From Propionibacteriales bacterium (GTDB lineage: Bacteria > Actinomycetota > Actinomycetes > Propionibacteriales > Nocardioidaceae): a stretch of 64,000 nt of DNA. Position 1 is the stretch's first letter. Each line of letters starts with the position of its first letter. Shown one piece after another: positions 1-64,000 of this stretch. The notes under the pieces were generated by a model. That model worked only from the letters and a program-made list of their open reading frames with translations, was not told the DNA's origin and made no database searches. The position numbers and the translations under genes were made by a program. The stretch covers positions 372,001-436,000 of the forward strand of contig JAPLCB010000008.1 of assembly GCA_026392455.1 (NCBI GenBank), given 5' to 3'.

Positions 1-1
1 G

Positions 2-1567
2 TGGCACCAGGGGTACGCGGGCGCGACCGCTCGCCACCAGGTCACCCCCAGCGGACTGCTGCTGGCCGGGCAGTCCCAGATCATCAAGGGCTTCTCGAAC
101 AACTCCGACACCCTCAACAGCGTGAACGCGAACCTGCAGTTCGTGCTGCCGGAGGCGAGCTACACCGTAGCTCCCGGGTCCGACCCGGTCTACTTCCAGG
201 TGCCGGTCAAGTTCAACGACGGCTCCGGCCTGAAGTTCACCACCCTGCGCAACAACGGTGAGACCGCCGGCCAGCACGGGTTCACCCTGACCGACCAGTG
301 GCAGTCGAGCAGGGCCCTGGACGGTATCCCGGCCAACACCGACGCACCGCTGAGCGACATCATCGCCGCGCTCGGCAATTACAAGACCATCGCGGTCGGC
401 GTGCTGACCAATGCCGGTGACGTCGGCTCGGTCTCGAAGATCGACTTCGGCAGCCGGTCCTACACCTTCGCCGACACCGTCCCGGCGGCCGGCTCCACCT
501 CGTTGGTGCCGGTCCGGACCATCGCGCCGGACGAGAGCACGTACGCCGGCTGGCACCAGGGAGCGGTCGGCGGCACCGCGACGGCTGCGGTCGACTCCAA
601 CGTCCTGAACCTCGGGGCCACCAAGTCGCAGGTGATCAACGGCTACCCGAACAACTCCAGCACCCTGGACACCCGGAACGTGAACCTGGTCACCGCGCTG
701 ACCACGGCGTCGTACACCGTCACCAGCGGGAACGTCTACTTCCAGGTGCCCCTGTTCGTGGAGGACCCGGTCTCGGGCAGCACGGTGTTCACCACCCTGC
801 GGCCCGCCGACCCGGCCACCGCCGGGCTCAACCGGATCAACGTCGGTCAGGTGTGGCGCTCCAGCAAGACCGTCGGCCCGATCACCGCGAACGAGCCGTA
901 CCTGCTCGGGGACATCCTGTCGGCGTTCAAGACCTACAAGGTGCTGGCGTTCGGCGTCTTCTCCGACACCGGCGACAACGGTCGGTTGACCGACATCACC
1001 TGGTCGGGCGTCAGGTACACCTTCACCGGCAACCGGTCACCGGCGACGGGGAACGTCAGCGCGACCACGACCGCCGGCAAGGCCGTCACCGTCACGCTGC
1101 CGGGCAGCGACGCCGACGGTGACACCGTCACCTTCACGGCGCCGAACGTGAACGGCACCAGCCAGGTCAGCGGCACGTCGCTGAAGTACACACCGGCCAC
1201 CGGTTTCGTCGGCACCACGGCGATCACCTACACCGCGACCGACAGCCTCGGCGCCAGCCGCACCGGGACCGTCACGGTGCGGGTCAACAAGGCCACCACC
1301 ACCCTGGCGCTCAGCAACTACACCGGACCCGCCCGCAACACCTTCATCCGGGTGACGCCGAAGGCACCGGGCGGTCTGGTCAACGGAGCGAAGGTCGACA
1401 TCCGACGCAACACCAAGCCGGTCGCGTCGGGCACGATCGTCAACGGCACCGTCCGGCTGCAGGTCGGGGCGAAGCTCCCGAAGGGCACGTACTACTTCGG
1501 GATCTACTACCGCGGCACCACCACGACGACGCCGACGTCGCTGCTCTACAAGGTGATCGTCCCGTAG
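2..1567 (+). CDS. Secreted repeat protein with Ig-like C-terminus (5' end outside window)
   Basis: The reading frame is open at the left edge, so this is the last 521 codons of a longer gene. Two copies of a domain of about 180 residues follow each other: WHQG starts at visible residue 1 and again at 184, and both copies share an ASYTV...VYFQVP core, an FTTLR strand and a Gx(3)TGDxG-type turn near the end. An Ig/cadherin-like module follows (about 355-430, with DADGDTVTF and a YTATDSLGAS strand), then a last beta-rich domain ending KVIVP. Abundant Thr, Ser, Gly and Val fits an exported surface or extracellular protein. No LPXTG motif or membrane helix is seen at the C-terminus. Function is unknown. 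Confidence 0.75.
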   Translation, partial: WHQGYAGATARHQVTPSGLLLAGQSQIIKGFSNNSDTLNSVNANLQFVLPEASYTVAPGSDPVYFQVPVKFNDGSGLKFTTLRNNGETAGQHGFTLTDQWQSSRALDGIPANTDAPLSDIIAALGNYKTIAVGVLTNAGDVGSVSKIDFGSRSYTFADTVPAAGSTSLVPVRTIAPDESTYAGWHQGAVGGTATAAVDSNVLNLGATKSQVINGYPNNSSTLDTRNVNLVTALTTASYTVTSGNVYFQVPLFVEDPVSGSTVFTTLRPADPATAGLNRINVGQVWRSSKTVGPITANEPYLLGDILSAFKTYKVLAFGVFSDTGDNGRLTDITWSGVRYTFTGNRSPATGNVSATTTAGKAVTVTLPGSDADGDTVTFTAPNVNGTSQVSGTSLKYTPATGFVGTTAITYTATDSLGASRTGTVTVRVNKATTTLALSNYTGPARNTFIRVTPKAPGGLVNGAKVDIRRNTKPVASGTIVNGTVRLQVGAKLPKGTYYFGIYYRGTTTTTPTSLLYKVIVP

Positions 1568-1581
1568 GTCCCTCCCACCCA

Positions 1582-1619
1582 GACGATGCCCGGTCCGCCT
1601 CCTCGGACCGGGCATCGTC
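1582..1619 (+). terminator. Rho-independent-like hairpin after the repeat protein
   Basis: A perfect 16-bp stem (1582-1597 with 1604-1619) and a 6-base loop start 15 bases after the stop codon. There is no U tract, which is common for actinobacterial hairpin terminators. The next gene starts 20 bases further on. Confidence 0.75.
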
Positions 1620-1638
1620 GCGTCTAAGGTGGGCTCCG

Positions 1639-2136
1639 ATGGACACCGAACCGCTGCCGCCGATCCTGCGTCCGGTCCTGGCCGCCGACCACGAGGCCGT
1701 GCTGGCCTGGAACCAGACGAACGTCGAGCTGCTGGCACCGCTGGACCAGGCCCGCCTCGACCAGCTGCTCGGCTGGGCCGACGCCGGCTCGGTGATCCTC
1801 GCGGAGAACGCCCCGGTCGGCTTCGTGATCACGTTCGCCGCCGGGTCGGCGTACGACTCCAGCAACTACCGGTGGTTCTCCGAACGGCACACCGACTTCC
1901 TCTACCTGGACCGGATCGTCATCGACACGGCCGCGCGGCGTAGCGGTCTCGGCTCCCGGGTGTACGACGCGATCGAGCACCGTGCGGCCGAGCTGGGCGG
2001 CGTGCTCTGCCTCGAGGTCAACCTCGAGCCGCCGAACGAACCGTCCCTGGCCTTCCACCGCCGTCGGGGGTTCGTCGAGGTCGGCCGGCAGGAGGCCGGC
2101 GGCCACCTGGTCAGCCTGCTGGAGAAGCAGGTCTGA
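1639..2136 (+). CDS. GNAT family N-acetyltransferase
   Basis: A 165-residue protein that fits a single GNAT domain. Motif A is visible as DRIVIDTAARRSGLGSRVYD, with the RRSGLG acetyl-CoA pyrophosphate loop. NLEPPNEPSLAFHRRRGF is the usual motif B, where the family has an N..S..FY/H..GF pattern. It resembles the cytosolic acetyltransferases of the COG3818 type. The acceptor substrate cannot be read from sequence. The gene starts just after a strong hairpin and ends 9 bases from an oppositely oriented GNAT gene, so it is probably monocistronic. Confidence 0.85.
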   Translation: MDTEPLPPILRPVLAADHEAVLAWNQTNVELLAPLDQARLDQLLGWADAGSVILAENAPVGFVITFAAGSAYDSSNYRWFSERHTDFLYLDRIVIDTAARRSGLGSRVYDAIEHRAAELGGVLCLEVNLEPPNEPSLAFHRRRGFVEVGRQEAGGHLVSLLEKQV

Positions 2137-2145
2137 GCGTCCTGT

Positions 2146-2601
2146 TCACAGCTCCTTGGTGAGGAAGACGCTGTGCCGGTCGGGCCGGTAGTCGCCGAAC
2201 GGCTCGCTGGCGGTGAACCCGTGGCGGAGGTAGAGCCGGCGCGCTGACTCGAAGTACTCCTCGACCCCGGTCTCCAGACTCAGCCGGGCACACCCACGCT
2301 CGCGGGCCACCTCGGTCATCCGGGCCAGGACGGCAGCAGCCACCCCCCGTCCCCGGGCGGCAGCCGTCGTCCGCATCGACTTGATCTCCGCATGGGTCGG
2401 GTCGACCTCACGCAGGGCCCCGCAGCCCAGCAGGATCCCGTCCTCGCGGGCGGTCCAGAAGGTGATGCCCGGCGCGGTGAGCGCCGCGACGTCCAGCGCG
2501 TGCACGCTCTCGGCCGGCGAGGTGGCGTACATGTCGGCCAGGTGCTCGGTGAGCAGCGCGGTCACGTCGGGTCGGGTCGGGTCGTCGATCTCGATCTCCA
2601 C
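2146..2601 (-). CDS. GNAT family N-acetyltransferase
   Basis: A 151-residue GNAT-fold protein. The acetyl-CoA loop reads AAARGRGVAAAVL, and the end has the LYLRHGF strand typical of motif B. The preceding ALREVDPTHAEIKSMRT strand is characteristic of the PhnO/YsnE-like branch. It converges with the unrelated GNAT gene at 1639-2136 and diverges from the carboxyltransferase gene across a 71-bp intergenic region. Substrate unknown. Confidence 0.85.
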   Translation of the reverse strand: MEIEIDDPTRPDVTALLTEHLADMYATSPAESVHALDVAALTAPGITFWTAREDGILLGCGALREVDPTHAEIKSMRTTAAARGRGVAAAVLARMTEVARERGCARLSLETGVEEYFESARRLYLRHGFTASEPFGDYRPDRHSVFLTKEL

Positions 2602-2672
2602 GTGGACATCCTCCCAGGGACGGTCGCCGCTGACCGTCGCTGCGCTGCTGCCGCTCCCGTACGCTCCACCCC

Positions 2673-4172
2673 ATGATCCGCCTCAGTGCCGCTGACCTGA
2701 TCGGCCTCGTCCTGGACCAGGACTCCTGGGTCTCCTGGGGCAGCGCTCCCGACCACGGTGTCATCAGCGAGGCCTACCAGGCCGACCTCGAGGCCGCCCG
2801 GGCCAAGTCGGGGGTGGACGAGTCGGTGGTCATCGGCGAGGGCACCATCCGCGGCCGACGGGTCGCCGTGATCGCCTGCGAGTTCGGCTTCCTGGCCGGG
2901 TCCATCGGACAGGCCGCCGCGACCCGGTTGGTGGCCGGGATCGAACGCGCCACCGCCGAAGGCATCCCGCTGCTCGCGGCGCCGGTCAGCGGGGGTACCC
3001 GGATGCAGGAGGGGACTCCGGCCTTCGTCCACATGATCCGGATCTCGGCCGCGGTCGCGGCCCACAAGTCCGCCGGCCTGCCCTACCTGGTCTACCTGCG
3101 CAACCCGACCACCGGCGGGGTGATGGCGTCGTGGGGCTCACTGGGCCACGTGACCATCGCCGAGCCCGGCGCCCTGGTCGGCTTCCTCGGGCCGCGGGTG
3201 TTCGAGGCGCTCTACGGCAAGCCCTTCCCGGCCGACGTCCAGACCTCGGAGAACCTGTACGCCCACGGCATCATCGACGGCGTCGTCGGACCCGAGGACG
3301 TTGCCGACCTGCTGGACCGGACCCTGTCGATCCTGCTCGCCGTGCCGGCAGTCCCGGACCCGCAGGACGCACCGGCGCCTCCGGTTCCCGAGGTCGACAC
3401 CTGGGACGCCGTGCAACGCTCCCGCCGTCCCGACCGCCCCGGCGTACGGCGGCTGCTCCGGTACGCCGCGACCGACGTGGTGCCGCTCAACGGGACCGGG
3501 CAGGGCGAGGCCGACCCGGGCCTGATGATCGCGCTGGCCCGGTTCGGCGGCGCCCCGTGCGTCTTCCTCGGTCAGGACCGTCGCGGTCAGACGACGGACC
3601 GCCCGATGGGGCCCGGCGCGCTGCGCGAGGCCCGGCGCGGGATGCGGCTGGCCGTCGAGCTCGGCATCCCGCTGCTCACCGTCATCGACACCCCCGGCGC
3701 CGCGCTCAGTCCCGAGGCCGAGGAGGGCGGCCTGGCCGGCGAGATCGCCCGCAGCCTGGCGGACCTGGTCACCCTGGACGCCCCGACTCTCTGCTTGATG
3801 CTCGGCCAGGGCAACGGCGGCGGTGCCCTCGCGCTGCTTCCCGCGGACCGCGTCGTCGCGGCGCAGCACGCGTGGCTGTCACCGCTGCCGCCCGAGGGCG
3901 CCAGCGCGATCGTGCACCGCGACACCGACCACGCTCCCGAGATGGCCCGGGCCCAGCGGATCCGGGCCAGCGACCTGCTGGAGGTCGGCGTCGTCGACCG
4001 GATCGTCCCCGAGCTCCCGGACGCCGCCGACGAGGCCGAGGCGTTCTGCCAGCGCCTCGGTGCGGTCCTCGCCCACGAGCTCGCCACCCTCTTCCACGCC
4101 ACTCCCGCCGAGCGCGCCGCCCAGCGCGCCGTCCGGGCGCACCGCTTCGCCACCCCACCCCCCACCCGTTGA
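2673..4172 (+). CDS. Fused acyl-CoA carboxyltransferase (beta-like plus alpha-like halves)
   Basis: 499 residues made of two crotonase-fold halves. The N-terminal half (about 1-230) resembles the AccD/beta subunit: PVSGGTRMQEGTPAFVHM, then NPTTGGVMASWGSLGHVTI and the GFLGPRVFE oxyanion region. The AccD four-cysteine zinc ribbon is absent. The C-terminal half (about 265-485) resembles AccA/alpha: DTPGAALSPEAEEGGLAGEI and GQGNGGGALALLPADRV. Such proteins transfer CO2 from carboxybiotin to an acyl-CoA. No biotin carboxylase or carrier gene is nearby, so it must use subunits encoded elsewhere. The acyl-CoA substrate is not evident. Start ATG is at 2673; a hairpin follows the stop. Confidence 0.85.
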   Translation: MIRLSAADLIGLVLDQDSWVSWGSAPDHGVISEAYQADLEAARAKSGVDESVVIGEGTIRGRRVAVIACEFGFLAGSIGQAAATRLVAGIERATAEGIPLLAAPVSGGTRMQEGTPAFVHMIRISAAVAAHKSAGLPYLVYLRNPTTGGVMASWGSLGHVTIAEPGALVGFLGPRVFEALYGKPFPADVQTSENLYAHGIIDGVVGPEDVADLLDRTLSILLAVPAVPDPQDAPAPPVPEVDTWDAVQRSRRPDRPGVRRLLRYAATDVVPLNGTGQGEADPGLMIALARFGGAPCVFLGQDRRGQTTDRPMGPGALREARRGMRLAVELGIPLLTVIDTPGAALSPEAEEGGLAGEIARSLADLVTLDAPTLCLMLGQGNGGGALALLPADRVVAAQHAWLSPLPPEGASAIVHRDTDHAPEMARAQRIRASDLLEVGVVDRIVPELPDAADEAEAFCQRLGAVLAHELATLFHATPAERAAQRAVRAHRFATPPPTR

Positions 4173-4197
4173 AAGGGGCCTGACGCGGGGTTCACTC

Positions 4198-4223
4198 GGG
4201 CCTGGAGACGGCGCGCCAGGCCC
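4198..4223 (+). terminator. Hairpin after carboxyltransferase gene
   Basis: An 8-bp stem, GGGCCTGG with CCAGGCCC, around a 10-base loop and followed by TTCTCG. It lies 25 bases after the carboxyltransferase stop and before the SDR promoter. Confidence 0.5.
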
Positions 4224-4248
4224 TTCTCGACAGTGGGCCGCTAGACAC

Positions 4249-4262
4249 TAGAACGTGTTTCA
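4249..4262. promoter_or_regulatory. KstR-like operator
   Basis: TAGAACGTGTTTCA matches the published KstR consensus TNNAACNNGTTNNA at every fixed position. It ends 14 bases before the SDR start codon. KstR is the TetR-family repressor of cholesterol/steroid catabolism in mycobacteria and rhodococci; use of the same operator here is an inference. Confidence 0.5.
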
Positions 4263-4276
4263 GTTCCAATAGGCCC

Positions 4277-5083
4277 ATGAGTACCTACGTGATCAGCGGA
4301 GCAGCCTCCGGGATCGGCGCCGCGACCGCCCAACGCCTCCGCACCGACGGCCACCGGGTCATCGGCATCGACCTGCGCGGGAGCGACGTCGACGCAGACC
4401 TGAGTACGCCGGCCGGGCGCGCGGGCGCCGTTGCCGCTGTCGAGTCCCTCGCCCCCGACGGGATCGAGGGACTGGTCCCGTGCGCAGGCATCGCCGGGTA
4501 CACCGGGACCGACCCGGCCCTGCTGATCTCGGTGAACTACTTCGGCGCGATCGATCTGGTCACCGGCCTGCGACCGTTGCTGGCGAAGGCCGGAGCCGCC
4601 TCGGTCGTGCTGCTCGCGTCCAACTCGGTGGTCTGCCAGCCCGGGTGGACCAGCGAAGGGATCGTCGAGGCCTGCCTCGCCCACGACGAGGACGAGGCGC
4701 GCGCACTGGCCGCGCAGCACGAGGCCGTGATGATGTACCCGGTCTCGAAGTACGCGCTCGCCACCTGGGCACGCCGCGAGGGTGTGAAGGCGGAGTGGGC
4801 CGGCAGCGGCATCCGCGTGAACTCGATCGCTCCGGGCCTGATCTCCACCCCGATGACCGACGAGCTGCGCAAGGACCCCGTCTTCGGGCCGTTCGCGGAC
4901 CTGTACCCGAACGCCCTGGGCCGCCCGGGCCGCCCCGAGGAGGTCGCCGCACTGCTGGCCTTCCTGCTGTCACCGGACTCGAGCCTGCTGATCGGCACCA
5001 TGATTCCGGTCGACGGCGGCACCGACGCCCTGCTCAACGTCGCGCCGCCCCGGAGCGACGAGCGCACCACGTTCCCGTCCTGA
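4277..5083 (+). CDS. SDR family oxidoreductase, 3-alpha-hydroxysteroid dehydrogenase-like
   Basis: A 268-residue classical short-chain dehydrogenase. The nucleotide loop GAASGIGAATAQ lies at residues 8-19, the catalytic YPVSK motif is near 155, and RVNSIAPGLISTPM follows it. The acidic 'IDLRG' after the second strand favours NAD over NADP. The insertion between the Ser region and the YxxxK motif (QPGWTSEGIVEACLAHDEDE) and the short N-terminal half are typical of bacterial 3-alpha-HSD/CR-type enzymes. The KstR-like site immediately upstream supports a steroid or sterol side-chain role, but the substrate is not proven. Confidence 0.8.
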   Translation: MSTYVISGAASGIGAATAQRLRTDGHRVIGIDLRGSDVDADLSTPAGRAGAVAAVESLAPDGIEGLVPCAGIAGYTGTDPALLISVNYFGAIDLVTGLRPLLAKAGAASVVLLASNSVVCQPGWTSEGIVEACLAHDEDEARALAAQHEAVMMYPVSKYALATWARREGVKAEWAGSGIRVNSIAPGLISTPMTDELRKDPVFGPFADLYPNALGRPGRPEEVAALLAFLLSPDSSLLIGTMIPVDGGTDALLNVAPPRSDERTTFPS

Positions 5084-5154
5084 GCAACCAACGGGATCCG
5101 TTAAAACTCACCTCCCGACCGTGTCCTCACGGGCACTGAACCGTTGGACATCAC

Positions 5155-6660
5155 ATGAATCGCGTTCGCCTCACCGCCGTCGCACTCGTCGCCGCGCTCG
5201 CCGTACTGCTGCCCGCGCCGGGCGGCTCGGCCAACGGCCTGCTCCCGATCCCGTCGCTGCCCACCGACTTCCTCACCGGCGGCTTCAGCGGCACGCCGGC
5301 AACCGCCGCCCCGCTGCCCCACCAGGCGATCGGCCAGAACCCGCACCTGTCACCCAACGGCACGAACTCGATGCACAACGACGCCTACGCGTCGGACGCC
5401 TACACCGGCCTGGGGCCCCTGGGTCGCAACCTCAAGGTCCGGTCGGCGACGTACGGCGTCTCCGAGTGCGCGACCATGGCGTTCGACTCCCGCGACCGGC
5501 TGGTCGGGCTCTGCGGAGGCCTCGAAGGCTTCGCGCTGCGACTGATCGACCCGACCACGCTGCGCACCATCGGCTCGGACTTCACCACCTCGACCCGCAA
5601 CCTGCTGACCCTGCAGAACCCCTTCTCCGACATCTGCGGCGGCACCTACTTCTCCCTCAGCAACGACGACGTCGTGTACGTCCTGACGACGAAGAAGGAG
5701 ATCCTCAAGGTCAGGGTCGACGAGGCCGGGTTCACCAAGATCGGCAGCTTCGACGCCTCGGCCGCGATGCCGGCCGACGACTGCATGGTCGCCACCCTCC
5801 CCGACTGGAGCGGGAACATCTTCTTCGCCACCCAGCAGGGCCGGGTCGGCGTGATCAATCCGAGCACCGGCGCGATCCGGACGATGAAGTTCCCCGAGGG
5901 CGAGGGCATCTTCAACTCGGTCTCCGGTGACGAGACCGGCGCCATCTACCTGGTCACGACCCACCGGCTCGCCGCGGTCGAGGCGAACGCCAGCGGCGAG
6001 CCCGTGGTCCGCTGGTCGGAGACCTACGACCGGGGCGTCGCCGTCAAGCCCGGTCAGCTCTCCCAGGGTTCGGGCACGACCCCGACCCTGATCGGCGACG
6101 ACCTGGTGGCGATCACCGACAACGCAGAGCCCCGGATGAACGTCATCTTCTACCGCCGGAACGGCAGTCAGGCGAACCGCGAGATCTGCAAGGTTCCGGT
6201 CTTCGGCAACGGGTCCTCGAACACCGAGAACAGCCTGATCTACGCCGGAGGAACTGCTGACGGTCCCCGGTCGGTGATCGTCGAGAACAACTACGGGTAC
6301 GCCGGGGTCCAGTCGACGATCCTGGGTGCAACCACCGCCGGCGGAGTCGCCAAGGTGTCACTGAACCCGGACGGCTCCTGCCAGGTGGACTGGACGAACC
6401 CGATCGTCTCCCCGACCCCGGTCCCGAAGGTGTCCCTGGCAGCCGGCCTGGTCTACCTGTACGCCAAGCCGAAGTCGAACCCGCTCGACGACAGCTGGTA
6501 CCTCGCAGCGCTCGACGTGCGCACCGGCAAGACCCGGTGGATGCAGCGGACCGGCAACGGGATCCAGTGGAACAACCACTACGCAGCCATCTACCTGGGC
6601 CCCGACGGTGCCGCTTACATGCCGACTCTGGCGGGTTTGATCCGGTTCAAGGACCAGTGA
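5155..6660 (+). CDS. Secreted beta-propeller-like (PQQ/WD-type) protein
   Basis: 501 residues with a Sec signal peptide: RVR, a hydrophobic core LTAVALVAALAVLLP, and a likely cleavage in the PAPGGSANG region. The rest is a series of short strand-rich repeats such as GAIYLVTTHRLAAVEA, GLVYLYAK and GAAYMPTLAGLIRF, in which a variable is read, displayed and converted, as in propeller proteins. Several cysteines suggest disulfides in the extracellular space. No catalytic motif is recognised. It lies 71 bp after the SDR in the same direction and may share its regulation. Confidence 0.65.
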   Translation: MNRVRLTAVALVAALAVLLPAPGGSANGLLPIPSLPTDFLTGGFSGTPATAAPLPHQAIGQNPHLSPNGTNSMHNDAYASDAYTGLGPLGRNLKVRSATYGVSECATMAFDSRDRLVGLCGGLEGFALRLIDPTTLRTIGSDFTTSTRNLLTLQNPFSDICGGTYFSLSNDDVVYVLTTKKEILKVRVDEAGFTKIGSFDASAAMPADDCMVATLPDWSGNIFFATQQGRVGVINPSTGAIRTMKFPEGEGIFNSVSGDETGAIYLVTTHRLAAVEANASGEPVVRWSETYDRGVAVKPGQLSQGSGTTPTLIGDDLVAITDNAEPRMNVIFYRRNGSQANREICKVPVFGNGSSNTENSLIYAGGTADGPRSVIVENNYGYAGVQSTILGATTAGGVAKVSLNPDGSCQVDWTNPIVSPTPVPKVSLAAGLVYLYAKPKSNPLDDSWYLAALDVRTGKTRWMQRTGNGIQWNNHYAAIYLGPDGAAYMPTLAGLIRFKDQ

Positions 6661-6750
6661 CGGTGCTTACCGGGGCGTGACCTGACCGGCAGTACCGTCG
6701 TTGGAAGGGTGTTGGCGGGCGCACCACCTGCCGACACCATCGAAGTGACT

Positions 6751-6812
6751 CGTGGCCCTTCGCGTTCAGCACCTGGTTCGGGGGAACAGGGGGCCGTCCG
6801 CGAGGGGCCACG
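6751..6812. terminator. Long inverted repeat between convergent genes
   Basis: CGTGGCCCTTCGCG (6751-6764) pairs with CGCGAGGGGCCACG (6799-6812), with one G-U, across a 34-base loop. It sits between the ends of the propeller gene and bkdC, so it could end transcripts from both sides. Confidence 0.4.
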
Positions 6813-6828
6813 CTTCCTTTCCAGAGTC

Positions 6829-8154
6829 CTAGAACAGCAGCGCCGCCGCCGGGTCCTCCATGATCGAGGCCACATCGGCGAGGAACCGCGACCCGCTCTC
6901 GCCGTCCACGTGCCGGTGGTCGAAGGAGACCGACAGCGTGCAGACGTCCCGGATCTCGAGCGATTCAGCACCGGCCGCGTCCCGCACGACCCACGGCGCC
7001 CGTTTGGTGGCACCGAAGCACAGGATCGCCGACTCGCCCGGGTTGATGATCGGCGTGCCGCCGTCGATCCCGAAGACGCCGACGTTGGTGATCGTGAAGG
7101 TGCCTCCGGCCATGTCCGCAGGTTGGGTACGACCCTCCCGAGCCACGGCGGTCAGCTCGCCGAGCCGGGTCGCCAGCTCCAGCAACGAGAGTCCATCGGC
7201 GTCCTTGATGTTCGGGACGACGAGGCCGCGCGGGGTCGCTGCCGCGATCCCGAGGTTCACGTACCGCTTGAAGACGACCTCCTGGGCGGACTCGTCCCAG
7301 GTCGAGTTGATCACCGGGGTCCGGCGCACCGCGCGCAGGCAGGCCGCCGCCAGGATCAGCAGCGGCGACACCTTGAGGTCGGCGAACTCCCGGCGCGCCC
7401 GGAGCCGCTCGACGAACTGGGTCGTCCGGGTGACGTCGACGGTCACCCACTCGGTGACGTGCGGGGCGGTGAAGGCCGAGGAGACCATGGCGGCCCCCAT
7501 CATCTTGCGGACACCCTTGATCGGCTCGCGGTACTCGCGTTGCGACCCGTCGGTCGAGGACGGCGCGCTGGCACGTGTCCCGACGCCGGCTTCCCCCACG
7601 GCGGCCTCCACGTCCGCACGGCGCACCGTGCCGGCCGGGCCCGTGGCCCTGCAGGTGGTCAGGTCGATCCCGAGGTCGCGGGCCAGCTTGCGGACCGGCG
7701 GCTTGGCCAGGACCTGCAGCGTCGCAGCGGCGGCAGGCACCGGGCTCGGAGGCGGTTGCTGAGCCACCTCGTCGACCCGCCGCGCTCGCGCCCGTCGTAC
7801 GGCGCCGCGCTCGGCCTTGTTCCGACCCACCAGGGACTCGCCCTCGACCCGCCCGGTGGCAGCCGGGTTCGAGAGGTCGAGAGGCTCCGGCACGATCGGC
7901 GGCGGCACCGGGGCGGCGACGCCGTCGTTGATCCGGATGATCGGGGTGCCGACCGAGACCGTGACGCCCTCGGGCACCAGCAGAGCCTCGACGGTCCCGG
8001 CGTACGGCGACGGCAGCTCGACGAGCGACTTGGCGGTCTCGATCTCCACCACGATGTCGTTGATGGCGACCTCGTCGCCGACCGCGACCCGCCAGGTGAC
8101 GATCTCGGCCTCGGTCAGCCCCTCGCCCACGTCGGGCAGCTTGTAGTCGCTCAT
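6829..8154 (-). CDS. bkdC: Branched-chain 2-oxoacid dehydrogenase E2 (dihydrolipoyl acyltransferase)
   Basis: 441 residues. The N-terminal lipoyl domain (1-78) has the lipoylated Lys42 in EIETAKSLVELPSP. A proline/alanine linker leads to the E3/E1-binding domain (about 165-205, ending GPAGTVRRADVEAA), then the catalytic acyltransferase domain with the active-site DHRHVDG near the end. It transfers the acyl group from E1-bound intermediates to CoA in the cytoplasm. Its ATG overlaps the bkdB stop by one base, so the two are translationally coupled. No E3 gene is in the window; lipoamide dehydrogenase must be supplied from elsewhere. Branched-chain specificity is inferred from the three-gene layout. 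Confidence 0.9.
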   Translation of the reverse strand: MSDYKLPDVGEGLTEAEIVTWRVAVGDEVAINDIVVEIETAKSLVELPSPYAGTVEALLVPEGVTVSVGTPIIRINDGVAAPVPPPIVPEPLDLSNPAATGRVEGESLVGRNKAERGAVRRARARRVDEVAQQPPPSPVPAAAATLQVLAKPPVRKLARDLGIDLTTCRATGPAGTVRRADVEAAVGEAGVGTRASAPSSTDGSQREYREPIKGVRKMMGAAMVSSAFTAPHVTEWVTVDVTRTTQFVERLRARREFADLKVSPLLILAAACLRAVRRTPVINSTWDESAQEVVFKRYVNLGIAAATPRGLVVPNIKDADGLSLLELATRLGELTAVAREGRTQPADMAGGTFTITNVGVFGIDGGTPIINPGESAILCFGATKRAPWVVRDAAGAESLEIRDVCTLSVSFDHRHVDGESGSRFLADVASIMEDPAAALLF

Positions 8155-9140
8155 CAGAACCCGTAGGTCCGGTCGACGGCGTCGAGGATCCGGTCCAGGT
8201 CGGGCAGGTAGTCCTCCTCGATCCGGGACGGCGGGTACGGCGTGTCGAACGCCGCGACCCGCAGTACCGGAGCCTCCAGCGAGTAGAAGCAGGTCTCCGC
8301 GAGCCGGGCTGCGATCTCCGCGCCCATCCCGAGGTTCAGGTGCGCCTCGTGGGCAACCACCACGCGCCCGGTGCGACGCACCGACTCCTCCACCGGCCCG
8401 AGGTCCAGCGGCGAGAGCGAGCGCAGGTCGATGACCTCGATCGACCGACCTTCAGCCTCGGCGGCCTCGGCGGCCTTCAGGCAGGTGCGGACCATGGGGC
8501 CGTAGGCGAGCAGGGTGACGTCGGACCCGGGACGCGCCACCTTCGAGGTGAACAGCGGCTGGGCGGCGGAGAGGTCCGCGGTGTCGTCGACCTCCACCTT
8601 GTCGGCGTGGTACTGGCGCTTGGGCTCCAGGAAGATCACCGGGTCGTCGGACGCGATGGCCTGCTGGATCATCACGTAGGCGTCGGCCGGGTTCGAGCAG
8701 GTCACCACCTTCAGGCCGGGGGTGTGCGCGAACTGCGCCTCCGGCGACTCCGAGTGGTGCTCGACCGCACCGATCCCGCCACCGTAGGGGATCCGGATGA
8801 CCATCGACATCTGCACCTTGCCGCGGGTCCGGAAGTGCAGCTTCGCGACCTGGCTGACGATCTGGTCGTACGCCGGATAGACGAAGCCGTCGAACTGGAT
8901 CTCGCACACCGGGCGGTAGCCGCGCATCGCCATTCCGACCGCGGTCCCGATGATCCCGGACTCGGCGAGCGGACTGTCCAGCACCCGGTCGTCCCCGAAA
9001 TCCTTCTGGAGCCCCTCGGTGACCCGGAAGACCCCGCCGAGACGGCCGACGTCCTCGCCCATCAGGGTGACCTTCTCGTCGCCCTCCAGCGCCTTGCGCA
9101 GACCGGCGTTGAGCGCCTTGGCCAACGTCATCCTGGTCAT
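8154..9140 (-). CDS. bkdB: 2-oxoacid dehydrogenase E1 beta subunit
   Basis: 328 residues with the transketolase pyrimidine-binding domain first (GEDVGRLGGVFRVTEGLQ, then DSPLAESGIIGTAVGMAMRG) and the transketolase C-terminal domain after about residue 200. IPYGGGIGAVEHHSES is the typical E1-beta segment. It forms the alpha2beta2 ThDP-dependent decarboxylase with BkdA. The chosen start is ATG at 9140, which overlaps the bkdA stop in an ATGA. A second in-frame Met three codons later is possible. Confidence 0.92.
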   Translation of the reverse strand: MTRMTLAKALNAGLRKALEGDEKVTLMGEDVGRLGGVFRVTEGLQKDFGDDRVLDSPLAESGIIGTAVGMAMRGYRPVCEIQFDGFVYPAYDQIVSQVAKLHFRTRGKVQMSMVIRIPYGGGIGAVEHHSESPEAQFAHTPGLKVVTCSNPADAYVMIQQAIASDDPVIFLEPKRQYHADKVEVDDTADLSAAQPLFTSKVARPGSDVTLLAYGPMVRTCLKAAEAAEAEGRSIEVIDLRSLSPLDLGPVEESVRRTGRVVVAHEAHLNLGMGAEIAARLAETCFYSLEAPVLRVAAFDTPYPPSRIEEDYLPDLDRILDAVDRTYGF

Positions 9141-10276
9141 GCCCCGACCTCCTGACCGGCGGACTCCGAGACGAAGGTGGCGCGATAGGCCGCGTACTCG
9201 TCGCGCTGCCGGGCGAGCTCGTCGGTCTGCTCGACGTACACCTGCTCGAAGATGCCGAGCGGGTCGGGATCGGTGAGTGCCTTGCAGCGCTCGCGGAGCT
9301 GGTGGCCGAGCTCGTCGGCCTCCTCGGCGAGGTCGGCGAACCACTCCGGGCTCGCCAGCCCGTACCGGCTCAGGTACAGCTCGACCCGGGTCAGTGGATC
9401 CTTGGCCCGCCACTGCTCGACCTCCTCGGCCATCCGGTAGCGGGTCGGATCGTCGGTCGTGGTGTGCGCGCCCATCCGGTAGGTGTAGGCCTCGACCAGC
9501 GTCGGGCCGTTCCCCTCCCGGGCGCGCTGCAGCGCGGCGGTGGTGACCGCGTGCACCGCGAGGACGTCGTTCCCGTCGACCCGGACGCCGGGGAAGCCGA
9601 ACCCGCGGGACCGCTGGTAGAGCGGGATCCGGCTCTGCCGGTCCGTGGTCGCCGAGATCGCGAACTGGTTGTTCTGGCAGAAGAAGACCACCGGTGCGTG
9701 GTAGGACGCCGCGAAGACCATCGCCTCGCTGACGTCGCCCTGCGCCGTGGCGCCGTCGCCGAAGTAGGCGATCACCGCGGTGTCGCGCTCGCTGTCGCCG
9801 GTCCCGACGAGGCCGTCGCGCTGGACCCCCATCGCGTACCCGGTGGCGTGCAACGCCTGGGCGCCGATGACGACGGTGTAGTTGGCGAAGTTGTGCTCGC
9901 GGGGGTCCCAGTCCCCCTGGTCGCAGCCGCGGTACAGCGAGAGCACCCGGAGCGGGTCGAGCCCACGGCAGTAGGCGACCCCGTGCTCGCGGTACGTCGG
10001 GAAGGCGAAGTCCTGGGTCGCCAGGGCCCGACCGGAACCGATCTGGGCCGCTTCCTGGCCGAGCAGCTGGGCCCACAGGCCGAGCTCGCCGTGGCGTTGG
10101 AGAGCGGTCGACTCGGTATCGATGCGGCGGGTCAGCACCATGTCGCGGTAGAGCCCGCGGATGGTGGCCGCCTCGTCGGCGGCCCCGCTGTCGAAGCGGT
10201 AGTCCGGATGCTCGACCCGCTCCCCGTCGGGAGTGAGGAGCTGAACGAACTGCTGGTCGGGGTCGCTGGCGCCCAT
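9137..10276 (-). CDS. bkdA: 2-oxoacid dehydrogenase E1 alpha subunit
   Basis: 379 residues. The ThDP/Mg motif is clear: GDG in FGDGATAQGDVSEAM followed by FFCQNNQFAIS (GDG...NN). A phosphorylation-loop-like region YRMGAHTTTDDPTRYR follows. The N-terminal FPTYREHG segment is typical of actinobacterial BkdA/PdhA-type proteins. It decarboxylates 2-oxoacids (probably those of Val, Leu and Ile) and passes the acyl group to BkdC. It is the first gene of the bkdABC operon. The 181-bp gap upstream is a divergent promoter region shared with the exporter gene; I recognise no regulator site there. Confidence 0.9.
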   Translation of the reverse strand: MGASDPDQQFVQLLTPDGERVEHPDYRFDSGAADEAATIRGLYRDMVLTRRIDTESTALQRHGELGLWAQLLGQEAAQIGSGRALATQDFAFPTYREHGVAYCRGLDPLRVLSLYRGCDQGDWDPREHNFANYTVVIGAQALHATGYAMGVQRDGLVGTGDSERDTAVIAYFGDGATAQGDVSEAMVFAASYHAPVVFFCQNNQFAISATTDRQSRIPLYQRSRGFGFPGVRVDGNDVLAVHAVTTAALQRAREGNGPTLVEAYTYRMGAHTTTDDPTRYRMAEEVEQWRAKDPLTRVELYLSRYGLASPEWFADLAEEADELGHQLRERCKALTDPDPLGIFEQVYVEQTDELARQRDEYAAYRATFVSESAGQEVGA

Positions 10277-10457
10277 GACGTCTCCTGTGGTTCAGCGAGG
10301 CGGGGTCTCCGCGATCGCATTCGGCAGTTGCTGTCCCGGACCGCTTGCACAGGGGTGGCGTGCAGTGTGATCCGGAACACGGTGTCGCTTCACGGTACCC
10401 AGACAAGGGCCGAGTTCGCCAACCAACTCGTCGGTAACGTTCTGGCACAGTGGCGGG

Positions 10458-11408
10458 GTGACCGTCGCGCCCATCAGGAACCCGGCTCCGGCCGGCCTGG
10501 TCGCGGCCGCTCTGCTGGTGGTCTACGTGGTCTGGGGCTCGACCTACCTGGGGATCCGGGTGGTCGTCGACGAAGCACCCCCGCTGACCGCGATGGGCTC
10601 CCGCTACCTCCTCGCCGGGGTGCTCGTCGGCCTGGTGCTCGTCGGCCGGAGCGGTTGGCGCCGGCTGCGGATCACCCGCCGCCAGCTGGTCGGCTGCAGC
10701 ATCCTCGGCCTGTTGCTCCCGGTGCTCGGCAACGGGTTGGTCTCGGTCGGCGAGGCGCAGGGAGCCCCGTCGGGGGTCACCGCCCTGCTGGTGGCGGTCG
10801 CGCCCCTGATGATCACGATCTTCCGGTTCGCCTCCGGCGACCGCCCGCACCGGCTCAGCGTGCTGGGCGTGGTCCTGGGTCTGGGTGGCCTGGGCTACCT
10901 GGTCCTGGCCGGTCGCACCGGGAGCGCCGACGAGCAGGTCCCGCTGGCAGCAGCGCTGATCGTCTTCCTGGCCAGCACCTGCTGGGCGTTCGGCTCCTGG
11001 GTGCAGCCCCGGCTAACGCTCCCCGACGACGCCTTCGTGATGACCGTCTACGAGATGGTCAGCGGCGGGCTGGTGCTGCTGGTGGCCGGATTCCTGCGGG
11101 GAGAGCGGGCCAGCCCGGGCGAGTACTCGATGCACGCCTGGTTGGCCTGGGGGTACCTGGTGGTGTTCGGCGCGATGATCGCGTTCTCGGCGTACGTCTG
11201 GCTGCTGGGCAACGCACCGATCTCGCTGGTCGCGACCTACGCCTACGTGAACCCGGTGGTCGCCGTTCTCCTCGGAGCCCTGATCCTCGACGAGCCGGTG
11301 ACGGGCCCGGTCGTGGTGGGCGGCGTGGTGATCGTGATCGCGGTGGCGCTGGTGATCTCCGTGGAACGGTCCCGCCGAGCGTCGCCGAGGACCGCTCGAA
11401 ATGTCTAG
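10458..11408 (+). CDS. EamA/DMT superfamily exporter (YedA-like)
   Basis: 316 residues with about ten hydrophobic segments arranged as two EamA repeats (about 15-140 and 155-300). The first begins VVYVVWGSTYLGIRV, the usual DMT signature, and the second contains APISLVATYAYVNPVVAVLLG. Family members export amino acids or small metabolites. The GTG start at 10458 is the only one that keeps the first helix whole. The gene diverges from bkdABC, which could suggest export of branched-chain-related metabolites, but this is only positional. The stop codon lies inside an inverted repeat. Confidence 0.85.
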   Translation: MTVAPIRNPAPAGLVAAALLVVYVVWGSTYLGIRVVVDEAPPLTAMGSRYLLAGVLVGLVLVGRSGWRRLRITRRQLVGCSILGLLLPVLGNGLVSVGEAQGAPSGVTALLVAVAPLMITIFRFASGDRPHRLSVLGVVLGLGGLGYLVLAGRTGSADEQVPLAAALIVFLASTCWAFGSWVQPRLTLPDDAFVMTVYEMVSGGLVLLVAGFLRGERASPGEYSMHAWLAWGYLVVFGAMIAFSAYVWLLGNAPISLVATYAYVNPVVAVLLGALILDEPVTGPVVVGGVVIVIAVALVISVERSRRASPRTARNV

Positions 11409-11440
11409 TCCTGTTCGAGACATTTAGCCTGTTTTACAGG
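11399..11440 (+). promoter_or_regulatory. Paired inverted repeats before the ETR1-like operon
   Basis: AAATGTCT (11399-11406) pairs with AGACATTT (11418-11425). A second small palindrome CCTGT-TTT-ACAGG lies at 11428-11440. The stretch to about 11480 is unusually AT-rich for this genome. It could act as a terminator for the exporter, an operator/promoter for the signalling operon, or both. Confidence 0.4.
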
Positions 11441-11519
11441 GTTCTATTCCTTTCATCCTCATTCGATCTACGCTGATAGCTGGTCCGTACGTCGGGGGGC
11501 GTGTGGAGGAGGGATGCCG

Positions 11520-12248
11520 ATGAACGGCTTGTCGGTCGGAGCGAGCCCGCTCGCCCACGGCGTGCACTACGGCGTCCTCGTCCTCGGTCTCCTCGGCCTG
11601 CTGGCCGTCCTCGGCCCGCAGTGGGTCGGGACGCCCCGGTCCCGCGGCCCGCGCGACGAGCACGAGTACCGGGTCGCCGACCTGCAGGCCCGGATCGCGT
11701 CCGGATCGCTGGGCACGTCGCTGGGCACGTCGACCCCGGTCCGGCACCGGACGCCGACGTACTACGCCCCCGACCTGAGCACCGTCCTCGTCCCGCTCCT
11801 GGTGGTCAGCTCGACGGCTGCTGCCGGGGTCCATGCGGCGGTCGCACCGGCACACTTCCGGGAGCTGCCGCTGTTCGGGACCTTCTTCACCCTCTGCGCC
11901 CTGGCCCAGGTGATCTGGTCCACGGCGGCGGTCCTGGTCCCCGGGAGGAACGTGCTGGTCGTCGGGGTCGTCGGCAACGCGGCGGTCCTGCTGCTCTGGC
12001 TCGCCACCCGGACCATCGGCCTCCCGTTCGGGTTGCTGCCGTCCCCGGAGGCGGTCGGCCCGTGGGACCTGTGCTGCGCGACCTGGGAAGCCGTGGTGGT
12101 CGTCGGCGGCCTCGTCCTCCTCCGTCGTGGCGCCGACACCCCGATGACCTTGCCCGGGTACGACGACTGGCCGAGCTCAGCCAGGCTCTGGCTGCTCGGG
12201 TCCGTCATCGTCCTCGGAGCCCTGACCGCGAGCGGAGCACACGGATGA
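11520..12248 (+). CDS. Membrane protein, first gene of the ETR1-like signalling operon
   Basis: 242 residues with about five hydrophobic segments: near 10-30, then after a polar loop about 85-105, 118-140, 147-167 and 190-235. I do not recognise the family. AGGAGG at 11507-11512 sits one base before the ATG at 11514 but seven bases before the ATG at 11520, so 11520 is the better start. The stop overlaps the next ATG (ATGA), so it is translationally coupled to the receptor-like protein. A role as membrane partner or ligand-handling subunit of the sensor is inference from position only. Confidence 0.65.
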   Translation: MNGLSVGASPLAHGVHYGVLVLGLLGLLAVLGPQWVGTPRSRGPRDEHEYRVADLQARIASGSLGTSLGTSTPVRHRTPTYYAPDLSTVLVPLLVVSSTAAAGVHAAVAPAHFRELPLFGTFFTLCALAQVIWSTAAVLVPGRNVLVVGVVGNAAVLLLWLATRTIGLPFGLLPSPEAVGPWDLCCATWEAVVVVGGLVLLRRGADTPMTLPGYDDWPSSARLWLLGSVIVLGALTASGAHG

Positions 12249-12844
12249 CGTCATGGCAGGTCGGACTCGTGTGCAACGCGATCATCATGGTCGCCTACCT
12301 CTTGATCACGCTGGCGATCGTGGTGCCACTGGCGCGCAGCCACCAGCTCCGGACCAACCCGCTGGGGGCTGCGACGGGGGCGATCTTCTTCACCTGCTCG
12401 GTGCACCACGGCGCCCATGCTCTGCACATGCTGCTGCCAGCCTTCGGGGTCGGTGACGACCAGGGCCTGGCGATGCGGGCTGCCTGGGGGTGGCCGCTGG
12501 CGCTCTGGGACGTCGTCGGGGCACTCACCGCGATGTACTACTGGACGCTGCGCCGCAACTACTCCTCCCTCATGCACGGAGCCCAGCTCTTCGACGACCT
12601 GCGCCAACGCGAACGGCAGGCCCTGGAGCTGCACGACTCGGTCCTGCAAGGGCTCGTCGTGGCCAAGATGGCCCTCGACCTGAACCAGCCCGGCCGCTCG
12701 CAGGAGGCGCTCGCCTCCTCGATCGAGGCCGCCAGCCGCATCATCACCGACCTACTGGGCAACGGCGCGGACGGCCACAGCCTGGTGCGCTCCACCCCGG
12801 CCCTCCTCGAGAAGCCGGTGACCCCCGGGGAACCGACGCCGTGA
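12245..12844 (+). CDS. Ethylene-receptor-like membrane sensor with phosphoacceptor helix, no ATPase domain
   Basis: 199 residues. Three membrane helices (about 6-29, 40-64, 77-104) align without gaps to the plant ETR1 ethylene-binding domain as I recall it: N11 with Asp25, Y18 with Tyr32, I21 with Ile35, T22 with Pro36, C51 with Cys65 and H55 with His69. Cys65 and His69 bind copper in ETR1. The sensor is followed by an HPK7/HisKA_3-type dimerisation helix with ELHDSVLQGL, making H130 the likely phosphoacceptor. No HATPase domain follows; the protein stops after a short tail. It overlaps both neighbours by four bases, and the next gene supplies an ATPase domain. Sensor assignment is moderate; ligand is unproven. 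Confidence 0.65.
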   Translation: MTSWQVGLVCNAIIMVAYLLITLAIVVPLARSHQLRTNPLGAATGAIFFTCSVHHGAHALHMLLPAFGVGDDQGLAMRAAWGWPLALWDVVGALTAMYYWTLRRNYSSLMHGAQLFDDLRQRERQALELHDSVLQGLVVAKMALDLNQPGRSQEALASSIEAASRIITDLLGNGADGHSLVRSTPALLEKPVTPGEPTP

Positions 12845-14283
12845 CGATCGACGTCCTCGGCTCCGGGACCCTGCGGGTGGTGATCGTCGACGACACCGCC
12901 GACCTGCGTGAGCTGCTCCGGCACGCCCTGGTCCGCGGGGGCATGGCCGTGGTCGGCGAGGCCGGTGACGGTGCCGCCGGGATCGAGGTCGTTCGCTCCA
13001 CCCAGCCCGACGTCGTGCTGCTCGACCTGTCGATGCCGGTGATGGACGGGCTGGAAGCACTCCCGAAGATCCGAGCCCTGGCCCCGCAGACGCGGGTGAT
13101 CGTCCTGTCGGGTTTCGAGGCCACCCAGATGGCCGAGCGCGCGCTGGCGATCGGGGCGGACGGCTATCTCCAGAAGGGCGCTTCCCTCGGCCGCATCCTC
13201 GACCAGATCCGCGACATCGTCGGGGACCGCCCAGGTCCGCCGGCAACGCCGGGCGAGGTCGAGGTGGTCGCTCCCGTGGTCCTCGCACCAGTGGACGCAC
13301 CGGCTCATGACGTGACCACCGCGCAGGCACCCCCGCTCTGGGACGCTGTCTCCCTGGCACCGTTCGCCATCCTCGAGATCGGCGCCGACCCGCCGTACCG
13401 CCTGGTGTCCATCAACGCCGCCGGTCGCTCGTTGCTGTGCGTGGACCCCCTTCCCAGCGAGCCCCTCGCCGATGTCGCCCCGGAGATCGCCGCAGCCATC
13501 TCCAACAGCAGGCTGACCGGCGACGGCGAGTTCGAGGCCAACGTCCAGGACCGTCCGGTCCGGGTCACGTTGCGGCACACGGCGACCTCCCTGCTGATCT
13601 ACCTGCACGAGATCACCGACGAGATCGGCCACCTGCGCAGCGCGATCGCGACGACGGCGCACGAGATCCGCGGACCGGTCGCGGTCCTCTGCGCGATCAC
13701 CGAGACGATCCTCGAGGAAGAGCTCGAGACCCGGCACGTCGAACGTCTGATGACCGCGATCGGTCGGCAGTCGCGGCTGCTCGACAGCATCACCGGAGAC
13801 CTGCTCGTCGCGGCCCAGGTCCAGCGCGGCACCTTGCGCATCGACTCCCGGACCTTCGACCCGATCCCGGTCGTGACAGCGGTGATGGAGGACCACGGGC
13901 TCACCCACGAGGCGCTCGACGTCGAGGACCGGCGGCAGGTGCACGCCGATCCTCTCCGCCTGCAGCAGATGCTCGGCAACCTGATCTCCAACGCGCGCAA
14001 GTACGGCGAACCGCCGATCCGGATCCGGATCCGGTCCGGCTCGGAGGTCAGCCGCCAGGTCTGCATCGACGTCGAGGACCGGGGGCCGGGCGTGCCCCCG
14101 GACTTCCAACCCCAGCTCTTCCGGGAGTTCAGCAGGGCCGGTGGGACCGTTGCGGCTGGCTCCGGGCTCGGGCTCAACGTGGTCCAGACCCTGGCCCAGG
14201 CCCAGGGCGGCTCGGTCAGCTACCAACCACGCGTCGGTACCGGTGCGGTCTTCACCCTGAGCCTTCCCGCCGCGGGCGGCTAG
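12841..14283 (+). CDS. Receiver-PAS-histidine kinase hybrid
   Basis: 480 residues, GTG start overlapping the previous stop. An N-terminal receiver domain (about 11-125) has the phosphoacceptor D62 in VVLLDLSMP and K112; the residue after K112 is Gly, not the usual Pro. A PAS-like region (about 165-245) follows, then a HisKA domain with TTAHEIRGPVAVL and a complete HATPase (N box NLISNARKYG, DRGPGVPPDF, GSGLGLNVV). This reverses the usual kinase-then-receiver order. A plausible path is phosphotransfer between H130 of the upstream protein and D62 here. A hairpin terminator follows the stop. Confidence 0.85.
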   Translation: MTIDVLGSGTLRVVIVDDTADLRELLRHALVRGGMAVVGEAGDGAAGIEVVRSTQPDVVLLDLSMPVMDGLEALPKIRALAPQTRVIVLSGFEATQMAERALAIGADGYLQKGASLGRILDQIRDIVGDRPGPPATPGEVEVVAPVVLAPVDAPAHDVTTAQAPPLWDAVSLAPFAILEIGADPPYRLVSINAAGRSLLCVDPLPSEPLADVAPEIAAAISNSRLTGDGEFEANVQDRPVRVTLRHTATSLLIYLHEITDEIGHLRSAIATTAHEIRGPVAVLCAITETILEEELETRHVERLMTAIGRQSRLLDSITGDLLVAAQVQRGTLRIDSRTFDPIPVVTAVMEDHGLTHEALDVEDRRQVHADPLRLQQMLGNLISNARKYGEPPIRIRIRSGSEVSRQVCIDVEDRGPGVPPDFQPQLFREFSRAGGTVAAGSGLGLNVVQTLAQAQGGSVSYQPRVGTGAVFTLSLPAAGG

Positions 14284-14296
14284 CGCAGCAGGGTGC

Positions 14297-14334
14297 GATG
14301 CGTGCCCGGAAGCTCCCACTCCCGGGCACGCATC
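14297..14334 (+). terminator. Hairpin ending the ETR1-like operon
   Basis: A perfect 13-bp stem (GATGCGTGCCCGG with CCGGGCACGCATC) and a 12-base loop, followed by TTCCG, 14 bases after the stop codon. Confidence 0.7.
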
Positions 14335-14646
14335 TTCCGAAGCCGCGTTGGAGCGTTCTGTACGGCGGTGGGCCAAGGGGGGTTTGGCTCTGCACGCCCG
14401 ATCCAACGTCTGGGGGCTGGCTTCGGCGTCTGTGGCGGTGCTCCCCCTTGCTGACCCTGGCTGACCCTGGCTGACTTCTGAGTACGGGCTCCTGAGGTCA
14501 CTAGAGTGCCGCCGGGCCAGTTGCGGCAAGCAGTTCCCCGGCGGAACCGCCCCGTGGACTAGCCCGCCCGGCGTCCGGAGTGGACCACTGAATCGCCCGA
14601 ACCGGGATGCGCACCGCAAATCTTCGGCGCGGCCTACGCTGTGCTC
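14335..14646. other. Gene-free stretch with short direct repeats
   Basis: No coding region with plausible composition is seen here. It contains CTGACCCTGG twice in tandem plus a third partial CTGAC (14451-14475). The rest probably holds the promoter of the downstream membrane-protein gene; I cannot place a -10/-35 pair with confidence. Confidence 0.5.
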
Positions 14647-15024
14647 ATGAAGTACGTGACCTGGTTGATCGCCAACGCGCTCGCCGTCGGCGCCGCGGTC
14701 TGGCTCTTCTCCGGCATCTCGCTGGCGGGCGCCGACACCGACCGGGACAAGATCGTCTCGCTGCTGGTGGTCGGCGCCATCTTCGGGGTCGTCACCTCGG
14801 TGGTCCGACCGGTCGTCAACCTGTTGTCGTTGCCGCTGATCGTCCTGACCCTCGGTTTCATGCTGCTGGTCACCAACGGCCTGATGCTGCTGCTGACCGA
14901 CAGGATCGCGGACACCTTCGGCCTGCACTTCGCCGTCGACGGGTTCTGGACCGCCTTCTGGGGCGCGATCGTGATCTCGATCGCCGGCGTGATCGTCGAC
15001 GCCGTGCTGCCCTCCCACGACTGA
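14647..15024 (+). CDS. Phage-holin family 4 (PF04020-type) membrane protein
   Basis: 125 residues with four hydrophobic helices and the family pattern VVRPVVNLLSLPLIVLTLG in the centre, where RP(V/I)...L.LP is diagnostic. Despite the name, these are chromosomal envelope proteins of unknown role in many bacteria, and no phage genes surround this one. ATG at 14647 is preferred over the GTG two codons earlier. It lies six bases before the phosphatase gene and is probably co-transcribed with it. Confidence 0.8.
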   Translation: MKYVTWLIANALAVGAAVWLFSGISLAGADTDRDKIVSLLVVGAIFGVVTSVVRPVVNLLSLPLIVLTLGFMLLVTNGLMLLLTDRIADTFGLHFAVDGFWTAFWGAIVISIAGVIVDAVLPSHD

Positions 15025-15030
15025 GGTCCC

Positions 15031-15519
15031 GTGCCGGCACTTCGGATCGCGCTGGTGTGCCTCGGCAACATCTGCCGGTCCCCCACCGCGGACGTCGTCC
15101 TGAACCAGCGGCTGCGCGACGCCGGGCTGGACCACGCGGTCACCGCGGAGAGCTGCGGCACCGGCGACTGGCACGTCGGGGAGCCGATGGACCCTCGCAC
15201 GGCGCGGGTCCTCACCGCTGCCGGGTACGACGCCAGCCGGCACCGGGCGCGGACGTTCGGGCCGGCCTGGTTCGACCACGACCTGATCCTGACGATGGAC
15301 GCGAGCAACCACACCGACGTGCTGGCGTCGCTCCCGGTCGACCGTCACGACCGGGTCCGACTCTTCCGCAGCTGGGACCCCGAGCGTGATCCGGACCAGC
15401 CCGTCCCCGACGTCCCGGATCCCTGGTACGGCGGCCCGGCTGGCTTCGCCGACGTCCTCACGATCGTCGAGCGGACCTGTACGGCTCTGGTGGCCGACCT
15501 CGAGGGGGCTGGTCAGTAG
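15031..15519 (+). CDS. Low-molecular-weight protein tyrosine phosphatase family; possible ribulosamine-5-phosphatase
   Basis: 162 residues with the P-loop CLGNICRS at 10-17 (nucleophile C10, R16) and the general-acid motif as DPWYGG near 130. Length and motifs fit the LMW-PTP family (PtpA/YwlE). The next gene is a fructosamine-kinase homologue. In bacteria this pairing has been linked experimentally to repair of ribulosamine/erythrulosamine adducts, where the phosphatase dephosphorylates sugar 5-phosphate adducts on proteins. That role is favoured here by context but not proven by sequence. GTG start at 15031. Confidence 0.85.
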   Translation: MPALRIALVCLGNICRSPTADVVLNQRLRDAGLDHAVTAESCGTGDWHVGEPMDPRTARVLTAAGYDASRHRARTFGPAWFDHDLILTMDASNHTDVLASLPVDRHDRVRLFRSWDPERDPDQPVPDVPDPWYGGPAGFADVLTIVERTCTALVADLEGAGQ

Positions 15520-15663
15520 ACCGACCGAGGGTCAGGATGACCCCATGATCCTCGCTTCGCTCGTCAACGGGCTCTCGACCCTCCCCCTGGCACCGCGACG
15601 AAGCTCAGCGCTGTGCCGCGGATGGGGCCTCGAGCAAGCTCGGGCGCTCGGTAGCCTCGGCCC

Positions 15664-16524
15664 ATGACCCGGATGAGGACGGTCGCGGAACGGGCCGAGC
15701 AGGTGCTGGGCACCGCGGTCGTCTCCACGTCCCCGGTGGCTGGCGGCGACACCTGCACGTCCAACCGGCTGCGACTCAGCGACGGGCGCTCGGTGCTGAT
15801 GAAGACCCGACCGAACGCACCGACCGGGTTCTTCGAGGCGGAGGCCCGCGCCCTGCGGTGGCTGGCCGAACCCGCGGTGGTCCCGGTCGTCGAGGTCCTC
15901 GGGGTGCAGGCCGACTGCCTGATCCTCGCCTGGGTCGAGCCGAACCGCCCGGGCCCGGAGGCAGCCACCGAGCTCGGCACCGGACTGGCCCGGCTCCATG
16001 CCAGCGGGGCGCCCACCTTCGGGGCCGACGCCGACGGCTTCATCGGAAGCCTGCCGCTGCCGAACCGGCCGGCGGACACCTGGCCGGAGTTCTTCGCGGT
16101 ACGCCGAGTGCTCCCCTACCTGCGCCTGGCCGTCGACCGGGGCCAGATCAGCGAGGCCGACGCCGCGGCGGTCGACGGCGTGGTCCGCCGCATCGTCGAG
16201 CTCGCCGGCCCGTCCGAACCACCCGCCCGGATCCACGGCGACCTGTGGTCGGGCAACGTGGTCTGGAACGCTGACCGGCACGCGGTGCTGATCGACCCGT
16301 CGGCGTACGGCGGCCACCGGGAGACCGACCTCGCGATGCTCGCGCTGTTCGGGATTCCCCAGCAGGGGCGGATCGTGGCGGCGTACACCGAGGCGTTCCC
16401 GCTCAACGACGGCTGGGAGGAGCGCCAGCCGCTCCACCAGCTCTTCCCGCTCCTGGTGCACGCGGCCCTGATGGGCGGCCGGTACGGGGTGCTCGCCGGC
16501 GACGCAGCCAGAAAGCTGCTCTGA
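15664..16524 (+). CDS. Fructosamine kinase family protein (protein deglycation)
   Basis: 286 residues with the fructosamine-3-kinase/aminoglycoside-phosphotransferase fold: the ATP-binding lysine in SVLMKTRPNAP, the catalytic loop IHGDLWSGNVVW, and the metal-binding VLIDPSAYGGHRETDLAM segment. All are complete. Bacterial members mostly phosphorylate ribulosamines and erythrulosamines on O3, destabilising the adduct and freeing the protein amine. It lies 144 bp after the LMW phosphatase, same direction; no gene is seen in the gap. ATG start at 15664. Confidence 0.88.
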   Translation: MTRMRTVAERAEQVLGTAVVSTSPVAGGDTCTSNRLRLSDGRSVLMKTRPNAPTGFFEAEARALRWLAEPAVVPVVEVLGVQADCLILAWVEPNRPGPEAATELGTGLARLHASGAPTFGADADGFIGSLPLPNRPADTWPEFFAVRRVLPYLRLAVDRGQISEADAAAVDGVVRRIVELAGPSEPPARIHGDLWSGNVVWNADRHAVLIDPSAYGGHRETDLAMLALFGIPQQGRIVAAYTEAFPLNDGWEERQPLHQLFPLLVHAALMGGRYGVLAGDAARKLL

Positions 16525-16542
16525 GCTGCGAGGTGCCCGTGA

Positions 16543-16549
16543 TCTCAGG
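16543..16549 (+). promoter_or_regulatory. TCTCAGG element upstream of mprA
   Basis: TCTCAGG occurs 33 bases before the mprA start and again at 18743-18749 before pepD. Since mprA, mprB and pepD form one stress module, this shared heptamer is a candidate half-site of an MprA box. It is short, so chance is possible. Confidence 0.3.
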
Positions 16550-16581
16550 CGTTCCTTAGGCGCCAATGGCACTCTTGGACC

Positions 16582-17286
16582 GTGACAACGGAAACCAAGC
16601 CCCACGTCCTGGTCGTCGAGGACGACCGCGCTGTTCGCGAGTCGCTGCGTCGGTCCTTGGAATTCAACGGCTACACCGTCTCCCTGGCGGCCGACGGCGC
16701 CGAGGCGCTCGCGGGCATCAGCCAGACGAACCCGGACGCCGTGGTCATGGACGTGATGATGCCGCGGCTCGACGGGATCGAGACCACCCGCGCCCTGCGC
16801 TCGGTCGGCAACCACGTCCCGATCCTGGTCCTGACCGCTCGGGACGCCGTCGGCGACCGGGTCGAGGGGCTCGACGCCGGGGCCGACGACTACCTCACCA
16901 AGCCCTTCGCCCTGGACGAGCTCCTGGCCCGGCTGCGGGCGTTGCTGCGCCGGGTCAGCCCTGAGGAGACCGAGGTCGACGAGCGGCTGGAGTTCGCGGA
17001 CCTCACCATGGACCTCGGCTCCCGCGAGGTCCACCGCGGCTCCCGGTCGATGACCCTGACCCGGACCGAGTTCACCCTGCTGGAGCTGTTCCTGCGGCGC
17101 CCGCGCCGGGTCCTGGAACGCTCGTTCATCCTCGAGGAGGTCTGGGGGTTCGACTTCCCCACCACCGCGAACAGCCTCGAGGTCTACATCGGCTACCTGC
17201 GGCGCAAGACCGAGGCCGAGGACGAGCCGCGGCTGCTGCACACGGTGCGCGGGGTCGGCTACGTCCTGCGTGAAGAACCCACATGA
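16582..17286 (+). CDS. mprA: OmpR-family response regulator, MprA-like
   Basis: 234 residues. The receiver domain (8-120) has phosphoacceptor D57 in [13 protein letters not shown] and the KPF switch motif. The C-terminal winged helix (about 138-230) has [13 protein letters not shown] and the recognition region [18 protein letters not shown] start at 16582. The stop overlaps mprB, and pepD follows, exactly the mycobacterial mprA-mprB-pepD order, where the system answers envelope stress and controls sigma factors and pepD. Confidence 0.88.
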
Positions 17287-18737
17287 GCTCCGACCGTCCC
17301 GGCCTGGACCCGGCTACCAACCCGTGGGCGGGCCTGCACTACCGCCGGTCGCTGGCGAGCCGGGTCACCCTGCTGACCACGGTGGCGGTGGGCTTCGCGG
17401 TCAGCGTGGTGGCGTTCGCGGCGTACGCCACGGTGCGGACCCAGACGATCGGCTCGCTCGACGAGTCCCTGCGGTCTCGGGCGTACCAGGCGGCCAGCGC
17501 GAACACGATGGACGGTCTCGCGCAGGCGCAGATCCCGCCGTGGGCCCTGGGCGCTGCCGACGTGAAGATCATTCTGGTCGACTCCAGCACCAGCCCCGCG
17601 GTGCTGCACAACCTGGACCGCAGCGACACCTTCGCCGGCGTCGGGGTGCCGGAGGTCCAGGTGGCCCACGGGCTGCACGACAACTCCGCCCGCACCGTCT
17701 GGGCCGCGGGCGCCCGGTGGCGGATGGTGGCGGTGCACGCAGGTGACGACCAGGCCCTGGTGCTGGCCCAGTCACTGGAACCCACCGACCGGATGCTCGA
17801 CCGGCTCGGGCTGGTGATGCTGCTCTTCGGCATCGCCGGGATGATCACCGCCGGTCTGGCCGGCTGGGCGGTGGCCCGCAACGGACTGCGCCCGGTACGA
17901 CGGCTGACCACCGCGGTCGAGGACATCGCCCGGACCCAGCGCCTGGAGCCGATCCCGATCGAGGGCAGCGACGAGGTAGCCCGGCTGGCGAGCGCCTTCA
18001 ACGACATGCTGCGGGCGCTGTCCGCGTCCCAGCACCGGCAGCGTCAGCTGGTCGCGGACGCCGGCCACGAGCTGCGGACGCCGCTGACCTCGTTGCGGAC
18101 CAACCTGGACCTGCTGGTCCAGGCCGACGCCAGCACCGGCCTGTCCCCGGAGAACCGGGCCGAGCTCCTCGACGACGTCCGCGCCCAGATCGGCGAGATG
18201 ACCACGCTGATCGGCGACCTGGTCGAGCTCGCCCGGGAGGAGCCGGCAACGTCGACCGTCGAGCCCGTCGAGCTGGCCGCGACGGTCGAGCAGGCGATCA
18301 CCCGGGTTCGGCGCCGGGCCGACATCGAGTTCGACGTCCGGATGTCGCCCTGGTGGGTGATCGGGGACGCGCCCGCGCTCGAGCGCGCGATCACGAACCT
18401 GCTGGACAACGCCGCCAAGTGGAGCCCGACCGGCGGCGTCGTCACGGTGACGCTGAACTACGGGACCCTGATGATCGCCGACGAGGGGCCCGGCATCGCC
18501 GTCGCCGACCTGCCGCACGTCTTCGAGCGCTTCTACCGCTCGGCGGAGTCCCGCGGCATGCCCGGCTCGGGCCTCGGGCTCTCGATCGTCAAGTCGGTCG
18601 CCGAGCGCCACGGCGGCATCGTCCGGGCCGGGACCGGCCCTGGAGGCGGTGCAGGGTTCTGGTTCAGCATCCCCGGCCAGGCCGAACCCCCGACCAGCAG
18701 CAGCGGAAGTCTTGGGGCGGTCGTAGGAACCGCATAG
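17283..18737 (+). CDS. mprB: Sensor histidine kinase, MprB-like
   Basis: 484 residues: a short cytoplasmic tail, TM1 near 28-50, an extracytoplasmic sensor loop of about 120 residues, TM2 near 172-196, a HAMP segment, HisKA with [16 protein letters not shown] and an HATPase domain ([31 protein letters not shown]). It phosphorylates MprA. Translation is coupled to mprA through an ATGA overlap. In mycobacteria the extracytoplasmic domain interacts with DnaK and envelope proteins; whether that holds here is not visible. Confidence 0.87.
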
Positions 18738-18742
18738 GGACC

Positions 18743-18749
18743 TCTCAGG
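18743..18749 (+). promoter_or_regulatory. TCTCAGG element upstream of pepD
   Basis: Second copy of the heptamer found before mprA, 22 bases before the pepD start in the 34-bp mprB-pepD gap. Candidate MprA contact site. Confidence 0.3.
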
Positions 18750-18771
18750 ATCACCAGGCAGGATCGGTGGC

Positions 18772-20157
18772 ATGACGGACCACGAGATCCCCGAAGGCAC
18801 TGACAACTCCCCGGCTGGGAACGGCCCCGGCTTTCCGTGGTCCGTCACCCCTCCAGCGCCCGGCCAGGATTCCGGTGCACCCGGGTCCGAGAACCCGACC
18901 GAGCCGCTCAATGTGACCGGTGCCGCTTACCCGGCCGAGCAACCGAACCTCACCGAGCCGCTCCCGCCGCTCCCGCCCTTCGGACGAGCCGCTGACCCGG
19001 TCACGGCCCCGCGGTCCCGCGGACTGGCGGCCGGAGTCCTGGTGGGCGCCCTGCTCCTGGGCGGAGCAGCCGGCGTCGGCGGTGCAGCCGGGTTCAACGC
19101 CTGGGACGACGACGCAAACTCGTCCTCCTCGGCCGCGCCGAGCTCGGCCGGGAGCGTGAGAGCGACGAACGCCGCGGACCTGCCCGACGGGTCGGTGGAG
19201 AAGGTCGCCGCCGCGGTGCTGCCCTCGGTGGTGAAGATCAACGTCACCGGCCAGTCCGGTTCGGGCTCCGGCTCCGGCGTCGTCCTGAAGGCGGACGGCA
19301 CCATCCTGACCAACAACCACGTGGTCTCCGTCGCCGGCAGCAACGGCACGATCACGGTGAACCTCAACGACGGTCGGACCGTCAAGGCGACGGTCCTGGG
19401 CACCGACCCGGTCACCGACATGGCCGTGATCAAGGCGGACGCCACCGGGCTCACGCCCGCGGACATCGGCAAGTCGGCCGACCTGCAGGTCGGTCAGTCC
19501 GTGGTGGCGGTCGGGTCGCCGTACGGGCTCAACGCGACGGTGACCACCGGCATCGTGTCCGCTCTGAACCGGCCGGTCTCGGTCCAGACCGAGGACGACA
19601 GCCAGGGCACCAACCCGTTCGGCCAGCAGACCCCCCAGACCTCCGGCAGCAGCACGACGTACCCGGCGATCCAGACCGACGCGGCGATCAACCCCGGCAA
19701 CTCCGGTGGTCCGCTGGTCAACCTCGCCGGACAGGTCGTCGGCATCAACTCCTCGATCCGCACCGGCGGGTCGGCGGACTCCGGCGGCTCGATCGGCCTG
19801 GGCTTCTCCATCCCGATCGACGAGGTGCTGCCGATCGTGAACCAGATCATCGACGGCCAGGACCCCACGCACGCACGCCTCGCGATCACGGTCTCCGACG
19901 TCGCCTCGTCGACCCTGGCCCAGGGCGCCCTGGTCCGCAGCGTCGAGAAGAACGGGCCCGCCGACGAGGCCGGCCTGAAGGAGGGGGACGTGATCACCAA
20001 GGTCAACGAGGACCTGATCGACGGCTCCGAGTCCCTGATCGCCACCATCCGCGGGCACCGGCCCGACGAGGAGGTCACCCTGACCTACCTGCGCGACGGA
20101 AAGACCCAGACGACCACCGCCAAGCTCGGGTCGGACGCGGACACCTCCACATCCTGA
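18772..20157 (+). CDS. pepD: Membrane-anchored HtrA-type serine protease, PepD-like
   Basis: 461 residues. A proline-rich cytoplasmic N-terminus (1-80) is followed by one membrane helix (about 84-108), a Ser/Ala-rich spacer, the trypsin-like protease domain (about 145-345) and a PDZ domain (about 355-450). The catalytic triad is complete: H183 in TNNHVVS, D216 in VTDMAVI, S311 in GNSGGP. It acts outside the membrane on misfolded or regulatory substrates. Position after mprAB and the shared upstream heptamer suggest control by MprA. A strong hairpin follows. Confidence 0.9.
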   Translation: MTDHEIPEGTDNSPAGNGPGFPWSVTPPAPGQDSGAPGSENPTEPLNVTGAAYPAEQPNLTEPLPPLPPFGRAADPVTAPRSRGLAAGVLVGALLLGGAAGVGGAAGFNAWDDDANSSSSAAPSSAGSVRATNAADLPDGSVEKVAAAVLPSVVKINVTGQSGSGSGSGVVLKADGTILTNNHVVSVAGSNGTITVNLNDGRTVKATVLGTDPVTDMAVIKADATGLTPADIGKSADLQVGQSVVAVGSPYGLNATVTTGIVSALNRPVSVQTEDDSQGTNPFGQQTPQTSGSSTTYPAIQTDAAINPGNSGGPLVNLAGQVVGINSSIRTGGSADSGGSIGLGFSIPIDEVLPIVNQIIDGQDPTHARLAITVSDVASSTLAQGALVRSVEKNGPADEAGLKEGDVITKVNEDLIDGSESLIATIRGHRPDEEVTLTYLRDGKTQTTTAKLGSDADTSTS

Positions 20158-20191
20158 CCTGACCGGCCAGACCCCCCACTGGCCGGCGTAC

Positions 20192-20230
20192 CGAGAGCGG
20201 CCGCGGACACCCCTACCGCGGCCGCTCTCG
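20192..20230. terminator. Bidirectional terminator between pepD and pabB
   Basis: A perfect 15-bp stem (CGAGAGCGGCCGCGG with CCGCGGCCGCTCTCG) and a 9-base loop between two convergent genes. It can serve both strands. Confidence 0.8.
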
Positions 20231-20237
20231 CTTTCCG

Positions 20238-21440
20238 TCAGAGGGCTGACAGCAGCCGGGCGGCCTTCCACAGCGTCTCGGCGTACTCCTCGTCCACGTC
20301 GGACCGCACCGTGATGCCGCCGCCGGTCCCGAGCCGCCAGGGTCCGTCCGCGCCCCGGTAGAGCGACCGGATCACGACGCCCAGGTCCGCCCGGCCGTCC
20401 CCGGAGATCCAACCGAAGGCACCGGAGTAGATCCCGCGCGGCTGGTCCTCGACGGCGTCGATGATCTGCATGGTCCGGACCTTCGGGGCACCGGTCATCG
20501 ACCCGGCCGGGAACAGCGCCCGGAGCGCCTCGACCGTGCCGATGTCCGGGCGGAGACTGCCGGTGACCGTCGAGACCAGCTGGTGCACGCTGGCGTACGA
20601 CTCGACCTCCATCAGGTGCGGCACCTCGACGGTGCCGGGCTCGCAGACCATCGACAGGTCGTTGCGGAGCAGGTCGGTGATCATCAGGTTCTCGGCGCGG
20701 AACTTCGGGTCGGTGCCGAGCCGCTCCCGCAGGGCCGCGTCCTCGGCCGGGGTGCTCCCGCGCGGCGTGGTGCCCTTGATCGGGCGGGTCTCCACCCGCC
20801 GGTGCCGGTCGATGGTGGCGAACCGCTCGGGCGACGCGGAGAGCAGCCAGAGGTCACCGTGCCGCAGCACCCCCGAGTAGGGCGCCGGGTTCGAGGTGCG
20901 AAGGCGACCGTAGATCGCCACCGGGCTGAGGTCCGAGGACGCCTCGGCCCGGTAGGTCAGGTTGACCTCGTAGGAGTTGCCGGCACGCAGGTGCCCCTGC
21001 ACCTGGCCGAACGCAGCGGCGTACCCGGCCGGCGTCGGGTGCTCGGTGTCGTGGAGGTCGCCGGGCGTCGGGGTCGGGACCGGACCCTCGTTGACCTGGA
21101 CGGTGCGTGCGCGCATCCAGACGGCGTCCGGCAGCCCCGGTGCGCTCCGGGCAGGAAGGTCGGGGCGGGCGGCGTACCCGAAGTAGCCGACCCAGCTGGT
21201 GCCCGGGTCACCGTCGAGCCGCTCCTGCAGCGCGGTGAAGATGTCGTCACCGACCACCTTCCCGGACGGATGCTCGGTGACCTCCCGGCGGACGGCGTCG
21301 TAGGTCAGCGAGAGGTCGTCGGCTTCGAGCCAGCCCATGATGGAGCGCTCCCCCGACCAGGGCTGCGAGCCGCCACCGTCGAGCCAGAAGCAACGTTCGT
21401 GCTCGCCGGCGATGCGGGCGAACTCCTCGAGCGCGCTCAT
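20238..21440 (-). CDS. pabB: Aminodeoxychorismate synthase component I
   Basis: 400 residues, the chorismate-binding (MST) fold. Key segments are SASPERF, TRPIKGTTPRG (PIKGT with the chorismate-contacting Lys is the PabB signature; TrpE has PIAGT), the FRAENLMITDLLRNDLS helix and GSMTGAPKVR. It forms 4-amino-4-deoxychorismate from chorismate using ammonia from PabA, toward folate. It overlaps pabA by four bases. Confidence 0.9.
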   Translation of the reverse strand: MSALEEFARIAGEHERCFWLDGGGSQPWSGERSIMGWLEADDLSLTYDAVRREVTEHPSGKVVGDDIFTALQERLDGDPGTSWVGYFGYAARPDLPARSAPGLPDAVWMRARTVQVNEGPVPTPTPGDLHDTEHPTPAGYAAAFGQVQGHLRAGNSYEVNLTYRAEASSDLSPVAIYGRLRTSNPAPYSGVLRHGDLWLLSASPERFATIDRHRRVETRPIKGTTPRGSTPAEDAALRERLGTDPKFRAENLMITDLLRNDLSMVCEPGTVEVPHLMEVESYASVHQLVSTVTGSLRPDIGTVEALRALFPAGSMTGAPKVRTMQIIDAVEDQPRGIYSGAFGWISGDGRADLGVVIRSLYRGADGPWRLGTGGGITVRSDVDEEYAETLWKAARLLSAL

Positions 21441-22015
21441 GCCGGGTCCGGGGCTGGCAGGTGGAGGAACGACGCGACGAGCTGGGCCCCGTGCTCGGAC
21501 AGCACCGACTCGGGGTGGAACTGCACCCCGTGCAGCGGCAGGCTGAGGTGCCGCACGCCCATCACGACCCCGTCGGAGGTCGCGTTCACCAGCAGCTCGG
21601 CGGGGATCTGCGTCGCGGCCAGCGAGTGGTAGCGCACCGCCCGGAAGCCAGCCGGCAGAGCCGCGAACACCCCGGTCCCGTCGTGGTCGATGACGGCGAC
21701 CTCGCCGTGGGCCGGCTCGACCCGGGCCACGGTCCCCCCGAAGGCGGCGACCAGTGCCTGCATCCCCAGGCAGACCCCGAGGACCGGGATGCCGAGGTCG
21801 AAGACCCGGTCGCCCAGAGCGAAGTCGGCCGGGTCCGTGGGATGGCCGGGGCCGGGCGAGAGGACGAGGTGGGTTGCCCGCCCGATCCGGTCCCAGACGT
21901 CGGCGTCGTCGTGCTCGACGACCTCGGGGAGCGTCCCGGTGACACCAGCGATCAGGTGCACCAGGTTCCAGGTGTACGAGTCGTGGTGGTCGACGACCAC
22001 GACCTCGGCGGTCAT
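21437..22015 (-). CDS. pabA: Aminodeoxychorismate/anthranilate synthase glutamine amidotransferase subunit
   Basis: 192 residues, class I glutamine amidotransferase. The oxyanion strand LVLSPGPGHP, the nucleophile Cys in GVCLGMQAL and the His-Glu pair in GVQFHPES are all present. It feeds ammonia to PabB, with which it overlaps by four bases. Because it is a single amidotransferase near two chorismate enzymes, it could also serve a TrpE elsewhere, as amphibolic PabA does in some bacteria. Confidence 0.88.
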   Translation of the reverse strand: MTAEVVVVDHHDSYTWNLVHLIAGVTGTLPEVVEHDDADVWDRIGRATHLVLSPGPGHPTDPADFALGDRVFDLGIPVLGVCLGMQALVAAFGGTVARVEPAHGEVAVIDHDGTGVFAALPAGFRAVRYHSLAATQIPAELLVNATSDGVVMGVRHLSLPLHGVQFHPESVLSEHGAQLVASFLHLPAPDPA

Positions 22016-22022
22016 GTCACCA

Positions 22023-22063
22023 GGTTTCGGGGCGAGCGCGAGCGCGCTCGCACCTCAACCACC
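22023..22063. repeat. Dispersed palindromic repeat, copy 1
   Basis: The pattern GGTTTCGRGGC...GAGCGC...GCRCCTCAACCA is shared with copies near 34.4, 49.0 and 56.6 kb. The copy covers the pabA/PhzE-like junction, and its CACCTCAACC end carries the stop codon of the PhzE-like gene. Confidence 0.65.
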
Positions 22064-23968
22064 GACCAGGTCGAGCAGGAGCCGTTGCAGCAGCACGACA
22101 CCGTTCTCGGTGAGGATCGACTCGGCGTGGAACTGAACGCCGCGGAAGTGCGGGCCCGCGACGAGGTGGATGTCACCCGTCGCCGGGTCGGTGTCGACGG
22201 TGACTCCGTCGGGGAGCGTCTCCCCGGGGAGGTGCCGGCCGACGAAGGTGTTGTAGAACCCGACCGCTTCGGGCTTCCCGCCGATGGAGACCGTCGACTG
22301 GGTCCCTTGGAAGACGATGTCCTTGAAGGCCAGCGGGATCCCCAGGCGGTGGCAGAGCACCTGGTGGCCCAGGCAGACCGACAGGAACGGCTTCCCCGAC
22401 GCGAGCAGCCCGTCGACGGCTCCGCGGAAGGTGGCGATCTTGGCACTGCTCTCGTCCCGCGGATCGCCCGGCCCAGGGCCGACGACGGCCACGTCGAAGG
22501 CCTCGAAGTCGCCGGGCTTGAAGTCCTCGTGCCGGATGATGCTCGGCTTCATCCCCAGCACCGCGAAGACGTGGCAGAGCATGTTGGCGAAGTCGTCCTC
22601 GCCGTGCAGGATCCCGATCGACCGGCCGGCGAGCTCGGGAGCCGGAGCAGCGCCGCCCTGGTCGGTGAGCCAGAACTTCGACAATCGCTGGTTGCGGGAG
22701 TTCAGGGCGATCAGGACGTCTTCGTCGTGGGTCAGGTCCTCGATCTGGGACGGGGCCCCGACGGCACCCGGGACCAGGCCGAACGCGCTGAGGATGCCGC
22801 TGGCCTTGGCGAAGGTCTCGGCCACCTCGGAGTGCGGGTCGGAGTCACGGACCAGGGTCGCCCCGGCGGTGACCTTGAGGGCACCGGTGGGCGAGACATC
22901 GGCCGTGCGGATCAGGATCGGCGAGTCCGCGGTCTGAGCACCGGACTCGTCGCGGCCGATCAGCGCGAGCGCACCGGCGTAGTAGCCGCGGCCCTCGGCC
23001 TCGTACTGCTTGATCAGCTTGCAGGCGTTCTCGACGGGAGCACCGGTGACGGTGGCCGCGAACATCGAGTCCCGGAGCACCTCGCGGACGTCGCGATGGG
23101 TGCGACCGGCGAGCAGGTACTCGGTGTGCACCAGGTGCGTCATCGGCTTGAGGAACGGACCGAGCACCTGGCCGCCCTCGTGGCAGATGTCGCACATCAT
23201 CTTGAGCTCTTCGTCGACGACCATGAAGAGCTCGTAGATCTCCTTCTCGTCGGCGAGGAACTCCAGCAGCTTCTCCTTGCGCTCGGCAGGTTGGAGACCC
23301 TTGAGCCGGAACGTCCCCGAGATCGGGTTCATCCGGACGTCGCCCCCGTGCACGCTGACGTGGCGTTCGGGCGAGGCCCCGATCAGGAACCTGTCGCCGG
23401 TCCAGAAGCAGTAGGTCCAGTAGGCGCCGCGCTCGTTCTCCAGCAGGCGGCGCAGGACGGTCAGGGCCTTGGCTGTGCCGGTCTCCGACCCCCAGTCCTC
23501 CAGCTGCGCGCGGTAGTGCCGGCCGACCACCAGGTTCGCGCCCTCGCCGTTGCCGATCTCCTCGGCGATGATCTGCTCGACCATCGCCGCATAGGTGTCG
23601 TCGTCGGTCTCGAAGCCGCCGCGATCGGCGAAGGTGATCGCCTCGTCGGGCAGCACCGCCAGCAGCTCGGTCAGCGGGACCTCGACCTCGGTGTCGATCT
23701 GCACCACGGCCAGCGGAGCGCCGTCGTCGTGGACCTCGAAGCCACGCTCGGCCACCTGCCGGAACGGAACCGCGACCAGCGAATCGAACCGACGACCTGG
23801 CGTCGGGATCCCCTCGCCGACCGGGACGTCAGCGAGCCGGTCGACCGGCACCAACGGCCCGCCGACCAGGGTCACCGACGCGCTGTCCCGGATCCGGATG
23901 ACCGCCCAGGCCTGCTGCGCCGTCACCTGCTCGAGGGCGGCGCGGGCGGAGAGCTGTGCAGCGGTCAT
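22055..23968 (-). CDS. PhzE-like anthranilate/ADIC synthase (chorismate enzyme fused to amidotransferase)
   Basis: 637 residues. An N-terminal chorismate-converting domain (to about 430, with ASPERHVSVH and NPISGTFR) is followed by a class I glutamine amidotransferase domain (about 450-635, with VVGPGPGDPRD, nucleophile Cys in SVCLGHQVL, and QFHAES). PISGT rather than PIAGT, the KMMCDICHEGG and FLKPMTHLVHTEYLL segments, and the total length fit PhzE, which makes 2-amino-2-desoxyisochorismate, better than TrpE-G fusions. No other phenazine gene is in the window, so the end product is unknown. It may be co-transcribed with pabA-pabB downstream. Confidence 0.75.
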   Translation of the reverse strand: MTAAQLSARAALEQVTAQQAWAVIRIRDSASVTLVGGPLVPVDRLADVPVGEGIPTPGRRFDSLVAVPFRQVAERGFEVHDDGAPLAVVQIDTEVEVPLTELLAVLPDEAITFADRGGFETDDDTYAAMVEQIIAEEIGNGEGANLVVGRHYRAQLEDWGSETGTAKALTVLRRLLENERGAYWTYCFWTGDRFLIGASPERHVSVHGGDVRMNPISGTFRLKGLQPAERKEKLLEFLADEKEIYELFMVVDEELKMMCDICHEGGQVLGPFLKPMTHLVHTEYLLAGRTHRDVREVLRDSMFAATVTGAPVENACKLIKQYEAEGRGYYAGALALIGRDESGAQTADSPILIRTADVSPTGALKVTAGATLVRDSDPHSEVAETFAKASGILSAFGLVPGAVGAPSQIEDLTHDEDVLIALNSRNQRLSKFWLTDQGGAAPAPELAGRSIGILHGEDDFANMLCHVFAVLGMKPSIIRHEDFKPGDFEAFDVAVVGPGPGDPRDESSAKIATFRGAVDGLLASGKPFLSVCLGHQVLCHRLGIPLAFKDIVFQGTQSTVSIGGKPEAVGFYNTFVGRHLPGETLPDGVTVDTDPATGDIHLVAGPHFRGVQFHAESILTENGVVLLQRLLLDLVGG

Positions 23969-24088
23969 GCGGAGACGCTACCAACGGCCGGGCACCGCGA
24001 CTGCGGCCTTTTCCGGAGGCGAGACGCAAGGCTCGCGATCTCATCCGTGGACTTCGCGTGACCGATCGGATCGATGGGTGTCCTACGA

Positions 24089-24109
24089 GTGACCGGATCC
24101 ACTGGTCAC
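24089..24109. promoter_or_regulatory. Inverted repeat in metalloprotease promoter
   Basis: GTGACC-N9-GGTCAC lies 17 bases before the start codon, overlapping the expected promoter or leader. A good ribosome site CCGGAGG follows at about 24114. Candidate operator of unknown regulator. Confidence 0.35.
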
Positions 24110-24125
24110 GAATCCGGAGGTACCG

Positions 24126-24758
24126 ATGCCGATAGCCCAGGAGAAGCCCTCGTCTAGGCCGAGAAGGCACGTCAACGAGCGTCGTCAGCGAATCCAGCGG
24201 CGATTCAGGATCGCCTTCGCCGCCCTCGGAACGGCAACGATGGGGATCACTCCGGTCGCCCACGCCGATCCCGACTTCAGCGAAGGCCTGCCGGACGGCG
24301 GCATCCACACGTTCTGCTACTACTCCGTGTCGAGCATGCAGTCGACAATGGACGCCGCGATGACGCGCTTGCGCCAGCAGACAGTTGTCGACACGGCGTA
24401 CTACAACCCGTGCGACGTCCACACGGACGTCCGATGGGTCCAAGGTCCGACAGATGTCCCCGCATACGGACAAACGACCTGCACCTTGGCATGGGACAAC
24501 GGGCGGTGCGATCGGTATCGAGTCCGTCTCAACAAGGCCGTCCTCGACGACGCCCCCCACCCGTCTGACCAGTACAGGAAGACGGCGTGCCACGAGCTCG
24601 GACACTCGGTCGGCCTCTCGCACTACTCAGGGAGCGACTACCCGGGAACCGACACCACCCACAGCTGTATGCGTTCGGGGGATGTCTCCGGACAGGACTG
24701 GAACATCCTCTACGGCGCCCACCACAAGGGCAGTTCTCATATCAGCGGAACCTTCTGA
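24126..24758 (+). CDS. Secreted zinc metalloprotease-like protein
   Basis: 210 residues. A basic, rather long N-terminus is followed by the hydrophobic IAFAALGTATMGITPVAHA and a likely cleavage after AHA (about 47). The extended zinc motif HELGHSVGLSH (156-166) matches metzincin-type HExxHxxGxxH, with H156, H160 and H166 as ligands and E157 as the base. Cysteines at 64, 96, 119, 128, 155 and 178 suggest disulfides. Codon use looks less GC-rich than its neighbours by eye, which may indicate later acquisition. It is followed 12 bases later by a lipoprotein gene. Confidence 0.75.
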   Translation: MPIAQEKPSSRPRRHVNERRQRIQRRFRIAFAALGTATMGITPVAHADPDFSEGLPDGGIHTFCYYSVSSMQSTMDAAMTRLRQQTVVDTAYYNPCDVHTDVRWVQGPTDVPAYGQTTCTLAWDNGRCDRYRVRLNKAVLDDAPHPSDQYRKTACHELGHSVGLSHYSGSDYPGTDTTHSCMRSGDVSGQDWNILYGAHHKGSSHISGTF

Positions 24759-24770
24759 AAGGCCATCGAC

Positions 24771-25517
24771 ATGACATCCAGCAAGCATCGTTCCCTGCTC
24801 CTCTCACTAGCGGCGATTGCAGCGGCTACGACCATGGGGGGCTGCACAGGGGAAACCAACCAGGTGTCTGTGCCGACCAGCGCGACCGCTGCTCCGAGCG
24901 ATCAGCATCGTCCGATCGTGGACGCCGCGGTGGTTCGGGGCAGCAGCCACTACGACTACGACGTCAAGGCGACACCGTCGGCGCTCGCGACGGACAGCGC
25001 GGTGGTCCTCACCGGCTCGATCGCTGGTTGGCTTCCTGCGGAGTCGGTCGTCGATCACGACGAGCGGCTCGAGTACGCCATCGTGAAGGTCAAGGTCACC
25101 CACACGGTGAAAGGCGCGACGAGCGTCCAGGACGGCTTCGCGTACCTCCGACTTCCCCGCGGTGGAGCGGTGATCGACGAGGAAGGGCGTGCAGTTGTGA
25201 ATTCCGGTGCGCGGTCGACGGTGACCGGCGTGGCCGACCTCGAGACGGCAGCGCCGATCGGCACTCGTCTGGTCGTCCTGGGGAACCCTGCAGGTCCGCT
25301 CACCTCGGGCGATCGCACCGAGAGCGTGCTGAACCCCGGCGCAGGCCGCCCTGCCGGAGTGCCGGTCGTTACCCCCGCTCCGCAGGGTCTCCTCTTCGAG
25401 ACAGCGAACGGAGACGTGGCGAGCGGGGTCGCTGACGCCGCTCCCTGGGGCTGGTTCCCCAGGTCACTGCCGGCGGACCAGAGATTCACCCTGCTGAACG
25501 AACTGATTCGACGGTAG
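24771..25517 (+). CDS. Lipoprotein of unknown function
   Basis: 248 residues. A type II signal peptide ends in the lipobox TMGGC (Cys at about 25), so the protein is anchored on the outer face of the membrane. The mature part contains beta-strand-like stretches such as LEYAIVKVKVTHTVKG and TRLVVLGNPAGP, but no catalytic motif or family signature that I recognise. It lies 12 bp after the secreted metalloprotease, has a similarly less GC-rich composition, and is probably in one operon with it. Confidence 0.7.
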   Translation: MTSSKHRSLLLSLAAIAAATTMGGCTGETNQVSVPTSATAAPSDQHRPIVDAAVVRGSSHYDYDVKATPSALATDSAVVLTGSIAGWLPAESVVDHDERLEYAIVKVKVTHTVKGATSVQDGFAYLRLPRGGAVIDEEGRAVVNSGARSTVTGVADLETAAPIGTRLVVLGNPAGPLTSGDRTESVLNPGAGRPAGVPVVTPAPQGLLFETANGDVASGVADAAPWGWFPRSLPADQRFTLLNELIRR

Positions 25518-25586
25518 TGCGCGGCCTTCGGGCAGCATGAGCGCGCCCCTGTGCTGCCCGGAGTCGCTGACGTCCACAATCACTTC

Positions 25587-26213
25587 ATGACCGACCGCAC
25601 CCGGATCCGCCGGCTCCCCGAGAAGGCCCTGACCGACCTGACCGCGCTGCACGCCGTCCTCGACGCGGCCAAGGTCGGTCACGTCGCGTTCGTCCAGGAC
25701 GGGTACCCGGTCAACATTCCGGTCGCCTGTGCCCGCGACGGCGACCGCCTCCTGCTGCACGGGTCAACCGGGAGCCGGCTCTTCCGGGCCCTGGCGTCCG
25801 GGACCGAGGTCTGCGTGACCGTGACGCTGCTCGACGGGCTGGTCCTCGCCCGCTCGGCCTTCGAGTCGTCGATGCACTACCGCTCGGCGATGGTCTTCGG
25901 CATCCCGACCGAGGTGGCCGACAAGCCCGCAGCACTGCAGGCGATGACCGAGGCCTGGATGCCGGGCCGGTGGGCCGGCCTGCGCGAACCGCGTCCCAAG
26001 GAGCTCGCCGCGACGCTGGTGCTGGAGCTGCCGCTGGTCGAGTGGTCGGTCAAGATCAGCGCCGGTGACCCCGACGACCCGGCCGAGGACCTCGACGAGC
26101 CCGTCTGGGCCGGAGTGCTTCCGATCGTGGCGGCGTACGGCGATCCGGTCCCCGCACCGGACCTGCGCGGCACCCCGTCGGTGCCGGAGTACCTCAGGAC
26201 CTGGACGCCCTAG
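25587..26213 (+). CDS. Pyridoxamine 5'-phosphate oxidase-fold family protein
   Basis: 208 residues from ATG 25587 (an upstream in-frame ATG at 25551 gives an unlikely leader). The split-barrel flavin-binding fold is suggested by GHVAFVQDGYPVNIPVACARDGDRLLLHGS near the N-terminus and TEVCVTVTLLDGLVLARSAFESSMHYRS, which match the FMN-binding PPOX class (PF12900-like, related to nitroimidazole-resistance NimA proteins). These bind FMN, heme or F420; the cofactor cannot be decided. The stop overlaps the convergent DUF429 gene by four bases. Confidence 0.8.
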   Translation: MTDRTRIRRLPEKALTDLTALHAVLDAAKVGHVAFVQDGYPVNIPVACARDGDRLLLHGSTGSRLFRALASGTEVCVTVTLLDGLVLARSAFESSMHYRSAMVFGIPTEVADKPAALQAMTEAWMPGRWAGLREPRPKELAATLVLELPLVEWSVKISAGDPDDPAEDLDEPVWAGVLPIVAAYGDPVPAPDLRGTPSVPEYLRTWTP

Positions 26214-26941
26214 CGGGAGCGCACCGCCGCGTGGGTCGGGGGCGGCGGCGCCACGATGTAGCCCTCGACCCCGGAACCGTAGACGTGCAGCTCCTCCCGT
26301 CGCACTGCCCACAACCAGGCCAGGTGCGCGCAGAGCACCGCGTCGATCTCGTCCTCGATCTGGGTGAGCTGCCCGGGCAACGGAGCGGCGACGATGCGCG
26401 CCAGCTCCTGCCACCGCGGATGATCGCCCAGACCGAGCACCTCCAGGGTCTCGAACAGCTCGACCACCTGGGCGAACCCCGACTGCCGATCGGGGCCCTT
26501 CTTGTACAGCACCCGTTCGCCGAGGCCGAAGAGCCCGACCATCGCCGGGTGCGGGTAGACCTCGATGCAGGCGGGCCGGTCCTCGGTACCGACGTGCTCC
26601 GGATCGGTGACCCAACCGCGGGCGGCGGCGATGGTCTCGGCACGCGGCGGATCGAAGTACGGGATCGACCTGCTCGAGGAGTACGGTCCGGCCCGGTAGC
26701 GCCCGTACGCCCGTGCGAGCTCGTTCTCCCCGGCCCGCTGGCCGGTGGCGTTGGGAACGACCAGCGGTGCGTCCACCGCGACCACCCGCAGTCCCGGGGC
26801 ATGCTCGTCCAGCCACGCGAACAGCTGGTCGTCACTACGTACGACACCGCTGCTGCGCAGCCGACCGGAACCGTCGACGACGGCCAGGCCGGTGCGATTG
26901 CCGGCCTTCCAGGCAAGGTCGATCCCGACGTAGCTGACCAC
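26210..26941 (-). CDS. DUF429 family protein (RNase H-like fold)
   Basis: 243 residues. It opens with YVGIDLAWKAGNRTGLAVVD, an actin/RNase H-like acidic strand, followed by VVAVDAPLVVPN, and has EVYPHPAMVGLFG in the middle; these are the DUF429 signatures. The family is predicted to be an RNase H-like nuclease, but no activity is established. It is transcribed alone, away from the small ORF at 27201. Confidence 0.8.
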   Translation of the reverse strand: MVSYVGIDLAWKAGNRTGLAVVDGSGRLRSSGVVRSDDQLFAWLDEHAPGLRVVAVDAPLVVPNATGQRAGENELARAYGRYRAGPYSSSRSIPYFDPPRAETIAAARGWVTDPEHVGTEDRPACIEVYPHPAMVGLFGLGERVLYKKGPDRQSGFAQVVELFETLEVLGLGDHPRWQELARIVAAPLPGQLTQIEDEIDAVLCAHLAWLWAVRREELHVYGSGVEGYIVAPPPPTHAAVRSR

Positions 26942-27200
26942 GCACCGACCCTAACCACCGCAACCGCGCCGAGGAGACGTCGCAGCGGACGAAATCTGAC
27001 GCCGGGCGACGCGGATCGCGGAACGAGGTCTAGAACGGATCGGCCGACCTCGGCAATCAGGTAGTGCCCGACCACGACGACGGCCACCCTGGGACGTGGC
27101 GACGCAGGGGAACGCTCCCACGAACCCCGGCCCGCCAGAACCATGACCAGATCACCGACCCCGGACCACCGGGGAACACGCAACCAACGGGGGAAACACC

Positions 27201-27335
27201 ATGACCACGTTCACCGATCTCGCACCGACCGCGACCGACGCCGCTGGCATCGTCGGCGGAGCGTTCCTCGCGATCACCGACCCGATCGTCCTGCCCGGCG
27301 GCGCCACGATCTTCCCGCACGTAGTTATCGACTGA
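27201..27335 (+). CDS. Small peptide ORF (44 residues), unknown
   Basis: An ATG follows the purine-rich GGGGGAAAC at a reasonable spacing in an otherwise gene-free 487-bp stretch. The peptide begins MTTFTDLAPTATDAAG, continues with a Gly/Ala/Ile hydrophobic centre (IVGGAFLAITDPIVLP) and ends in VVID, with no Cys and no Lys or Arg. The stop codon lies within the first unit of an 18-bp tandem repeat, and a hairpin follows. It has no recognised family. It may be a real small protein or precursor peptide. The stretch before it (26942-27200) holds no other gene I can support. Confidence 0.45.
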   Translation: MTTFTDLAPTATDAAGIVGGAFLAITDPIVLPGGATIFPHVVID

Positions 27336-27380
27336 CGCAGCGTGATCGACTGACCCAGCGTGATCGACTGACGCAGAGCG
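27327..27380 (+). repeat. Three tandem 18-bp repeats
   Basis: Units ATCGACTGACGCAGCGTG (27327-27344), the same with one change (27345-27362), and a third with changes in the last four bases (27363-27380). No spacers, so not CRISPR. The first unit contains the stop codon of the 44-residue ORF. Confidence 0.9.
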
Positions 27381-27385
27381 TCAGG

Positions 27386-27416
27386 AGCCGCCCCTGCCGC
27401 TGCGGTGGGGGCGGTT
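27386..27416. terminator. Hairpin between small ORF and zwf
   Basis: AGCCGCCCC pairs with GGGGCGGTT (one G-U) around a 13-base loop between convergent genes, 12 bases before the zwf stop. Confidence 0.6.
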
Positions 27417-27428
27417 CTGCGTTCCGAC

Positions 27429-28880
27429 TCACTCCTGCTTCGAGTCGCGCCAGCTCCGCTCGAACGGGAGCCGCCAGGCGTGCGGAGCGATGAGCTGGTG
27501 GATCGCGTTCGGGCCCCAGCTGCCGGCCGAGTAGCCGCGCACCGGAACCGGGTTGTCCAGCAGCGGCTGCGACTTCTCCCAGAGCGTCTCGATGCCGTCG
27601 GCCGTGGTGAACAGGGTGTGGTCACCACGCATCGCGTCGTGGATCAGCCGCTCGTAGGCCTCCAGCACCGACGACGAGCTGGTGGTCTCGTGGGTGGCGA
27701 ACTGCATCGAAAGCTTCTCCAGCTTCATCCCGGGCCCGGGGCGCTTCCCGTAGAACGAGAGCGACATCTTCGACTGGTCCGCCAGGTCGAAGGTGAGGTG
27801 GTCCGGACCGTGCGTCCCGGCGTTCGAGCCGGAGGGGAACATCGTCAGCGGGGGCTCCTTGAACGCGATCGAGATGATCCGCGCACCTTCGGCCATCTTC
27901 TTGCCGGTCCTCAGGAAGAACGGCACCCCGGCCCAGCGCCAGTTGTCGATCTCCACCTTCAGCGCGATGAAGGTCTCGGTGTCGGAGTCGTCCGCGACCC
28001 CGTCCTTCCCGCGGTAGCCGGTGTACTGACCACGTACGGCGTTGTGCGGCTCGAGCGGCCGCATCGAGCGGAAGACCTTGTTCTTCTCGTCGCTGATCGG
28101 GCCCGGGGCCAGCGACGTCGGTGGTTCCATGGCCATGAACGCCAGCACCTGCATCAGGTGCGTCACCACCATGTCCTTGTACGCACCGGTGCCCTCGTAG
28201 AACGCAGCCCGACCTTCGAGCCCGAGCATCTCCGGTACGTCGATCTGCACGTGGTCGATGAAGTTCCGGTTCCAGATCGGCTCGAAGAGACCGTTGGCGA
28301 ACCGGAACGCCAGGATGTTCTGGGCCGCCTCCTTGCCGAGGAAGTGGTCGATCCGGAAGACCTGGCTCTCGTCGAACACCTGGTGCACCCGGTCGTTGAG
28401 GATCTTGGCCGTCGCCAGGTCGGTCCCGAATGGCTTCTCCATGATGATCCGCGAACGGTTCACCAGCCCGGCCTCGTCCAGCTGCCTGATCACGTCGAGG
28501 GCGGCCTTCGGCGGCACGCTCAGGTAGTGCAGGCGGCGGATGTCGGAGGCGACGATGCCGACGTCGGCGGCCAACGAGGCCTCCGCCATCGAGACCGCCT
28601 CGGCCAGGGACTGCGGGCCGTAGGACTGCGGGATGTAGGTCAGCAGCGGCGCGAACCGGTCCCACCGGGCATCGGTCAGCCCGCCCTTGCCGAACTCCTC
28701 GCACGCAGCGCGGGCCACCTTCACGAACTGCTCGGTGTCGACCTCCTCCAGGGAGGTGCCGACGATCCGGGCGTCCTTCATCAGTCCGGCCTCGAAGAGC
28801 CTCAACAACCCGGGCAGGAGCTTGCGCCGGGCCAGGTCCCCGGTCGCGCCGAACAGGACGATGACGTGCGGCTGTTCCAT
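27429..28880 (-). CDS. zwf: Glucose-6-phosphate dehydrogenase
   Basis: 483 residues. The Rossmann loop is FGATGDLARRKLLPGL near the N-terminus, EKPFGTD the coenzyme/substrate strand, and RIDHFLGKE the active-site signature carrying the catalytic His and substrate-binding Lys. It oxidises glucose-6-phosphate to 6-phosphogluconolactone with NADP (or NAD), the first step of the pentose phosphate path. ATG 28880 is chosen because it places the Rossmann strand right after the start; the frame stays open to 28994. It stands alone, without opcA, pgl, tal or gnd beside it, so it may be a second zwf copy. Confidence 0.9.
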   Translation of the reverse strand: MEQPHVIVLFGATGDLARRKLLPGLLRLFEAGLMKDARIVGTSLEEVDTEQFVKVARAACEEFGKGGLTDARWDRFAPLLTYIPQSYGPQSLAEAVSMAEASLAADVGIVASDIRRLHYLSVPPKAALDVIRQLDEAGLVNRSRIIMEKPFGTDLATAKILNDRVHQVFDESQVFRIDHFLGKEAAQNILAFRFANGLFEPIWNRNFIDHVQIDVPEMLGLEGRAAFYEGTGAYKDMVVTHLMQVLAFMAMEPPTSLAPGPISDEKNKVFRSMRPLEPHNAVRGQYTGYRGKDGVADDSDTETFIALKVEIDNWRWAGVPFFLRTGKKMAEGARIISIAFKEPPLTMFPSGSNAGTHGPDHLTFDLADQSKMSLSFYGKRPGPGMKLEKLSMQFATHETTSSSSVLEAYERLIHDAMRGDHTLFTTADGIETLWEKSQPLLDNPVPVRGYSAGSWGPNAIHQLIAPHAWRLPFERSWRDSKQE

Positions 28881-28953
28881 AGGTCGACGGTAGACCCGTG
28901 GTGTTGCTACCGCATTAACTTGAGGCGACCGTGACACCCAGCCCTTTCCCGAC

Positions 28954-28981
28954 AGATCAGCACGTTGCAACAGGCTGATCT
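28954..28981 (-). terminator. Hairpin after the HelD-like gene
   Basis: AGATCAGC pairs with GCTGATCT (8 bp) around a 12-base loop, 35 bases beyond the helicase stop codon in the helicase-zwf gap. Confidence 0.5.
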
Positions 28982-29016
28982 CCCGGTTCCACACCAGCTG
29001 GCGTGAAACCGACTCG

Positions 29017-31143
29017 TCAGGAGCGGGCGACGGTGACCATCTGCTGCGTCGCCCGGGTGTAGACGACGTACAGGGTCGCCGTCCCGGTCGGGGACTCGGT
29101 CTCGATCTCCTGGGGCTCGACCACGACGATGCCGTCGAACTCCAGGCCCTTGGTGTCCAGACCGGTCAGGACCACCACCCGGGCGTCCTCGCCCTCGGTC
29201 AGGCCATCGGTCTCGGACCAGCCGGCGACCCAGTTCGTGACCTCGGCACGGCGGGCGACCGGAACCACGATGCCGACGGTGCCCGCGACCGCGCCGATCA
29301 GGTCGGCCAGGGCCGTCCGGGTTGCGCCCTCCAGGTCGGCAGCCACCACGTGCCGCGGGTCGATGCCGGTCGAGCGCACCGCGTTCGGCAGGTCCGCCTT
29401 CAGACCGACCCGCTCGGCGTACGCGGCGGCGAAGGCATAGATCTCCGAGGAGTTGCGGTAGTTGGTCGAGAGGTGGAACTCGTGCAACGGCTTGGTGCCG
29501 AGCGCCTCGGCCCGCGCCTTCTCGGCCTCCGCCGGGACCGGCCAGGACGACTGGGCCGGGTCCCCGACGATCGTCCAGGTCGCGGTCCGACCGCGGCGAC
29601 CCACCATCCGCCACTGCATCGGCGTCAGGTCCTGGGCCTCGTCGATCAGGACGTGGGCGTAGCCGTCGTCCTCGACCCGGTTCGTCGGCGGCGCCCAGGT
29701 GCGTTGGCCGCCCCACTCACGCTCGGTCGACAACGTGAGCTCGGACAGCGAGGTGTCGGCCAGCCCGAGCGGGTCCTCGTCAGCATCGTTGACCAGCGGC
29801 GGGTCGCCCAGCAGGTAGCGCAGCTCGTCGACCAGCGGGATGTCGTCGACCGACAGGTCGTCGCCCCAGGACTTCGTCAGCAACCGGACCGCCTCGTCGT
29901 CCAGGACACCTTCGGCGACGCGGGTCAGCAGGTCGTGGTCGCCGAGCCAGCCGAGCACGGTGGCCGCGTCGAGGGTCGGCCACCAGCCGGCGGCGAAGTC
30001 CAGGAAGGCGTCGCTGGTGCGCATCTCCTCGGCGAAGTCCTCCTTGGTGCGTTCGCGCGCGCGTTCGGAGCGGACCTGGCGCCAGAGGTGGTCGATCAGC
30101 GTGGAGGCGACCTTGTTGACCGACCGGTTCCGCGGGCCCATCGAGAGCAGCTGGCGGCGTACCTGACCGAGCTCGCGAGGACCGAGGAGGAGTACGTCGT
30201 CGCGGTAGAAGACCCGGAACTCACGAGGCCCTCCGGGGACCGACTGGCGGGCCGTACGCCGCAGCAGCTCCGCCATCACGGCCGAACCCTTGACCTCCGC
30301 GACCCGGGGGTCGTCGCGGCGCGCCGCGCGCAGCCCGTCGACGACGTCGCCGAGGGAGCGCAGCGCCACGGCGGTCTCGCCCAGGGACGGCAGCACCCGC
30401 TCGATGTAGCGCATGAAGACACCGGACGGGCCGACGACCAGGACGCCACCGGTCTCGTAGCGGCGGCGGTCGCCGTACAGCAGGAAGGCGGCCCGGTGCA
30501 GGGCGACCACGGTCTTGCCGGTCCCCGGTCCGCCGGTGATCAGGACGACGCCCTTCTCGGGCGCCCGGATCGCACGGTCCTGCTCGGCCTGGATGGTGGC
30601 GACGATCGAGTGCATCGACCGGTCGCGGGCGCGCGAGAGCTGGGCCATCAGGGCGCCCTCCCCGACGATCGGGAGGTCGGTGTCGACGTCGGCGTCGAGC
30701 AGGTCGTCCTCGACCCCGATCACCGTCTCCGCGGTGCTGCGCAGGATCCGGCGACGGATCACGCCCTGGGGTTCGGCGGGCGTCGCCTGGTAGAAGACCG
30801 CGGCGGCCGGCGCCCGCCAGTCGATCAGCAGGATGTCGTGGTTGCCGTCGCGAAGTCCGATCCGGCCGACGTACCGGGGCTCCTCGTCGATCTCGGCGCG
30901 CATGTCGAGACGGCCGAAGACCAACCCTTCGTGGGCCGCGTCCAGGGTGGCGATCCGCTTGGCCGCCTGGAAGAGCATCGCATCGCGTTCGACCAGACCA
31001 CCCTCGTGGCCGAGCTGGCCGCGGGCGCGTCCCTCGGCAGCGAGCTGCTCCGCGGACCGTGCTGAATCCGCCAACTGGCGGTACACCGAGTCGACGAACT
31101 CCTGCTCGCTGGCAATCTCGCGAGCGGCGACGTCATCGTTCAA
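29017..31143 (-). CDS. helD: HelD/HelR-like superfamily 1 helicase
   Basis: 708 residues. An N-terminal coiled stretch (about 1-60, rich in Ala, Glu and Arg) precedes the UvrD-type ATPase: Walker A GGPGTGKTVV, Walker B VLIDEAQDLTP, motif III GDPAQSSWP, STNYRNSSEI, and the C-terminal LDTKGLEFDGIVVVEP and YVVYTRATQQM. The split 1A domain and the N-terminal arm are typical of HelD proteins, which pull stalled RNA polymerase off DNA; actinobacterial HelR also gives rifampicin tolerance. I find no rifamycin-associated element (19-bp RAE) in the 55 bp upstream, so inducible rifampicin control is not supported. Confidence 0.85.
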   Translation of the reverse strand: MNDDVAAREIASEQEFVDSVYRQLADSARSAEQLAAEGRARGQLGHEGGLVERDAMLFQAAKRIATLDAAHEGLVFGRLDMRAEIDEEPRYVGRIGLRDGNHDILLIDWRAPAAAVFYQATPAEPQGVIRRRILRSTAETVIGVEDDLLDADVDTDLPIVGEGALMAQLSRARDRSMHSIVATIQAEQDRAIRAPEKGVVLITGGPGTGKTVVALHRAAFLLYGDRRRYETGGVLVVGPSGVFMRYIERVLPSLGETAVALRSLGDVVDGLRAARRDDPRVAEVKGSAVMAELLRRTARQSVPGGPREFRVFYRDDVLLLGPRELGQVRRQLLSMGPRNRSVNKVASTLIDHLWRQVRSERARERTKEDFAEEMRTSDAFLDFAAGWWPTLDAATVLGWLGDHDLLTRVAEGVLDDEAVRLLTKSWGDDLSVDDIPLVDELRYLLGDPPLVNDADEDPLGLADTSLSELTLSTEREWGGQRTWAPPTNRVEDDGYAHVLIDEAQDLTPMQWRMVGRRGRTATWTIVGDPAQSSWPVPAEAEKARAEALGTKPLHEFHLSTNYRNSSEIYAFAAAYAERVGLKADLPNAVRSTGIDPRHVVAADLEGATRTALADLIGAVAGTVGIVVPVARRAEVTNWVAGWSETDGLTEGEDARVVVLTGLDTKGLEFDGIVVVEPQEIETESPTGTATLYVVYTRATQQMVTVARS

Positions 31144-31198
31144 CTTCGCTGGTCCTTCGAACGGAAACGGGGAGTCGTTAACTCTACCCGTACCGACT

Positions 31199-32113
31199 TC
31201 AGTGACAGGCGGAAGTCCCCGAATCGAGGACCCTGCCGTTGGTACCGACGAACTGCCAGGAGTAGCCAGCAGGGCGCAAGGTCAGCTTGAGCACGCCGAA
31301 CGGCGTCGACAGGAACTTCTCCGAACCAGGCACCGTCGTGCCCTTGGCGTAGTGGCTCCGGCCGCCCGCCCCGGAGACGAACTGACGGATGCCCGTGCTG
31401 GACCGCTGTCCCGACGGGTTCAGCAGCGCGAACCGCTCGTAGTCGTGGTCGTGGCCCGACAGCGCGACGTCGACGCCGTACCGGGCAGCGATCTGCCAGA
31501 ACGGTTTCATGAACGTCGAGCTCCCGTGCTCCCCACCGGAGGAGAACCGGGGGTGGTGGCTGGCGATCAACGAGCACTTCGACGGGTTCGCGGCCATCGC
31601 GCTCGCGAGCCAGGTGCGCTGGTCGGCGCAGCTGATCTTGTCGCAGTTGCTGTTCAGGACGAAGATCTGCCAGCCGTTGATCACCCGTCGGTAGTAGCCC
31701 TTGGCCCCGGGGCTGCGGTCCTTGAAGTAGCGGTAGTAACCGGCGGCTCCCGGCGTCTGGTACTCGTGGTTCCCGGCCACCGGCATCGTGATCGACTTCA
31801 GCGCTCCCCAGGACTTCGCGTAGCTGTTGAGGAAGTCGGAGTAGCTGCCGTTGGGGTACTGCAGGTCGCCGAGCGCGATCACCCGGTTGGGTTTCAGGGA
31901 CGCGGCGAGCCGTGCCGTGGAGGCCTGTCGGCAGGTCGTCGCCGTCACGGTCGCTCCAGGCGCGCAGGCGATGTCCCCGGCGGCCACCACGGTGACACTG
32001 GGGACCGCTGCCGTCCTGGGCGCGACCACCGGCGCCGGGGTCGCCGCGGACGTCGGCACGGCGAACAGGAGCAAGGCGGGGGCGAGCCAGAGGAACCGGT
32101 GCATACCGGACAC
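31199..32113 (-). CDS. Secreted metallophosphoesterase
   Basis: 304 residues from GTG 32113 (ATG 32104 is equally possible). A signal peptide FLWLAPALLLFAVPTSAA is followed by the calcineurin-like phosphoesterase motifs in order: AAGDIAC, ALGDLQY, AGNHEY, SHHPRF and GHDHDYER. All metal ligands expected for a dinuclear centre are present. Family members of this secreted type hydrolyse phosphomonoesters or alkaline phosphodiesters outside the cell. It lies between the MoxR/VWA pair and the helicase on the same strand. Confidence 0.88.
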   Translation of the reverse strand: MSGMHRFLWLAPALLLFAVPTSAATPAPVVAPRTAAVPSVTVVAAGDIACAPGATVTATTCRQASTARLAASLKPNRVIALGDLQYPNGSYSDFLNSYAKSWGALKSITMPVAGNHEYQTPGAAGYYRYFKDRSPGAKGYYRRVINGWQIFVLNSNCDKISCADQRTWLASAMAANPSKCSLIASHHPRFSSGGEHGSSTFMKPFWQIAARYGVDVALSGHDHDYERFALLNPSGQRSSTGIRQFVSGAGGRSHYAKGTTVPGSEKFLSTPFGVLKLTLRPAGYSWQFVGTNGRVLDSGTSACH

Positions 32114-32122
32114 GGTACGCGT

Positions 32123-33529
32123 TCAGGCCAGGTCGTGGACGAAGTCGCCGAGCTGGACGAGGTTCCTGCACTCGACCATCGTCACGATCTTGGCGTAGTC
32201 GCGCGCGGCCGAGTCACCGGTGTTCCAGTGCCGTGGCGATTCCGGGTTCAACCACCAGGCGTGCCGGGACTCGTGCTCCATCTGCTTGAGCACCGGCAGC
32301 GCGAGGTCGGAGTAGTTCGAGCGGGCGTCCCCGAGGATGAGCAGGTTGGTCTTCGGGCCCAGGGCATCGGAGTGGAGCTCGACGAAACGGGTGAACGCGC
32401 GGCCGTAGTTGGTCCGTCCCCAGAGGCTGGCGTGCTGGGCACTGGCCGCGAGCGAGGCCATCGTCTCGATCGGGTCGGCGCCGGGGTGGAAACGGTCGCT
32501 GACCTCGTGGATCTCGTCGACGAAGGTGAAGGCCCGGACCCGGTTGAACTGCTCGCGCAGGGCGAAGACCAGCATCAGCGTGAAGTTCGCGAAGTTCGCC
32601 ACCGAGCCGCTGACGTCGCAGAGCACCACCAGGTCGCTGCGGCTGGGGCGGCGCGGCTTGTGGTGGGTTTCCAGCGGGACACCCCCCGACGAGACCGAGG
32701 CCCGCACGGTGCGCCGGAAGTCCAACGGCCCGCGCTGCTTGGAAGCCTTGTGCTTGTTCAGCCGGGTGGCGAGCCGGCGCGCCAGCGGGCCGATCTCGCG
32801 GCGCATCTCCTCCAGGTCGCTCTTGCGGGCCGAGGTGAAGTCGATCTGGTCGATGCTCTTGCGGACGGTGTACTTGGCGACGTGCTCGGGGCCGCGCACC
32901 TCGGCCGCCCGGCGGCGTACCTCGGCGTCGACCATCGCCTCGAAGGCCTCGACCTGCGCCTGGACCAACCGCCGCATCGTGGGGTCGCGGTCGAGGTCGG
33001 CGAGCAGTCCCTCCAGCACCCGGTCCACCAGCTCGCCCGGCGACACCCGGTTCATCACGTTGTACGACGACCAGCGCTGCTCCCCCTGACCGCGCCCGCG
33101 GATCAGGCCGAAGCGTTGGACGGCTTCACGTGCCAGCGTCTGCAGAGCGTCCGGGTCGCCCATGCCGAGCGCGTTGACCAGCGCGTCGCGGAACTCGGCC
33201 AGGTCGACCGGGCTGTCCCCCAGGGCACCGCCGCCGGTGGCCTGCTCGTCGTCGGCCTCGGCGGCAGCCGGGTCGGCATCGAGGTCGGTGACGCGGGTGG
33301 GGTCCCCGACCAGCGCCGGGAAGTAGAGGTCGAAGACGTGGTCGAACCCGGCCCGGTGCGGCTGCTTCTTCACCAAGGTGGCGGCGTAGGCGGCACGGAC
33401 GTTCTCCCGGTCCTCGAGGCCGAGGGTCAGGACGGCGTCAGCAGCGTCGAGCCCCTCGGAGAGCGAGACCGGGAGGCCGGCCTTGCGCAGCGCCTCCAGG
33501 AACGCGATGTGCCGGTCGAGGAAGGCCAT
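32123..33529 (-). CDS. VWA domain protein, CoxE-like
   Basis: 468 residues. The C-terminal von Willebrand A domain carries the MIDAS sequence CDVSGSVANF, then the Thr and Asp sites in WGRTNYGRAF and ILGDARSNYS. The N-terminal half is helical and charged, as in CoxE/YehP-type partners of MoxR ATPases. With the AAA ATPase upstream (13-bp gap) it forms a MoxR-VWA chaperone pair, which in known systems inserts metal cofactors or remodels a target enzyme. The client enzyme is not evident; no CO-dehydrogenase-type molybdenum genes are nearby. Confidence 0.85.
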   Translation of the reverse strand: MAFLDRHIAFLEALRKAGLPVSLSEGLDAADAVLTLGLEDRENVRAAYAATLVKKQPHRAGFDHVFDLYFPALVGDPTRVTDLDADPAAAEADDEQATGGGALGDSPVDLAEFRDALVNALGMGDPDALQTLAREAVQRFGLIRGRGQGEQRWSSYNVMNRVSPGELVDRVLEGLLADLDRDPTMRRLVQAQVEAFEAMVDAEVRRRAAEVRGPEHVAKYTVRKSIDQIDFTSARKSDLEEMRREIGPLARRLATRLNKHKASKQRGPLDFRRTVRASVSSGGVPLETHHKPRRPSRSDLVVLCDVSGSVANFANFTLMLVFALREQFNRVRAFTFVDEIHEVSDRFHPGADPIETMASLAASAQHASLWGRTNYGRAFTRFVELHSDALGPKTNLLILGDARSNYSDLALPVLKQMEHESRHAWWLNPESPRHWNTGDSAARDYAKIVTMVECRNLVQLGDFVHDLA

Positions 33530-33542
33530 GGCAGAACCCGCC

Positions 33543-34412
33543 TCAGGCCTGGCGGAGCTTCAGCTCGCGGACAGCGCGCTCGATGTCGCTGCTGTGCTTG
33601 AGGACCACCCCGAGGGTGGCGTCGATGGTGGCCGGGTCCAGCGTCCCGGTGCCGAGGGCCACCAGGGTCCGGGCCCAGTCGACCGACTCCGCGATCGAGG
33701 GTGCCTTGCGCAGCTCGAGCGCACGCAGGCGGGTGACCACGTCCACGATCTCGCGGGCGAGCTTGTCCTCGACCCCCGGGACCTGGCCGACCAGGATCGC
33801 GTGCTCGCGCTCGGCGTCCGGGTAGTCGATGTGCAGGTAGAGACAGCGGCGGCGGACGGCCTCGGACAGCTCGCGGGTCGCGTTCGAGGTGAGCAGCACC
33901 AGCGGCCGGCGGACGGCGCTGATGGTGCCGAGCTCGGGGATGGTCACCTGGAAGTCGCTGAGCACCTCGAGCAGCAGGCCCTCCACCTCGACGTCGGTCT
34001 TGTCGACCTCGTCGATGAGCAGGACCGTGGACGTCTCCCTGCGAATCGCGGTCAGCAGCGGCCGCGAGAGCAGGAACTCCTCGGTGAAGATGTCGTCGTG
34101 GGTCTCGGACCAGCTCTGGCCATCACCCTGGGACGCCTGGATCCGCAGCAGCTGCTTCTTGTAGTTCCACTCGTACAGCGTCCGGGCCTCGTCCAGACCT
34201 TCGTAGCACTGCAGCCGGATCAGCTCCGAGCCGGTGGCCCGGGCGATCGCCTTCGCCAGCTCGGTCTTGCCGACACCAGCAGGCCCCTCCACCAGCAGCG
34301 GCTTCTCGAGCGCGCCGGCGAGGTAGGTGGTCGTGGCGGTCGCAGGGTCAGCGAGGTAGCCCGCTGCCGCGAGCTGCTTTTCGGCGTCAGCCGCAGAGTC
34401 GAACCAGGTCAC
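33543..34412 (-). CDS. MoxR-family AAA+ ATPase
   Basis: 289 residues: Walker A EGPAGVGKTELAKA, Walker B TVLLIDEVDKTD, sensor 1 LTSNATRELS, and an arginine-finger region EAVRRRCLYLHIDYP. It is closest in layout to the CoxD/MoxR branch and works with the VWA protein immediately downstream. A dispersed repeat copy lies just upstream (34428-34465), separating this pair from the MerR regulator gene. Confidence 0.88.
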   Translation of the reverse strand: MTWFDSAADAEKQLAAAGYLADPATATTTYLAGALEKPLLVEGPAGVGKTELAKAIARATGSELIRLQCYEGLDEARTLYEWNYKKQLLRIQASQGDGQSWSETHDDIFTEEFLLSRPLLTAIRRETSTVLLIDEVDKTDVEVEGLLLEVLSDFQVTIPELGTISAVRRPLVLLTSNATRELSEAVRRRCLYLHIDYPDAEREHAILVGQVPGVEDKLAREIVDVVTRLRALELRKAPSIAESVDWARTLVALGTGTLDPATIDATLGVVLKHSSDIERAVRELKLRQA

Positions 34413-34427
34413 CAGGACATCATGCCT

Positions 34428-34465
34428 GGTTTCGGGACGCTCGTTCCGCGCGCCTCAACCACCGG
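34428..34465. repeat. Dispersed palindromic repeat, copy 2
   Basis: GGTTTCGGGACGC...GCGCGCCTCAACCACCGG, the same ends as the copies at 22.0, 49.0 and 56.6 kb. It sits in the 59-bp gap between the MerR regulator and MoxR genes. Confidence 0.6.
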
Positions 34466-34471
34466 GATCTC

Positions 34472-35383
34472 TCAGCCGGCGTCCTCGGCCTCGGACGGCA
34501 GGCCCATGGCCAGGTAGGCGGCCAAGAGGTCCTCGATCGTGCGCTCCATGGACTCGGAGAACGTACCCACCACGGCACTGGTGGCCAGCTCGCGGAACCG
34601 GGTCAGGGTGGCTACCAGCTCGCCGACCTCGGCCCCGCTGGGCACGGCGTCACGCCCACCCGCCGGGGTCAGGAACCGGTCGCCGACCTGGTTGAGACCC
34701 TCGTTGACCAGGGCACGGGTGACCTCGTCGACGGCCATCGAGACCTCGCTGTGCAGCTTGACCAGCGCTTCAGCCGGCATCCCGAAGCCACGCATCTCGC
34801 TGAACGCACGCAGCAGGTCCGGGCGGCGTACCAGCGCCTTGGCTCCCTTGATCTCGACCAGCCCGACGTCGATGTACCGCTGCAGTGCGTCCTTGTCGAC
34901 GGCCAGCGCGCGGACCTCGGCCAGCGTCATGGTCGCCGGCGGGTCCTCGAGCCGGGGCGGCACCAGCGCCTTCTCCAGCCCGAGCACGTCGGCCAGGTCG
35001 TGGCCGCTCTCCCAGGCGTGCAGCATCTCGGTGATGTGACCGCTGGTGTAGCCCCGCTCGAGCATCGAGCTGATGATCTTGAGCCGGGACAGGTGCGAGT
35101 CGTCGAAGATCGCCACCCTCCCCTCGCGCCGCGGTGGATGCAGCAGCCCCCGCTCCTGGTAGGCGCGGATGTTGCGCACCGTCACGTTGCTCGCCCGGGC
35201 GAGGTCATCGATCCGGTAGCTCTCGCCCACCGGGGGCTGGTCCCGCACCCGACCCAGCGAGAGCAGCTGCCGCACCGCAGCATCGACCGTCCCCCGCGGG
35301 TCCCGGGCCAGCTGACGCTGGCCCCGGCGCAGGGACTCCAGCACGGACTCGACCGCGCGGATGTTCAGAGCTGGGGCGGCCAT
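34472..35383 (-). CDS. MerR-family transcriptional regulator, last gene of mymA-like operon
   Basis: 303 residues from ATG 35383. The MerR winged helix lies at about 63-130 (YRIDDLARASNVTVRNIRAY, then QERGLL and a second-helix SRLKIISSMLERGYTSGHI). It is preceded by an unusual 60-residue N-terminal extension and followed by a long C-terminal effector region without the cysteines of metal-responsive members. It starts two bases after the monooxygenase stop, so it is co-transcribed with its likely targets. The twin near-palindromes upstream of the operon are candidate binding sites; that link is inference. Confidence 0.82.
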   Translation of the reverse strand: MAAPALNIRAVESVLESLRRGQRQLARDPRGTVDAAVRQLLSLGRVRDQPPVGESYRIDDLARASNVTVRNIRAYQERGLLHPPRREGRVAIFDDSHLSRLKIISSMLERGYTSGHITEMLHAWESGHDLADVLGLEKALVPPRLEDPPATMTLAEVRALAVDKDALQRYIDVGLVEIKGAKALVRRPDLLRAFSEMRGFGMPAEALVKLHSEVSMAVDEVTRALVNEGLNQVGDRFLTPAGGRDAVPSGAEVGELVATLTRFRELATSAVVGTFSESMERTIEDLLAAYLAMGLPSEAEDAG

Positions 35384-35385
35384 GC

Positions 35386-36948
35386 TCAGCCAGCCACCGT
35401 CCGGGTGTCGTCGGCAGGGATGTTCCACAGCCGCTTCGCCGCGTTCGAGGCGACGTCGTAGTCGTCGATCCGGAAGTCCTGCATCTGACGAAGATACTGC
35501 GTGGCGAACCCGGGATACATCGAGGCGTTGAATCCGTCCGCCGTCAGGTACCAGCTGCTGCACCCGGTCATCCACGTCGTGCTCTGCAGCCGCTTCTGCA
35601 TGGTGACGTTGTAGTCGTCCTGGACGTCCTTGCGGACGTCGAGCCAGCGCAGGTCCTGCTCGACGAGTGCCCGGATCCCGGAGACGGCGTACTCGATCTG
35701 ACCCTGGGCGTAGACCAGCAGCGAGTTGTGCCCCGGACCCGAGTTGGGGCCGCAGGTGAAGAAGAGGTTCGGATAGCCGTGCGCGCTGGCGCTCTTGTAC
35801 GCCTGCGGGTGACCCGACCAGTCGTCGCTCAGCAGCTGTCCGTCGATGCCGGTGATCGGGTACGGCGGGCCTTCCAGGTGGACGTCGTACCCGGTGGCGA
35901 AGACGATCGCGTCGAGCTCGTGCTGGAGGCCGTCACTGGTCTGGATGCCGTCGGGGGTGATCGTGGCGATCGGCCAGGTGATGAGCTTGCAGTTGTCGGC
36001 CTGCAGCGCCGGGTAGTAGTCGCTGGACATCAGCATCCGCTTGCAGCCGGCCCGGAAGTCCGGGGTGAGCTGCCGCCGGAGCCACTTGTCCTTGACCGTC
36101 ATCCGCAGGTGCAGCTTGCCGGCCTGCTGGATCAGGGTGGTGATCGGCGTGTTCCACACCAGGCCGGTCGCAGCCACCTCGTGACCCAGGAAGAGCGCTG
36201 TCCGCGCTGCCTGTTGCACGACCGGAAGCTTCTCGAAGACCCGCTGGACGGCCGCCGGCGTCGAGCTGTCCAACCGCGGCATCACCCAGCCCGGGGTCCG
36301 CTGGAAGACCTTCACCGATCCAGCCACCTTCACCAGCTCGGGGATGATCTGGATCGCGCTGGCACCGGTCCCGATCACGGCGACGTTCTTGCCGGTGAAG
36401 TCGAAGTCGTGGTCCCAACGGGCGCTGAGGACCTTGACCCCCTGGTAGTCGTCGATCCCCCGGATCTTCGGCAGGCTCGCGTCCGAGAGCGGGCCCGAGG
36501 CGATCACCACCGAGCGGGCGTAGAACTTCGTCCTGCCGGCAGTGACCTCCCAGCGCGCTTCGCGCTTGTCGAACGCCAGTGCCGTGACCTCGGTGTTGAA
36601 CCGGATGTCCTTGGTCAGGTCGAAGCGTTCGGCGAGCTCCTCGATGTGCGCGCAGATCTCGGCGCTGGGCGAGTAGGTCCGCGACCAGTTCGGGTTCTTG
36701 GCGAACGAGAACGAGTACAGCTGCGAGGGGATGTCGCAGGCCGCGCCCGGGTAGGTGGCATCGCGCCAGGTGCCGCCGACGCGGTCAGCGCGCTCCAGGA
36801 TGACGAGGTCCTCGATCCCCGCCTCGCGCAGCTTGATCGCGGTACCCAGGCCGGTGAACCCGGCCCCGATCACCAGCGTGGTGTGCACCGTGACCGGCTT
36901 CTTGGCCCGCGACGCGCGCTTCTTGGGGGCGATGTCGGTGACGGTCAT
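35386..36948 (-). CDS. Flavin-containing monooxygenase, MymA/Baeyer-Villiger-like
   Basis: 520 residues. The FAD Rossmann loop VIGAGFTGLGTAIKL is at 26-40, followed by the RADRVGGTWRDATYPGAACD segment typical of BVMOs, and the NADPH Rossmann loop VAVIGTGASAIQ. The BVMO fingerprint FxGxxxHxxxW reads YQGVKVLSARW: the first Phe is Tyr and the fingerprint His is Leu. Operon content (esterase, SDR, diiron-like protein) parallels mycobacterial mymA. Its ATG overlaps the previous stop. A role in oxidising long-chain or ketone substrates of the envelope is inferred from the family, not shown. Confidence 0.85.
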   Translation of the reverse strand: MTVTDIAPKKRASRAKKPVTVHTTLVIGAGFTGLGTAIKLREAGIEDLVILERADRVGGTWRDATYPGAACDIPSQLYSFSFAKNPNWSRTYSPSAEICAHIEELAERFDLTKDIRFNTEVTALAFDKREARWEVTAGRTKFYARSVVIASGPLSDASLPKIRGIDDYQGVKVLSARWDHDFDFTGKNVAVIGTGASAIQIIPELVKVAGSVKVFQRTPGWVMPRLDSSTPAAVQRVFEKLPVVQQAARTALFLGHEVAATGLVWNTPITTLIQQAGKLHLRMTVKDKWLRRQLTPDFRAGCKRMLMSSDYYPALQADNCKLITWPIATITPDGIQTSDGLQHELDAIVFATGYDVHLEGPPYPITGIDGQLLSDDWSGHPQAYKSASAHGYPNLFFTCGPNSGPGHNSLLVYAQGQIEYAVSGIRALVEQDLRWLDVRKDVQDDYNVTMQKRLQSTTWMTGCSSWYLTADGFNASMYPGFATQYLRQMQDFRIDDYDVASNAAKRLWNIPADDTRTVAG

Positions 36949-37934
36949 GCCGCGTTCATCCCCTTCTTGACGCCCTTGGTCACCGGCTCGTAGGTGAGCT
37001 CCTTGAACCAGGTCGGGATCGGCCGGAAGAGGGCCCTGGGGTAGTACTCCGAGAGCGTCACCATCGAGTTGGCGAGCAGGTGGTACGGGTGCTTGGGGTC
37101 GACGACCATCTTCGAGTGCACCCGGAGCACCTGGAAGAGCGGCACCCGGTGGGTGTACTCGCCGCGGCGCCCGAGCTTCTCGAACCGCTCCATCGCCCGG
37201 TACAGCTTCTCCGGCTGCAGGCCCATGTCGACCAGGTTGTTGCGCATCCGGTTGAGCAGCGGCACGTACATCAGCATGCCGATGATCAGCCCCGGGGAGG
37301 CGACGTTGGAGACGAAGTCGATGGCGAGCTTGCGGGCCTTCGCGTGACCGATCATGTCGAGGACGGCGAAGTCGACAGCGATGTGCCGGGACTCGTCGTT
37401 GTTGATCTTCTCGAAGACCTGGTGGCAGACCGGGTCGTGGACCTCTTCGAGGAGGAACTTGAGCAGCGCGCCGTCCAGGGCCACCTCGAGCATCGGGATC
37501 ACGGTGCCGAGCACCGACAACGGCATGTCGTCGGCGTAGGTGTCGAGCCACTCGATCGCCATCCGGATGTTCACGCTGGGCTCCGGGATCTCGCCGTCCT
37601 CGAGCATCCCCCAGCGCTTCAGCAGTGCGAGCTCAGCGTTCGCGTGCCGCTGCTCCTCGGCGTGGAAGTAGCGGTAGATCTCCGCGATGGTGTCGTTCGG
37701 CGCCTTCTTGGCCATGGCCGCGAAACCGCGGGCACCGACGTTCTCGATCCAGCAGAGGTCGGCCATGAAGGCCTTCAGCTTGGGCTTGAAGTCCTCCGGG
37801 ATCTTCTCCACCCCGGGGGCGTCCCAGTCGATGTCGGCCAGCGCCCACTGCCGGTCCTTGATCTTCTGCAGCATGTCTTCCATGTTCATCGAAGGCTGAG
37901 CCGTCGAAGGCTGAGCCTGGGTGCTGGTCGCCAT
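36945..37934 (-). CDS. 'Metal-dependent hydrolase' family (PF10118-like) with a ferritin-type diiron pattern
   Basis: 329 residues, cytosolic. The family is usually annotated as a predicted metal-dependent hydrolase. The sequence shows E64, then E94xxH97 (HAEEQRH), E150, then E181xxH184 (NDESRH): carboxylate plus ExxH pairs spaced 30 and 31 residues, the classical four-helix diiron carboxylate arrangement of ferritin-like oxidases. No hydrolase motif is seen. Next to a flavin monooxygenase, an SDR and an esterase, an oxidative role (hydroxylase, desaturase or decarboxylase type) is more likely than hydrolysis. One base separates it from the SDR and it overlaps the monooxygenase. Confidence 0.75.
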   Translation of the reverse strand: MATSTQAQPSTAQPSMNMEDMLQKIKDRQWALADIDWDAPGVEKIPEDFKPKLKAFMADLCWIENVGARGFAAMAKKAPNDTIAEIYRYFHAEEQRHANAELALLKRWGMLEDGEIPEPSVNIRMAIEWLDTYADDMPLSVLGTVIPMLEVALDGALLKFLLEEVHDPVCHQVFEKINNDESRHIAVDFAVLDMIGHAKARKLAIDFVSNVASPGLIIGMLMYVPLLNRMRNNLVDMGLQPEKLYRAMERFEKLGRRGEYTHRVPLFQVLRVHSKMVVDPKHPYHLLANSMVTLSEYYPRALFRPIPTWFKELTYEPVTKGVKKGMNAA

Positions 37935-37935
37935 G

Positions 37936-38841
37936 TCAGTTCTCCTTGTCGGAGGTCGCGGGGTCCGCGACCGGGTGAGGGTGGACGGAGGTCTCGGGGA
38001 GAGAGTCGTCGCCGCCCAGCGGCCCGTACCGCTCCAGCAGGCCGACCACCCGGGTGTAGGTGTGCGGGATCGTGCGCTTGATCTGCCAGCCGACCTTGGC
38101 GTCGATCTGCGGCATCACGTAGAGACCGCCGCGGTCGTGGGTGTCCAGACAGATCCGGGCGACCTTGTCGGCCGACATCCCGAACTGCATCAGCCGGCTC
38201 GCTGCCGCCGAGGCCTTCGCGTTGATCCGGCCGGAGGTCACGATGTTGGTCTTCACGAAGGTCGGGCAGAGCACGCTGACCTTCACGCCGGTGCCGACCA
38301 TCTCGGCGGCCAGGGTCTCCGACAGCGAGAGCACACCGGCCTTGCTGACGTTGTACGCCGCCATCCGCGGAGCAGCGCCGAAGCTCGCCGCCGAGGCGAC
38401 GTTGATGATCCCGACGCTCTCCCCGGCCGCGGCAGCGTCGCGCAGCATGGGGGCGAACACGTGGCAGCCGTTGATCGGACCCCAGAGGTTGATCCCCAGG
38501 GTCCACTGCCAGTCCTCCATCGGAGCGTCGCCGACGACGTTGCCCCCGGCGCCGACGCCAGCGTTGTTGATCACCAGGGTCGGCACGCCCTCGAACCAGC
38601 GGCAGGCCTCGGCGGCGAGGTCCTGCACGCTGTCGAGCCGGGAGACGTCGCAGTGGACCGCGATCGCCGTGCCACCGTTGTCCTCGATGACGGTCACGGT
38701 GCGCTGGGCGCCCACCATGTCGATGTCGCTGACGACCACCTGGCCACCGCGACGGGCCAGCTCGATCGCGAAGGCCTGACCGATGCCGCTGGCGGCGCCG
38801 GTGACGATCGCGCGGGCGTTCTTGCTGACCTTGCTCGTCAT
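37936..38841 (-). CDS. SDR family oxidoreductase of the mymA-like operon
   Basis: 301 residues. Nucleotide loop GAASGIGQAFA, acidic SDID after strand 2 (NAD or NADP undecided), NNAG motif, Ser in NVASAASFG, and the catalytic YNVSK. A C-terminal tail of about 50 residues (QIKRTIPHTYTRVVGLLERYG onward) is longer than in classical SDRs and is shared by the mycobacterial Rv3085-type enzymes. It probably converts an alcohol/ketone made or used by the neighbouring monooxygenase. The ATG overlaps the esterase stop. Confidence 0.85.
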   Translation of the reverse strand: MTSKVSKNARAIVTGAASGIGQAFAIELARRGGQVVVSDIDMVGAQRTVTVIEDNGGTAIAVHCDVSRLDSVQDLAAEACRWFEGVPTLVINNAGVGAGGNVVGDAPMEDWQWTLGINLWGPINGCHVFAPMLRDAAAAGESVGIINVASAASFGAAPRMAAYNVSKAGVLSLSETLAAEMVGTGVKVSVLCPTFVKTNIVTSGRINAKASAAASRLMQFGMSADKVARICLDTHDRGGLYVMPQIDAKVGWQIKRTIPHTYTRVVGLLERYGPLGGDDSLPETSVHPHPVADPATSDKEN

Positions 38842-39842
38842 GCGGTGGCCTCCTTGGCCTCGGCTGCTGCCGTGCTCGCCTGGAGCGCGGACACCAGGAA
38901 CTTCGCTGCCCGGCGCAGGGCCTGGTCGGCTTCGGGAACCATCCGGTTGGCTGCTTGGAAGACGTGCATCTGCCCGGGCCAGATCTCCAGGGCGACGTCA
39001 GTGCCGGATGCCTCGAGCATGTCGGCGATGTGGTGCGCGTCGGCGGCGAGGAACTCGGCCCCGCCGGCCTGGATCAGGGTCGGCGGCAGCACCTCGCCGG
39101 GCTCGAGCACGTGGGTCAGGCGCGGGTGCAGCGGGTCGGTGTCGAGGAGGTAGTGCGCGAAGAGCTTGCGCACGCCGGCAGCGGAGAGCATCGGGTCCGG
39201 GAGCGCCTTCTCCCGCTCGGTGATCAAGCTGCAGGTGACGTCGGCGAGCGGGGAGAACATCACCAGGCCGGCGGGGAGGTCGCGTCCCTCGCGGAGCAAC
39301 CGGACCGCCAGGTCCAGGGTCAGGTGCCCACCGGCCGAGTCGCCCGCGACGACGATCTGGTCTGCGGTCCACCCTTGGGCGAGCAGCCAGTCGTAGGCCC
39401 GCTCGATGTCGTCGGGGGCGGCCGGGAACGGGTGCTCGGGAGCCAGGCGGTACTCCGCGGAGAACACGGTGACCCGCGTCTCCTTGGCCAGCCGGCTGAC
39501 CAGGGGACGGTGGGTCTTGGTCGAGCAGAGGTTGTAGCCGGAGCCGTGGATGTATAAGACCACCATCCCGGGGCGCGGGGTGGTGGGGCGGACCCACTCG
39601 CCCTTGACGCGGCCGAAGCGCTCGGTGGTCGAGTCCACCGGCGTCACCTCGACACCGAGAGGGCTGGTCCCGGCCCCGGCCATCATCCCCGCGAGCAGTC
39701 GGCGGGTGACCTTCACGCCGAGGACTCCGTCGGGAACGACGTGCTCCAGCGGACGGAGGGTCCGACGGGTGGCCCAGAGCGCGAAACGAGCCCGGCTGGA
39801 CGGCGGGTGCGGCGTGAACCGCGGCATCATCGTTGACTTCAC
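38838..39842 (-). CDS. Alpha/beta hydrolase, hormone-sensitive-lipase family (LipR-like)
   Basis: 334 residues. The oxyanion region is YIHGSGYNLCS (HGSG in place of the usual HGGG), the nucleophile elbow GDSAGGHL, and a late Asp and His (IWPGQMHVFQ) complete the triad. The GTG at 39842 coincides with the predicted transcription start, so the mRNA is probably leaderless; an ATG four codons in is the alternative. It is first in a five-gene operon (esterase, SDR, diiron-like protein, monooxygenase, MerR). Confidence 0.85.
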   Translation of the reverse strand: MKSTMMPRFTPHPPSSRARFALWATRRTLRPLEHVVPDGVLGVKVTRRLLAGMMAGAGTSPLGVEVTPVDSTTERFGRVKGEWVRPTTPRPGMVVLYIHGSGYNLCSTKTHRPLVSRLAKETRVTVFSAEYRLAPEHPFPAAPDDIERAYDWLLAQGWTADQIVVAGDSAGGHLTLDLAVRLLREGRDLPAGLVMFSPLADVTCSLITEREKALPDPMLSAAGVRKLFAHYLLDTDPLHPRLTHVLEPGEVLPPTLIQAGGAEFLAADAHHIADMLEASGTDVALEIWPGQMHVFQAANRMVPEADQALRRAAKFLVSALQASTAAAEAKEATA

Positions 39843-39848
39843 ATTTTG

Positions 39849-39882
39849 ATGACACCACTAACTGTGCCATTGGTCAATGGTC
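39849..39882 (-). promoter_or_regulatory. Promoter and operator of the mymA-like operon
   Basis: On the minus strand -35 TTGACC (39877-39872) and -10 TGTCAT (39854-39849) are exactly 17 bases apart, with the expected start at the G of the GTG codon. The -35 lies inside the near-palindrome TGCCATTGGTCAATGG (plus strand 39865-39880), a relative of the site at 41224-41239. Confidence 0.5.
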
Positions 39883-40984
39883 AGATTGGAAGTGTCGCGA
39901 CCAAACTCGTCGCGACGTCGCCGAGCTCTCCGGCTGCGGCGGCGTCACGGACGTTCTGCTGGTTCGCCGACGAGAGCCGGTCGAAGCGCGCGAACAACCG
40001 TTCCTGGGCCGTGCTGCTGAGCCGCTCGAATGCGATCTTCGCCGGTTCCCAGTCGGCCGACCCGGCGATCTCGGCGAAGAGCCCGTCCAAGGTCTCGTCG
40101 GGAAGCGTGTCCACGACCTCGTCGATCTGCGGGCTCCACTCCAGGAGTGGGACCACCGCGAGCAGGTCGTGGCTGCTGGCCACCCCCAGTGCGGCGTGCA
40201 GCATCTCCGGGGTGACGACGCCGACGAAGGCCGCCATGCCGGCGTACTCCTGGCGGTCGAAGAGAGCCCGCGCGATCCCGGCCACGGTGTCGACGGGGAC
40301 GGCGGCAACGATCGGGCCCATCCGCGACGGATCGAGCGCCAGCGCCAGGTCGGCGAGCTCCTCGGCGGTCAGGGACCCGGCGATGTCGACCACCTGCGAG
40401 TGCGGGAGGTCGGCGATGACCCGGTCCAGGTTGTCGTTCCACTCCAGCAGCGGTACGACGGCCAGCAGGTCGTGGGGGGTGGCGACCTTCAGGGCGGCGA
40501 AGAGAGCCTCGACGGTCACGGTCCCGACGAACTCGGCCATCGTCGCGTACTCCTGGCGGCCGAAGAGCTCCTTGGCCACCTTCCCGATCGGCTCGGGCGG
40601 CAGCTTCTGGACGACCGGCCTGGACTTGACCGGGTCCAGGGCCAGCGCGATCTCGGCGAGGTAGGAGATCGAGACCCGGCCGATCAGGTCACGGGCCTTG
40701 GCCGGGTCGAGCATCTCCGAGACCCGGGCCGCCATCACCGGCGGCAGGAACTTCTCCGCCAGGACCCCGGCCAGCGGACCGGGGATCGTCTTGGAGAGTC
40801 CCGCCACCCGGGCGAACCGGTGCTGACCCTCGGCGAACAGGGTCCGGCTGATCTGGTCGTGCAGGATCCGCAGGTCGGCATCAGCGACGCTACCGAGACC
40901 CTGGATCTCCGCGGGATCGAGGTGCAGCAACCGAGCGATCCGGCCGATCTGCGGACTGGTCGCGTGCACCGGGCCCTTCTTCAC
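39881..40984 (-). CDS. Tandem-repeat helical protein of unknown function
   Basis: 367 residues, no signal peptide or membrane helix. Two repeats of about 100 residues are clear (about 97-196 and 197-296): both contain ADLALALDP/AEIALALDP, a GRQEYA/DRQEYA helix with MAEFVG/MAAFVG, and the nearly identical HDLLAVVPLLEW. The pattern of paired short helices recalls the MgtE N-terminal superhelical fold, but no transporter domain is attached. It follows the 69-residue protein by 13 bp and is probably one transcript with it. Possible scaffold or partner of the catabolic operon downstream; no function is assigned. Confidence 0.7.
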   Translation of the reverse strand: MKKGPVHATSPQIGRIARLLHLDPAEIQGLGSVADADLRILHDQISRTLFAEGQHRFARVAGLSKTIPGPLAGVLAEKFLPPVMAARVSEMLDPAKARDLIGRVSISYLAEIALALDPVKSRPVVQKLPPEPIGKVAKELFGRQEYATMAEFVGTVTVEALFAALKVATPHDLLAVVPLLEWNDNLDRVIADLPHSQVVDIAGSLTAEELADLALALDPSRMGPIVAAVPVDTVAGIARALFDRQEYAGMAAFVGVVTPEMLHAALGVASSHDLLAVVPLLEWSPQIDEVVDTLPDETLDGLFAEIAGSADWEPAKIAFERLSSTAQERLFARFDRLSSANQQNVRDAAAAGELGDVATSLVATLPI

Positions 40985-40997
40985 GACAGCACCGCCT

Positions 40998-41207
40998 TCA
41001 CGACAGCGCCTTCTTGACGATCCCGCGCACCGCGAACGGCACCCCGGCGATCGCGGTCGCGACCGAGGCCTCCATCTCGGCGTGCTGACGCTTCCTGGCG
41101 ACCGTGATCTGCTCGGTCAGGCGGGCCAGGGTCTCGACCGGCAACGCCCTGACCGAGGCCGGCGGTTCCTCTCCCAGGACGGCGGCGAGGTCGGCTGCTT
41201 GGTTCAC
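40998..41207 (-). CDS. Small helical protein, 69 residues
   Basis: GTG 41207 is chosen because GAAGGG lies six bases before it; the longer frame to 41327 has a composition unlike protein. The peptide is helical and charged (VETLARLTEQITVARKRQHA), ending IVKKALS, with no membrane segment. It starts the two-gene unit with the tandem-repeat protein and has the near-palindrome 41224-41241 just upstream. Function unknown. Confidence 0.6.
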   Translation of the reverse strand: MNQAADLAAVLGEEPPASVRALPVETLARLTEQITVARKRQHAEMEASVATAIAGVPFAVRGIVKKALS

Positions 41208-41223
41208 GAATTTCCCTTCACGA

Positions 41224-41241
41224 TGCCATTGGCTGATGGCA
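41224..41241. promoter_or_regulatory. Operator-like inverted repeat before the 69-residue protein gene
   Basis: TGCCAT-N6-ATGGCA is a perfect inverted repeat. Its first 16 bases, TGCCATTGGCTGATGG, match the esterase-promoter site TGCCATTGGTCAATGG at 13 of 16 positions. A weak TTGACG (41269-41264, minus) with a 17-base spacer places it just after the -10. Confidence 0.55.
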
Positions 41242-41284
41242 GCGTCGCGGCAATTCGCCGGTACGTCAAGGAGACCCGCAGAAC

Positions 41285-41325
41285 GCCGTACGCCCGGAAG
41301 GTGTGGCGACTTCCGGGCGTACGGC
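41285..41325 (-). terminator. Strong hairpin after the cysteine dioxygenase gene
   Basis: A perfect 16-bp stem (GCCGTACGCCCGGAAG with CTTCCGGGCGTACGGC) and a 9-base loop, 18 bases beyond the stop codon on the minus strand. Confidence 0.8.
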
Positions 41326-41343
41326 ACCGGGCTCCGGGGGCAC

Positions 41344-41856
41344 CTAGTCGATCGGCCTCAGCTCGTCGGCGTACGAGAGCGAGAGCCGTCGTAGGACGCC
41401 GTCGTCGTTGACGGCGTACTGGCCCATCCGCCACAACGGCGGCGAGTAGGCGTGCACCGAGACCGAGCCGTGCACGGCATCACTGAGCCGGTGGATGTGG
41501 TCGGCATCGAAGGAGAACACCTCGCCTCGGGCGATCCGGCGCTCACGAGCCCCGTGCATCAGCGTCAGGTTGCTCTCGACGAGCTCGCCGGAGACCACCG
41601 CGACCGCCCCGGAGGAGACGTCGTGGTCGTGCCAGCCGGTGTCGTTCTCCGGCGTCCAGCAGAGCAGCCAGACGTCGACGTGGGAGTCCCGGTGCAGGGA
41701 GACGTAGACGCGTTCGTCGGAGTCGAACGCGACCAGGTGCCCCCAGGAGCTCGGGTCCGCGGCGATGGCGGCGACCAGCTCCTCGAGCTCGGGGCGGGTG
41801 AGGTCGCGACCGGGCAGGGCCGGCCGCAGCGTCGTGGGCTCCACGGTCGCGGTCAT
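41344..41856 (-). CDS. Cysteine dioxygenase family protein
   Basis: 170 residues of cupin fold. The three-His iron site is visible: the HxH in TGWHDHDVSSGAVAVVSG and the third His in DADHIHRLSD. The YSPPLWRMGQYAV segment follows, as in bacterial type I cysteine dioxygenases. The family oxidises cysteine or related thiols (for example 3-mercaptopropionate) to sulfinates. It starts 13 bp after the amidohydrolase stop, so the two are one operon. The exact thiol is undecided because the Arg/Gln residue that separates the classes cannot be placed confidently. Confidence 0.82.
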   Translation of the reverse strand: MTATVEPTTLRPALPGRDLTRPELEELVAAIAADPSSWGHLVAFDSDERVYVSLHRDSHVDVWLLCWTPENDTGWHDHDVSSGAVAVVSGELVESNLTLMHGARERRIARGEVFSFDADHIHRLSDAVHGSVSVHAYSPPLWRMGQYAVNDDGVLRRLSLSYADELRPID

Positions 41857-41869
41857 CGCACGGCCCCCA

Positions 41870-42832
41870 TCAGCTCGCCACTGCCCAGGTGACGTCCTCG
41901 ACCGGGGTCGGCGTGATCAGCCGCCCGGGGTTGCGGACCCGCAGGGCGTACGTCGAGGCGTTGCCCAGGAAGTCCCGGATCGGCTCGGCGTAGGGCCGGT
42001 CGCTGCCGAGCACCAGGGCATCGATCCCCAGCACGCGCACCAGCGCGTCCAGGGCCCGGGCGCCGTAGCTCGAGGTGTCGACGAAGACACCTGGGTCCAC
42101 CGGGGAATCGTCACCCCCGCGGGCGATCTGACGTTCCTGGTGCAGCGGCGCGAGACCCGCGGCCGCAGCGAAGACGACCTTCAGGTCCCCGAAGTGGGTC
42201 CGGCCACCGAAGGCCTGCCACCCCCACCAGGCGGCCTGCATCTGCGCGACGTAGCCGACGGTCGGGTGCCACCAGCCTGGGACCGGCTGCTGCTGCGGGC
42301 GGTGGTGCTCGGCCCCCGGATGGATGAAGACCGCCTTGCCGGCAACCTCGGCCGCGAGCAGGAGCCCCGCGGCACGTTCCCAGGCCGCCGGGGTCGAGAC
42401 GGCCGTGGCCGGGAGCTGGAGACCGACGAACCGCTCGTCGGCGAGCAGCGTGTGCAGGCCGGCGAGGTCCGGGTCGGTCGCGGGCACCGAGGCCCAGGCA
42501 CGGAAGTGGTCCGGGAGCTCGGTGACGCCGCGGTGGTAGGCGTCGATCAGCAGACCGGCCTGAGGACGCGGCAGGTCCTCGATCCCCAGCGGGGCAGAGA
42601 GGCTGAGGCACGCCGTGCCGACCTCCGATTCGTGATCGGCAGCAATCCGCTGCTCGACGTCATGTGCTCCAGGGTCGATCTCGTAGGGCGCCTCACCGGC
42701 GGTGAAGAGCGTCCACCCACGCAGGTAGGGGACCTGGGTGCGGGCGCGCAGGCGGTCCACGAACTCCGGGGTCCAGAGGTGTTGGTGGATGTCGATCGCC
42801 GGGTGGGCGACGCGGTTCTCGGTACGGGGCAT
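41870..42832 (-). CDS. Amidohydrolase (PF04909-type metal-dependent hydrolase)
   Basis: 320 residues from ATG 42832, which has AGGAGG nine bases upstream; an in-frame start at 42880 exists but lacks a ribosome site. TIM-barrel amidohydrolase features: the metal-binding HxH in IDIHQHLW at the start, a further His in KAVFIHPGAEHH and a late Asp in LVLGSDRPYAE. Members include decarboxylases and amidases of aromatic or small organic acids. It pairs with a cysteine dioxygenase, so a sulfur-compound pathway is possible but unproven. Confidence 0.8.
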   Translation of the reverse strand: MPRTENRVAHPAIDIHQHLWTPEFVDRLRARTQVPYLRGWTLFTAGEAPYEIDPGAHDVEQRIAADHESEVGTACLSLSAPLGIEDLPRPQAGLLIDAYHRGVTELPDHFRAWASVPATDPDLAGLHTLLADERFVGLQLPATAVSTPAAWERAAGLLLAAEVAGKAVFIHPGAEHHRPQQQPVPGWWHPTVGYVAQMQAAWWGWQAFGGRTHFGDLKVVFAAAAGLAPLHQERQIARGGDDSPVDPGVFVDTSSYGARALDALVRVLGIDALVLGSDRPYAEPIRDFLGNASTYALRVRNPGRLITPTPVEDVTWAVAS

Positions 42833-42856
42833 CTGACTCAGCCTCCTTTCTATCTG

Positions 42857-42869
42857 TAGTAAGTGACTA
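42857..42869. promoter_or_regulatory. Operator-like TAGTAAGTGACTA in a divergent promoter
   Basis: TAGT and ACTA arms around AAGTG in an AT-rich patch between the amidohydrolase gene and the small membrane-protein gene, 25 bases before the amidohydrolase ATG. It resembles MarR/FadR-type operators in style; the regulator is not identified. Confidence 0.4.
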
Positions 42870-42924
42870 GACTTTATCATGAACCTGGTCGCGGAGAACC
42901 CTCGCGCGTCCTAGGCTCCTCGTC

Positions 42925-43233
42925 ATGTCGGATCCCGCGAGCACGAGTGCGGACACCTGGGCGGACCGCGCGGGCGACCGCTCCTTCGAGATGATCTGGG
43001 CGTTCTGGGGCGCGCTCGGCTGGGCACTGATCGGCGCCGTCGTGGGCGCGATCATCGGCGCCCTCCCGACCGGCCTGCCGTTCACCACCTGGCTGGTCGG
43101 TTGCGCCGGCATCGGGTTCCTGGGCTGGTACGCCGTCGCCCTGCTGCTGGGCGTGGCCGCGATGGCCGGGTGGGCCTGGGAGCTGGCCCTCGTCCTGGCG
43201 AGGTGGGTCCGCCGCCGCGCACGGCACACCTGA
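42925..43233 (+). CDS. Small membrane protein
   Basis: 102 residues. After a polar start there are two long or three short membrane helices (about 23-46, 53-70 and 70-92) rich in Gly, Ala and Trp, then a basic tail RRRARHT. No family recognised. It points toward the B12-sensor gene 95 bp downstream and could be co-transcribed with it, but the gap leaves room for a promoter. Confidence 0.6.
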   Translation: MSDPASTSADTWADRAGDRSFEMIWAFWGALGWALIGAVVGAIIGALPTGLPFTTWLVGCAGIGFLGWYAVALLLGVAAMAGWAWELALVLARWVRRRARHT

Positions 43234-43328
43234 TCACCCGCGGCCCGGGAGAACCCAGGACCGAGCGGCCCGGCTCCGAGGACCATCGGCCCTCTCCTGC
43301 CACCGGCCCGAAACCTACGGTGGACTCC

Positions 43329-44348
43329 ATGGACACCTGGGACTCGCCGTGCCTGGCTGGCCTGGGCGTGAACCCGGCCGCGGTCGCTGCCGAGGCCCTC
43401 TCGCTCCTGCAGCTTCCCGACAGCATCGAGCTGTCCGCGCTCTCCGAGGACGGCATCAAGACGCTGGATGCTGCCCTGGCCGTCGACCAGCCCGCGATCC
43501 TCGCCGACTTCCTCAGCTACGCGGCCTCGCGCCTGAGCGTCCTCTCCGGCGGGACAGCCGACGCCCCGGCAGCGGTGACGACGTTCCGCGACCTGCTCGG
43601 CCGCAGGCTGACGCCACCCGACGCCGACCGGGTCGACGCGTTCATCGAGCACGCGCTGACGCTGACCACCTGGGCCGCTCCGGCCGAGCCGGACCAGGAG
43701 CGTTTCGGCCCCCTGGCCCGGGGCTACCTGACCCTCGTCCTCCAGGGTCGCCGTGACGATGCCCGCGCCTTCGTGCAGGACGCCTTGAGACGCGGGACCA
43801 GCATCCGCTCCATCCTCCTGGACGTGCTCGAGGCGGCCCAGCGCGAGATCGGGCGCCGCTGGCAGATCGGACAGATCAGCGTGGCCCAGGAGCACTACTG
43901 CACCGCCGTGACCCAGATGGTGCTCACCGACCTCTACCCGCGTCTGTTCACCGGCACCCCCAGCCCCCACCGGCTGGTGGCTGTCGACGCCCCCGGGAGC
44001 CTCCACCAGGTCGGTCTGCGGATGGTGGTGGACCTCCTGGAGTTCGAGGGGTGGGAGACCAGCTACGTGACCTCGACGGACCCCGGGGACATCGTGGACC
44101 ACGTCGCCCAGCACCAGGCCTCGGTGCTCGCGATCTCGGTCTCGATGCCCGGTCAGATCCCTCACGTCCAGGCGCTGATCGCCGCCATCCGATCCGATCC
44201 CCGGGCGCGCGACGTCAAGGTGCTCGTCGGCGGCAGGCCCTTCACCGTCGCCCCCGAGCTCGTCTCGGCCATCGGCGCGGACGACTTCGCCTCCAGCGCC
44301 GCGGACGCCGTCACGACCTGCAACCGGCTGGTGCAGGTGACGTCGTGA
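43329..44348 (+). CDS. CarH-like B12-binding sensor protein without DNA-binding domain
   Basis: 339 residues. An N-terminal helical region (1-125) of unknown type is followed by a four-helix B12 cap domain (about 125-208) with W178-x9-E188-H189 (RRWQIGQISVAQEHY), the exact Wx9EH pattern of CarH/LitR photoreceptors. The Rossmann B12 domain (215-310) keeps the lower-ligand His226 in SLHQVG (first acidic residue of E/DxHxxG is Ser) and the VGG loop. CarH binds adenosylcobalamin and responds to blue-green light; here no MerR helix-turn-helix is attached. Its stop overlaps a histidine kinase start, suggesting it signals through the kinase. ATG 43329 chosen; GTG 43320 possible. Confidence 0.75.
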   Translation: MDTWDSPCLAGLGVNPAAVAAEALSLLQLPDSIELSALSEDGIKTLDAALAVDQPAILADFLSYAASRLSVLSGGTADAPAAVTTFRDLLGRRLTPPDADRVDAFIEHALTLTTWAAPAEPDQERFGPLARGYLTLVLQGRRDDARAFVQDALRRGTSIRSILLDVLEAAQREIGRRWQIGQISVAQEHYCTAVTQMVLTDLYPRLFTGTPSPHRLVAVDAPGSLHQVGLRMVVDLLEFEGWETSYVTSTDPGDIVDHVAQHQASVLAISVSMPGQIPHVQALIAAIRSDPRARDVKVLVGGRPFTVAPELVSAIGADDFASSAADAVTTCNRLVQVTS

Positions 44349-45148
44349 GTCCGACCGAGAGGGCTCGGGACCACCGCCTCCTCGTCGAGCTGAGCCGGAT
44401 CAACAACGACTACGGCATCCTGCAGCGCCAGGCGATGCGGGACCTGGCCCGGAGCCGGCACGAGCTGTCGGAGGCGCACCAGGTCCTGGGCGCCGTCGCC
44501 CACGACCTCCGCTCACCCCTGCAGGCGGTCATCGGCTTCGCGGAGTTCCTTCTCGAGGAGGACCTGGATCCGGAGCAGCACGAGCTTGCCGAGCGGATCG
44601 CCCGCTCGGGCCGGATGATGTCCGAGCTCACCGAGGACCTCCTGATCGCCCTGACGACCCGCGGCGCCCCGCGCGTGACCTCCATCGTCGACCTGGTCGC
44701 CCTGGTCAGCGAGGTGGTGTCCCGGTTCAACCTGCTCGCCCGGCGCTCCGGTGCCGAGATCGCCGTCCACCTGACCGCCCCCCAGCAGCTCCTGATCCAC
44801 GGCGATGCGACCCGACTGAGCCGCGTGGTGGAGAACCTCGTCACCAACGCCACGAAGTTCTCGAGCTCGGGAGGCACGGTGGAGGTGACCGTCACGGTCG
44901 ACGGTCACGAGGCCGAGCTGACCGTCACCGACCAGGGTCCCGGCATCGACCCGGCCGAGCACCGGGCCATCTTCGAACCGTTCCACCGGGCGGCCGGCTC
45001 AGCGGCCGTTCCCGGGGTCGGTCTCGGCCTGCCCATCGTGACGCAGATCGTCGACCAGCACCGCGGACGCGTGACCGTGAAGTCCCGACCGGGCGAGGGA
45101 GCCAGCTTCGTGGTGCGACTTCCGTTGCGGCAGTCGGAGCACGACTAG
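44345..45148 (+). CDS. Soluble sensor histidine kinase paired with the B12 sensor
   Basis: 267 residues, GTG start in a GTGA overlap with the B12-sensor gene. No membrane segment. A short coiled N-terminus (RQAMRDLARSRHELSEAHQ) leads to HisKA with GAVAHDLRSPLQAVIGF and a complete HATPase (NLVTNATKFS, DQGPGIDPAEH, GVGLGLPIV). With no sensor domain of its own, it most likely takes its signal from the B12 protein. The lone receiver encoded convergently at 45259-45645 is a natural phosphate acceptor candidate. Confidence 0.87.
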   Translation: MSPTERARDHRLLVELSRINNDYGILQRQAMRDLARSRHELSEAHQVLGAVAHDLRSPLQAVIGFAEFLLEEDLDPEQHELAERIARSGRMMSELTEDLLIALTTRGAPRVTSIVDLVALVSEVVSRFNLLARRSGAEIAVHLTAPQQLLIHGDATRLSRVVENLVTNATKFSSSGGTVEVTVTVDGHEAELTVTDQGPGIDPAEHRAIFEPFHRAAGSAAVPGVGLGLPIVTQIVDQHRGRVTVKSRPGEGASFVVRLPLRQSEHD

Positions 45149-45258
45149 CGGCTTCTCGCCGAGCTGAAGCAGCGACGTCGCGCGCCAGCGGTCCTGGCGA
45201 CACCGGGCAGCGGCACCGAGCACAGCAGGTCCGGTAGCTGGAGCGGGCGCACGGCAGG

Positions 45259-45645
45259 TCAGGCGGACGCCCGGGATCCTGATTCCTCCAGGAGTCTCAC
45301 GACCGTGTCGATGAAGGCCCGGAGCTCGAAGGGTTTGGTCAGGACGACGTTGGCTCCTGCGGCGAGGCCGACCTCACGGTCTGCGCTCTCCGAACGCGCC
45401 GTGACCAGCAGAACCGGAACACTCGCCAGCTCCTCGTCGGAGCGGAGGTCCCGGCAGACCTCGATGCCGGTCTTCCCCGGCATCATCCAGTCGAGGACCA
45501 CCAGGTCGGGGTTGCAGCCTCGGATCAGCTCGAGTCCAGCGATGCCGTCGGCAGACTGATGGACCTGGAGGCCTGATGCCCGCAGGCGAATGGCCATCAG
45601 TTCCCTGAGGTCGTGGTCGTCATCGACCACCGCGACTACCGCCAT
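45259..45645 (-). CDS. Stand-alone receiver domain protein
   Basis: 128 residues, just one receiver domain: acidic pocket VVDDDHD, phosphoacceptor D52 in LVVLDWMMPGKTG, and VVLTKPFE. No output domain, like CheY/DivK/Spo0F types that pass phosphate or bind partners. ATG 45645 follows a purine-rich GGGAGGGGGG. It converges with the B12-linked kinase and precedes nothing on its strand. Confidence 0.85.
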   Translation of the reverse strand: MAVVAVVDDDHDLRELMAIRLRASGLQVHQSADGIAGLELIRGCNPDLVVLDWMMPGKTGIEVCRDLRSDEELASVPVLLVTARSESADREVGLAAGANVVLTKPFELRAFIDTVVRLLEESGSRASA

Positions 45646-45784
45646 GGGTCCCCCCTCCCGGGGCTGACGCGGCCCTGGAGAAGCGGACCGGCACCCTCGG
45701 TCTTTGCCGGCGCCGAGGTGGCGCCTGCTTCCACCGTAGGGAAGGGCGGTGGCTCTTTTCCCGGGGAAGATCGGCAAGGAACGG

Positions 45785-46549
45785 TCAAGATTTCGTCAAG
45801 CCCGGCCCCGGGGTCGGCAGGTGGCCGAGGCCGACCGTGTCCGACTCGGCCACCTCGTGCCGGTGCAGGCGGTAGCCAAAGCCGCGGACGGTGACGATCT
45901 CGATGTCGGACCTGGTCGGGCGGAGCTTCCGCCTGAGGTTGGCGACGTGGACGTCGACGAGGTGGTGGTCGCTCCAGCTGGACGCCCAGACCTGGTCCAG
46001 GAGCTGTTGGCGGGTGATCAGCTGCTCGGGGCGACCGGCGAGAGCGGCCAGCAGGTCGTACTCGACCCGGGTCAGCGCCAGCTCGGTGCCGTTGAGGTGC
46101 GCGGTCCGTTCGCTGGTGCGCATCACCAGTTGACCGTGGTCGTGGTGGTCCTCGGTGGGGTCGTCGGGGAGCTCCCGAACCCGGGGGCGGCGCAGGAGCG
46201 CCTTGACGCGGGCAGTGAGCTCCCGGCTCGAGAACGGCTTGGTCATGTAGTCGTCCGCGCCGCTCTCGAGGCCGAGGAGAACCTGGTCCTGCTCGCTGCG
46301 GGCGGTCAGGATGATGATGTACGCATCGGTCACGTTGCGCAGTCCACGGCAGAGAATGATCCCGTCCGTGTCGGGCAGGTTCAGGTCCAGGGTGATGACG
46401 TCGGGGTTGACCGTGCCGGCGGCCTCGAGGGCCGCGACCCCGGTCGCGGCGGTGTGCACCTGGAACCCGGCGCCTGCCAGGACCGAGCTCATCAGGTTTC
46501 GCAGGTCGGGGTCGTCCTCGACCACCAGGGCCGTCGCTGACGCATTCAT
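45785..46549 (-). CDS. OmpR-family response regulator
   Basis: 254 residues. Receiver (5-118) with D55 in VITLDLNLPDTDG and KPFSSRELTARV; winged helix (about 140-232) with LTRVEYDLLAALAGRPEQ and SDHHLVDVHVANLRRKL. A 20-residue Gly/Pro tail follows. It overlaps the sensor kinase gene by four bases, an unusual kinase-first order on this strand. Confidence 0.87.
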   Translation of the reverse strand: MNASATALVVEDDPDLRNLMSSVLAGAGFQVHTAATGVAALEAAGTVNPDVITLDLNLPDTDGIILCRGLRNVTDAYIIILTARSEQDQVLLGLESGADDYMTKPFSSRELTARVKALLRRPRVRELPDDPTEDHHDHGQLVMRTSERTAHLNGTELALTRVEYDLLAALAGRPEQLITRQQLLDQVWASSWSDHHLVDVHVANLRRKLRPTRSDIEIVTVRGFGYRLHRHEVAESDTVGLGHLPTPGPGLTKS

Positions 46550-48624
46550 ACGGCTGACCCGACGAGCTGTTTCCCTGCTTGCGGCAGGGTCACCGAGAAC
46601 ACCAGGCCGTGCGGCTCGTTGCGCCGCGCGGTCAACCTGCCGCCGTGCGCCTCGACCAGCGACTTCGTGACCGCCAGTCCGAGCCCGGTGCCGGGGATAC
46701 CCGCGTCCCGGGCACTGGAGGCGCGGAACATCCGCTCGAACAGCCGGGGGAGCTCCTCGGCACCGACCCCGATACCGTCGTCGGCAATTTCGAACAGGAC
46801 CGCGTCCCCGGCCAGGCTGACCGTGAGGTCCACGTGACCTCCGGTCGGGGTGTACTTCAACGCGTTGGACAACAGGTTGTCGAAGACCTGCTGCAGGCGT
46901 GGACCGTCCGCGAGGACGAAGGTGTCGACGGCGTCCAAGGTCAGGCCGACTCCGGCCAGGTCGGCCGCGTGCTGGTGCTCCTCGATGAGGTCGGTGGCGA
47001 ATGCTCCCGTCGGGACGGCCTCGATGTTGAGGTCCATCGAGCCGGAGTCGATCTTGGCGAGGTCGAAGACCCTTTCGACCAGGTCACTGAGCTGCCGCGC
47101 CCGCCGAGCGATGACCGCGGCGCTCTCGGACCGCGCGGCATCGGTTGCGTCGGGGTCGATCAGCATCTCGCAGTAGCCGAGGATGACTGCTACCGGGGTG
47201 CGGAGCTCGTGACCGGCGACCGCGATGAACTCGTCCCGCAGATGGTTCAGCTCGGAGAGCTTCTGGACCTGCTTCTGCTCCTGCTCGAGGAGGAGGTCAC
47301 GACGCACGGCCAACGTGTGCTGGTCGGTGCAGTCGGTGATGATCCCGTCGTAGAAGGACCGGTCCCCCTCCTGCCGGGGGATGCCCTGGATGCGCACCCA
47401 CTTCTCGACGCCGCCGACCGTGAGCCGCAGCTCGGCCTCGGCTGATCGACCTGCACGGACGCTCCGACGGAACTCGAGCGCGGAGTCACGCTGGTCCTCG
47501 TCGACCAGGCGGGCCAGCGCCCCGGTCGCGGTCTCCCCGTCGCGGAGGTCGTCACCCAGGACGCGTTCGGCATTCGGGCTGGCATAGACCGGGACAGGCG
47601 TCCCGGTCGTCGTCTCCACCGTCCACACCACCGACTCCGTGCTGGAGATCGCCCGGTCGAACCGGGTCCGTTGGGCGGCCAGGTCCTCGGCCAGACGCTC
47701 CGCGCGCGCCCACGCCTCGTCGCGACCCAGCGCGAGCGACTGGTTCAACGCCCGCAGCTGTTCCTCGGCCTGGTCACGGGCCTCGGCGGCGACATCGAGG
47801 CGTGCTGCTGCGAACGCCGTCGAGCCGACCGAGATCAGGATCCCGACCATCACCATCACGGCGATGCCGAAGTGCTCGCCGAAGGCACCCGCGTCACCCA
47901 GCCTCATCCGCACCAGGCCCAGCGTGACCAAGCCGATGACGATGAACGGCGTCGTCTGCCGGACCATCGCAGCCCCGGGTCCCCGTCCCCGCGCCGTCCA
48001 CGGCAGGAGACCTCCCGGGACCAGGGCGCCCACCGCGACGGTCATCAGCAGCAACGCGGCGGCGGTGTGCACCGCGACGCTGGTCAGACTTGCCACCCGG
48101 TACAGCTGCTCGACGTCGAACAGGTACCCCAGCAGCGCCGTCATCGAGATCATCAGCGGGACCAGCAGCAGGCCCTGCCCCGCCCGAGGACGAGGAGATC
48201 GGACCAGCGCCAGCGCGAGCGCGAGCGCGAGCAGCCCGATCGCGGTCACCGGAGCCATCCGTCCAGGCACGGCGCCGACGGTCACGGTGTCCGCGAGCAG
48301 TACCTCGTCGACTCCCAGCGACACTCCTGCCGCTATCTCGACCAGCGTCAGGGTCGTCACCACGACGGTAGCGGTCAGCGGGACCCAAAGCGCCGGCGAG
48401 CTTCCCGCCAGAACCGCCGCCGACAGGCAGGCCAGGCAGACGGCGGTGTTGAACTTCATCGTGTTGTAGCCCGGGACGACCGAGGTCAGGGTCCGCACGT
48501 CGAGCAACCAGCCGACCATCACGGCGCACGCCAAGCCGAGGACCAGCCAGGCCAGTGCTCGGCTCCAGTCCTCCAGGGTTGCGGCGTTCTCAGCGGGGCC
48601 GCCCCCACCCTCGACGGGGACCAC
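46546..48624 (-). CDS. Multi-pass membrane PAS histidine kinase
   Basis: 692 residues if GTG 48624 is the start; the frame stays open to 48801, so the start is tentative. About eight hydrophobic helices fill residues 20-270 (MASE-like integral sensor), then a coiled coil, a PAS domain (about 320-430, with VVWTVETTTGTPVPVYASPN), HisKA with [16 protein letters not shown] and a full HATPase (NLLSNALKYT, DDGIGVGAEELP, GTGLGLAV). It probably phosphorylates the OmpR regulator with which it overlaps. The membrane sensor's ligand is unknown. Confidence 0.82.
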   Translation of the reverse strand: MVPVEGGGGPAENAATLEDWSRALAWLVLGLACAVMVGWLLDVRTLTSVVPGYNTMKFNTAVCLACLSAAVLAGSSPALWVPLTATVVVTTLTLVEIAAGVSLGVDEVLLADTVTVGAVPGRMAPVTAIGLLALALALALVRSPRPRAGQGLLLVPLMISMTALLGYLFDVEQLYRVASLTSVAVHTAAALLLMTVAVGALVPGGLLPWTARGRGPGAAMVRQTTPFIVIGLVTLGLVRMRLGDAGAFGEHFGIAVMVMVGILISVGSTAFAAARLDVAAEARDQAEEQLRALNQSLALGRDEAWARAERLAEDLAAQRTRFDRAISSTESVVWTVETTTGTPVPVYASPNAERVLGDDLRDGETATGALARLVDEDQRDSALEFRRSVRAGRSAEAELRLTVGGVEKWVRIQGIPRQEGDRSFYDGIITDCTDQHTLAVRRDLLLEQEQKQVQKLSELNHLRDEFIAVAGHELRTPVAVILGYCEMLIDPDATDAARSESAAVIARRARQLSDLVERVFDLAKIDSGSMDLNIEAVPTGAFATDLIEEHQHAADLAGVGLTLDAVDTFVLADGPRLQQVFDNLLSNALKYTPTGGHVDLTVSLAGDAVLFEIADDGIGVGAEELPRLFERMFRASSARDAGIPGTGLGLAVTKSLVEAHGGRLTARRNEPHGLVFSVTLPQAGKQLVGSAV

Positions 48625-48798
48625 ACGTTCACCGTAGACCGCTCGGGACCGGTCGCGGGTGGAATCGGACAACAGGGGCGAAAGGTCCTCCTTGGTCGCG
48701 CGCGTCGGGGTACGACGTTGCTCCGCGATCGAGGCCCTGGAGCGGACGGCCTGCCCACTGCGGTCCGCCGAGGTGCAGGACGAACAGCCCCGAGAGAC

Positions 48799-48833
48799 CA
48801 AGACCCGGACCCACTGGGTGGGTCCGGGTCTTG
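48799..48833 (-). terminator. Terminator of the tRNA-Ser gene
   Basis: A perfect 15-bp stem (CAAGACCCGGACCCA with TGGGTCCGGGTCTTG) and a 5-base loop, 22 bases beyond the tRNA 3' end. Confidence 0.85.
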
Positions 48834-48854
48834 CTGATGTCGCGAGACATCACC

Positions 48855-48944
48855 TGGCGGTGGCGGCGGGATTTGAACCCGCGGTGGGATCACTCCCACA
48901 AACGCTTTCGAGGCGTTCTCCTTAGGCCGCTCGGACACGCCACC
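48855..48944 (-). tRNA. tRNA-Ser (anticodon CGA)
   Basis: Full cloverleaf on the minus strand: acceptor GGTGGCG/CGCCACC, anticodon stem AACGC/GCGTT with loop CTCGAAA (anticodon CGA at 48908-48910, reads UCG), a long variable arm GTGGGA..TCCCAC as expected for Ser, T arm GCGGGTTCAAATCCCGC, discriminator G and encoded CCA. Confidence 0.97.
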
Positions 48945-49042
48945 GCGGAAGAGGTTACCGGAGTCCGGCGGTCTGCCCGTAATCGGGCTGAGTGGCCGGT
49001 TGCGCCGCGGACACGCAGTGGCCGGTCTGCGTCGACGTCACC

Positions 49043-49087
49043 GGGTTTCGAGGCCAGTGCAAGAGCGCCGGCACCTCGACCAGCAGG
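49043..49087. repeat. Dispersed palindromic repeat, copy 3
   Basis: GGGTTTCGAGGCC...GCCGGCACCTCGACCAGCAGG, nearly the same as the inverted first unit of the cluster at 56.57 kb (both preceded by GTCACCGGG). Lies between tRNA-Ser and the GAF regulator. Confidence 0.65.
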
Positions 49088-49093
49088 GCAGTT

Positions 49094-49111
49094 GCAACGT
49101 GGATGCAACGT
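49094..49111 (+). promoter_or_regulatory. GCAACGT direct repeat before the GAF regulator
   Basis: GCAACGT-GGAT-GCAACGT, two heptamers 11 bp apart (one helical turn). The same arrangement occurs at 50780-50797 before the aldehyde dehydrogenase gene. Likely activator site, including autoregulation. Confidence 0.6.
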
Positions 49112-49165
49112 CGGCGCGAGGACTCTCGACGAACTACCGGACCTCCGACCCTGGTGGACTCACCG

Positions 49166-50386
49166 ATGACCCTGTCTACTGACGACATGACCCCTCGCGC
49201 CATGCGCGCAGAAGTAGCGGACTCGTGGCACCTGTCCGCGGCTGCTGGCGTGTCCGCGGACAAGGTCGAAGCTCCGATCACCCTCGGGGAGGCCGACCTG
49301 CGCGACCACAGGGCCGCGCACCCGCTGGCCCAGGTCTTCCCGCTCCTGGACGACGTCCTGGGCCAGGCCGCCCGCGACTGCGACGCAATCATGGCGGTCT
49401 CGGACGCCGAGGGTCAGCTGCTCTGGGTGTGCGGGACGCCGATGGCGCTGCGCCGGGCCGAGAAGATCGGTTTCGTCGAGGGCAGCAACTGGGACGAGCG
49501 ACTGGCCGGTACCAACGCGCCCGGGCTCGCCCTGCGGCTGGACCGCCCCGCGCAGGTACGCCGCGCCGAGCACTTCCGGCACTCGGTCCAGCAGTGGAGC
49601 TGTGCTGCCACCCCGATCCACGACCCGAGCTCGACCAGCCTGCTGGGTGTCCTGGACATCACCGGCAACGACGACATCGCTGTCCCCCAGACGATGGCGA
49701 TGGTCCGCGCCGCTGCCCGGATGGCCGAGGCCGAGCTCGCCCGCGAGAAGCTCACCCGGGCGTCGTACGCCGAGACCGCACCGGGATCGATGCACCTGGT
49801 GATCGAGTCGCTGGGACGCAACGACTCGCTGCTGACCGTCGACGACGGCCGCGGCCACCGCCACGAGCTCCGGCTCTCTCCCCGGCACAGCGAGATCCTG
49901 CTGCTGCTGGCCTCCGCACCACGCGGTCTGTCGGGCGACGAGCTGGCGGTGCTCGTCTACGAGGACGACGGCGCCTCGTCGACGTTGCGTGCCGAGCTCA
50001 ACCGGTTGCGCAGCCTGCTCGGCGACGACGTCCTGGACTCCCGGCCCTACCGGCTGGCGGGTTCGGTCACGGCCGACTGGCTCGCGCTGGAGGCCCAGCT
50101 GGCTGCCGGCGACCTGCGCTCGGCGATGCGCGGCTACCGCGGCCCGATCCTGCCGCGCTCGACCGCCCCCGGCGTGATCAGGCTGCGCGAGCAGCTGCAC
50201 ATGAGCCTGCGTGAAGCGGTGCGGCGCAGCGGCCAGGCCGACCTGATGTCGACCTGGACCCGGTCAGCCTGGGGCAGTGACGACTACGAGATCTGGCAGG
50301 CGCAGCGCGCGGCCGTGGGCCCGAGCTCGCCGATGCTGGCGCTGATCGACAGCCAGCTCGGACGTCTCGACCGCGAGCTCGGCTGA
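49166..50386 (+). CDS. GAF-domain transcriptional regulator of aldehyde dehydrogenase
   Basis: 406 residues from ATG 49166, which has GGTGG eight bases upstream. An N-terminal DSWHLSAAAGVSADK segment and the GAF sensor domain (about 70-215: GFVEGSNWDERLAGTNAPGL and FRHSVQQWSCAATPIHDP are the AcoR-type signature) precede a winged-helix region (about 235-300: LSPRHSEILLLLASAPRGLS, then a recognition helix with ELNRLRSLLG). Unlike AcoR it has no sigma-54 AAA domain. Such GAF regulators control adjacent exaC/aldA genes in actinobacteria, and the shared GCAACGT repeats support this. Confidence 0.82.
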   Translation: MTLSTDDMTPRAMRAEVADSWHLSAAAGVSADKVEAPITLGEADLRDHRAAHPLAQVFPLLDDVLGQAARDCDAIMAVSDAEGQLLWVCGTPMALRRAEKIGFVEGSNWDERLAGTNAPGLALRLDRPAQVRRAEHFRHSVQQWSCAATPIHDPSSTSLLGVLDITGNDDIAVPQTMAMVRAAARMAEAELAREKLTRASYAETAPGSMHLVIESLGRNDSLLTVDDGRGHRHELRLSPRHSEILLLLASAPRGLSGDELAVLVYEDDGASSTLRAELNRLRSLLGDDVLDSRPYRLAGSVTADWLALEAQLAAGDLRSAMRGYRGPILPRSTAPGVIRLREQLHMSLREAVRRSGQADLMSTWTRSAWGSDDYEIWQAQRAAVGPSSPMLALIDSQLGRLDRELG

Positions 50387-50401
50387 ACCTAGGCTGACCC
50401 G

Positions 50402-50755
50402 ATGGCCATCGCCCGCTTCCCCAGCGTCGTCATCGACTGCCCGGACCCCGCCGTGCTCGCCCGGTTCTACGGCGCCCTGCTCGACTGGGAGGTCGAGGCG
50501 AACGACGACTGGTACGACGTCCGCGGCGCGGGCCAGTGCCTCTCCTTCCAGCAGGTCGACCCTTACGTCCCGCCGACGTGGCCCGGCCAGGACCACCCCC
50601 AGCAGATGCACCTCGACCTGGTGGTCGAGGACCTCGATGCGGCCGAGGCCGAAGCGGTCGCACTCGGCGCCCGACTGCACGAGCACCAGCCCGGAACCAC
50701 CTTCCGGGTGCTGCTGGACCCCGCCGGGCACCCGCTCTGCCTCTGCCTGAGCTGA
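50402..50755 (+). CDS. VOC superfamily (glyoxalase-like) protein
   Basis: 117 residues, one glyoxalase/VOC unit pair: FPSVVIDCPDPAVLARFYGALL at the start, then QQMHLDLVVEDLDAAEAEAVALGA and a late VLLDPAGHPLCLCLS. The metal-ligand His in MHLDLVV and Glu/His positions are only partly conserved, as in the many VOC proteins of unknown substrate (glyoxalase-like PF18029 type). It lies between the GAF regulator and the dehydrogenase, 16 bp after the former. Confidence 0.8.
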   Translation: MAIARFPSVVIDCPDPAVLARFYGALLDWEVEANDDWYDVRGAGQCLSFQQVDPYVPPTWPGQDHPQQMHLDLVVEDLDAAEAEAVALGARLHEHQPGTTFRVLLDPAGHPLCLCLS

Positions 50756-50779
50756 GGTCCGCCCGGCGGGGAAGGACGC

Positions 50780-50797
50780 GCAACGTAGGCGCAACGT
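50780..50797 (+). promoter_or_regulatory. GCAACGT direct repeat before aldehyde dehydrogenase
   Basis: GCAACGT-AGGC-GCAACGT with the same 11-bp period as the site before the GAF regulator gene, 58 bases before the dehydrogenase ATG. Confidence 0.6.
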
Positions 50798-50854
50798 ACG
50801 GCTTCCTAACGTGTGAGCACGGTCACTTTCCCCCTCACTGGTTTGGAGTCAACG

Positions 50855-52378
<1,524 letters not shown>

Positions 52379-52380
52379 AC

Positions 52381-52782
52381 ATGACGGACCTGAAGACCGG
52401 GCCTGCCCGCGTCGACGTGACCGACCAGGCGGCCGAGCTCCTCCGCCGCCTGGTCGGCCAGTACGGGCCGCTGATGTTCCACCAGTCCGGTGGCTGCTGC
52501 GACGGCTCCTCGCCGATGTGCTTCCCGGCCGGTGACTTCATCACCAGCGAGGCGGACGTCCACCTGGCCGAGCTCGACGTGGGCCTGGAGCGGAAGATCC
52601 CGTTCTGGATGTCGAAGTCGCAGTTCGCCTACTGGTCGCACACCCACCTGACCGTCGACGTCGTGCCGGGCCGCGGCTCCGGCTTCTCGGTGGAGGCACC
52701 CGAGGGGGTCCGCTTCCTGATCCGCTCGCGCCTGTTCAGCGACGAGGAGTCCGAGGCGCTCACGCCCCAGGCGCAGGCCTAG
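52381..52782 (+). CDS. DUF779 family protein
   Basis: 133 residues. The cysteine-rich HQSGGCCDGSSPMCFP and FWMSKSQFAYWSHT are the DUF779 signatures. The gene is two bases after the aldehyde dehydrogenase, as in many bacteria, suggesting a role in its maturation or redox state; no activity is known. Its TAG stop overlaps the stop of the convergent nitroreductase gene within the palindromic CCTAGG. Confidence 0.88.
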   Translation: MTDLKTGPARVDVTDQAAELLRRLVGQYGPLMFHQSGGCCDGSSPMCFPAGDFITSEADVHLAELDVGLERKIPFWMSKSQFAYWSHTHLTVDVVPGRGSGFSVEAPEGVRFLIRSRLFSDEESEALTPQAQA

Positions 52783-53465
52783 GCCAGGAGGGTCGCCGCC
52801 TGGTCGAGCGGAGCGCGGGAGGTCCGGAACTGGTTGATCGGGTGCTCGGTGTCGGCGTACCCGAACGAGATGCCCAGGACGACCTGGCGGTTCTCGGGGA
52901 TGTCGAAGTGCTCGCGCAGGAACGGGGCGTAGCCGGCGAGGGCGGCCTGCGGGGCGGCGCCGAGCCCGAGGGCCTGGGCACCGAGCAGGAACGTGCTCAC
53001 CCAGAGACCGCAGTCGACGGCGCCGTACACCCCGAGATCGGCCTCGGTGGTGACGATCGCGACGTGCGGGGCGTCGAAGAGCTCGAAGTTGCGCAGCATC
53101 TGCGTCAGCCGCTGCTCGGGGTCGTCCCGGGTGATGCCCACGCTGTCGTAGAGCTGGAAGCCGCACTCCCGCCGACGGGCCTGGTACCTGCCCGTGTACG
53201 CCGCCGGGAACTCGAGATCCGGTGCCTGCGGGTGGACCAGGAGGTGCTCGGCGAGCGCGTTGGTGAACCGCGAGGTCTCCTCACCGCTGGTGACGATGAC
53301 CTGCCACGGCTGGGTGTTGCACCAGGACGGGGTGCGCTGGGCCAGCGTGAGCAGCCGCTCGATGTCGGCGGTCGGCACCGGCTCGGGCAGGAACTGCCGG
53401 CAGGTCCACCGTTCGTCCAGGATCTCGGACAGGACGTCGAACCTGGAGTCGGGCTGAGCGGTCAT
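52779..53465 (-). CDS. Nitroreductase family protein
   Basis: 228 residues from ATG 53465. The FMN-binding N-terminus RWTCRQFLPEPVP, the TPSWCNTQPWQVIV motif and the C-terminal LGAAPQAALAGYAPFLREHF and LGISFGYAD strands are those of the nitroreductase fold. It reduces quinones, nitro compounds or enones using NAD(P)H. It diverges from an HxlR regulator across two strong palindromes, so it is very likely repressed or activated by that regulator in response to an electrophile. Confidence 0.88.
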   Translation of the reverse strand: MTAQPDSRFDVLSEILDERWTCRQFLPEPVPTADIERLLTLAQRTPSWCNTQPWQVIVTSGEETSRFTNALAEHLLVHPQAPDLEFPAAYTGRYQARRRECGFQLYDSVGITRDDPEQRLTQMLRNFELFDAPHVAIVTTEADLGVYGAVDCGLWVSTFLLGAQALGLGAAPQAALAGYAPFLREHFDIPENRQVVLGISFGYADTEHPINQFRTSRAPLDQAATLLA

Positions 53466-53480
53466 GGGTTCTCCTACGCT

Positions 53481-53531
53481 GGTCTCATTTTGAGACCTGA
53501 AGGCTAACCGAGTCGGTCTCAAAATGGAACC
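53481..53531. promoter_or_regulatory. Double HxlR operator
   Basis: GGTCTCA-TTT-TGAGACC (53481-53497, perfect) and GGTCTCA-AAA-TGGAACC (53515-53531, 5 of 7 in the second arm), 34 bp apart, fill the 85-bp nitroreductase/HxlR gap. The outer arms also pair as CATTTTGAGACC/GGTCTCAAAATG. Confidence 0.75.
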
Positions 53532-53550
53532 GAAAGGGTAGGATCTCGCC

Positions 53551-54009
53551 ATGCGCTACGAGGAGCACGCCGACGAGTTCTGCTCGATCACGCGACCCCT
53601 CGTCGTGCTCGGAGACCGCTGGACGCTGCTGATCCTGAAGCACTCCTTCGCCGGGGTCCGCCGGTTCAACGCGTTCGCCAGCTCTCTGGGAATCTCCCGC
53701 AGCCGCCTCCAGAACCGGCTCGACCGGCTCGTCGAGCACGGGATCCTGGTGAAGCAGAAGGCGGACCAGGGCGCGCACGAGGAGTACCGCCTCACCGAGA
53801 AGGGCCTGGACATCTACCCCGTCCTGATGGCCCTGCGGGACTGGGGCGACACCTACATGGCGCCGGACGGCCCGCCCGTCCACTACCGCCACCACGACTG
53901 CACCGGCGAGGCGCACGTCCGGCTGGAGTGCGACCACTGCCGGCAGCCGATGACCGCGCGCGACGTGACACCGGAGGTCGGTCCCGGGCTCGCGGTCCTG
54001 GGGCTCTAG
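53551..54009 (+). CDS. HxlR-family transcriptional regulator
   Basis: 152 residues. The HxlR winged helix occupies 10-105: FCSITRPLVVLGDRWTLLIL, RFNAFASSLGISRSRLQNRL (recognition helix) and EYRLTEKGLDIYPVLMAL. A C-terminal tail holds HHDCTG and CDHCRQPM, two cysteine pairs that might bind zinc or sense redox change. Its neighbour is a divergent nitroreductase with two palindromes between, the usual layout for electrophile-sensing regulators such as YodB/CatR. Confidence 0.88.
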   Translation: MRYEEHADEFCSITRPLVVLGDRWTLLILKHSFAGVRRFNAFASSLGISRSRLQNRLDRLVEHGILVKQKADQGAHEEYRLTEKGLDIYPVLMALRDWGDTYMAPDGPPVHYRHHDCTGEAHVRLECDHCRQPMTARDVTPEVGPGLAVLGL

Positions 54010-54479
54010 CGGTGCTCGGCGAAGAACGCCTCGAGCAACGCCGCTGACTCGCCGGCGAGGACTCCCCCGACGACCTCGGGACGGTGGTTCAGGCGCCGGT
54101 CCCGGACCACGTCCCAGAGACTGCCGGCAGCGCCGGCCTTCTCGTCGTACGCCCCGAACACCAGCCGGTCGACCCGCGACAGCACGATCGCGCCCGCGCA
54201 CATCGTGCAGGGTTCGAGCGTGACGACCAGGGTGCAGCCGTCCAGCCGCCACTCCCCCCGGGCCGCCGCCGCCGCACGCAGGGCCACCACCTCGGCGTGC
54301 CCGGTCGGATCGGCATCGCGCTCCCGGACGTTGACGCCGGTACCGAGCACAGCGCCGTCGGGACCGAGGACGACAGCACCGATCGGCACGTCACCGCTCT
54401 GCGCGGCCGCACCAGCGCAGGCCAGCGCCTGCCGCATCGCGCCGTCCCAACCGACCAGAGCGCCGTGCGTCGAGCCCAT
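54006..54479 (-). CDS. tadA: tRNA adenosine(34) deaminase
   Basis: 157 residues. The cytidine-deaminase-fold zinc site is complete: His and catalytic Glu in GHAEVVAL and both Cys in [10 protein letters not shown]. It converts A34 to inosine in tRNA-Arg(ACG). Translation is coupled to the acidic partner gene upstream by a one-base stop/start overlap. Its stop overlaps the HxlR gene by four bases. Confidence 0.93.
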
Positions 54480-54967
54480 CAGTCCTCGAGGTACTCGTCA
54501 AACTCGTCGCCGAAGCCGACGATCTCCGCGATCTCGGCCAGCACGTCCTCAGGCTCGAGGTCCTCGTCGTCGAGGAGGTCGCCCATCTCGGCGGCGGTGA
54601 TCCCGAGGTCCGCGAGGATGCCCAGGTCACCGGCGGGCGACGGATCGGTCTCGTCCACCTCGACGTGGACGCCGAGGTGGTCGATCGCCGTACGGGCCAG
54701 GACCCAGTCGGGTGCGGCAGTCGCGTCCGACAGCAGGACCCGGACCAGCGTGCCCTGGGCGCGGACCAGGATGACGAAGTCCTCGTCGATCGCCAGCAGG
54801 GCCAGTGCGCCGGACTCACCGGGGTAGCGGCGCAGCTCGCGGGCGATCGCGTCGACATCGTCGAGCGCGTGCAGCGGAAGCTCGGCGAGGTTCCAGATGC
54901 CCTCGTCCTGGTAGACGACCACGGCGACGTCGATCGCGTCGATCTCGGCATCGGTCACGTCAGACAT
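54479..54967 (-). CDS. tRNA adenosine deaminase-associated protein
   Basis: 162 residues, very acidic, especially the C-terminus ([20 protein letters not shown] and EFDEYLED). The [16 protein letters not shown] start is typical of the actinobacterial family always found before tadA. Function unknown; the fixed pairing suggests a chaperone or regulator of TadA. ATG 54967 chosen; the frame runs on upstream without plausible protein. Confidence 0.85.
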
Positions 54968-55084
54968 GCTGCCCACCTCCGTTCGTCGCTCACGCACACT
55001 CGGATCGGGTATCCCGACGGCTCTGATGGTGTCAGAACCCGCGCCAGTAAGCGAGACGGACGACTTCGCCGTAACCTTCGTCTC

Positions 55085-55726
55085 ATGCGCCTGCACGTCG
55101 TCGACCACCCGCTGGTCTCCCACAAGCTCACGACGCTGCGCGACGAGCGCACCGCGTCCCCGGAGTTCCGCCGCCTCACCGACGAGCTGGTCACCCTGCT
55201 GGCCTACGAGGCCACCCGCGACGTCCGGGTGGAGGACGTCACCGTGCAGACCCCGGTGGCCCCGGCGAACGGGGTGGTCCTCAGCCGTCCGCGCCCGCTG
55301 GTCGTGCCGATCCTGCGCGCCGGGCTGGGCATGCTCGATGGGATGATGCGACTGGTCCCGAGCGCCGAGGTCGGCTTCCTCGGGATGGTCCGCAACGAGG
55401 AGACCCTGGAGGCCTCGACGTACGCCGAGCGGTTGCCCGAGGACCTCACCGGACGGCAGTGCTACGTGCTGGACCCGATGCTCGCCACCGGCGGCACCCT
55501 GGCTGCGGCGCTGGAGTTCCTGGTCGACCGCGGCGCCGACCACATCACCTGCATCTGCCTGCTGGTCGCACCCGAGGGCGTGGCCAACCTCGAGGCCGGG
55601 GTCGCCCACCTGGACATCCCGATCACCGTCGTGACCGCAGCCCTGGACCAGAAGCTCAACGAGGTCGGGTACATCGTCCCGGGTCTCGGCGACGCCGGCG
55701 ACCGGCTGTACGGGCTGGCCCAGTAA
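55085..55726 (+). CDS. upp: Uracil phosphoribosyltransferase
   Basis: 213 residues from ATG 55085. The PRPP-binding motif [31 protein letters not shown], and the uracil-binding [13 protein letters not shown] near the end are complete. It salvages uracil to UMP. It diverges from the tadA-partner gene; the 117-bp gap holds the two promoters. Confidence 0.95.
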
Positions 55727-55796
55727 CCAGCAGGCGGAACCAGTTCTGCGCTCCTCGCGTCCGACCAGCACCGCACCGGTCACCCGAGGAGACACC

Positions 55797-56558
55797 ATGT
55801 CCGAGAACCCTGCACCGTCGAAGTCCCGTTCGCTCAGCCTGCTGGCCGCAGCCCTGATCCTGCTCGCGCTCGTGGGCACCTTCCTGATCGGTATGCGGAT
55901 CAACGCCGACACCGATCCGTCCGTGACCGGGGTGGTGACCCAGGGAACCGGGTCGGTGACCGCGAAGCCCGACCAGCTGGAGTTCGAGGTGACCGTTCGC
56001 AACAAGGCGACGAAGACCGGCGACGCGATGGCCAGGACGACCAACGGCATCAAGGCCGTGATCGCGGCCCTCACCAAGGCGGGTGTCGCCGAGAAGGACA
56101 TCGCGACCACGAACATCTCGATCGAGCCGTCCTACAACTACTCCCGGAACAAGGAGACCATCGACGGCTACGTCTCGTCCTCGTCGTTGAAGGTCCTGGT
56201 CCGCAAGCTCGACGACGCGGGCGGCGTGATCACCGCTGCAACCGTCGCCGCCGGTGACTCCGGGAGCGTTCAGAACGTCTCGATGCGGATCGGTGAACGC
56301 GACGACCTGGTCGCGCAGGCCCGGCAGCAGGCCGTGGAGAACTCCAAGCAGGCAGCGCAGGCGCTCGCCACGGCTGCGGGCCGCGACGTCGACGAGCTGG
56401 TCTACGTCGAGGAGGTCTCCACCGCCGGCGCCCCCACCCCCGAGCCGATGTACGCCTCGGGCCTCGCCGCCGATACCGCCAGCCGGGCCGATGTCCCGAT
56501 CGCCGCGGGCGAGCAGAAGGTCGACGTCACCGTGAAGGTGCGTTGGAGCCTGTCCTGA
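55797..56558 (+). CDS. SIMPL (DUF541) domain protein, membrane-anchored
   Basis: 253 residues. One N-terminal helix (about 13-34) acts as signal anchor. The outside part carries the SIMPL fold: TGSVTAKPDQLEFEVTVRNK, then IEPSYNYSRNKETIDGYVSS and a C-terminal VDVTVKVRW strand. These proteins occur in the periplasm or cell envelope; molecular role unknown. A good ribosome site GGAGAC precedes the ATG. The stop is 14 bases before the repeat cluster. Confidence 0.85.
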   Translation: MSENPAPSKSRSLSLLAAALILLALVGTFLIGMRINADTDPSVTGVVTQGTGSVTAKPDQLEFEVTVRNKATKTGDAMARTTNGIKAVIAALTKAGVAEKDIATTNISIEPSYNYSRNKETIDGYVSSSSLKVLVRKLDDAGGVITAATVAAGDSGSVQNVSMRIGERDDLVAQARQQAVENSKQAAQALATAAGRDVDELVYVEEVSTAGAPTPEPMYASGLAADTASRADVPIAAGEQKVDVTVKVRWSLS

Positions 56559-56572
56559 CCGTTCCGGTCACC

Positions 56573-56804
56573 GGGTTTCGAGGCCGGCGCCAGGGCGCCG
56601 ACACCTCAACCAGCAATGCGCGGCGCCACCGCTGCTGGTTGAGGTGCGAGCAGAGCGAGCCTCGAAACCCAACCAGCAACGCACCACACCACCGCTGCTG
56701 GTTGAGGTGCGAGCAGAGCAGCAGAGCGAGCCTCGAAACCCAACCAGCAACACGCGGCGCCACCACTGCTGGTTGAGGTGCGAGCGGAGCGAGCCTCGAA
56801 ACCC
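56573..56804. repeat. Cluster of dispersed palindromic repeats
   Basis: One inverted unit (56573-56616) and three direct units (about 56631-56682, 56695-56750, 56765-56804) of CTGCTGGTTGAGGTGCGAGC...GAGCCTCGAAACCC. Units differ by small insertions (an extra AGCAGAGC in the third) and single changes. The arms GGTTGAGGTGCGAGC and GAGC..CTCGAAACC fold into hairpins. Single copies occur at 22.0, 34.4 and 49.0 kb. Confidence 0.85.
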
Positions 56805-56809
56805 CGCCG

Positions 56810-56983
56810 TCAGTAGTAGAAGATCGTGACGTGGCCGGTCGCGATGGCCAGCATCAGCAACCCCACCAGGATCGCCAGGATCAGGTAGCCGCTCTCGCGG
56901 TCCTGGCGGTCCCGGTCCGGTTCCGGCGCGGAGTACCGGTAGCCGTCACCCGGGCCGATCTTGAAGTCGTCGCTGCGTGCCAT
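56810..56983 (-). CDS. Small single-helix membrane protein, 57 residues
   Basis: ATG 56983 has GGAGG seven bases before it. A charged N-terminal half (PDRDRQDRES) precedes one membrane helix (YLILAILVGLLMLAIATG) and a short aromatic end. It follows the orphan transhydrogenase subunit gene by 34 bp on the same strand. It is too short and has too few helices to be PntAB, and no function can be given. Confidence 0.65.
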   Translation of the reverse strand: MARSDDFKIGPGDGYRYSAPEPDRDRQDRESGYLILAILVGLLMLAIATGHVTIFYY

Positions 56984-57017
56984 GGCCGTACCTCCACCTC
57001 CGACGGTACGCCTGCGG

Positions 57018-58091
57018 CTAGCCGACGACCAGCGATCCGGCCAGGATCTCGTCACCGAGGTCGGGCGCGACACCTCCGTGGCGGACCATCAGGGCCAGCA
57101 GGTGCACCACGTTCTGGGAGTACAACGTCGACGCCATCGACGGCATCGTGCCCGGCACGTTCGCACCACCCCACAGCGTCACCGGACCGTGCCGGACCAC
57201 CTCCCCGGGGCTGACCCCCTCGACGTTGCCACCGGCCTCGGCGGCGATGTCGACGACCACCGACCCGGGTCCCATGGCCGCGAGCATCGCGGACGTCACC
57301 AGGACCGGAGCCCGACGACCCGGGACCGCTGCCGTGGTGATCACGATGTCCGAGGCTGCGACGTACGGCGCCAGCCGCCGGTGCTGCTCGACGGCACGTT
57401 CCGGGCTCATCTGCCGGGCGTACCCGGCGGCACCCTCCAGCGGCGGCAGCCCCAGCTCCACCGGGGTGGCACCGAGCGAGGCGATCTCCTCCACCGACGA
57501 GGCTCGGACGTCGTACCCGCTGACCTGGGCACCCAGGCTGCGGGCGGTCGCGATCGCCTGCAACCCGGCGACCCCGGCTCCGATCACGAGCACCCGGGCG
57601 GCCGGGACCACGCCGCCGGCGGTCACCGCCTTGGCGAGGAACCGCGGGTACAGGTCAGCGGCGACCACGACGGCGCGGTAGCCGGCGACCAGGGCTTGCG
57701 AGGTCAAGGCGTCCATCGGCTGGGCCCGGGAGATCCGCGGGACCTGTTCCATCGCGAAGGCACGCAGCCCCGACGCAGTCAGCGCAGCAACCCGTTCCGG
57801 TCGGTCAGGTCCTGCGAAGAACGAGATCGTCACGGCCCCGGCTCGCAGCCGACCGAGCGCCGGGAGCCGCAGCGGCTGGACCGACAGCACCACGTCGGAG
57901 TCCAGCACGGCGTCGACGTCGATCCGGGCGCCGGCAGCGACGTACCGGTCATCGGCGAAGCCCGCCCGGGCCCCGGCGCCGGGCTCGACGACGACCTCGG
58001 CCCCCAGCACCAGCACCCGGCCGACCAGGTCCGGGACCAGCGCGACCCGGGTCTCCCCGGGCCCGTGCTCAGCAGCGACCGCGATCCTCAT
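57018..58091 (-). CDS. pntAA: NAD(P) transhydrogenase alpha subunit, PntAA-like (orphan)
   Basis: 357 residues, two alanine-dehydrogenase-like Rossmann domains: VPDLVGRVLVLGAEVVVEPG and the RAFAMEQVPRISRAQ, DALTSQA motifs in the first, and VIGAGVAGLQAIATARSLGA with YDVR after strand 2 in the NAD domain. It matches the soluble dI part of proton-translocating transhydrogenase. The membrane and NADP-binding subunits (PntAB, PntB) are not adjacent: only a 57-residue single-helix protein follows. It may work with subunits elsewhere or have another role. Alanine dehydrogenase itself is less likely because of the MEQ-x-PR motif. Confidence 0.82.
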   Translation of the reverse strand: MRIAVAAEHGPGETRVALVPDLVGRVLVLGAEVVVEPGAGARAGFADDRYVAAGARIDVDAVLDSDVVLSVQPLRLPALGRLRAGAVTISFFAGPDRPERVAALTASGLRAFAMEQVPRISRAQPMDALTSQALVAGYRAVVVAADLYPRFLAKAVTAGGVVPAARVLVIGAGVAGLQAIATARSLGAQVSGYDVRASSVEEIASLGATPVELGLPPLEGAAGYARQMSPERAVEQHRRLAPYVAASDIVITTAAVPGRRAPVLVTSAMLAAMGPGSVVVDIAAEAGGNVEGVSPGEVVRHGPVTLWGGANVPGTMPSMASTLYSQNVVHLLALMVRHGGVAPDLGDEILAGSLVVG

Positions 58092-58109
58092 GGCCGCAAG
58101 GTACCCGGC

Positions 58110-58862
58110 TCAGCCGGTGCTCTGACCGACCACGGTGCCGATCGCGTAGGTGACGGCCATGGCGAGCAGACCGCCGATCACGTTGCGGAGGATCGCCCGG
58201 CGTACGTCGGCCTCGGCGAACCGGGCCGAGGCGAAACCGGTGATCGCCAGCGCGACCGCGACCGCGACCGCGGTCGCCCAGACGCGAACCCCGGGGCTGA
58301 ACAGCATCACCGTCAGCAACGGCAGCGCGGCGCCCACGGTGAACGCGAGCATCGAAGCCCAGGCCGCGTGCCAGGGGCTGGTCAGCGCATCGGGGTCGAT
58401 CCCGAGCTCGACCTCCGCGTGGGCGGCCAGGGCGTCGTGCGCCGTCAGCTCGGTGGCGACCTGGAGGGCGACCGCCTCGCTGAGCCCCTTCGCCCGGTAG
58501 ATGCCGGCGAGCTCGGCCAGCTCCTCCTCGGGCTCCTCGGCCAGCTCGCGCTTCTCCTTCTCCAGGAGGGCCTTCTCGGTGTCCCGCTGGGTACTCACCG
58601 ACACGTACTCCCCGGCCGCCATGCTCAGGGCCCCTGCGACCAGACCCGCGGAACCGGCCACGAAGATCGCCTGCCGGTCGGTGGTCGCACCAGCAACGCC
58701 CATCACGAGCCCGGCCACCGACACGATCCCGTCGTTGGCGCCGAGGACCGCGGCGCGCAACCAGTTGAGCAGCGCCGAGGCGTTCTCCTTGTGCGGTTCG
58801 TTCTCGTGCGGCCCGGCCTCGAGGTCGTCGGGCAGCTCGGCAGCGGAGGTCTTGGCAGTCAC
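58110..58862 (-). CDS. VIT1/CCC1 family transporter
   Basis: 250 residues from GTG 58862, four bases after the lipoprotein stop; an upstream in-frame start at 58934 would overlap that gene. GANDGIVSVAGLVMGVAGA starts the first helix and AAGEYVSVSTQRDTE ends the second, the VIT signatures. A cytoplasmic Glu-rich helical loop (EKEKRELAEEPEEEL) precedes three more helices, as in vacuolar iron transporters and nodulin-21 proteins, which move Fe2+ or Mn2+. Confidence 0.87.
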   Translation of the reverse strand: MTAKTSAAELPDDLEAGPHENEPHKENASALLNWLRAAVLGANDGIVSVAGLVMGVAGATTDRQAIFVAGSAGLVAGALSMAAGEYVSVSTQRDTEKALLEKEKRELAEEPEEELAELAGIYRAKGLSEAVALQVATELTAHDALAAHAEVELGIDPDALTSPWHAAWASMLAFTVGAALPLLTVMLFSPGVRVWATAVAVAVALAITGFASARFAEADVRRAILRNVIGGLLAMAVTYAIGTVVGQSTG

Positions 58863-58866
58863 CTGG

Positions 58867-59505
58867 TCAATCCACCACGGCCGGCGGCTCGGTCGCAACA
58901 AAGGTTGGGCTTGCCTTCGGTGCCGGGATGGCACCGGCCCAGCTCAGCGCGTAGCTGGTCCGGTAGTCGGCGGCGGCGACCCTGGTGACCTCGACCAGGA
59001 CGACGTACTGCCGTCCCGAGATGTCCACGGTGCAGCGGGTGCTGGCCCCGATCGCGCCACGCAGGTACGGACAGGTCGCCGCGCCGGCGGACGGCGAACC
59101 GGCACGGACCCAGGCCGTCACCTGACGACCCAGCTCGACCCCGTCGAGGCCGAACTCGGTGACCTGGTCGTCCAGCTCGACGTGCAGCCGACCGCCGCCC
59201 TCGGTGCTCGTCACCGTGACCGTGCCGGGGATCTTCACGCGTCGCCCAGCACTGAGCTCGGAGATCTTGAGGCAGCGCACCGACGCGTTCAGCACCCAGT
59301 CGAGGTCCGGGCAGGTCACCTTCCCGGTCGCCATCTCCAGGTGCTCGGCCTCGAGCTGTTGCTCGGCGAGACGGCCGACCTGCTCCCCGGGAAGGACGTC
59401 CAACGACGGCGACGCGTCGACCCCGGCACCATCTCCGGGCGTCCCCCCGCAGCCGCTGAGCAGCACGGCGAGCAGCAGCGCCCCGGGAGCCGACCGCGGC
59501 CTCAA
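58867..59505 (-). CDS. Lipoprotein with paired DUF4333-like domains
   Basis: 212 residues if the TTG at 59505 is the start. That codon overlaps the sirtuin stop in a TTGA and gives a proper type II signal peptide: RPRS, hydrophobic ALLLAVLLSG, lipobox LSGC. Two similar segments each hold cysteines around C-P-(D/Y)-L (TCPDLDWVLNASVRC and TCPYLRGAIGASTRC), which suggests DUF4333-type repeats with disulfides. Exposed on the outer membrane face. The unusual TTG start is inferred from the signal sequence and overlap; no better in-frame start is seen. Confidence 0.65.
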   Translation of the reverse strand: MRPRSAPGALLLAVLLSGCGGTPGDGAGVDASPSLDVLPGEQVGRLAEQQLEAEHLEMATGKVTCPDLDWVLNASVRCLKISELSAGRRVKIPGTVTVTSTEGGGRLHVELDDQVTEFGLDGVELGRQVTAWVRAGSPSAGAATCPYLRGAIGASTRCTVDISGRQYVVLVEVTRVAAADYRTSYALSWAGAIPAPKASPTFVATEPPAVVD

Positions 59506-60209
59506 CCCACGGACCCGAGCCGTGCGGTGACCTCGGCCACCCAGGCCGGGACCAGCTCGGTCGCCGGACCCTGGCGGGACAGCCGGAAGTCGCTGTTCGC
59601 GGCCCGCTCGAGGTTCAGCTCCAGGGTGTCGGCGCCACCGGCCGCGGCGTAGTCGACGAAGCCGGCGGCCGGGTAGACGACGCCGGAGGTGCCGATCGAG
59701 ACGAACAGGTCGCAGTCGAACAGGGCCTGGTGGATCTCGTCCATCCCGTACGGCATCTCGCCGAACCAGACCACGTCCGGACGCAGCGCGCGGACCCCGC
59801 AGCCCGGGCAGGGCGGCTCGTCGGCCAGAGCACCGGACCACCCGAAGCGCTGGTCGCACGCCCGGCACCAGGCAGCCCGGAGCTCCCCGTGCATGTGGTG
59901 GACCCGCTGCGAACCGCCCTGCTCGTGCAGGTCGTCGATGTTCTGGGTGATCAGCAGCAGGTCGTCGCCGAGCACCTGCTCGAGCTCGGCCAGTGCCCGG
60001 TGGGCAGCGTTCGGCCCGACCCGCGCCAGCGTCGCGCGCCGGGCGTCGTAGAAGCGTTGGACCAGCAGCCGGTCGGCTGCGAACGCCTCCGGCGTGGCCA
60101 CGTCCTCGAGGTGGTGGCCCTCCCAGAGGCCGTCCGGGCCGCGGAACGTGGGGACACCGCTCTCCGCCGAGATGCCGGCACCGGTGAGAACGACAATCTG
60201 CACGTTCAC
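59502..60209 (-). CDS. cobB: NAD-dependent protein deacylase, sirtuin
   Basis: 235 residues. GAGISAESGVPTFRGPDGLW, ITQNIDDLHE and HMHGEL carry the NAD and catalytic sites, with zinc cysteines in CRAC and CPGC. The FYDARRATL helix keeps the Tyr-x-x-Arg pair that marks class III sirtuins able to remove succinyl or malonyl groups, as in E. coli CobB. It removes acyl groups from protein lysines using NAD. Its stop overlaps the likely TTG start of the lipoprotein gene. Confidence 0.92.
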   Translation of the reverse strand: MNVQIVVLTGAGISAESGVPTFRGPDGLWEGHHLEDVATPEAFAADRLLVQRFYDARRATLARVGPNAAHRALAELEQVLGDDLLLITQNIDDLHEQGGSQRVHHMHGELRAAWCRACDQRFGWSGALADEPPCPGCGVRALRPDVVWFGEMPYGMDEIHQALFDCDLFVSIGTSGVVYPAAGFVDYAAAGGADTLELNLERAANSDFRLSRQGPATELVPAWVAEVTARLGSVG

Positions 60210-60248
60210 ACGCTAGCCGCACCACGGTCGCGTTATAGCCTCGGCCGC

Positions 60249-61760
60249 ATGAGTGATCTCGGGATGCCGCCGCCCGCCGACCTGCCCCCGCCCGCACCGC
60301 CGAGGCGGCCGCGGACCCGGCTCCTGGTGATCCTGGTCGCGCTCCTGCTGGTCGTCGGCGGAGCTGGCGCGGCCGCCTTCACCCTGCTGGGGACCGACGA
60401 CGGCGACAAGCCCGTCGCCGGGAAGAGGATCGTGTTCCCCGAGCAGTGGGACGAACGGATCCTGCCGTACGTGAAGATCGCCGCCGACGAGCGCGACCTG
60501 GAGTTCAAGCACCCCGTCGAGGTGCGGTTCCTCGAGCCCGCCGAGTTCGAGAAGGACTTCGCCGCCGACGAGGAAGAGCTGACCGACGCGGACCGCAAGG
60601 AGATCGAGCAGTTCACCGGCCTGCTCCGGGCGGTCGGGATGATCAGTGGCGACGTCGACCTCTACCAGGCGTTCAGCGCCCTGCACGAGTCCGGGACCCT
60701 GGCGTACTACTCCGTGGAGGACAAGCGGATCACCGTCCGCGGGACCACGATCACGCCCGCGGTGAGGTCCACCCTGGTGCACGAGCTGACCCACGTGCTC
60801 CAGGACCAGCACTTCGACATCGGCACCCGGACCAAGAAGCTCGCCGACGACGGCGAGGACGGCGACACCGAGGACAACCAGGCGTCCATCCTGGACGCGG
60901 TCATCGAGGGCGACGCCTCCCGGATCGAGACGCAGTACCGGGAATCGCTCAGCAAGAAGGACCAGCAGGCTCTCGATGCCAGCGAGGCCAAGCAGAACAA
61001 GGACGCCAGCGCCGCGTACGAGAAGCTGCCGAAGATCGTCGTCACGCTCGAGAGCGCGCCGTACACCCTGGGTGAAGCCGTTGTCGCCGCGGTCGCCGAG
61101 AACGGCGGGAACAGCGATGTCGACGACCTGTTCACCAACACCCCCAAGCACGAAGCGGCCCTGCTGGACGCCTTCGAGGTCATCACCGGGGACACCGAGT
61201 CCGACGACGTGGACCTCCCCGGTCTCGCCGACGGCCAGGCGAAGTTCGCCTCCGGCGAGTTCGGCAGCCTGACGCTGTTCTTCATGCTGGCCGAGCGGGT
61301 GCCGCTCAAGGACGCGCTCGCGGCGGCCGACGGCTGGGGCGGCGACCGGTACGTCGCGTACGACCAGGGGGGCACGTCGTGCGTGAAGATCTCCTACCGG
61401 GGCGACACCGCTGCCGACACCACCACCATGTTCAGCACCCTCCAGGCGTGGAGCCGGGCCGCTCCGAAAGCCCCGGCGACGGTCGAGCGGGTCGGCGACC
61501 TGGTGCAGTTCGGGTCCTGCGACCCCGGGACCGACGGCCCGGCCGGCAAGGACGCCTCCCAGGAGGCGCTGGGACTGGTCGCGTCCCGGACCTACCTCGG
61601 CGTCACCCTGATGGACCAGGGCGCGTCACCGAAGGTCGCCGGCTGCCTGTCCGACTCCCTGCTGCGCTCGTTCACGGTCGCCCAGCTCAACGACTCGACG
61701 CTGGCCACCGATCCTGCCGTCCAGCGCCGGTTGCAGGGGCTGGCGGCGGCCTGCCGCTGA
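60249..61760 (+). CDS. Membrane-anchored zincin-like protein
   Basis: 503 residues from ATG 60249. A proline-rich cytoplasmic start (PPPADLPPPAPPRRP) leads to one membrane helix (about 24-45). The extracytoplasmic domain contains HELTHVLQDQHFD near residue 178, an HExxH zinc-protease motif followed by Gln-Asp-Gln-His, as in neutral zinc metallopeptidase-like families. No third ligand can be assigned with certainty. The middle is very charged (SKKDQQALDASEAKQNKD). Exact role unknown. Confidence 0.7.
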   Translation: MSDLGMPPPADLPPPAPPRRPRTRLLVILVALLLVVGGAGAAAFTLLGTDDGDKPVAGKRIVFPEQWDERILPYVKIAADERDLEFKHPVEVRFLEPAEFEKDFAADEEELTDADRKEIEQFTGLLRAVGMISGDVDLYQAFSALHESGTLAYYSVEDKRITVRGTTITPAVRSTLVHELTHVLQDQHFDIGTRTKKLADDGEDGDTEDNQASILDAVIEGDASRIETQYRESLSKKDQQALDASEAKQNKDASAAYEKLPKIVVTLESAPYTLGEAVVAAVAENGGNSDVDDLFTNTPKHEAALLDAFEVITGDTESDDVDLPGLADGQAKFASGEFGSLTLFFMLAERVPLKDALAAADGWGGDRYVAYDQGGTSCVKISYRGDTAADTTTMFSTLQAWSRAAPKAPATVERVGDLVQFGSCDPGTDGPAGKDASQEALGLVASRTYLGVTLMDQGASPKVAGCLSDSLLRSFTVAQLNDSTLATDPAVQRRLQGLAAACR

Positions 61761-61790
61761 CCCGCACAGCCGGGACCAGGAGACGCGCAG

Positions 61791-63335
61791 TCAGTCGACC
61801 AGCTCGACCGGGCCGACCTTCTGGAGCACCAGCCGGAAGCCCGCCCCGCGCCCAGGCGCCGGGAAGTACGAGATCTCCGCACCGTTGAGACCCAGCAGGA
61901 GACGCACGATGTGCAGACCCAGGCCAGTCCCCCGTTGACCTCCCAGCCTCGCCGCGGCCGACCGACTGAACCGGTCGAACAGGTGCGGGACGAACTCGGT
62001 CGGCACTCCGGGACCGTTGTCGCTCACGCTGAGGACGATCCCGTCGACCTCCTCCGCGGTCGAGATGGTCAGGACGTCTCCCCCGTACTTGACGGCATTG
62101 GTGACCAGGTTGGTCAGGACCTGCGTCAGATGGACGGGATCCATCCAGGCAACGACCGGGCGTAGCCCGGAGATGTCGATCCTCTGGGTCGACGTGTCGA
62201 GAGTCTTCAGGGCTTCACCTACCGCACGATCGAGCTCGATCGGTACGGGACTGGCGACGATGCCGTTCTCGTCGAGGGTCGACACCGTGAGCGAGTTGTC
62301 CAGGAGCACCTGCAAGGAGTGGCTGGCAGCACCAATCCGCCGGACGTAGTCGCGGCGTTCGTCGTCGGAGTAGTCCTCCCAACCGATGGCCAGCGCCTCG
62401 GAGAAGCCAGCGACCACCGTGGTCGGCGTCCGGAGATCGTGGGCCAGGATGCCGATGAGATCTCGAAGCGCGTCGTGCTGCAGCTTCCGCTCGCTGATGT
62501 CCTGGATCTGCGAGATGAAGTAGAGAGGGGCCTGCTCGTCGTCCCGCACCAAGGTGACCGAGAGGAGTACCCAGACCGTCCCGCCCGCGGCCGTCCGATA
62601 GCGCTTCTCCATCTGGTACGAGGAGATCTCGCCAGCGACGAGTCTCTTCAGGTGACTCAGGTCGAGATCGAGGTCGTCAGGGTGCGTGATGTCCTGGAAG
62701 GACATCTCCAGGAGCTCGCCCTCGCTGTAGCCGGTCAACTCGGCCAACGCGGAGTTCACCGCACGCCACCGACCGTCGAGCTCCACCAGAGCCTGGCCGA
62801 TCGGCGCGAAGTCGAAGGACAGCCGCATCCGTTGCTCGGACTCACGCATCGTCTGCTCAGCCACCCTGGCGTCGGTCACGTCCTGGGTGAACCCCAGACC
62901 AGCGATCGGCAGTTCGTCGTCACCGAGCACCGGCGCCAGTCGCTGCAGGAAGACACGCCCCTCGAAGGGGACGTCGAACGACGTGCACTCTCCGCGCAGG
63001 GCAGCACGGTAGAGCGGCTCGATGACGGCCACGGTCTCGGGCGGGAAGACCTCGAAGATCGTGCGGCCCTCGAGCATCTCCCGCGACAGCCCCACGTCAG
63101 CGAGCCCCTGGCCACCCGCGGACAGGTAGCGCAGGTCCTGGTCGAAGGCGAAGAGGGCACCTTGGGGGAACGAACGCACCAGAGGGTGGTCCCCGGATCG
63201 AGCGAGCTGCGCGATCCGGCTCGACCGCTTGTCACCGTCGTCGAGGCGAGGTGGATCCCCATCCCCGGGGGCAGGTTCGCCATCCGTTGATGCGCCGACG
63301 CCAAGCGCCCGTTCGCGAGCGGATGAGTCGTGCAT
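61791..63335 (-). CDS. Soluble multi-PAS sensor histidine kinase
   Basis: 514 residues, no membrane helix. A first PAS domain (about 52-160, GALFAFDQDLRYLSAGGQGL), a second PAS with PAC (about 170-290, GRWRAVNSALAELTGYSEGE and FQDITHPDDLDLDL), then HisKA with GILAHDLRTPTTVVAGF and HATPase (NLVTNAVKYG, DNGPGVPTEF, GTGLGLHIV). It lies 46 bp downstream of the receiver-containing gene on the same strand and is the likely kinase of that system. Cytosolic signals such as redox or small ligands are plausible for the PAS domains. Confidence 0.87.
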   Translation of the reverse strand: MHDSSARERALGVGASTDGEPAPGDGDPPRLDDGDKRSSRIAQLARSGDHPLVRSFPQGALFAFDQDLRYLSAGGQGLADVGLSREMLEGRTIFEVFPPETVAVIEPLYRAALRGECTSFDVPFEGRVFLQRLAPVLGDDELPIAGLGFTQDVTDARVAEQTMRESEQRMRLSFDFAPIGQALVELDGRWRAVNSALAELTGYSEGELLEMSFQDITHPDDLDLDLSHLKRLVAGEISSYQMEKRYRTAAGGTVWVLLSVTLVRDDEQAPLYFISQIQDISERKLQHDALRDLIGILAHDLRTPTTVVAGFSEALAIGWEDYSDDERRDYVRRIGAASHSLQVLLDNSLTVSTLDENGIVASPVPIELDRAVGEALKTLDTSTQRIDISGLRPVVAWMDPVHLTQVLTNLVTNAVKYGGDVLTISTAEEVDGIVLSVSDNGPGVPTEFVPHLFDRFSRSAAARLGGQRGTGLGLHIVRLLLGLNGAEISYFPAPGRGAGFRLVLQKVGPVELVD

Positions 63336-63381
63336 CGATCACCACCGATCTCGTCAACGTTGCCTATTCGATCTGTTCAGG

Positions 63382-64000
63382 TCACGCGGCTTCGAGCACC
63401 CCGTTGATGGCGGCGACGAGGTCGCCCACCGTGCCGCCCTTCGTCAGGTAGCGGTCTGCTCCCGCGCTCAAGGCCTGGGCTTCCAGGTCGCCGGTGTTGA
63501 ACCCGGAGAGCACGATCACGCGTACGCCCGGAACCGCAGCACGGATCATCGGAAGGGCTTGGAGGCCATCCATGCGCGGCATCGCCAGATCCAGCAGCAC
63601 CAGGTCGGGGCGCAACGACCGCGCCTTGTCCACTCCGTCGAGACCATCAGCAGCCTCGCCGATGATGTCGAAACCGCCCACCCTGGTGAGCTGGAGCCGC
63701 AGCAAGGTCCTGATGTCCTCGGAGTCGTCGACGATCAACACCCTGGGCGAGGTGGGCTCCGGCACCGCGCGCCGAGGTTCCTCGACCCGCTCGGGGCCAC
63801 CTTCGGTACCTGGTGCCACCTGGGCACTCGTCGTGCGCACCAGGTCGCCTCCCGACAGAACACCGCCGCGGGGTTCGAGCAGGTTGCCCATCATGGTCCT
63901 CGCCGCTCCGAGCGTCACGTCGAGGTAGGACCGCGCGCCAACGAGGTCCGACTGGTCCAACGAGTAGCTCGCCGCAGCCAGTCCCTGCACCACGCTGTCG
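63382..64000 (-). CDS. Phosphoacceptor-helix plus receiver fusion protein (5' end outside window)
   Basis: The frame is open at the right edge; the visible 205 codons begin DSVVQGLAAASYSL. This matches the HDSVLQGL dimerisation helix of the ETR1-like protein at 12245-12844, including the shared LVR(S/T)T stretch after it. A linker (to about residue 85) and a receiver domain follow (VLIVDDSEDIR, phosphoacceptor Asp in LVLLDLAMPRMDG, VIVLSGF, and KGG instead of KP). There is no ATPase domain between the His helix and the receiver. The PAS kinase gene follows. The missing N-terminus may hold the sensor. Confidence 0.75.
   Translation of the reverse strand, partial: DSVVQGLAAASYSLDQSDLVGARSYLDVTLGAARTMMGNLLEPRGGVLSGGDLVRTTSAQVAPGTEGGPERVEEPRRAVPEPTSPRVLIVDDSEDIRTLLRLQLTRVGGFDIIGEAADGLDGVDKARSLRPDLVLLDLAMPRMDGLQALPMIRAAVPGVRVIVLSGFNTGDLEAQALSAGADRYLTKGGTVGDLVAAINGVLEAA

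What the first reader, a model, noticed from the sequence alone, without database searches (positions are those of the whole stretch)
12245..12844. Bacterial ethylene-receptor-like (ETR1-type) sensor in an actinobacterial signalling operon
The first 58 residues align to Arabidopsis ETR1 residues 25-72 with no gap and a constant offset of 14. Y18, I21, C51 and H55 match ETR1 Tyr32, Ile35, Cys65 and His69; G45-A46 match Gly59-Ala60; N11 replaces Asp25 and T22 replaces Pro36. Cys65/His69 are the copper ligands needed for ethylene binding, and a third membrane helix follows as in ETR1. The reference residues are recalled, not looked up. If right, this is a copper-dependent olefin or gas sensor; the Asp-to-Asn change may alter ligand range. 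I know of few such sensors outside cyanobacteria and plants.
Basis: partly seen in the sequence, partly recalled or inferred. Interest (0 to 1): 0.8.

Follow-up and report, generated by a model that had tools for sequence, protein, structure and literature searches.

The report
Ethylene-receptor-like sensor with phosphatase-type output
An actinobacterium carries a small membrane protein whose sensor part is a divergent relative of the plant ethylene receptor's copper-binding domain, joined to a stripped-down signalling domain that probably switches a neighbouring regulator off instead of on.

Summary
ORF 12245-12844 (+, 199 aa) has three predicted membrane helices; the first two match the ethylene-binding domain (EBD) at one constant offset. 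ETR1_N is its best Pfam hit (9e-5, below cut-off) and is hit at E<=0.001 in 68 of 81 relatives. A family profile matches 11 bacterial EBDs, AzoEtr1 among them, far above shuffled controls. The copper ligands (C51, H55) and Y18/I21 are conserved, but the affinity-setting Asp is Asn and two other binding residues differ (4 of 7 kept). So this is a distinct N-type EBD subfamily, not a proven ethylene receptor.

Of 45 short relatives, 41 have Asn and 2 Gln instead of the phospho-acceptor His, all 45 keep the adjacent DxxxQ phosphatase motif, and 44 have a receiver gene next door. The window copy's His is a lone change inside an otherwise all-Asn clade. Best reading: a copper/gas-type sensor controlling a receiver phosphatase. 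EBD homology is well supported; phosphatase output is inferred from motif and synteny; the ligand is untested. A coupled upstream membrane protein with four conserved His may be a partner.

The parts
12245..12844 (+). EBD-DHp protein (P0001, 199 aa): N-type ethylene-binding-like membrane sensor plus HisKA_3-type DHp without ATPase domain
12251..12559 (+). Three-helix membrane sensor domain, residues 3-105 (N11, Y18, I21, F48, C51, H55, H58, D89)
   Evidence: ETR1_N hit 7-67; model helices 3-31, 39-67, 83-105; column counts
12395..12409 (+). Candidate Cu(I) site C51-S-V-H54-H55 (Cys/His i,i+4); H58 follows at 12416-12418
   Evidence: aligned to C75/H79 of AzoEtr1; C51 and H55 in 27 of 28 covering rows of the same-family set
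12584..12760 (+). DHp helical hairpin, residues 114-172, HisKA_3-like, no catalytic domain
   Evidence: HisKA_3 1.3e-4 at 122-169, below cut-off; hhalign to HisKA_3 domains of the same genome; model helices 114-145, 149-172
12632..12649 (+). H130-D131-S-V-L-Q135: H-box with the DxxxQ phosphatase motif; position 130 is Asn in 41 of 45 short relatives
12841..14283 (+). REC - linker - HisKA - HATPase protein (P0003; GTG start, chosen by me, overlaps the sensor's stop by 4 bases); probable phosphatase substrate
   Evidence: Pfam Response_reg 1.5e-27, HATPase_c 8.8e-24, HisKA 5.7e-4 (below cut-off); D17/D18, D62, S90, K112 in 45 of 45 rows
11514..12248 (+). P0002, membrane protein without known family, ATGA overlap with the sensor gene; conserved H15, H18, H107, H114; candidate partner or cofactor protein
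   Evidence: homologue upstream on the same strand in 34 of 45 short-form loci; conserved residues

Best explanation
The gene encodes a membrane sensor whose three-helix domain is a divergent (Asn-type) member of the ethylene-receptor sensor superfamily. It probably holds one Cu(I) on C51 and H55, with H58 as a possible third ligand, and senses a small gas or olefin, or copper itself. The ligand state is passed down TM3 into a HisKA_3-type DHp hairpin that has no ATPase domain. This DHp does not phosphorylate; through the D131-x-x-x-Q135 motif it dephosphorylates the receiver domain encoded by the overlapping next gene (REC-HisKA-HATPase, P0003). The circuit is a neighbouring kinase that charges a receiver and a separate ligand-gated phosphatase that discharges it. 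Shown here by sequence: domain homologies, conservation, absence of an ATPase domain, gene coupling. Inferred: metal, ligand, phosphatase activity, direction of control. P0002 may load or protect the metal site (speculative).
For: EBD homology. Site conservation in a profile-found set of 29 rows from 28 same-family genomes (window's own included; 28 rows cover each site): N11 28, I21 28, Y18 27, C51 27, H55 27, H58 27 (loci). DHp homology to HisKA_3: E=2e-5 with 19 Asn rows alone, score 28.5, versus a shuffle maximum of 15.9 in 60. Phospho-acceptor position: Asn 41, Gln 2, His 2 of 45 short relatives, D-x-[VI]-[LV]-Q in 45 of 45. Receiver gene within 200 bases of the sensor's end in 44 of 45 (L071's contig ends). 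The receiver keeps its acidic pair, phospho-Asp, Ser and Lys in 45 of 45 rows, P0003 included. In NarX (HisKA_3) DxxxQ is required for phosphatase activity and the His is reported nonessential for it (PMC3510030 and PMC5231405, passages). Asp-to-Asn in ETR1 is reported to give a functional receptor with about 100-fold lower affinity (PMC13012798, passage citing Aman 2025).
Against: The window copy itself has His130, so phosphotransfer from another kinase is not excluded in this species. Three of seven ethylene-binding residues differ; the TM3 Lys that pairs with the Asp in ETR1/AzoEtr1 has no clear counterpart (it aligns best to L85, next to D89). Some relatives have lost the Cys (L171, L143; L101), and L171 and L101 the His as well. 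At Pfam level HisKA_3 is hit in 6 of 81 rows at E<=0.1 and only in P0001 at E<=0.001 (35 of the 81 rows are long forms cut at 135 aa, which lack this DHp). Marginal ETR1_N scores are not specific. Fold searches gave nothing informative. There are no biochemical data.
Confidence: 0.5

Rival explanations
1. The DHp is a phosphotransfer relay (like Spo0B or an HPt; comparison recalled): P0003 or another kinase phosphorylates H130, which passes the phosphoryl group on.
For: The window protein has His130 in the H-box; HisKA_3 homology; adjacent kinase and receiver.
Against: 41 of 45 short relatives have Asn and 2 Gln at this position; in the tree the window's His is nested in a group of 46 rows of which the other 45 are Asn, and its codon CAC is one base from an Asn codon.
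Confidence: 0.15
2. The DHp only dimerises or docks: it is a pseudo-kinase scaffold that steers P0003 without catalysis.
For: Loss of the phospho-acceptor in most short relatives and of the ATPase domain; a pseudo-histidine kinase, DivL, is known to regulate another kinase (PMC9430884, start of abstract in a search listing).
Against: D131 and Q135, the two phosphatase residues, are kept in 45 of 45 short forms while the His is not, and the receiver keeps its phosphorylation site in 45 of 45 rows.
Confidence: 0.2
3. The membrane domain no longer binds copper and olefin in the ETR1 manner: it is a copper-ion, redox, oxygen, CO or NO sensor, or another metal site using C51/H55/H58.
For: Asn for Asp, Thr for Pro, Phe for Ile; extra conserved His58 and D89; natural losses of the Cys (L143, L171; L101).
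Against: Cys/His spacing and the Tyr and Ile of the ethylene site are conserved across the family; Asp-to-Asn ETR1 is reported functional (PMC13012798, passage).
Confidence: 0.4
4. Chance resemblance of an unrelated 3-TM domain.
For: Single-sequence identity to AzoEtr1 is not above other offsets; the window protein is below the ETR1_N cut-off; marginal ETR1_N hits include unrelated proteins.
Against: 68 of 81 rows hit ETR1_N at E<=0.001, another membrane family 1; profile-profile score 38.5 versus null mean 13.0, sd 3.1, maximum 23.8; invariance of the named residues.
Confidence: 0.04

Closest known systems
Ethylene receptors ETR1 (Arabidopsis), SynEtr1 (Synechocystis), AzoEtr1 (Azospirillum brasilense); Pfam PF25487 ETR1_N
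   Same: Three N-terminal membrane helices, Tyr/Ile in TM1, Cys/His copper ligands in TM2 at the same spacing, two-component signalling context.
   Different: Asn for Asp, Thr for Pro, Phe for Ile in the binding set; extra conserved His58 and Asp89; no clear TM3 Lys; output is a DHp without ATPase domain, not a histidine kinase.
HisKA_3 histidine kinases with DxxxQ phosphatase motif (NarX, DesK)
   Same: DHp helix with (H/N)-D-x-V-x-Q, the residues required for receiver dephosphorylation in NarX.
   Different: No ATPase domain in P0001; phospho-acceptor His replaced in 43 of 45 short relatives.
Dedicated receiver phosphatases CheZ, CheX (motif wording from PMC3510030 passages; folds recalled)
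   Same: Acid plus amide motif acting on a receiver.
   Different: Membrane sensor attached; DHp hairpin; activity untested here.
Pseudo-histidine kinase DivL (seen in a search listing)
   Same: Kinase-derived protein that controls a two-component pathway without being its kinase.
   Different: Here the whole catalytic domain is missing and the phosphatase motif is kept.

Membership tests
Ethylene receptor (ETR1-type EBD) | Three N-terminal membrane helices | tested here: met
   AlphaFold2 helices 3-31, 39-67, 83-105; block pLDDT 92-98 for residues 1-100
Ethylene receptor (ETR1-type EBD) | Cys and His copper ligands in TM2 (C65, H69 of ETR1) | tested here: met
   C51, H55 at the offset found by profile and anchored on AzoEtr1 C75/H79
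Ethylene receptor (ETR1-type EBD) | All seven residues needed for ethylene binding (D25, Y32, I35, P36, I62, C65, H69; Y32 recalled, the others in passages) | tested here: not met
   4 of 7 (Y, I, C, H); D->N, P->T, I->F
Ethylene receptor (ETR1-type EBD) | Pfam PF25487 gathering score 27 | tested here: not met
   23.1 bits for the window protein; 2 of 10 relatives scanned are over (L084, L118)
Ethylene receptor (ETR1-type EBD) | Profile-level homology to bona fide bacterial EBDs | tested here: met
   hhalign probability 87.6, E 3.5e-6, above all 60 shuffles
Ethylene receptor (ETR1-type EBD) | Binds Cu(I) and ethylene | not testable with these tools
   needs protein
HisKA_3 DHp domain | Profile-level homology | tested here: met
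   hhalign 77% (19 Asn rows) to 88% (23 rows) probability, E 2e-5 to 3.6e-6; null maximum 15.9 versus 28.5. The Pfam score is below cut-off: 22.9 versus 24
HisKA_3 histidine kinase | HATPase domain in the same protein | tested here: not met
   none in P0001; the next gene starts with REC
HisKA_3 histidine kinase | Phospho-acceptor His | tested here: inconclusive
   His130 in the window copy; Asn 41, Gln 2, His 2 of 45 relatives
Receiver phosphatase (DxxxQ) | Acid and Gln at DxxxQ of the DHp helix | tested here: met
   D131, Q135 invariant in 20 of 20 rows and motif in 45 of 45 short forms
Receiver phosphatase (DxxxQ) | Dephosphorylates a receiver | not testable with these tools
   needs assay; adjacent receiver gene in 44 of 45

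The most novel reading that the evidence does not exclude
A class of ethylene-receptor-type gas sensors in Actinomycetota whose output is not a kinase but a ligand-gated receiver phosphatase: kinase function (ATPase domain and, in most, the His) was discarded, phosphatase function kept, and the receiver (often fused to the opposing kinase) is encoded by the next gene. The sensor site is a natural D25N-type, low-affinity variant with a third His ligand, served by its own His-bearing membrane protein (P0002). The same Asn-DxxxQ module also occurs behind other sensors, so it may be a general actinobacterial device.
Probability: 0.4. Interest if true: 0.75.

Novelty: new variant of a known kind. 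Interest (0 to 1): 0.6.

Why it matters
The papers seen here discuss ethylene receptors as a trait of plants, cyanobacteria and proteobacteria. Here a natural series of sensors carries the very Asp-to-Asn change reported to lower ETR1 affinity, fixed across a subfamily, so the role of that residue in ligand choice becomes testable by comparison. The output suggests that a two-component sensor can be reduced to its phosphatase half, a natural separation of the two opposed activities of histidine kinases.

Tried and rejected

Dropped rows and biases. Five of 13 ETR1_N matches (L039, L041, L042, L043, L045) look unrelated by eye and were dropped from counts; one search did not find them. One search selected loci by motifs that include C51/H55 or the H-box stretch, and kept 80 of 165 relatives, so its counts for those residues are inflated; one search uses profile-found loci, but the profile was built from rows. 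The DxxxQ count rests on a pattern that itself requires D and Q; it matched in all 45 at the expected place. In some searches start codons were chosen by rule (in one search the one nearest the sensor's stop), so the 4-base overlap (39 of 44) is partly a product of that choice; without it, 43 of 45 sensor stops read ATGA or GTGA, against 254 of 417 long TGA-ended frames (A, G or T before TGA) as a rough background. Ten of the 18 plasmid records were fetched. The tree is the quick kind (SH-aLRT only, midpoint root) and holds near-duplicates (L037/L098, L016/L080, L017/L078).

Prior print: searched for bacterial or actinobacterial ethylene receptors, for kinase-less DHp phosphatases. Listings were partial (for example 15 of 79, 20 of 26, 15 of 28, 25 of 2,034, which was uninformative); I saw nothing on this family in them, judged from titles and abstract starts. 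'Ethylene receptor' with 'Nocardioides' gave one review on endophytes, not opened. Only open-licence papers are held. Azhar 2023 and Aman 2025 are not held and are known here only through citing passages.

Full report
WHAT IS THERE. The ORF at 12245-12844 (+) encodes 199 aa. Its ATG lies in the stop of the upstream gene P0002 (11514-12248; ATGA), and its own stop overlaps a GTG that I take as the start of P0003 (12841-14283; GTGA), so the three genes look translationally coupled. P0001 matches Pfam ETR1_N at residues 7-67 (E 9e-5, 23.1 bits, cut-off 27) and HisKA_3 at 122-169 (E 1.3e-4, 22.9 bits, cut-off 24); it has no ATPase domain. P0003 is Response_reg - linker - HisKA (weak) - HATPase_c. 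An AlphaFold2 model on 81 rows (mean pLDDT 87.9) gives three long helices (3-31, 39-67, 83-105) and a helical hairpin (114-145, 149-172).

IS THE ETHYLENE-RECEPTOR LIKENESS REAL. Yes, at the profile level. I collected 11 bacterial ethylene-binding domains: L034 from an Actinomycetota genome (ETR1_N E 3.5e-29) and ten of the 18 plasmid records. One, L131 from A. brasilense Sp7, contains the published AzoEtr1 primer site and shows D35, Y42, I45, P46, I72, C75, H79 and K98; AzoEtr1 binds ethylene, and D35, C75, H79 and K98 are named there (PMC11819568, passages). A profile of the window family (53 non-redundant of 81 rows) aligns to that set with probability 87.6, E 3.5e-6, score 38.5 over 96 columns; 60 shuffles of columns within segments gave mean 13.0, sd 3.1, maximum 23.8. 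TM1 and TM2, scored separately, choose the same offset. ETR1_N is hit in 68 of 81 rows at E<=0.001, against 1 row for another membrane family (DUF350); at E<=0.1 the numbers are 80 and at most 5. Against this: single-sequence identity to AzoEtr1 (8 of 63) is not above other offsets, and marginal ETR1_N scores alone are not specific, since 5 of the 13 phylum matches look unrelated and at E<=0.1 the family rings in 6 of 14 control genomes.

WHICH RESIDUES ARE KEPT. Of the seven residues required for ethylene binding in ETR1 (the number and six of the names are in passages; Y32 is recalled), four are kept: Y18, I21, C51, H55. D25 is N11, P36 is T22 (variable in the family), I62 is F48. In a profile-found set of 29 rows from 28 same-family genomes, the window's own included, 28 rows cover each site: N11 28, I21 28, F48 28, Y18 27, C51 27, H54 27, H55 27, H58 27, H61 27, D89 25 with 2 Glu and 1 Asn (loci). 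In the seven distinct phylum loci, read from the rows printed: N11 6 of 7, C51 6, H55 7, H58 7, D89 7. In the 81-row pattern-found set H58, which is not in the search pattern, is 80 of 81, D89 78, N11 79. Degenerate relatives without the Cys exist (L171, L143; L101). In ETR1 the Asp-to-Asn change is reported to leave a functional receptor with about 100-fold lower affinity, and natural variants are mentioned (PMC13012798, passages). The Asp-Lys pair described for ETR1/AzoEtr1 (PMC11819568, passage) has no clear counterpart: Lys98 aligns best to L85 and next best to D89.

THE OUTPUT. Of the 80 relatives kept (165 found), 45 are short forms under 260 aa (EBD plus DHp) and 35 are longer. Of the longer, 8 were scanned: 4 are PAS histidine kinases (three with receiver domains) and 4 are GGDEF-EAL proteins. 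In the 45 short forms the residue at the phospho-acceptor position is Asn in 41, Gln in 2, His in 2, and D-x-[VI]-[LV]-Q follows in 45. The DHp is of HisKA_3 type: 19 non-redundant Asn rows alone align to eight HisKA_3 domains of the window's own genome with E 2e-5, score 28.5, against a heptad-preserving shuffle maximum of 15.9 in 60, with the Asn under the phospho-His and the Gln in register with the profile consensus. Pfam alone would not show this: HisKA_3 reaches E<=0.001 only in P0001. In a quick tree of 53 rows (Asn 45, His 6, Gln 2) the window's His sits in a group of 46 rows whose other 45 are Asn; its nearest row, L003, has Asn. The codon is CAC, one base from Asn.

THE NEIGHBOUR. 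A receiver gene begins within 200 bases of the sensor's end in 44 of 45 short forms; the exception, L071, is cut by its contig end. Under the nearest-start rule the overlap is 4 bases in 39 of 44; independent of that rule, 43 of 45 sensor stops read ATGA or GTGA. Of the 44 partners 39 are over 350 aa, and 37 of these show a kinase-like motif (H-box or G-box by pattern); L082, L084, L086, L098 and L101 give frames of 119-170 aa, the size of a receiver alone. The receiver keeps its acidic pair, D62, S90 and K112 in 45 of 45 rows, P0003 included.

MECHANISM. In the HisKA_3 kinase NarX the DxxxQ residues beside the His are required for phosphatase activity (PMC3510030, passages); the Gln is held to place the attacking water, and the His was found nonessential for dephosphorylation (PMC5231405, passages). 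A DHp that has lost the ATPase domain and, in most relatives, the His, but keeps Asp and Gln next to an intact receiver, is most simply a receiver phosphatase. The sensor would set its activity. This last step, the metal and the ligand are inference.

THE UPSTREAM GENE. P0002 has no Pfam family and no NCBIfam match above cut-off. Homologues lie upstream on the same strand, overlapping or within 100 bases, in 34 of 45 short forms, on the opposite strand in L081, and just after the GGDEF-EAL sensor gene of L090; none was found at the other 34 long-form loci. In 35 rows H107, H114, Q132, R166 and D185 are invariant, H15 is 32 and H18 33 of 35. In 197 family genomes 44 have a match at E<=1e-5; 22 have one below 1e-30, and 21 of these 22 are among the 28 with the sensor. 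A cofactor or ligand-handling role is a guess.

DISTRIBUTION. Sensor profile: 8 of 396 Actinomycetota genomes, the window's own included, and 28 of 197 family genomes. Named carriers include Nocardioides, Marmoricola, Frankiales, Actinoplanes, Virgisporangium, Blastococcus, Pseudarthrobacter and Solirubrobacterales, with single MAGs labelled Chloroflexi and Euryarchaeota. For this protein the nearest named relatives are from Nocardioides marmorisolisilvae and Marmoricola MAGs.

VERDICT. Real: a distinct N-type subfamily of ethylene-receptor-like sensors with an unexpected phosphatase-type output, a new variant of a known kind. My odds: EBD homology about 0.95; phosphatase output about 0.6; copper/olefin-type sensing about 0.5 to 0.6.

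Noticed in passing
window 61791-64000 (-), continuing beyond the window; locus L002: A second module of similar design: a 603-aa frame with a PAS-like sensor region, a DHp-like stretch ELNDSVVQ (Asn for His, DxxxQ kept) and a receiver domain in one protein, followed by a PAS-HisKA-HATPase-like kinase gene (domains judged by eye, not by Pfam). The Asn motif is seen in 10 of 11 paralogue loci read (L024 gave no match), with a receiver-like stretch in the same frame in 6 and no G-x-GLGL ATPase motif in any.
   Followed up: partly
window 11514-12248 (+): Unfamilied membrane protein P0002 with four conserved His (15, 18, 107, 114), coupled to the sensor gene in 34 of 45 short-form loci.
   Followed up: partly
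L034 (G380): A canonical Asp-type ethylene-binding domain (ETR1_N E 3.5e-29) on a kinase-like protein in an Actinomycetota genome; the only strong match among 396 genomes (the other one over the cut-off, G474, is of the N-type).
   Followed up: no
L019 and L090: The same sensor domain fused to c-di-GMP enzymes: GGDEF-EAL in L090 by Pfam, a GGDEF-like domain in L019 by eye.
   Followed up: partly
window 14641-15519 (+): Downstream genes: a 4-TM Phage_holin_4_2 family protein and a low-molecular-weight protein tyrosine phosphatase; link to the sensor operon not tested.
   Followed up: no
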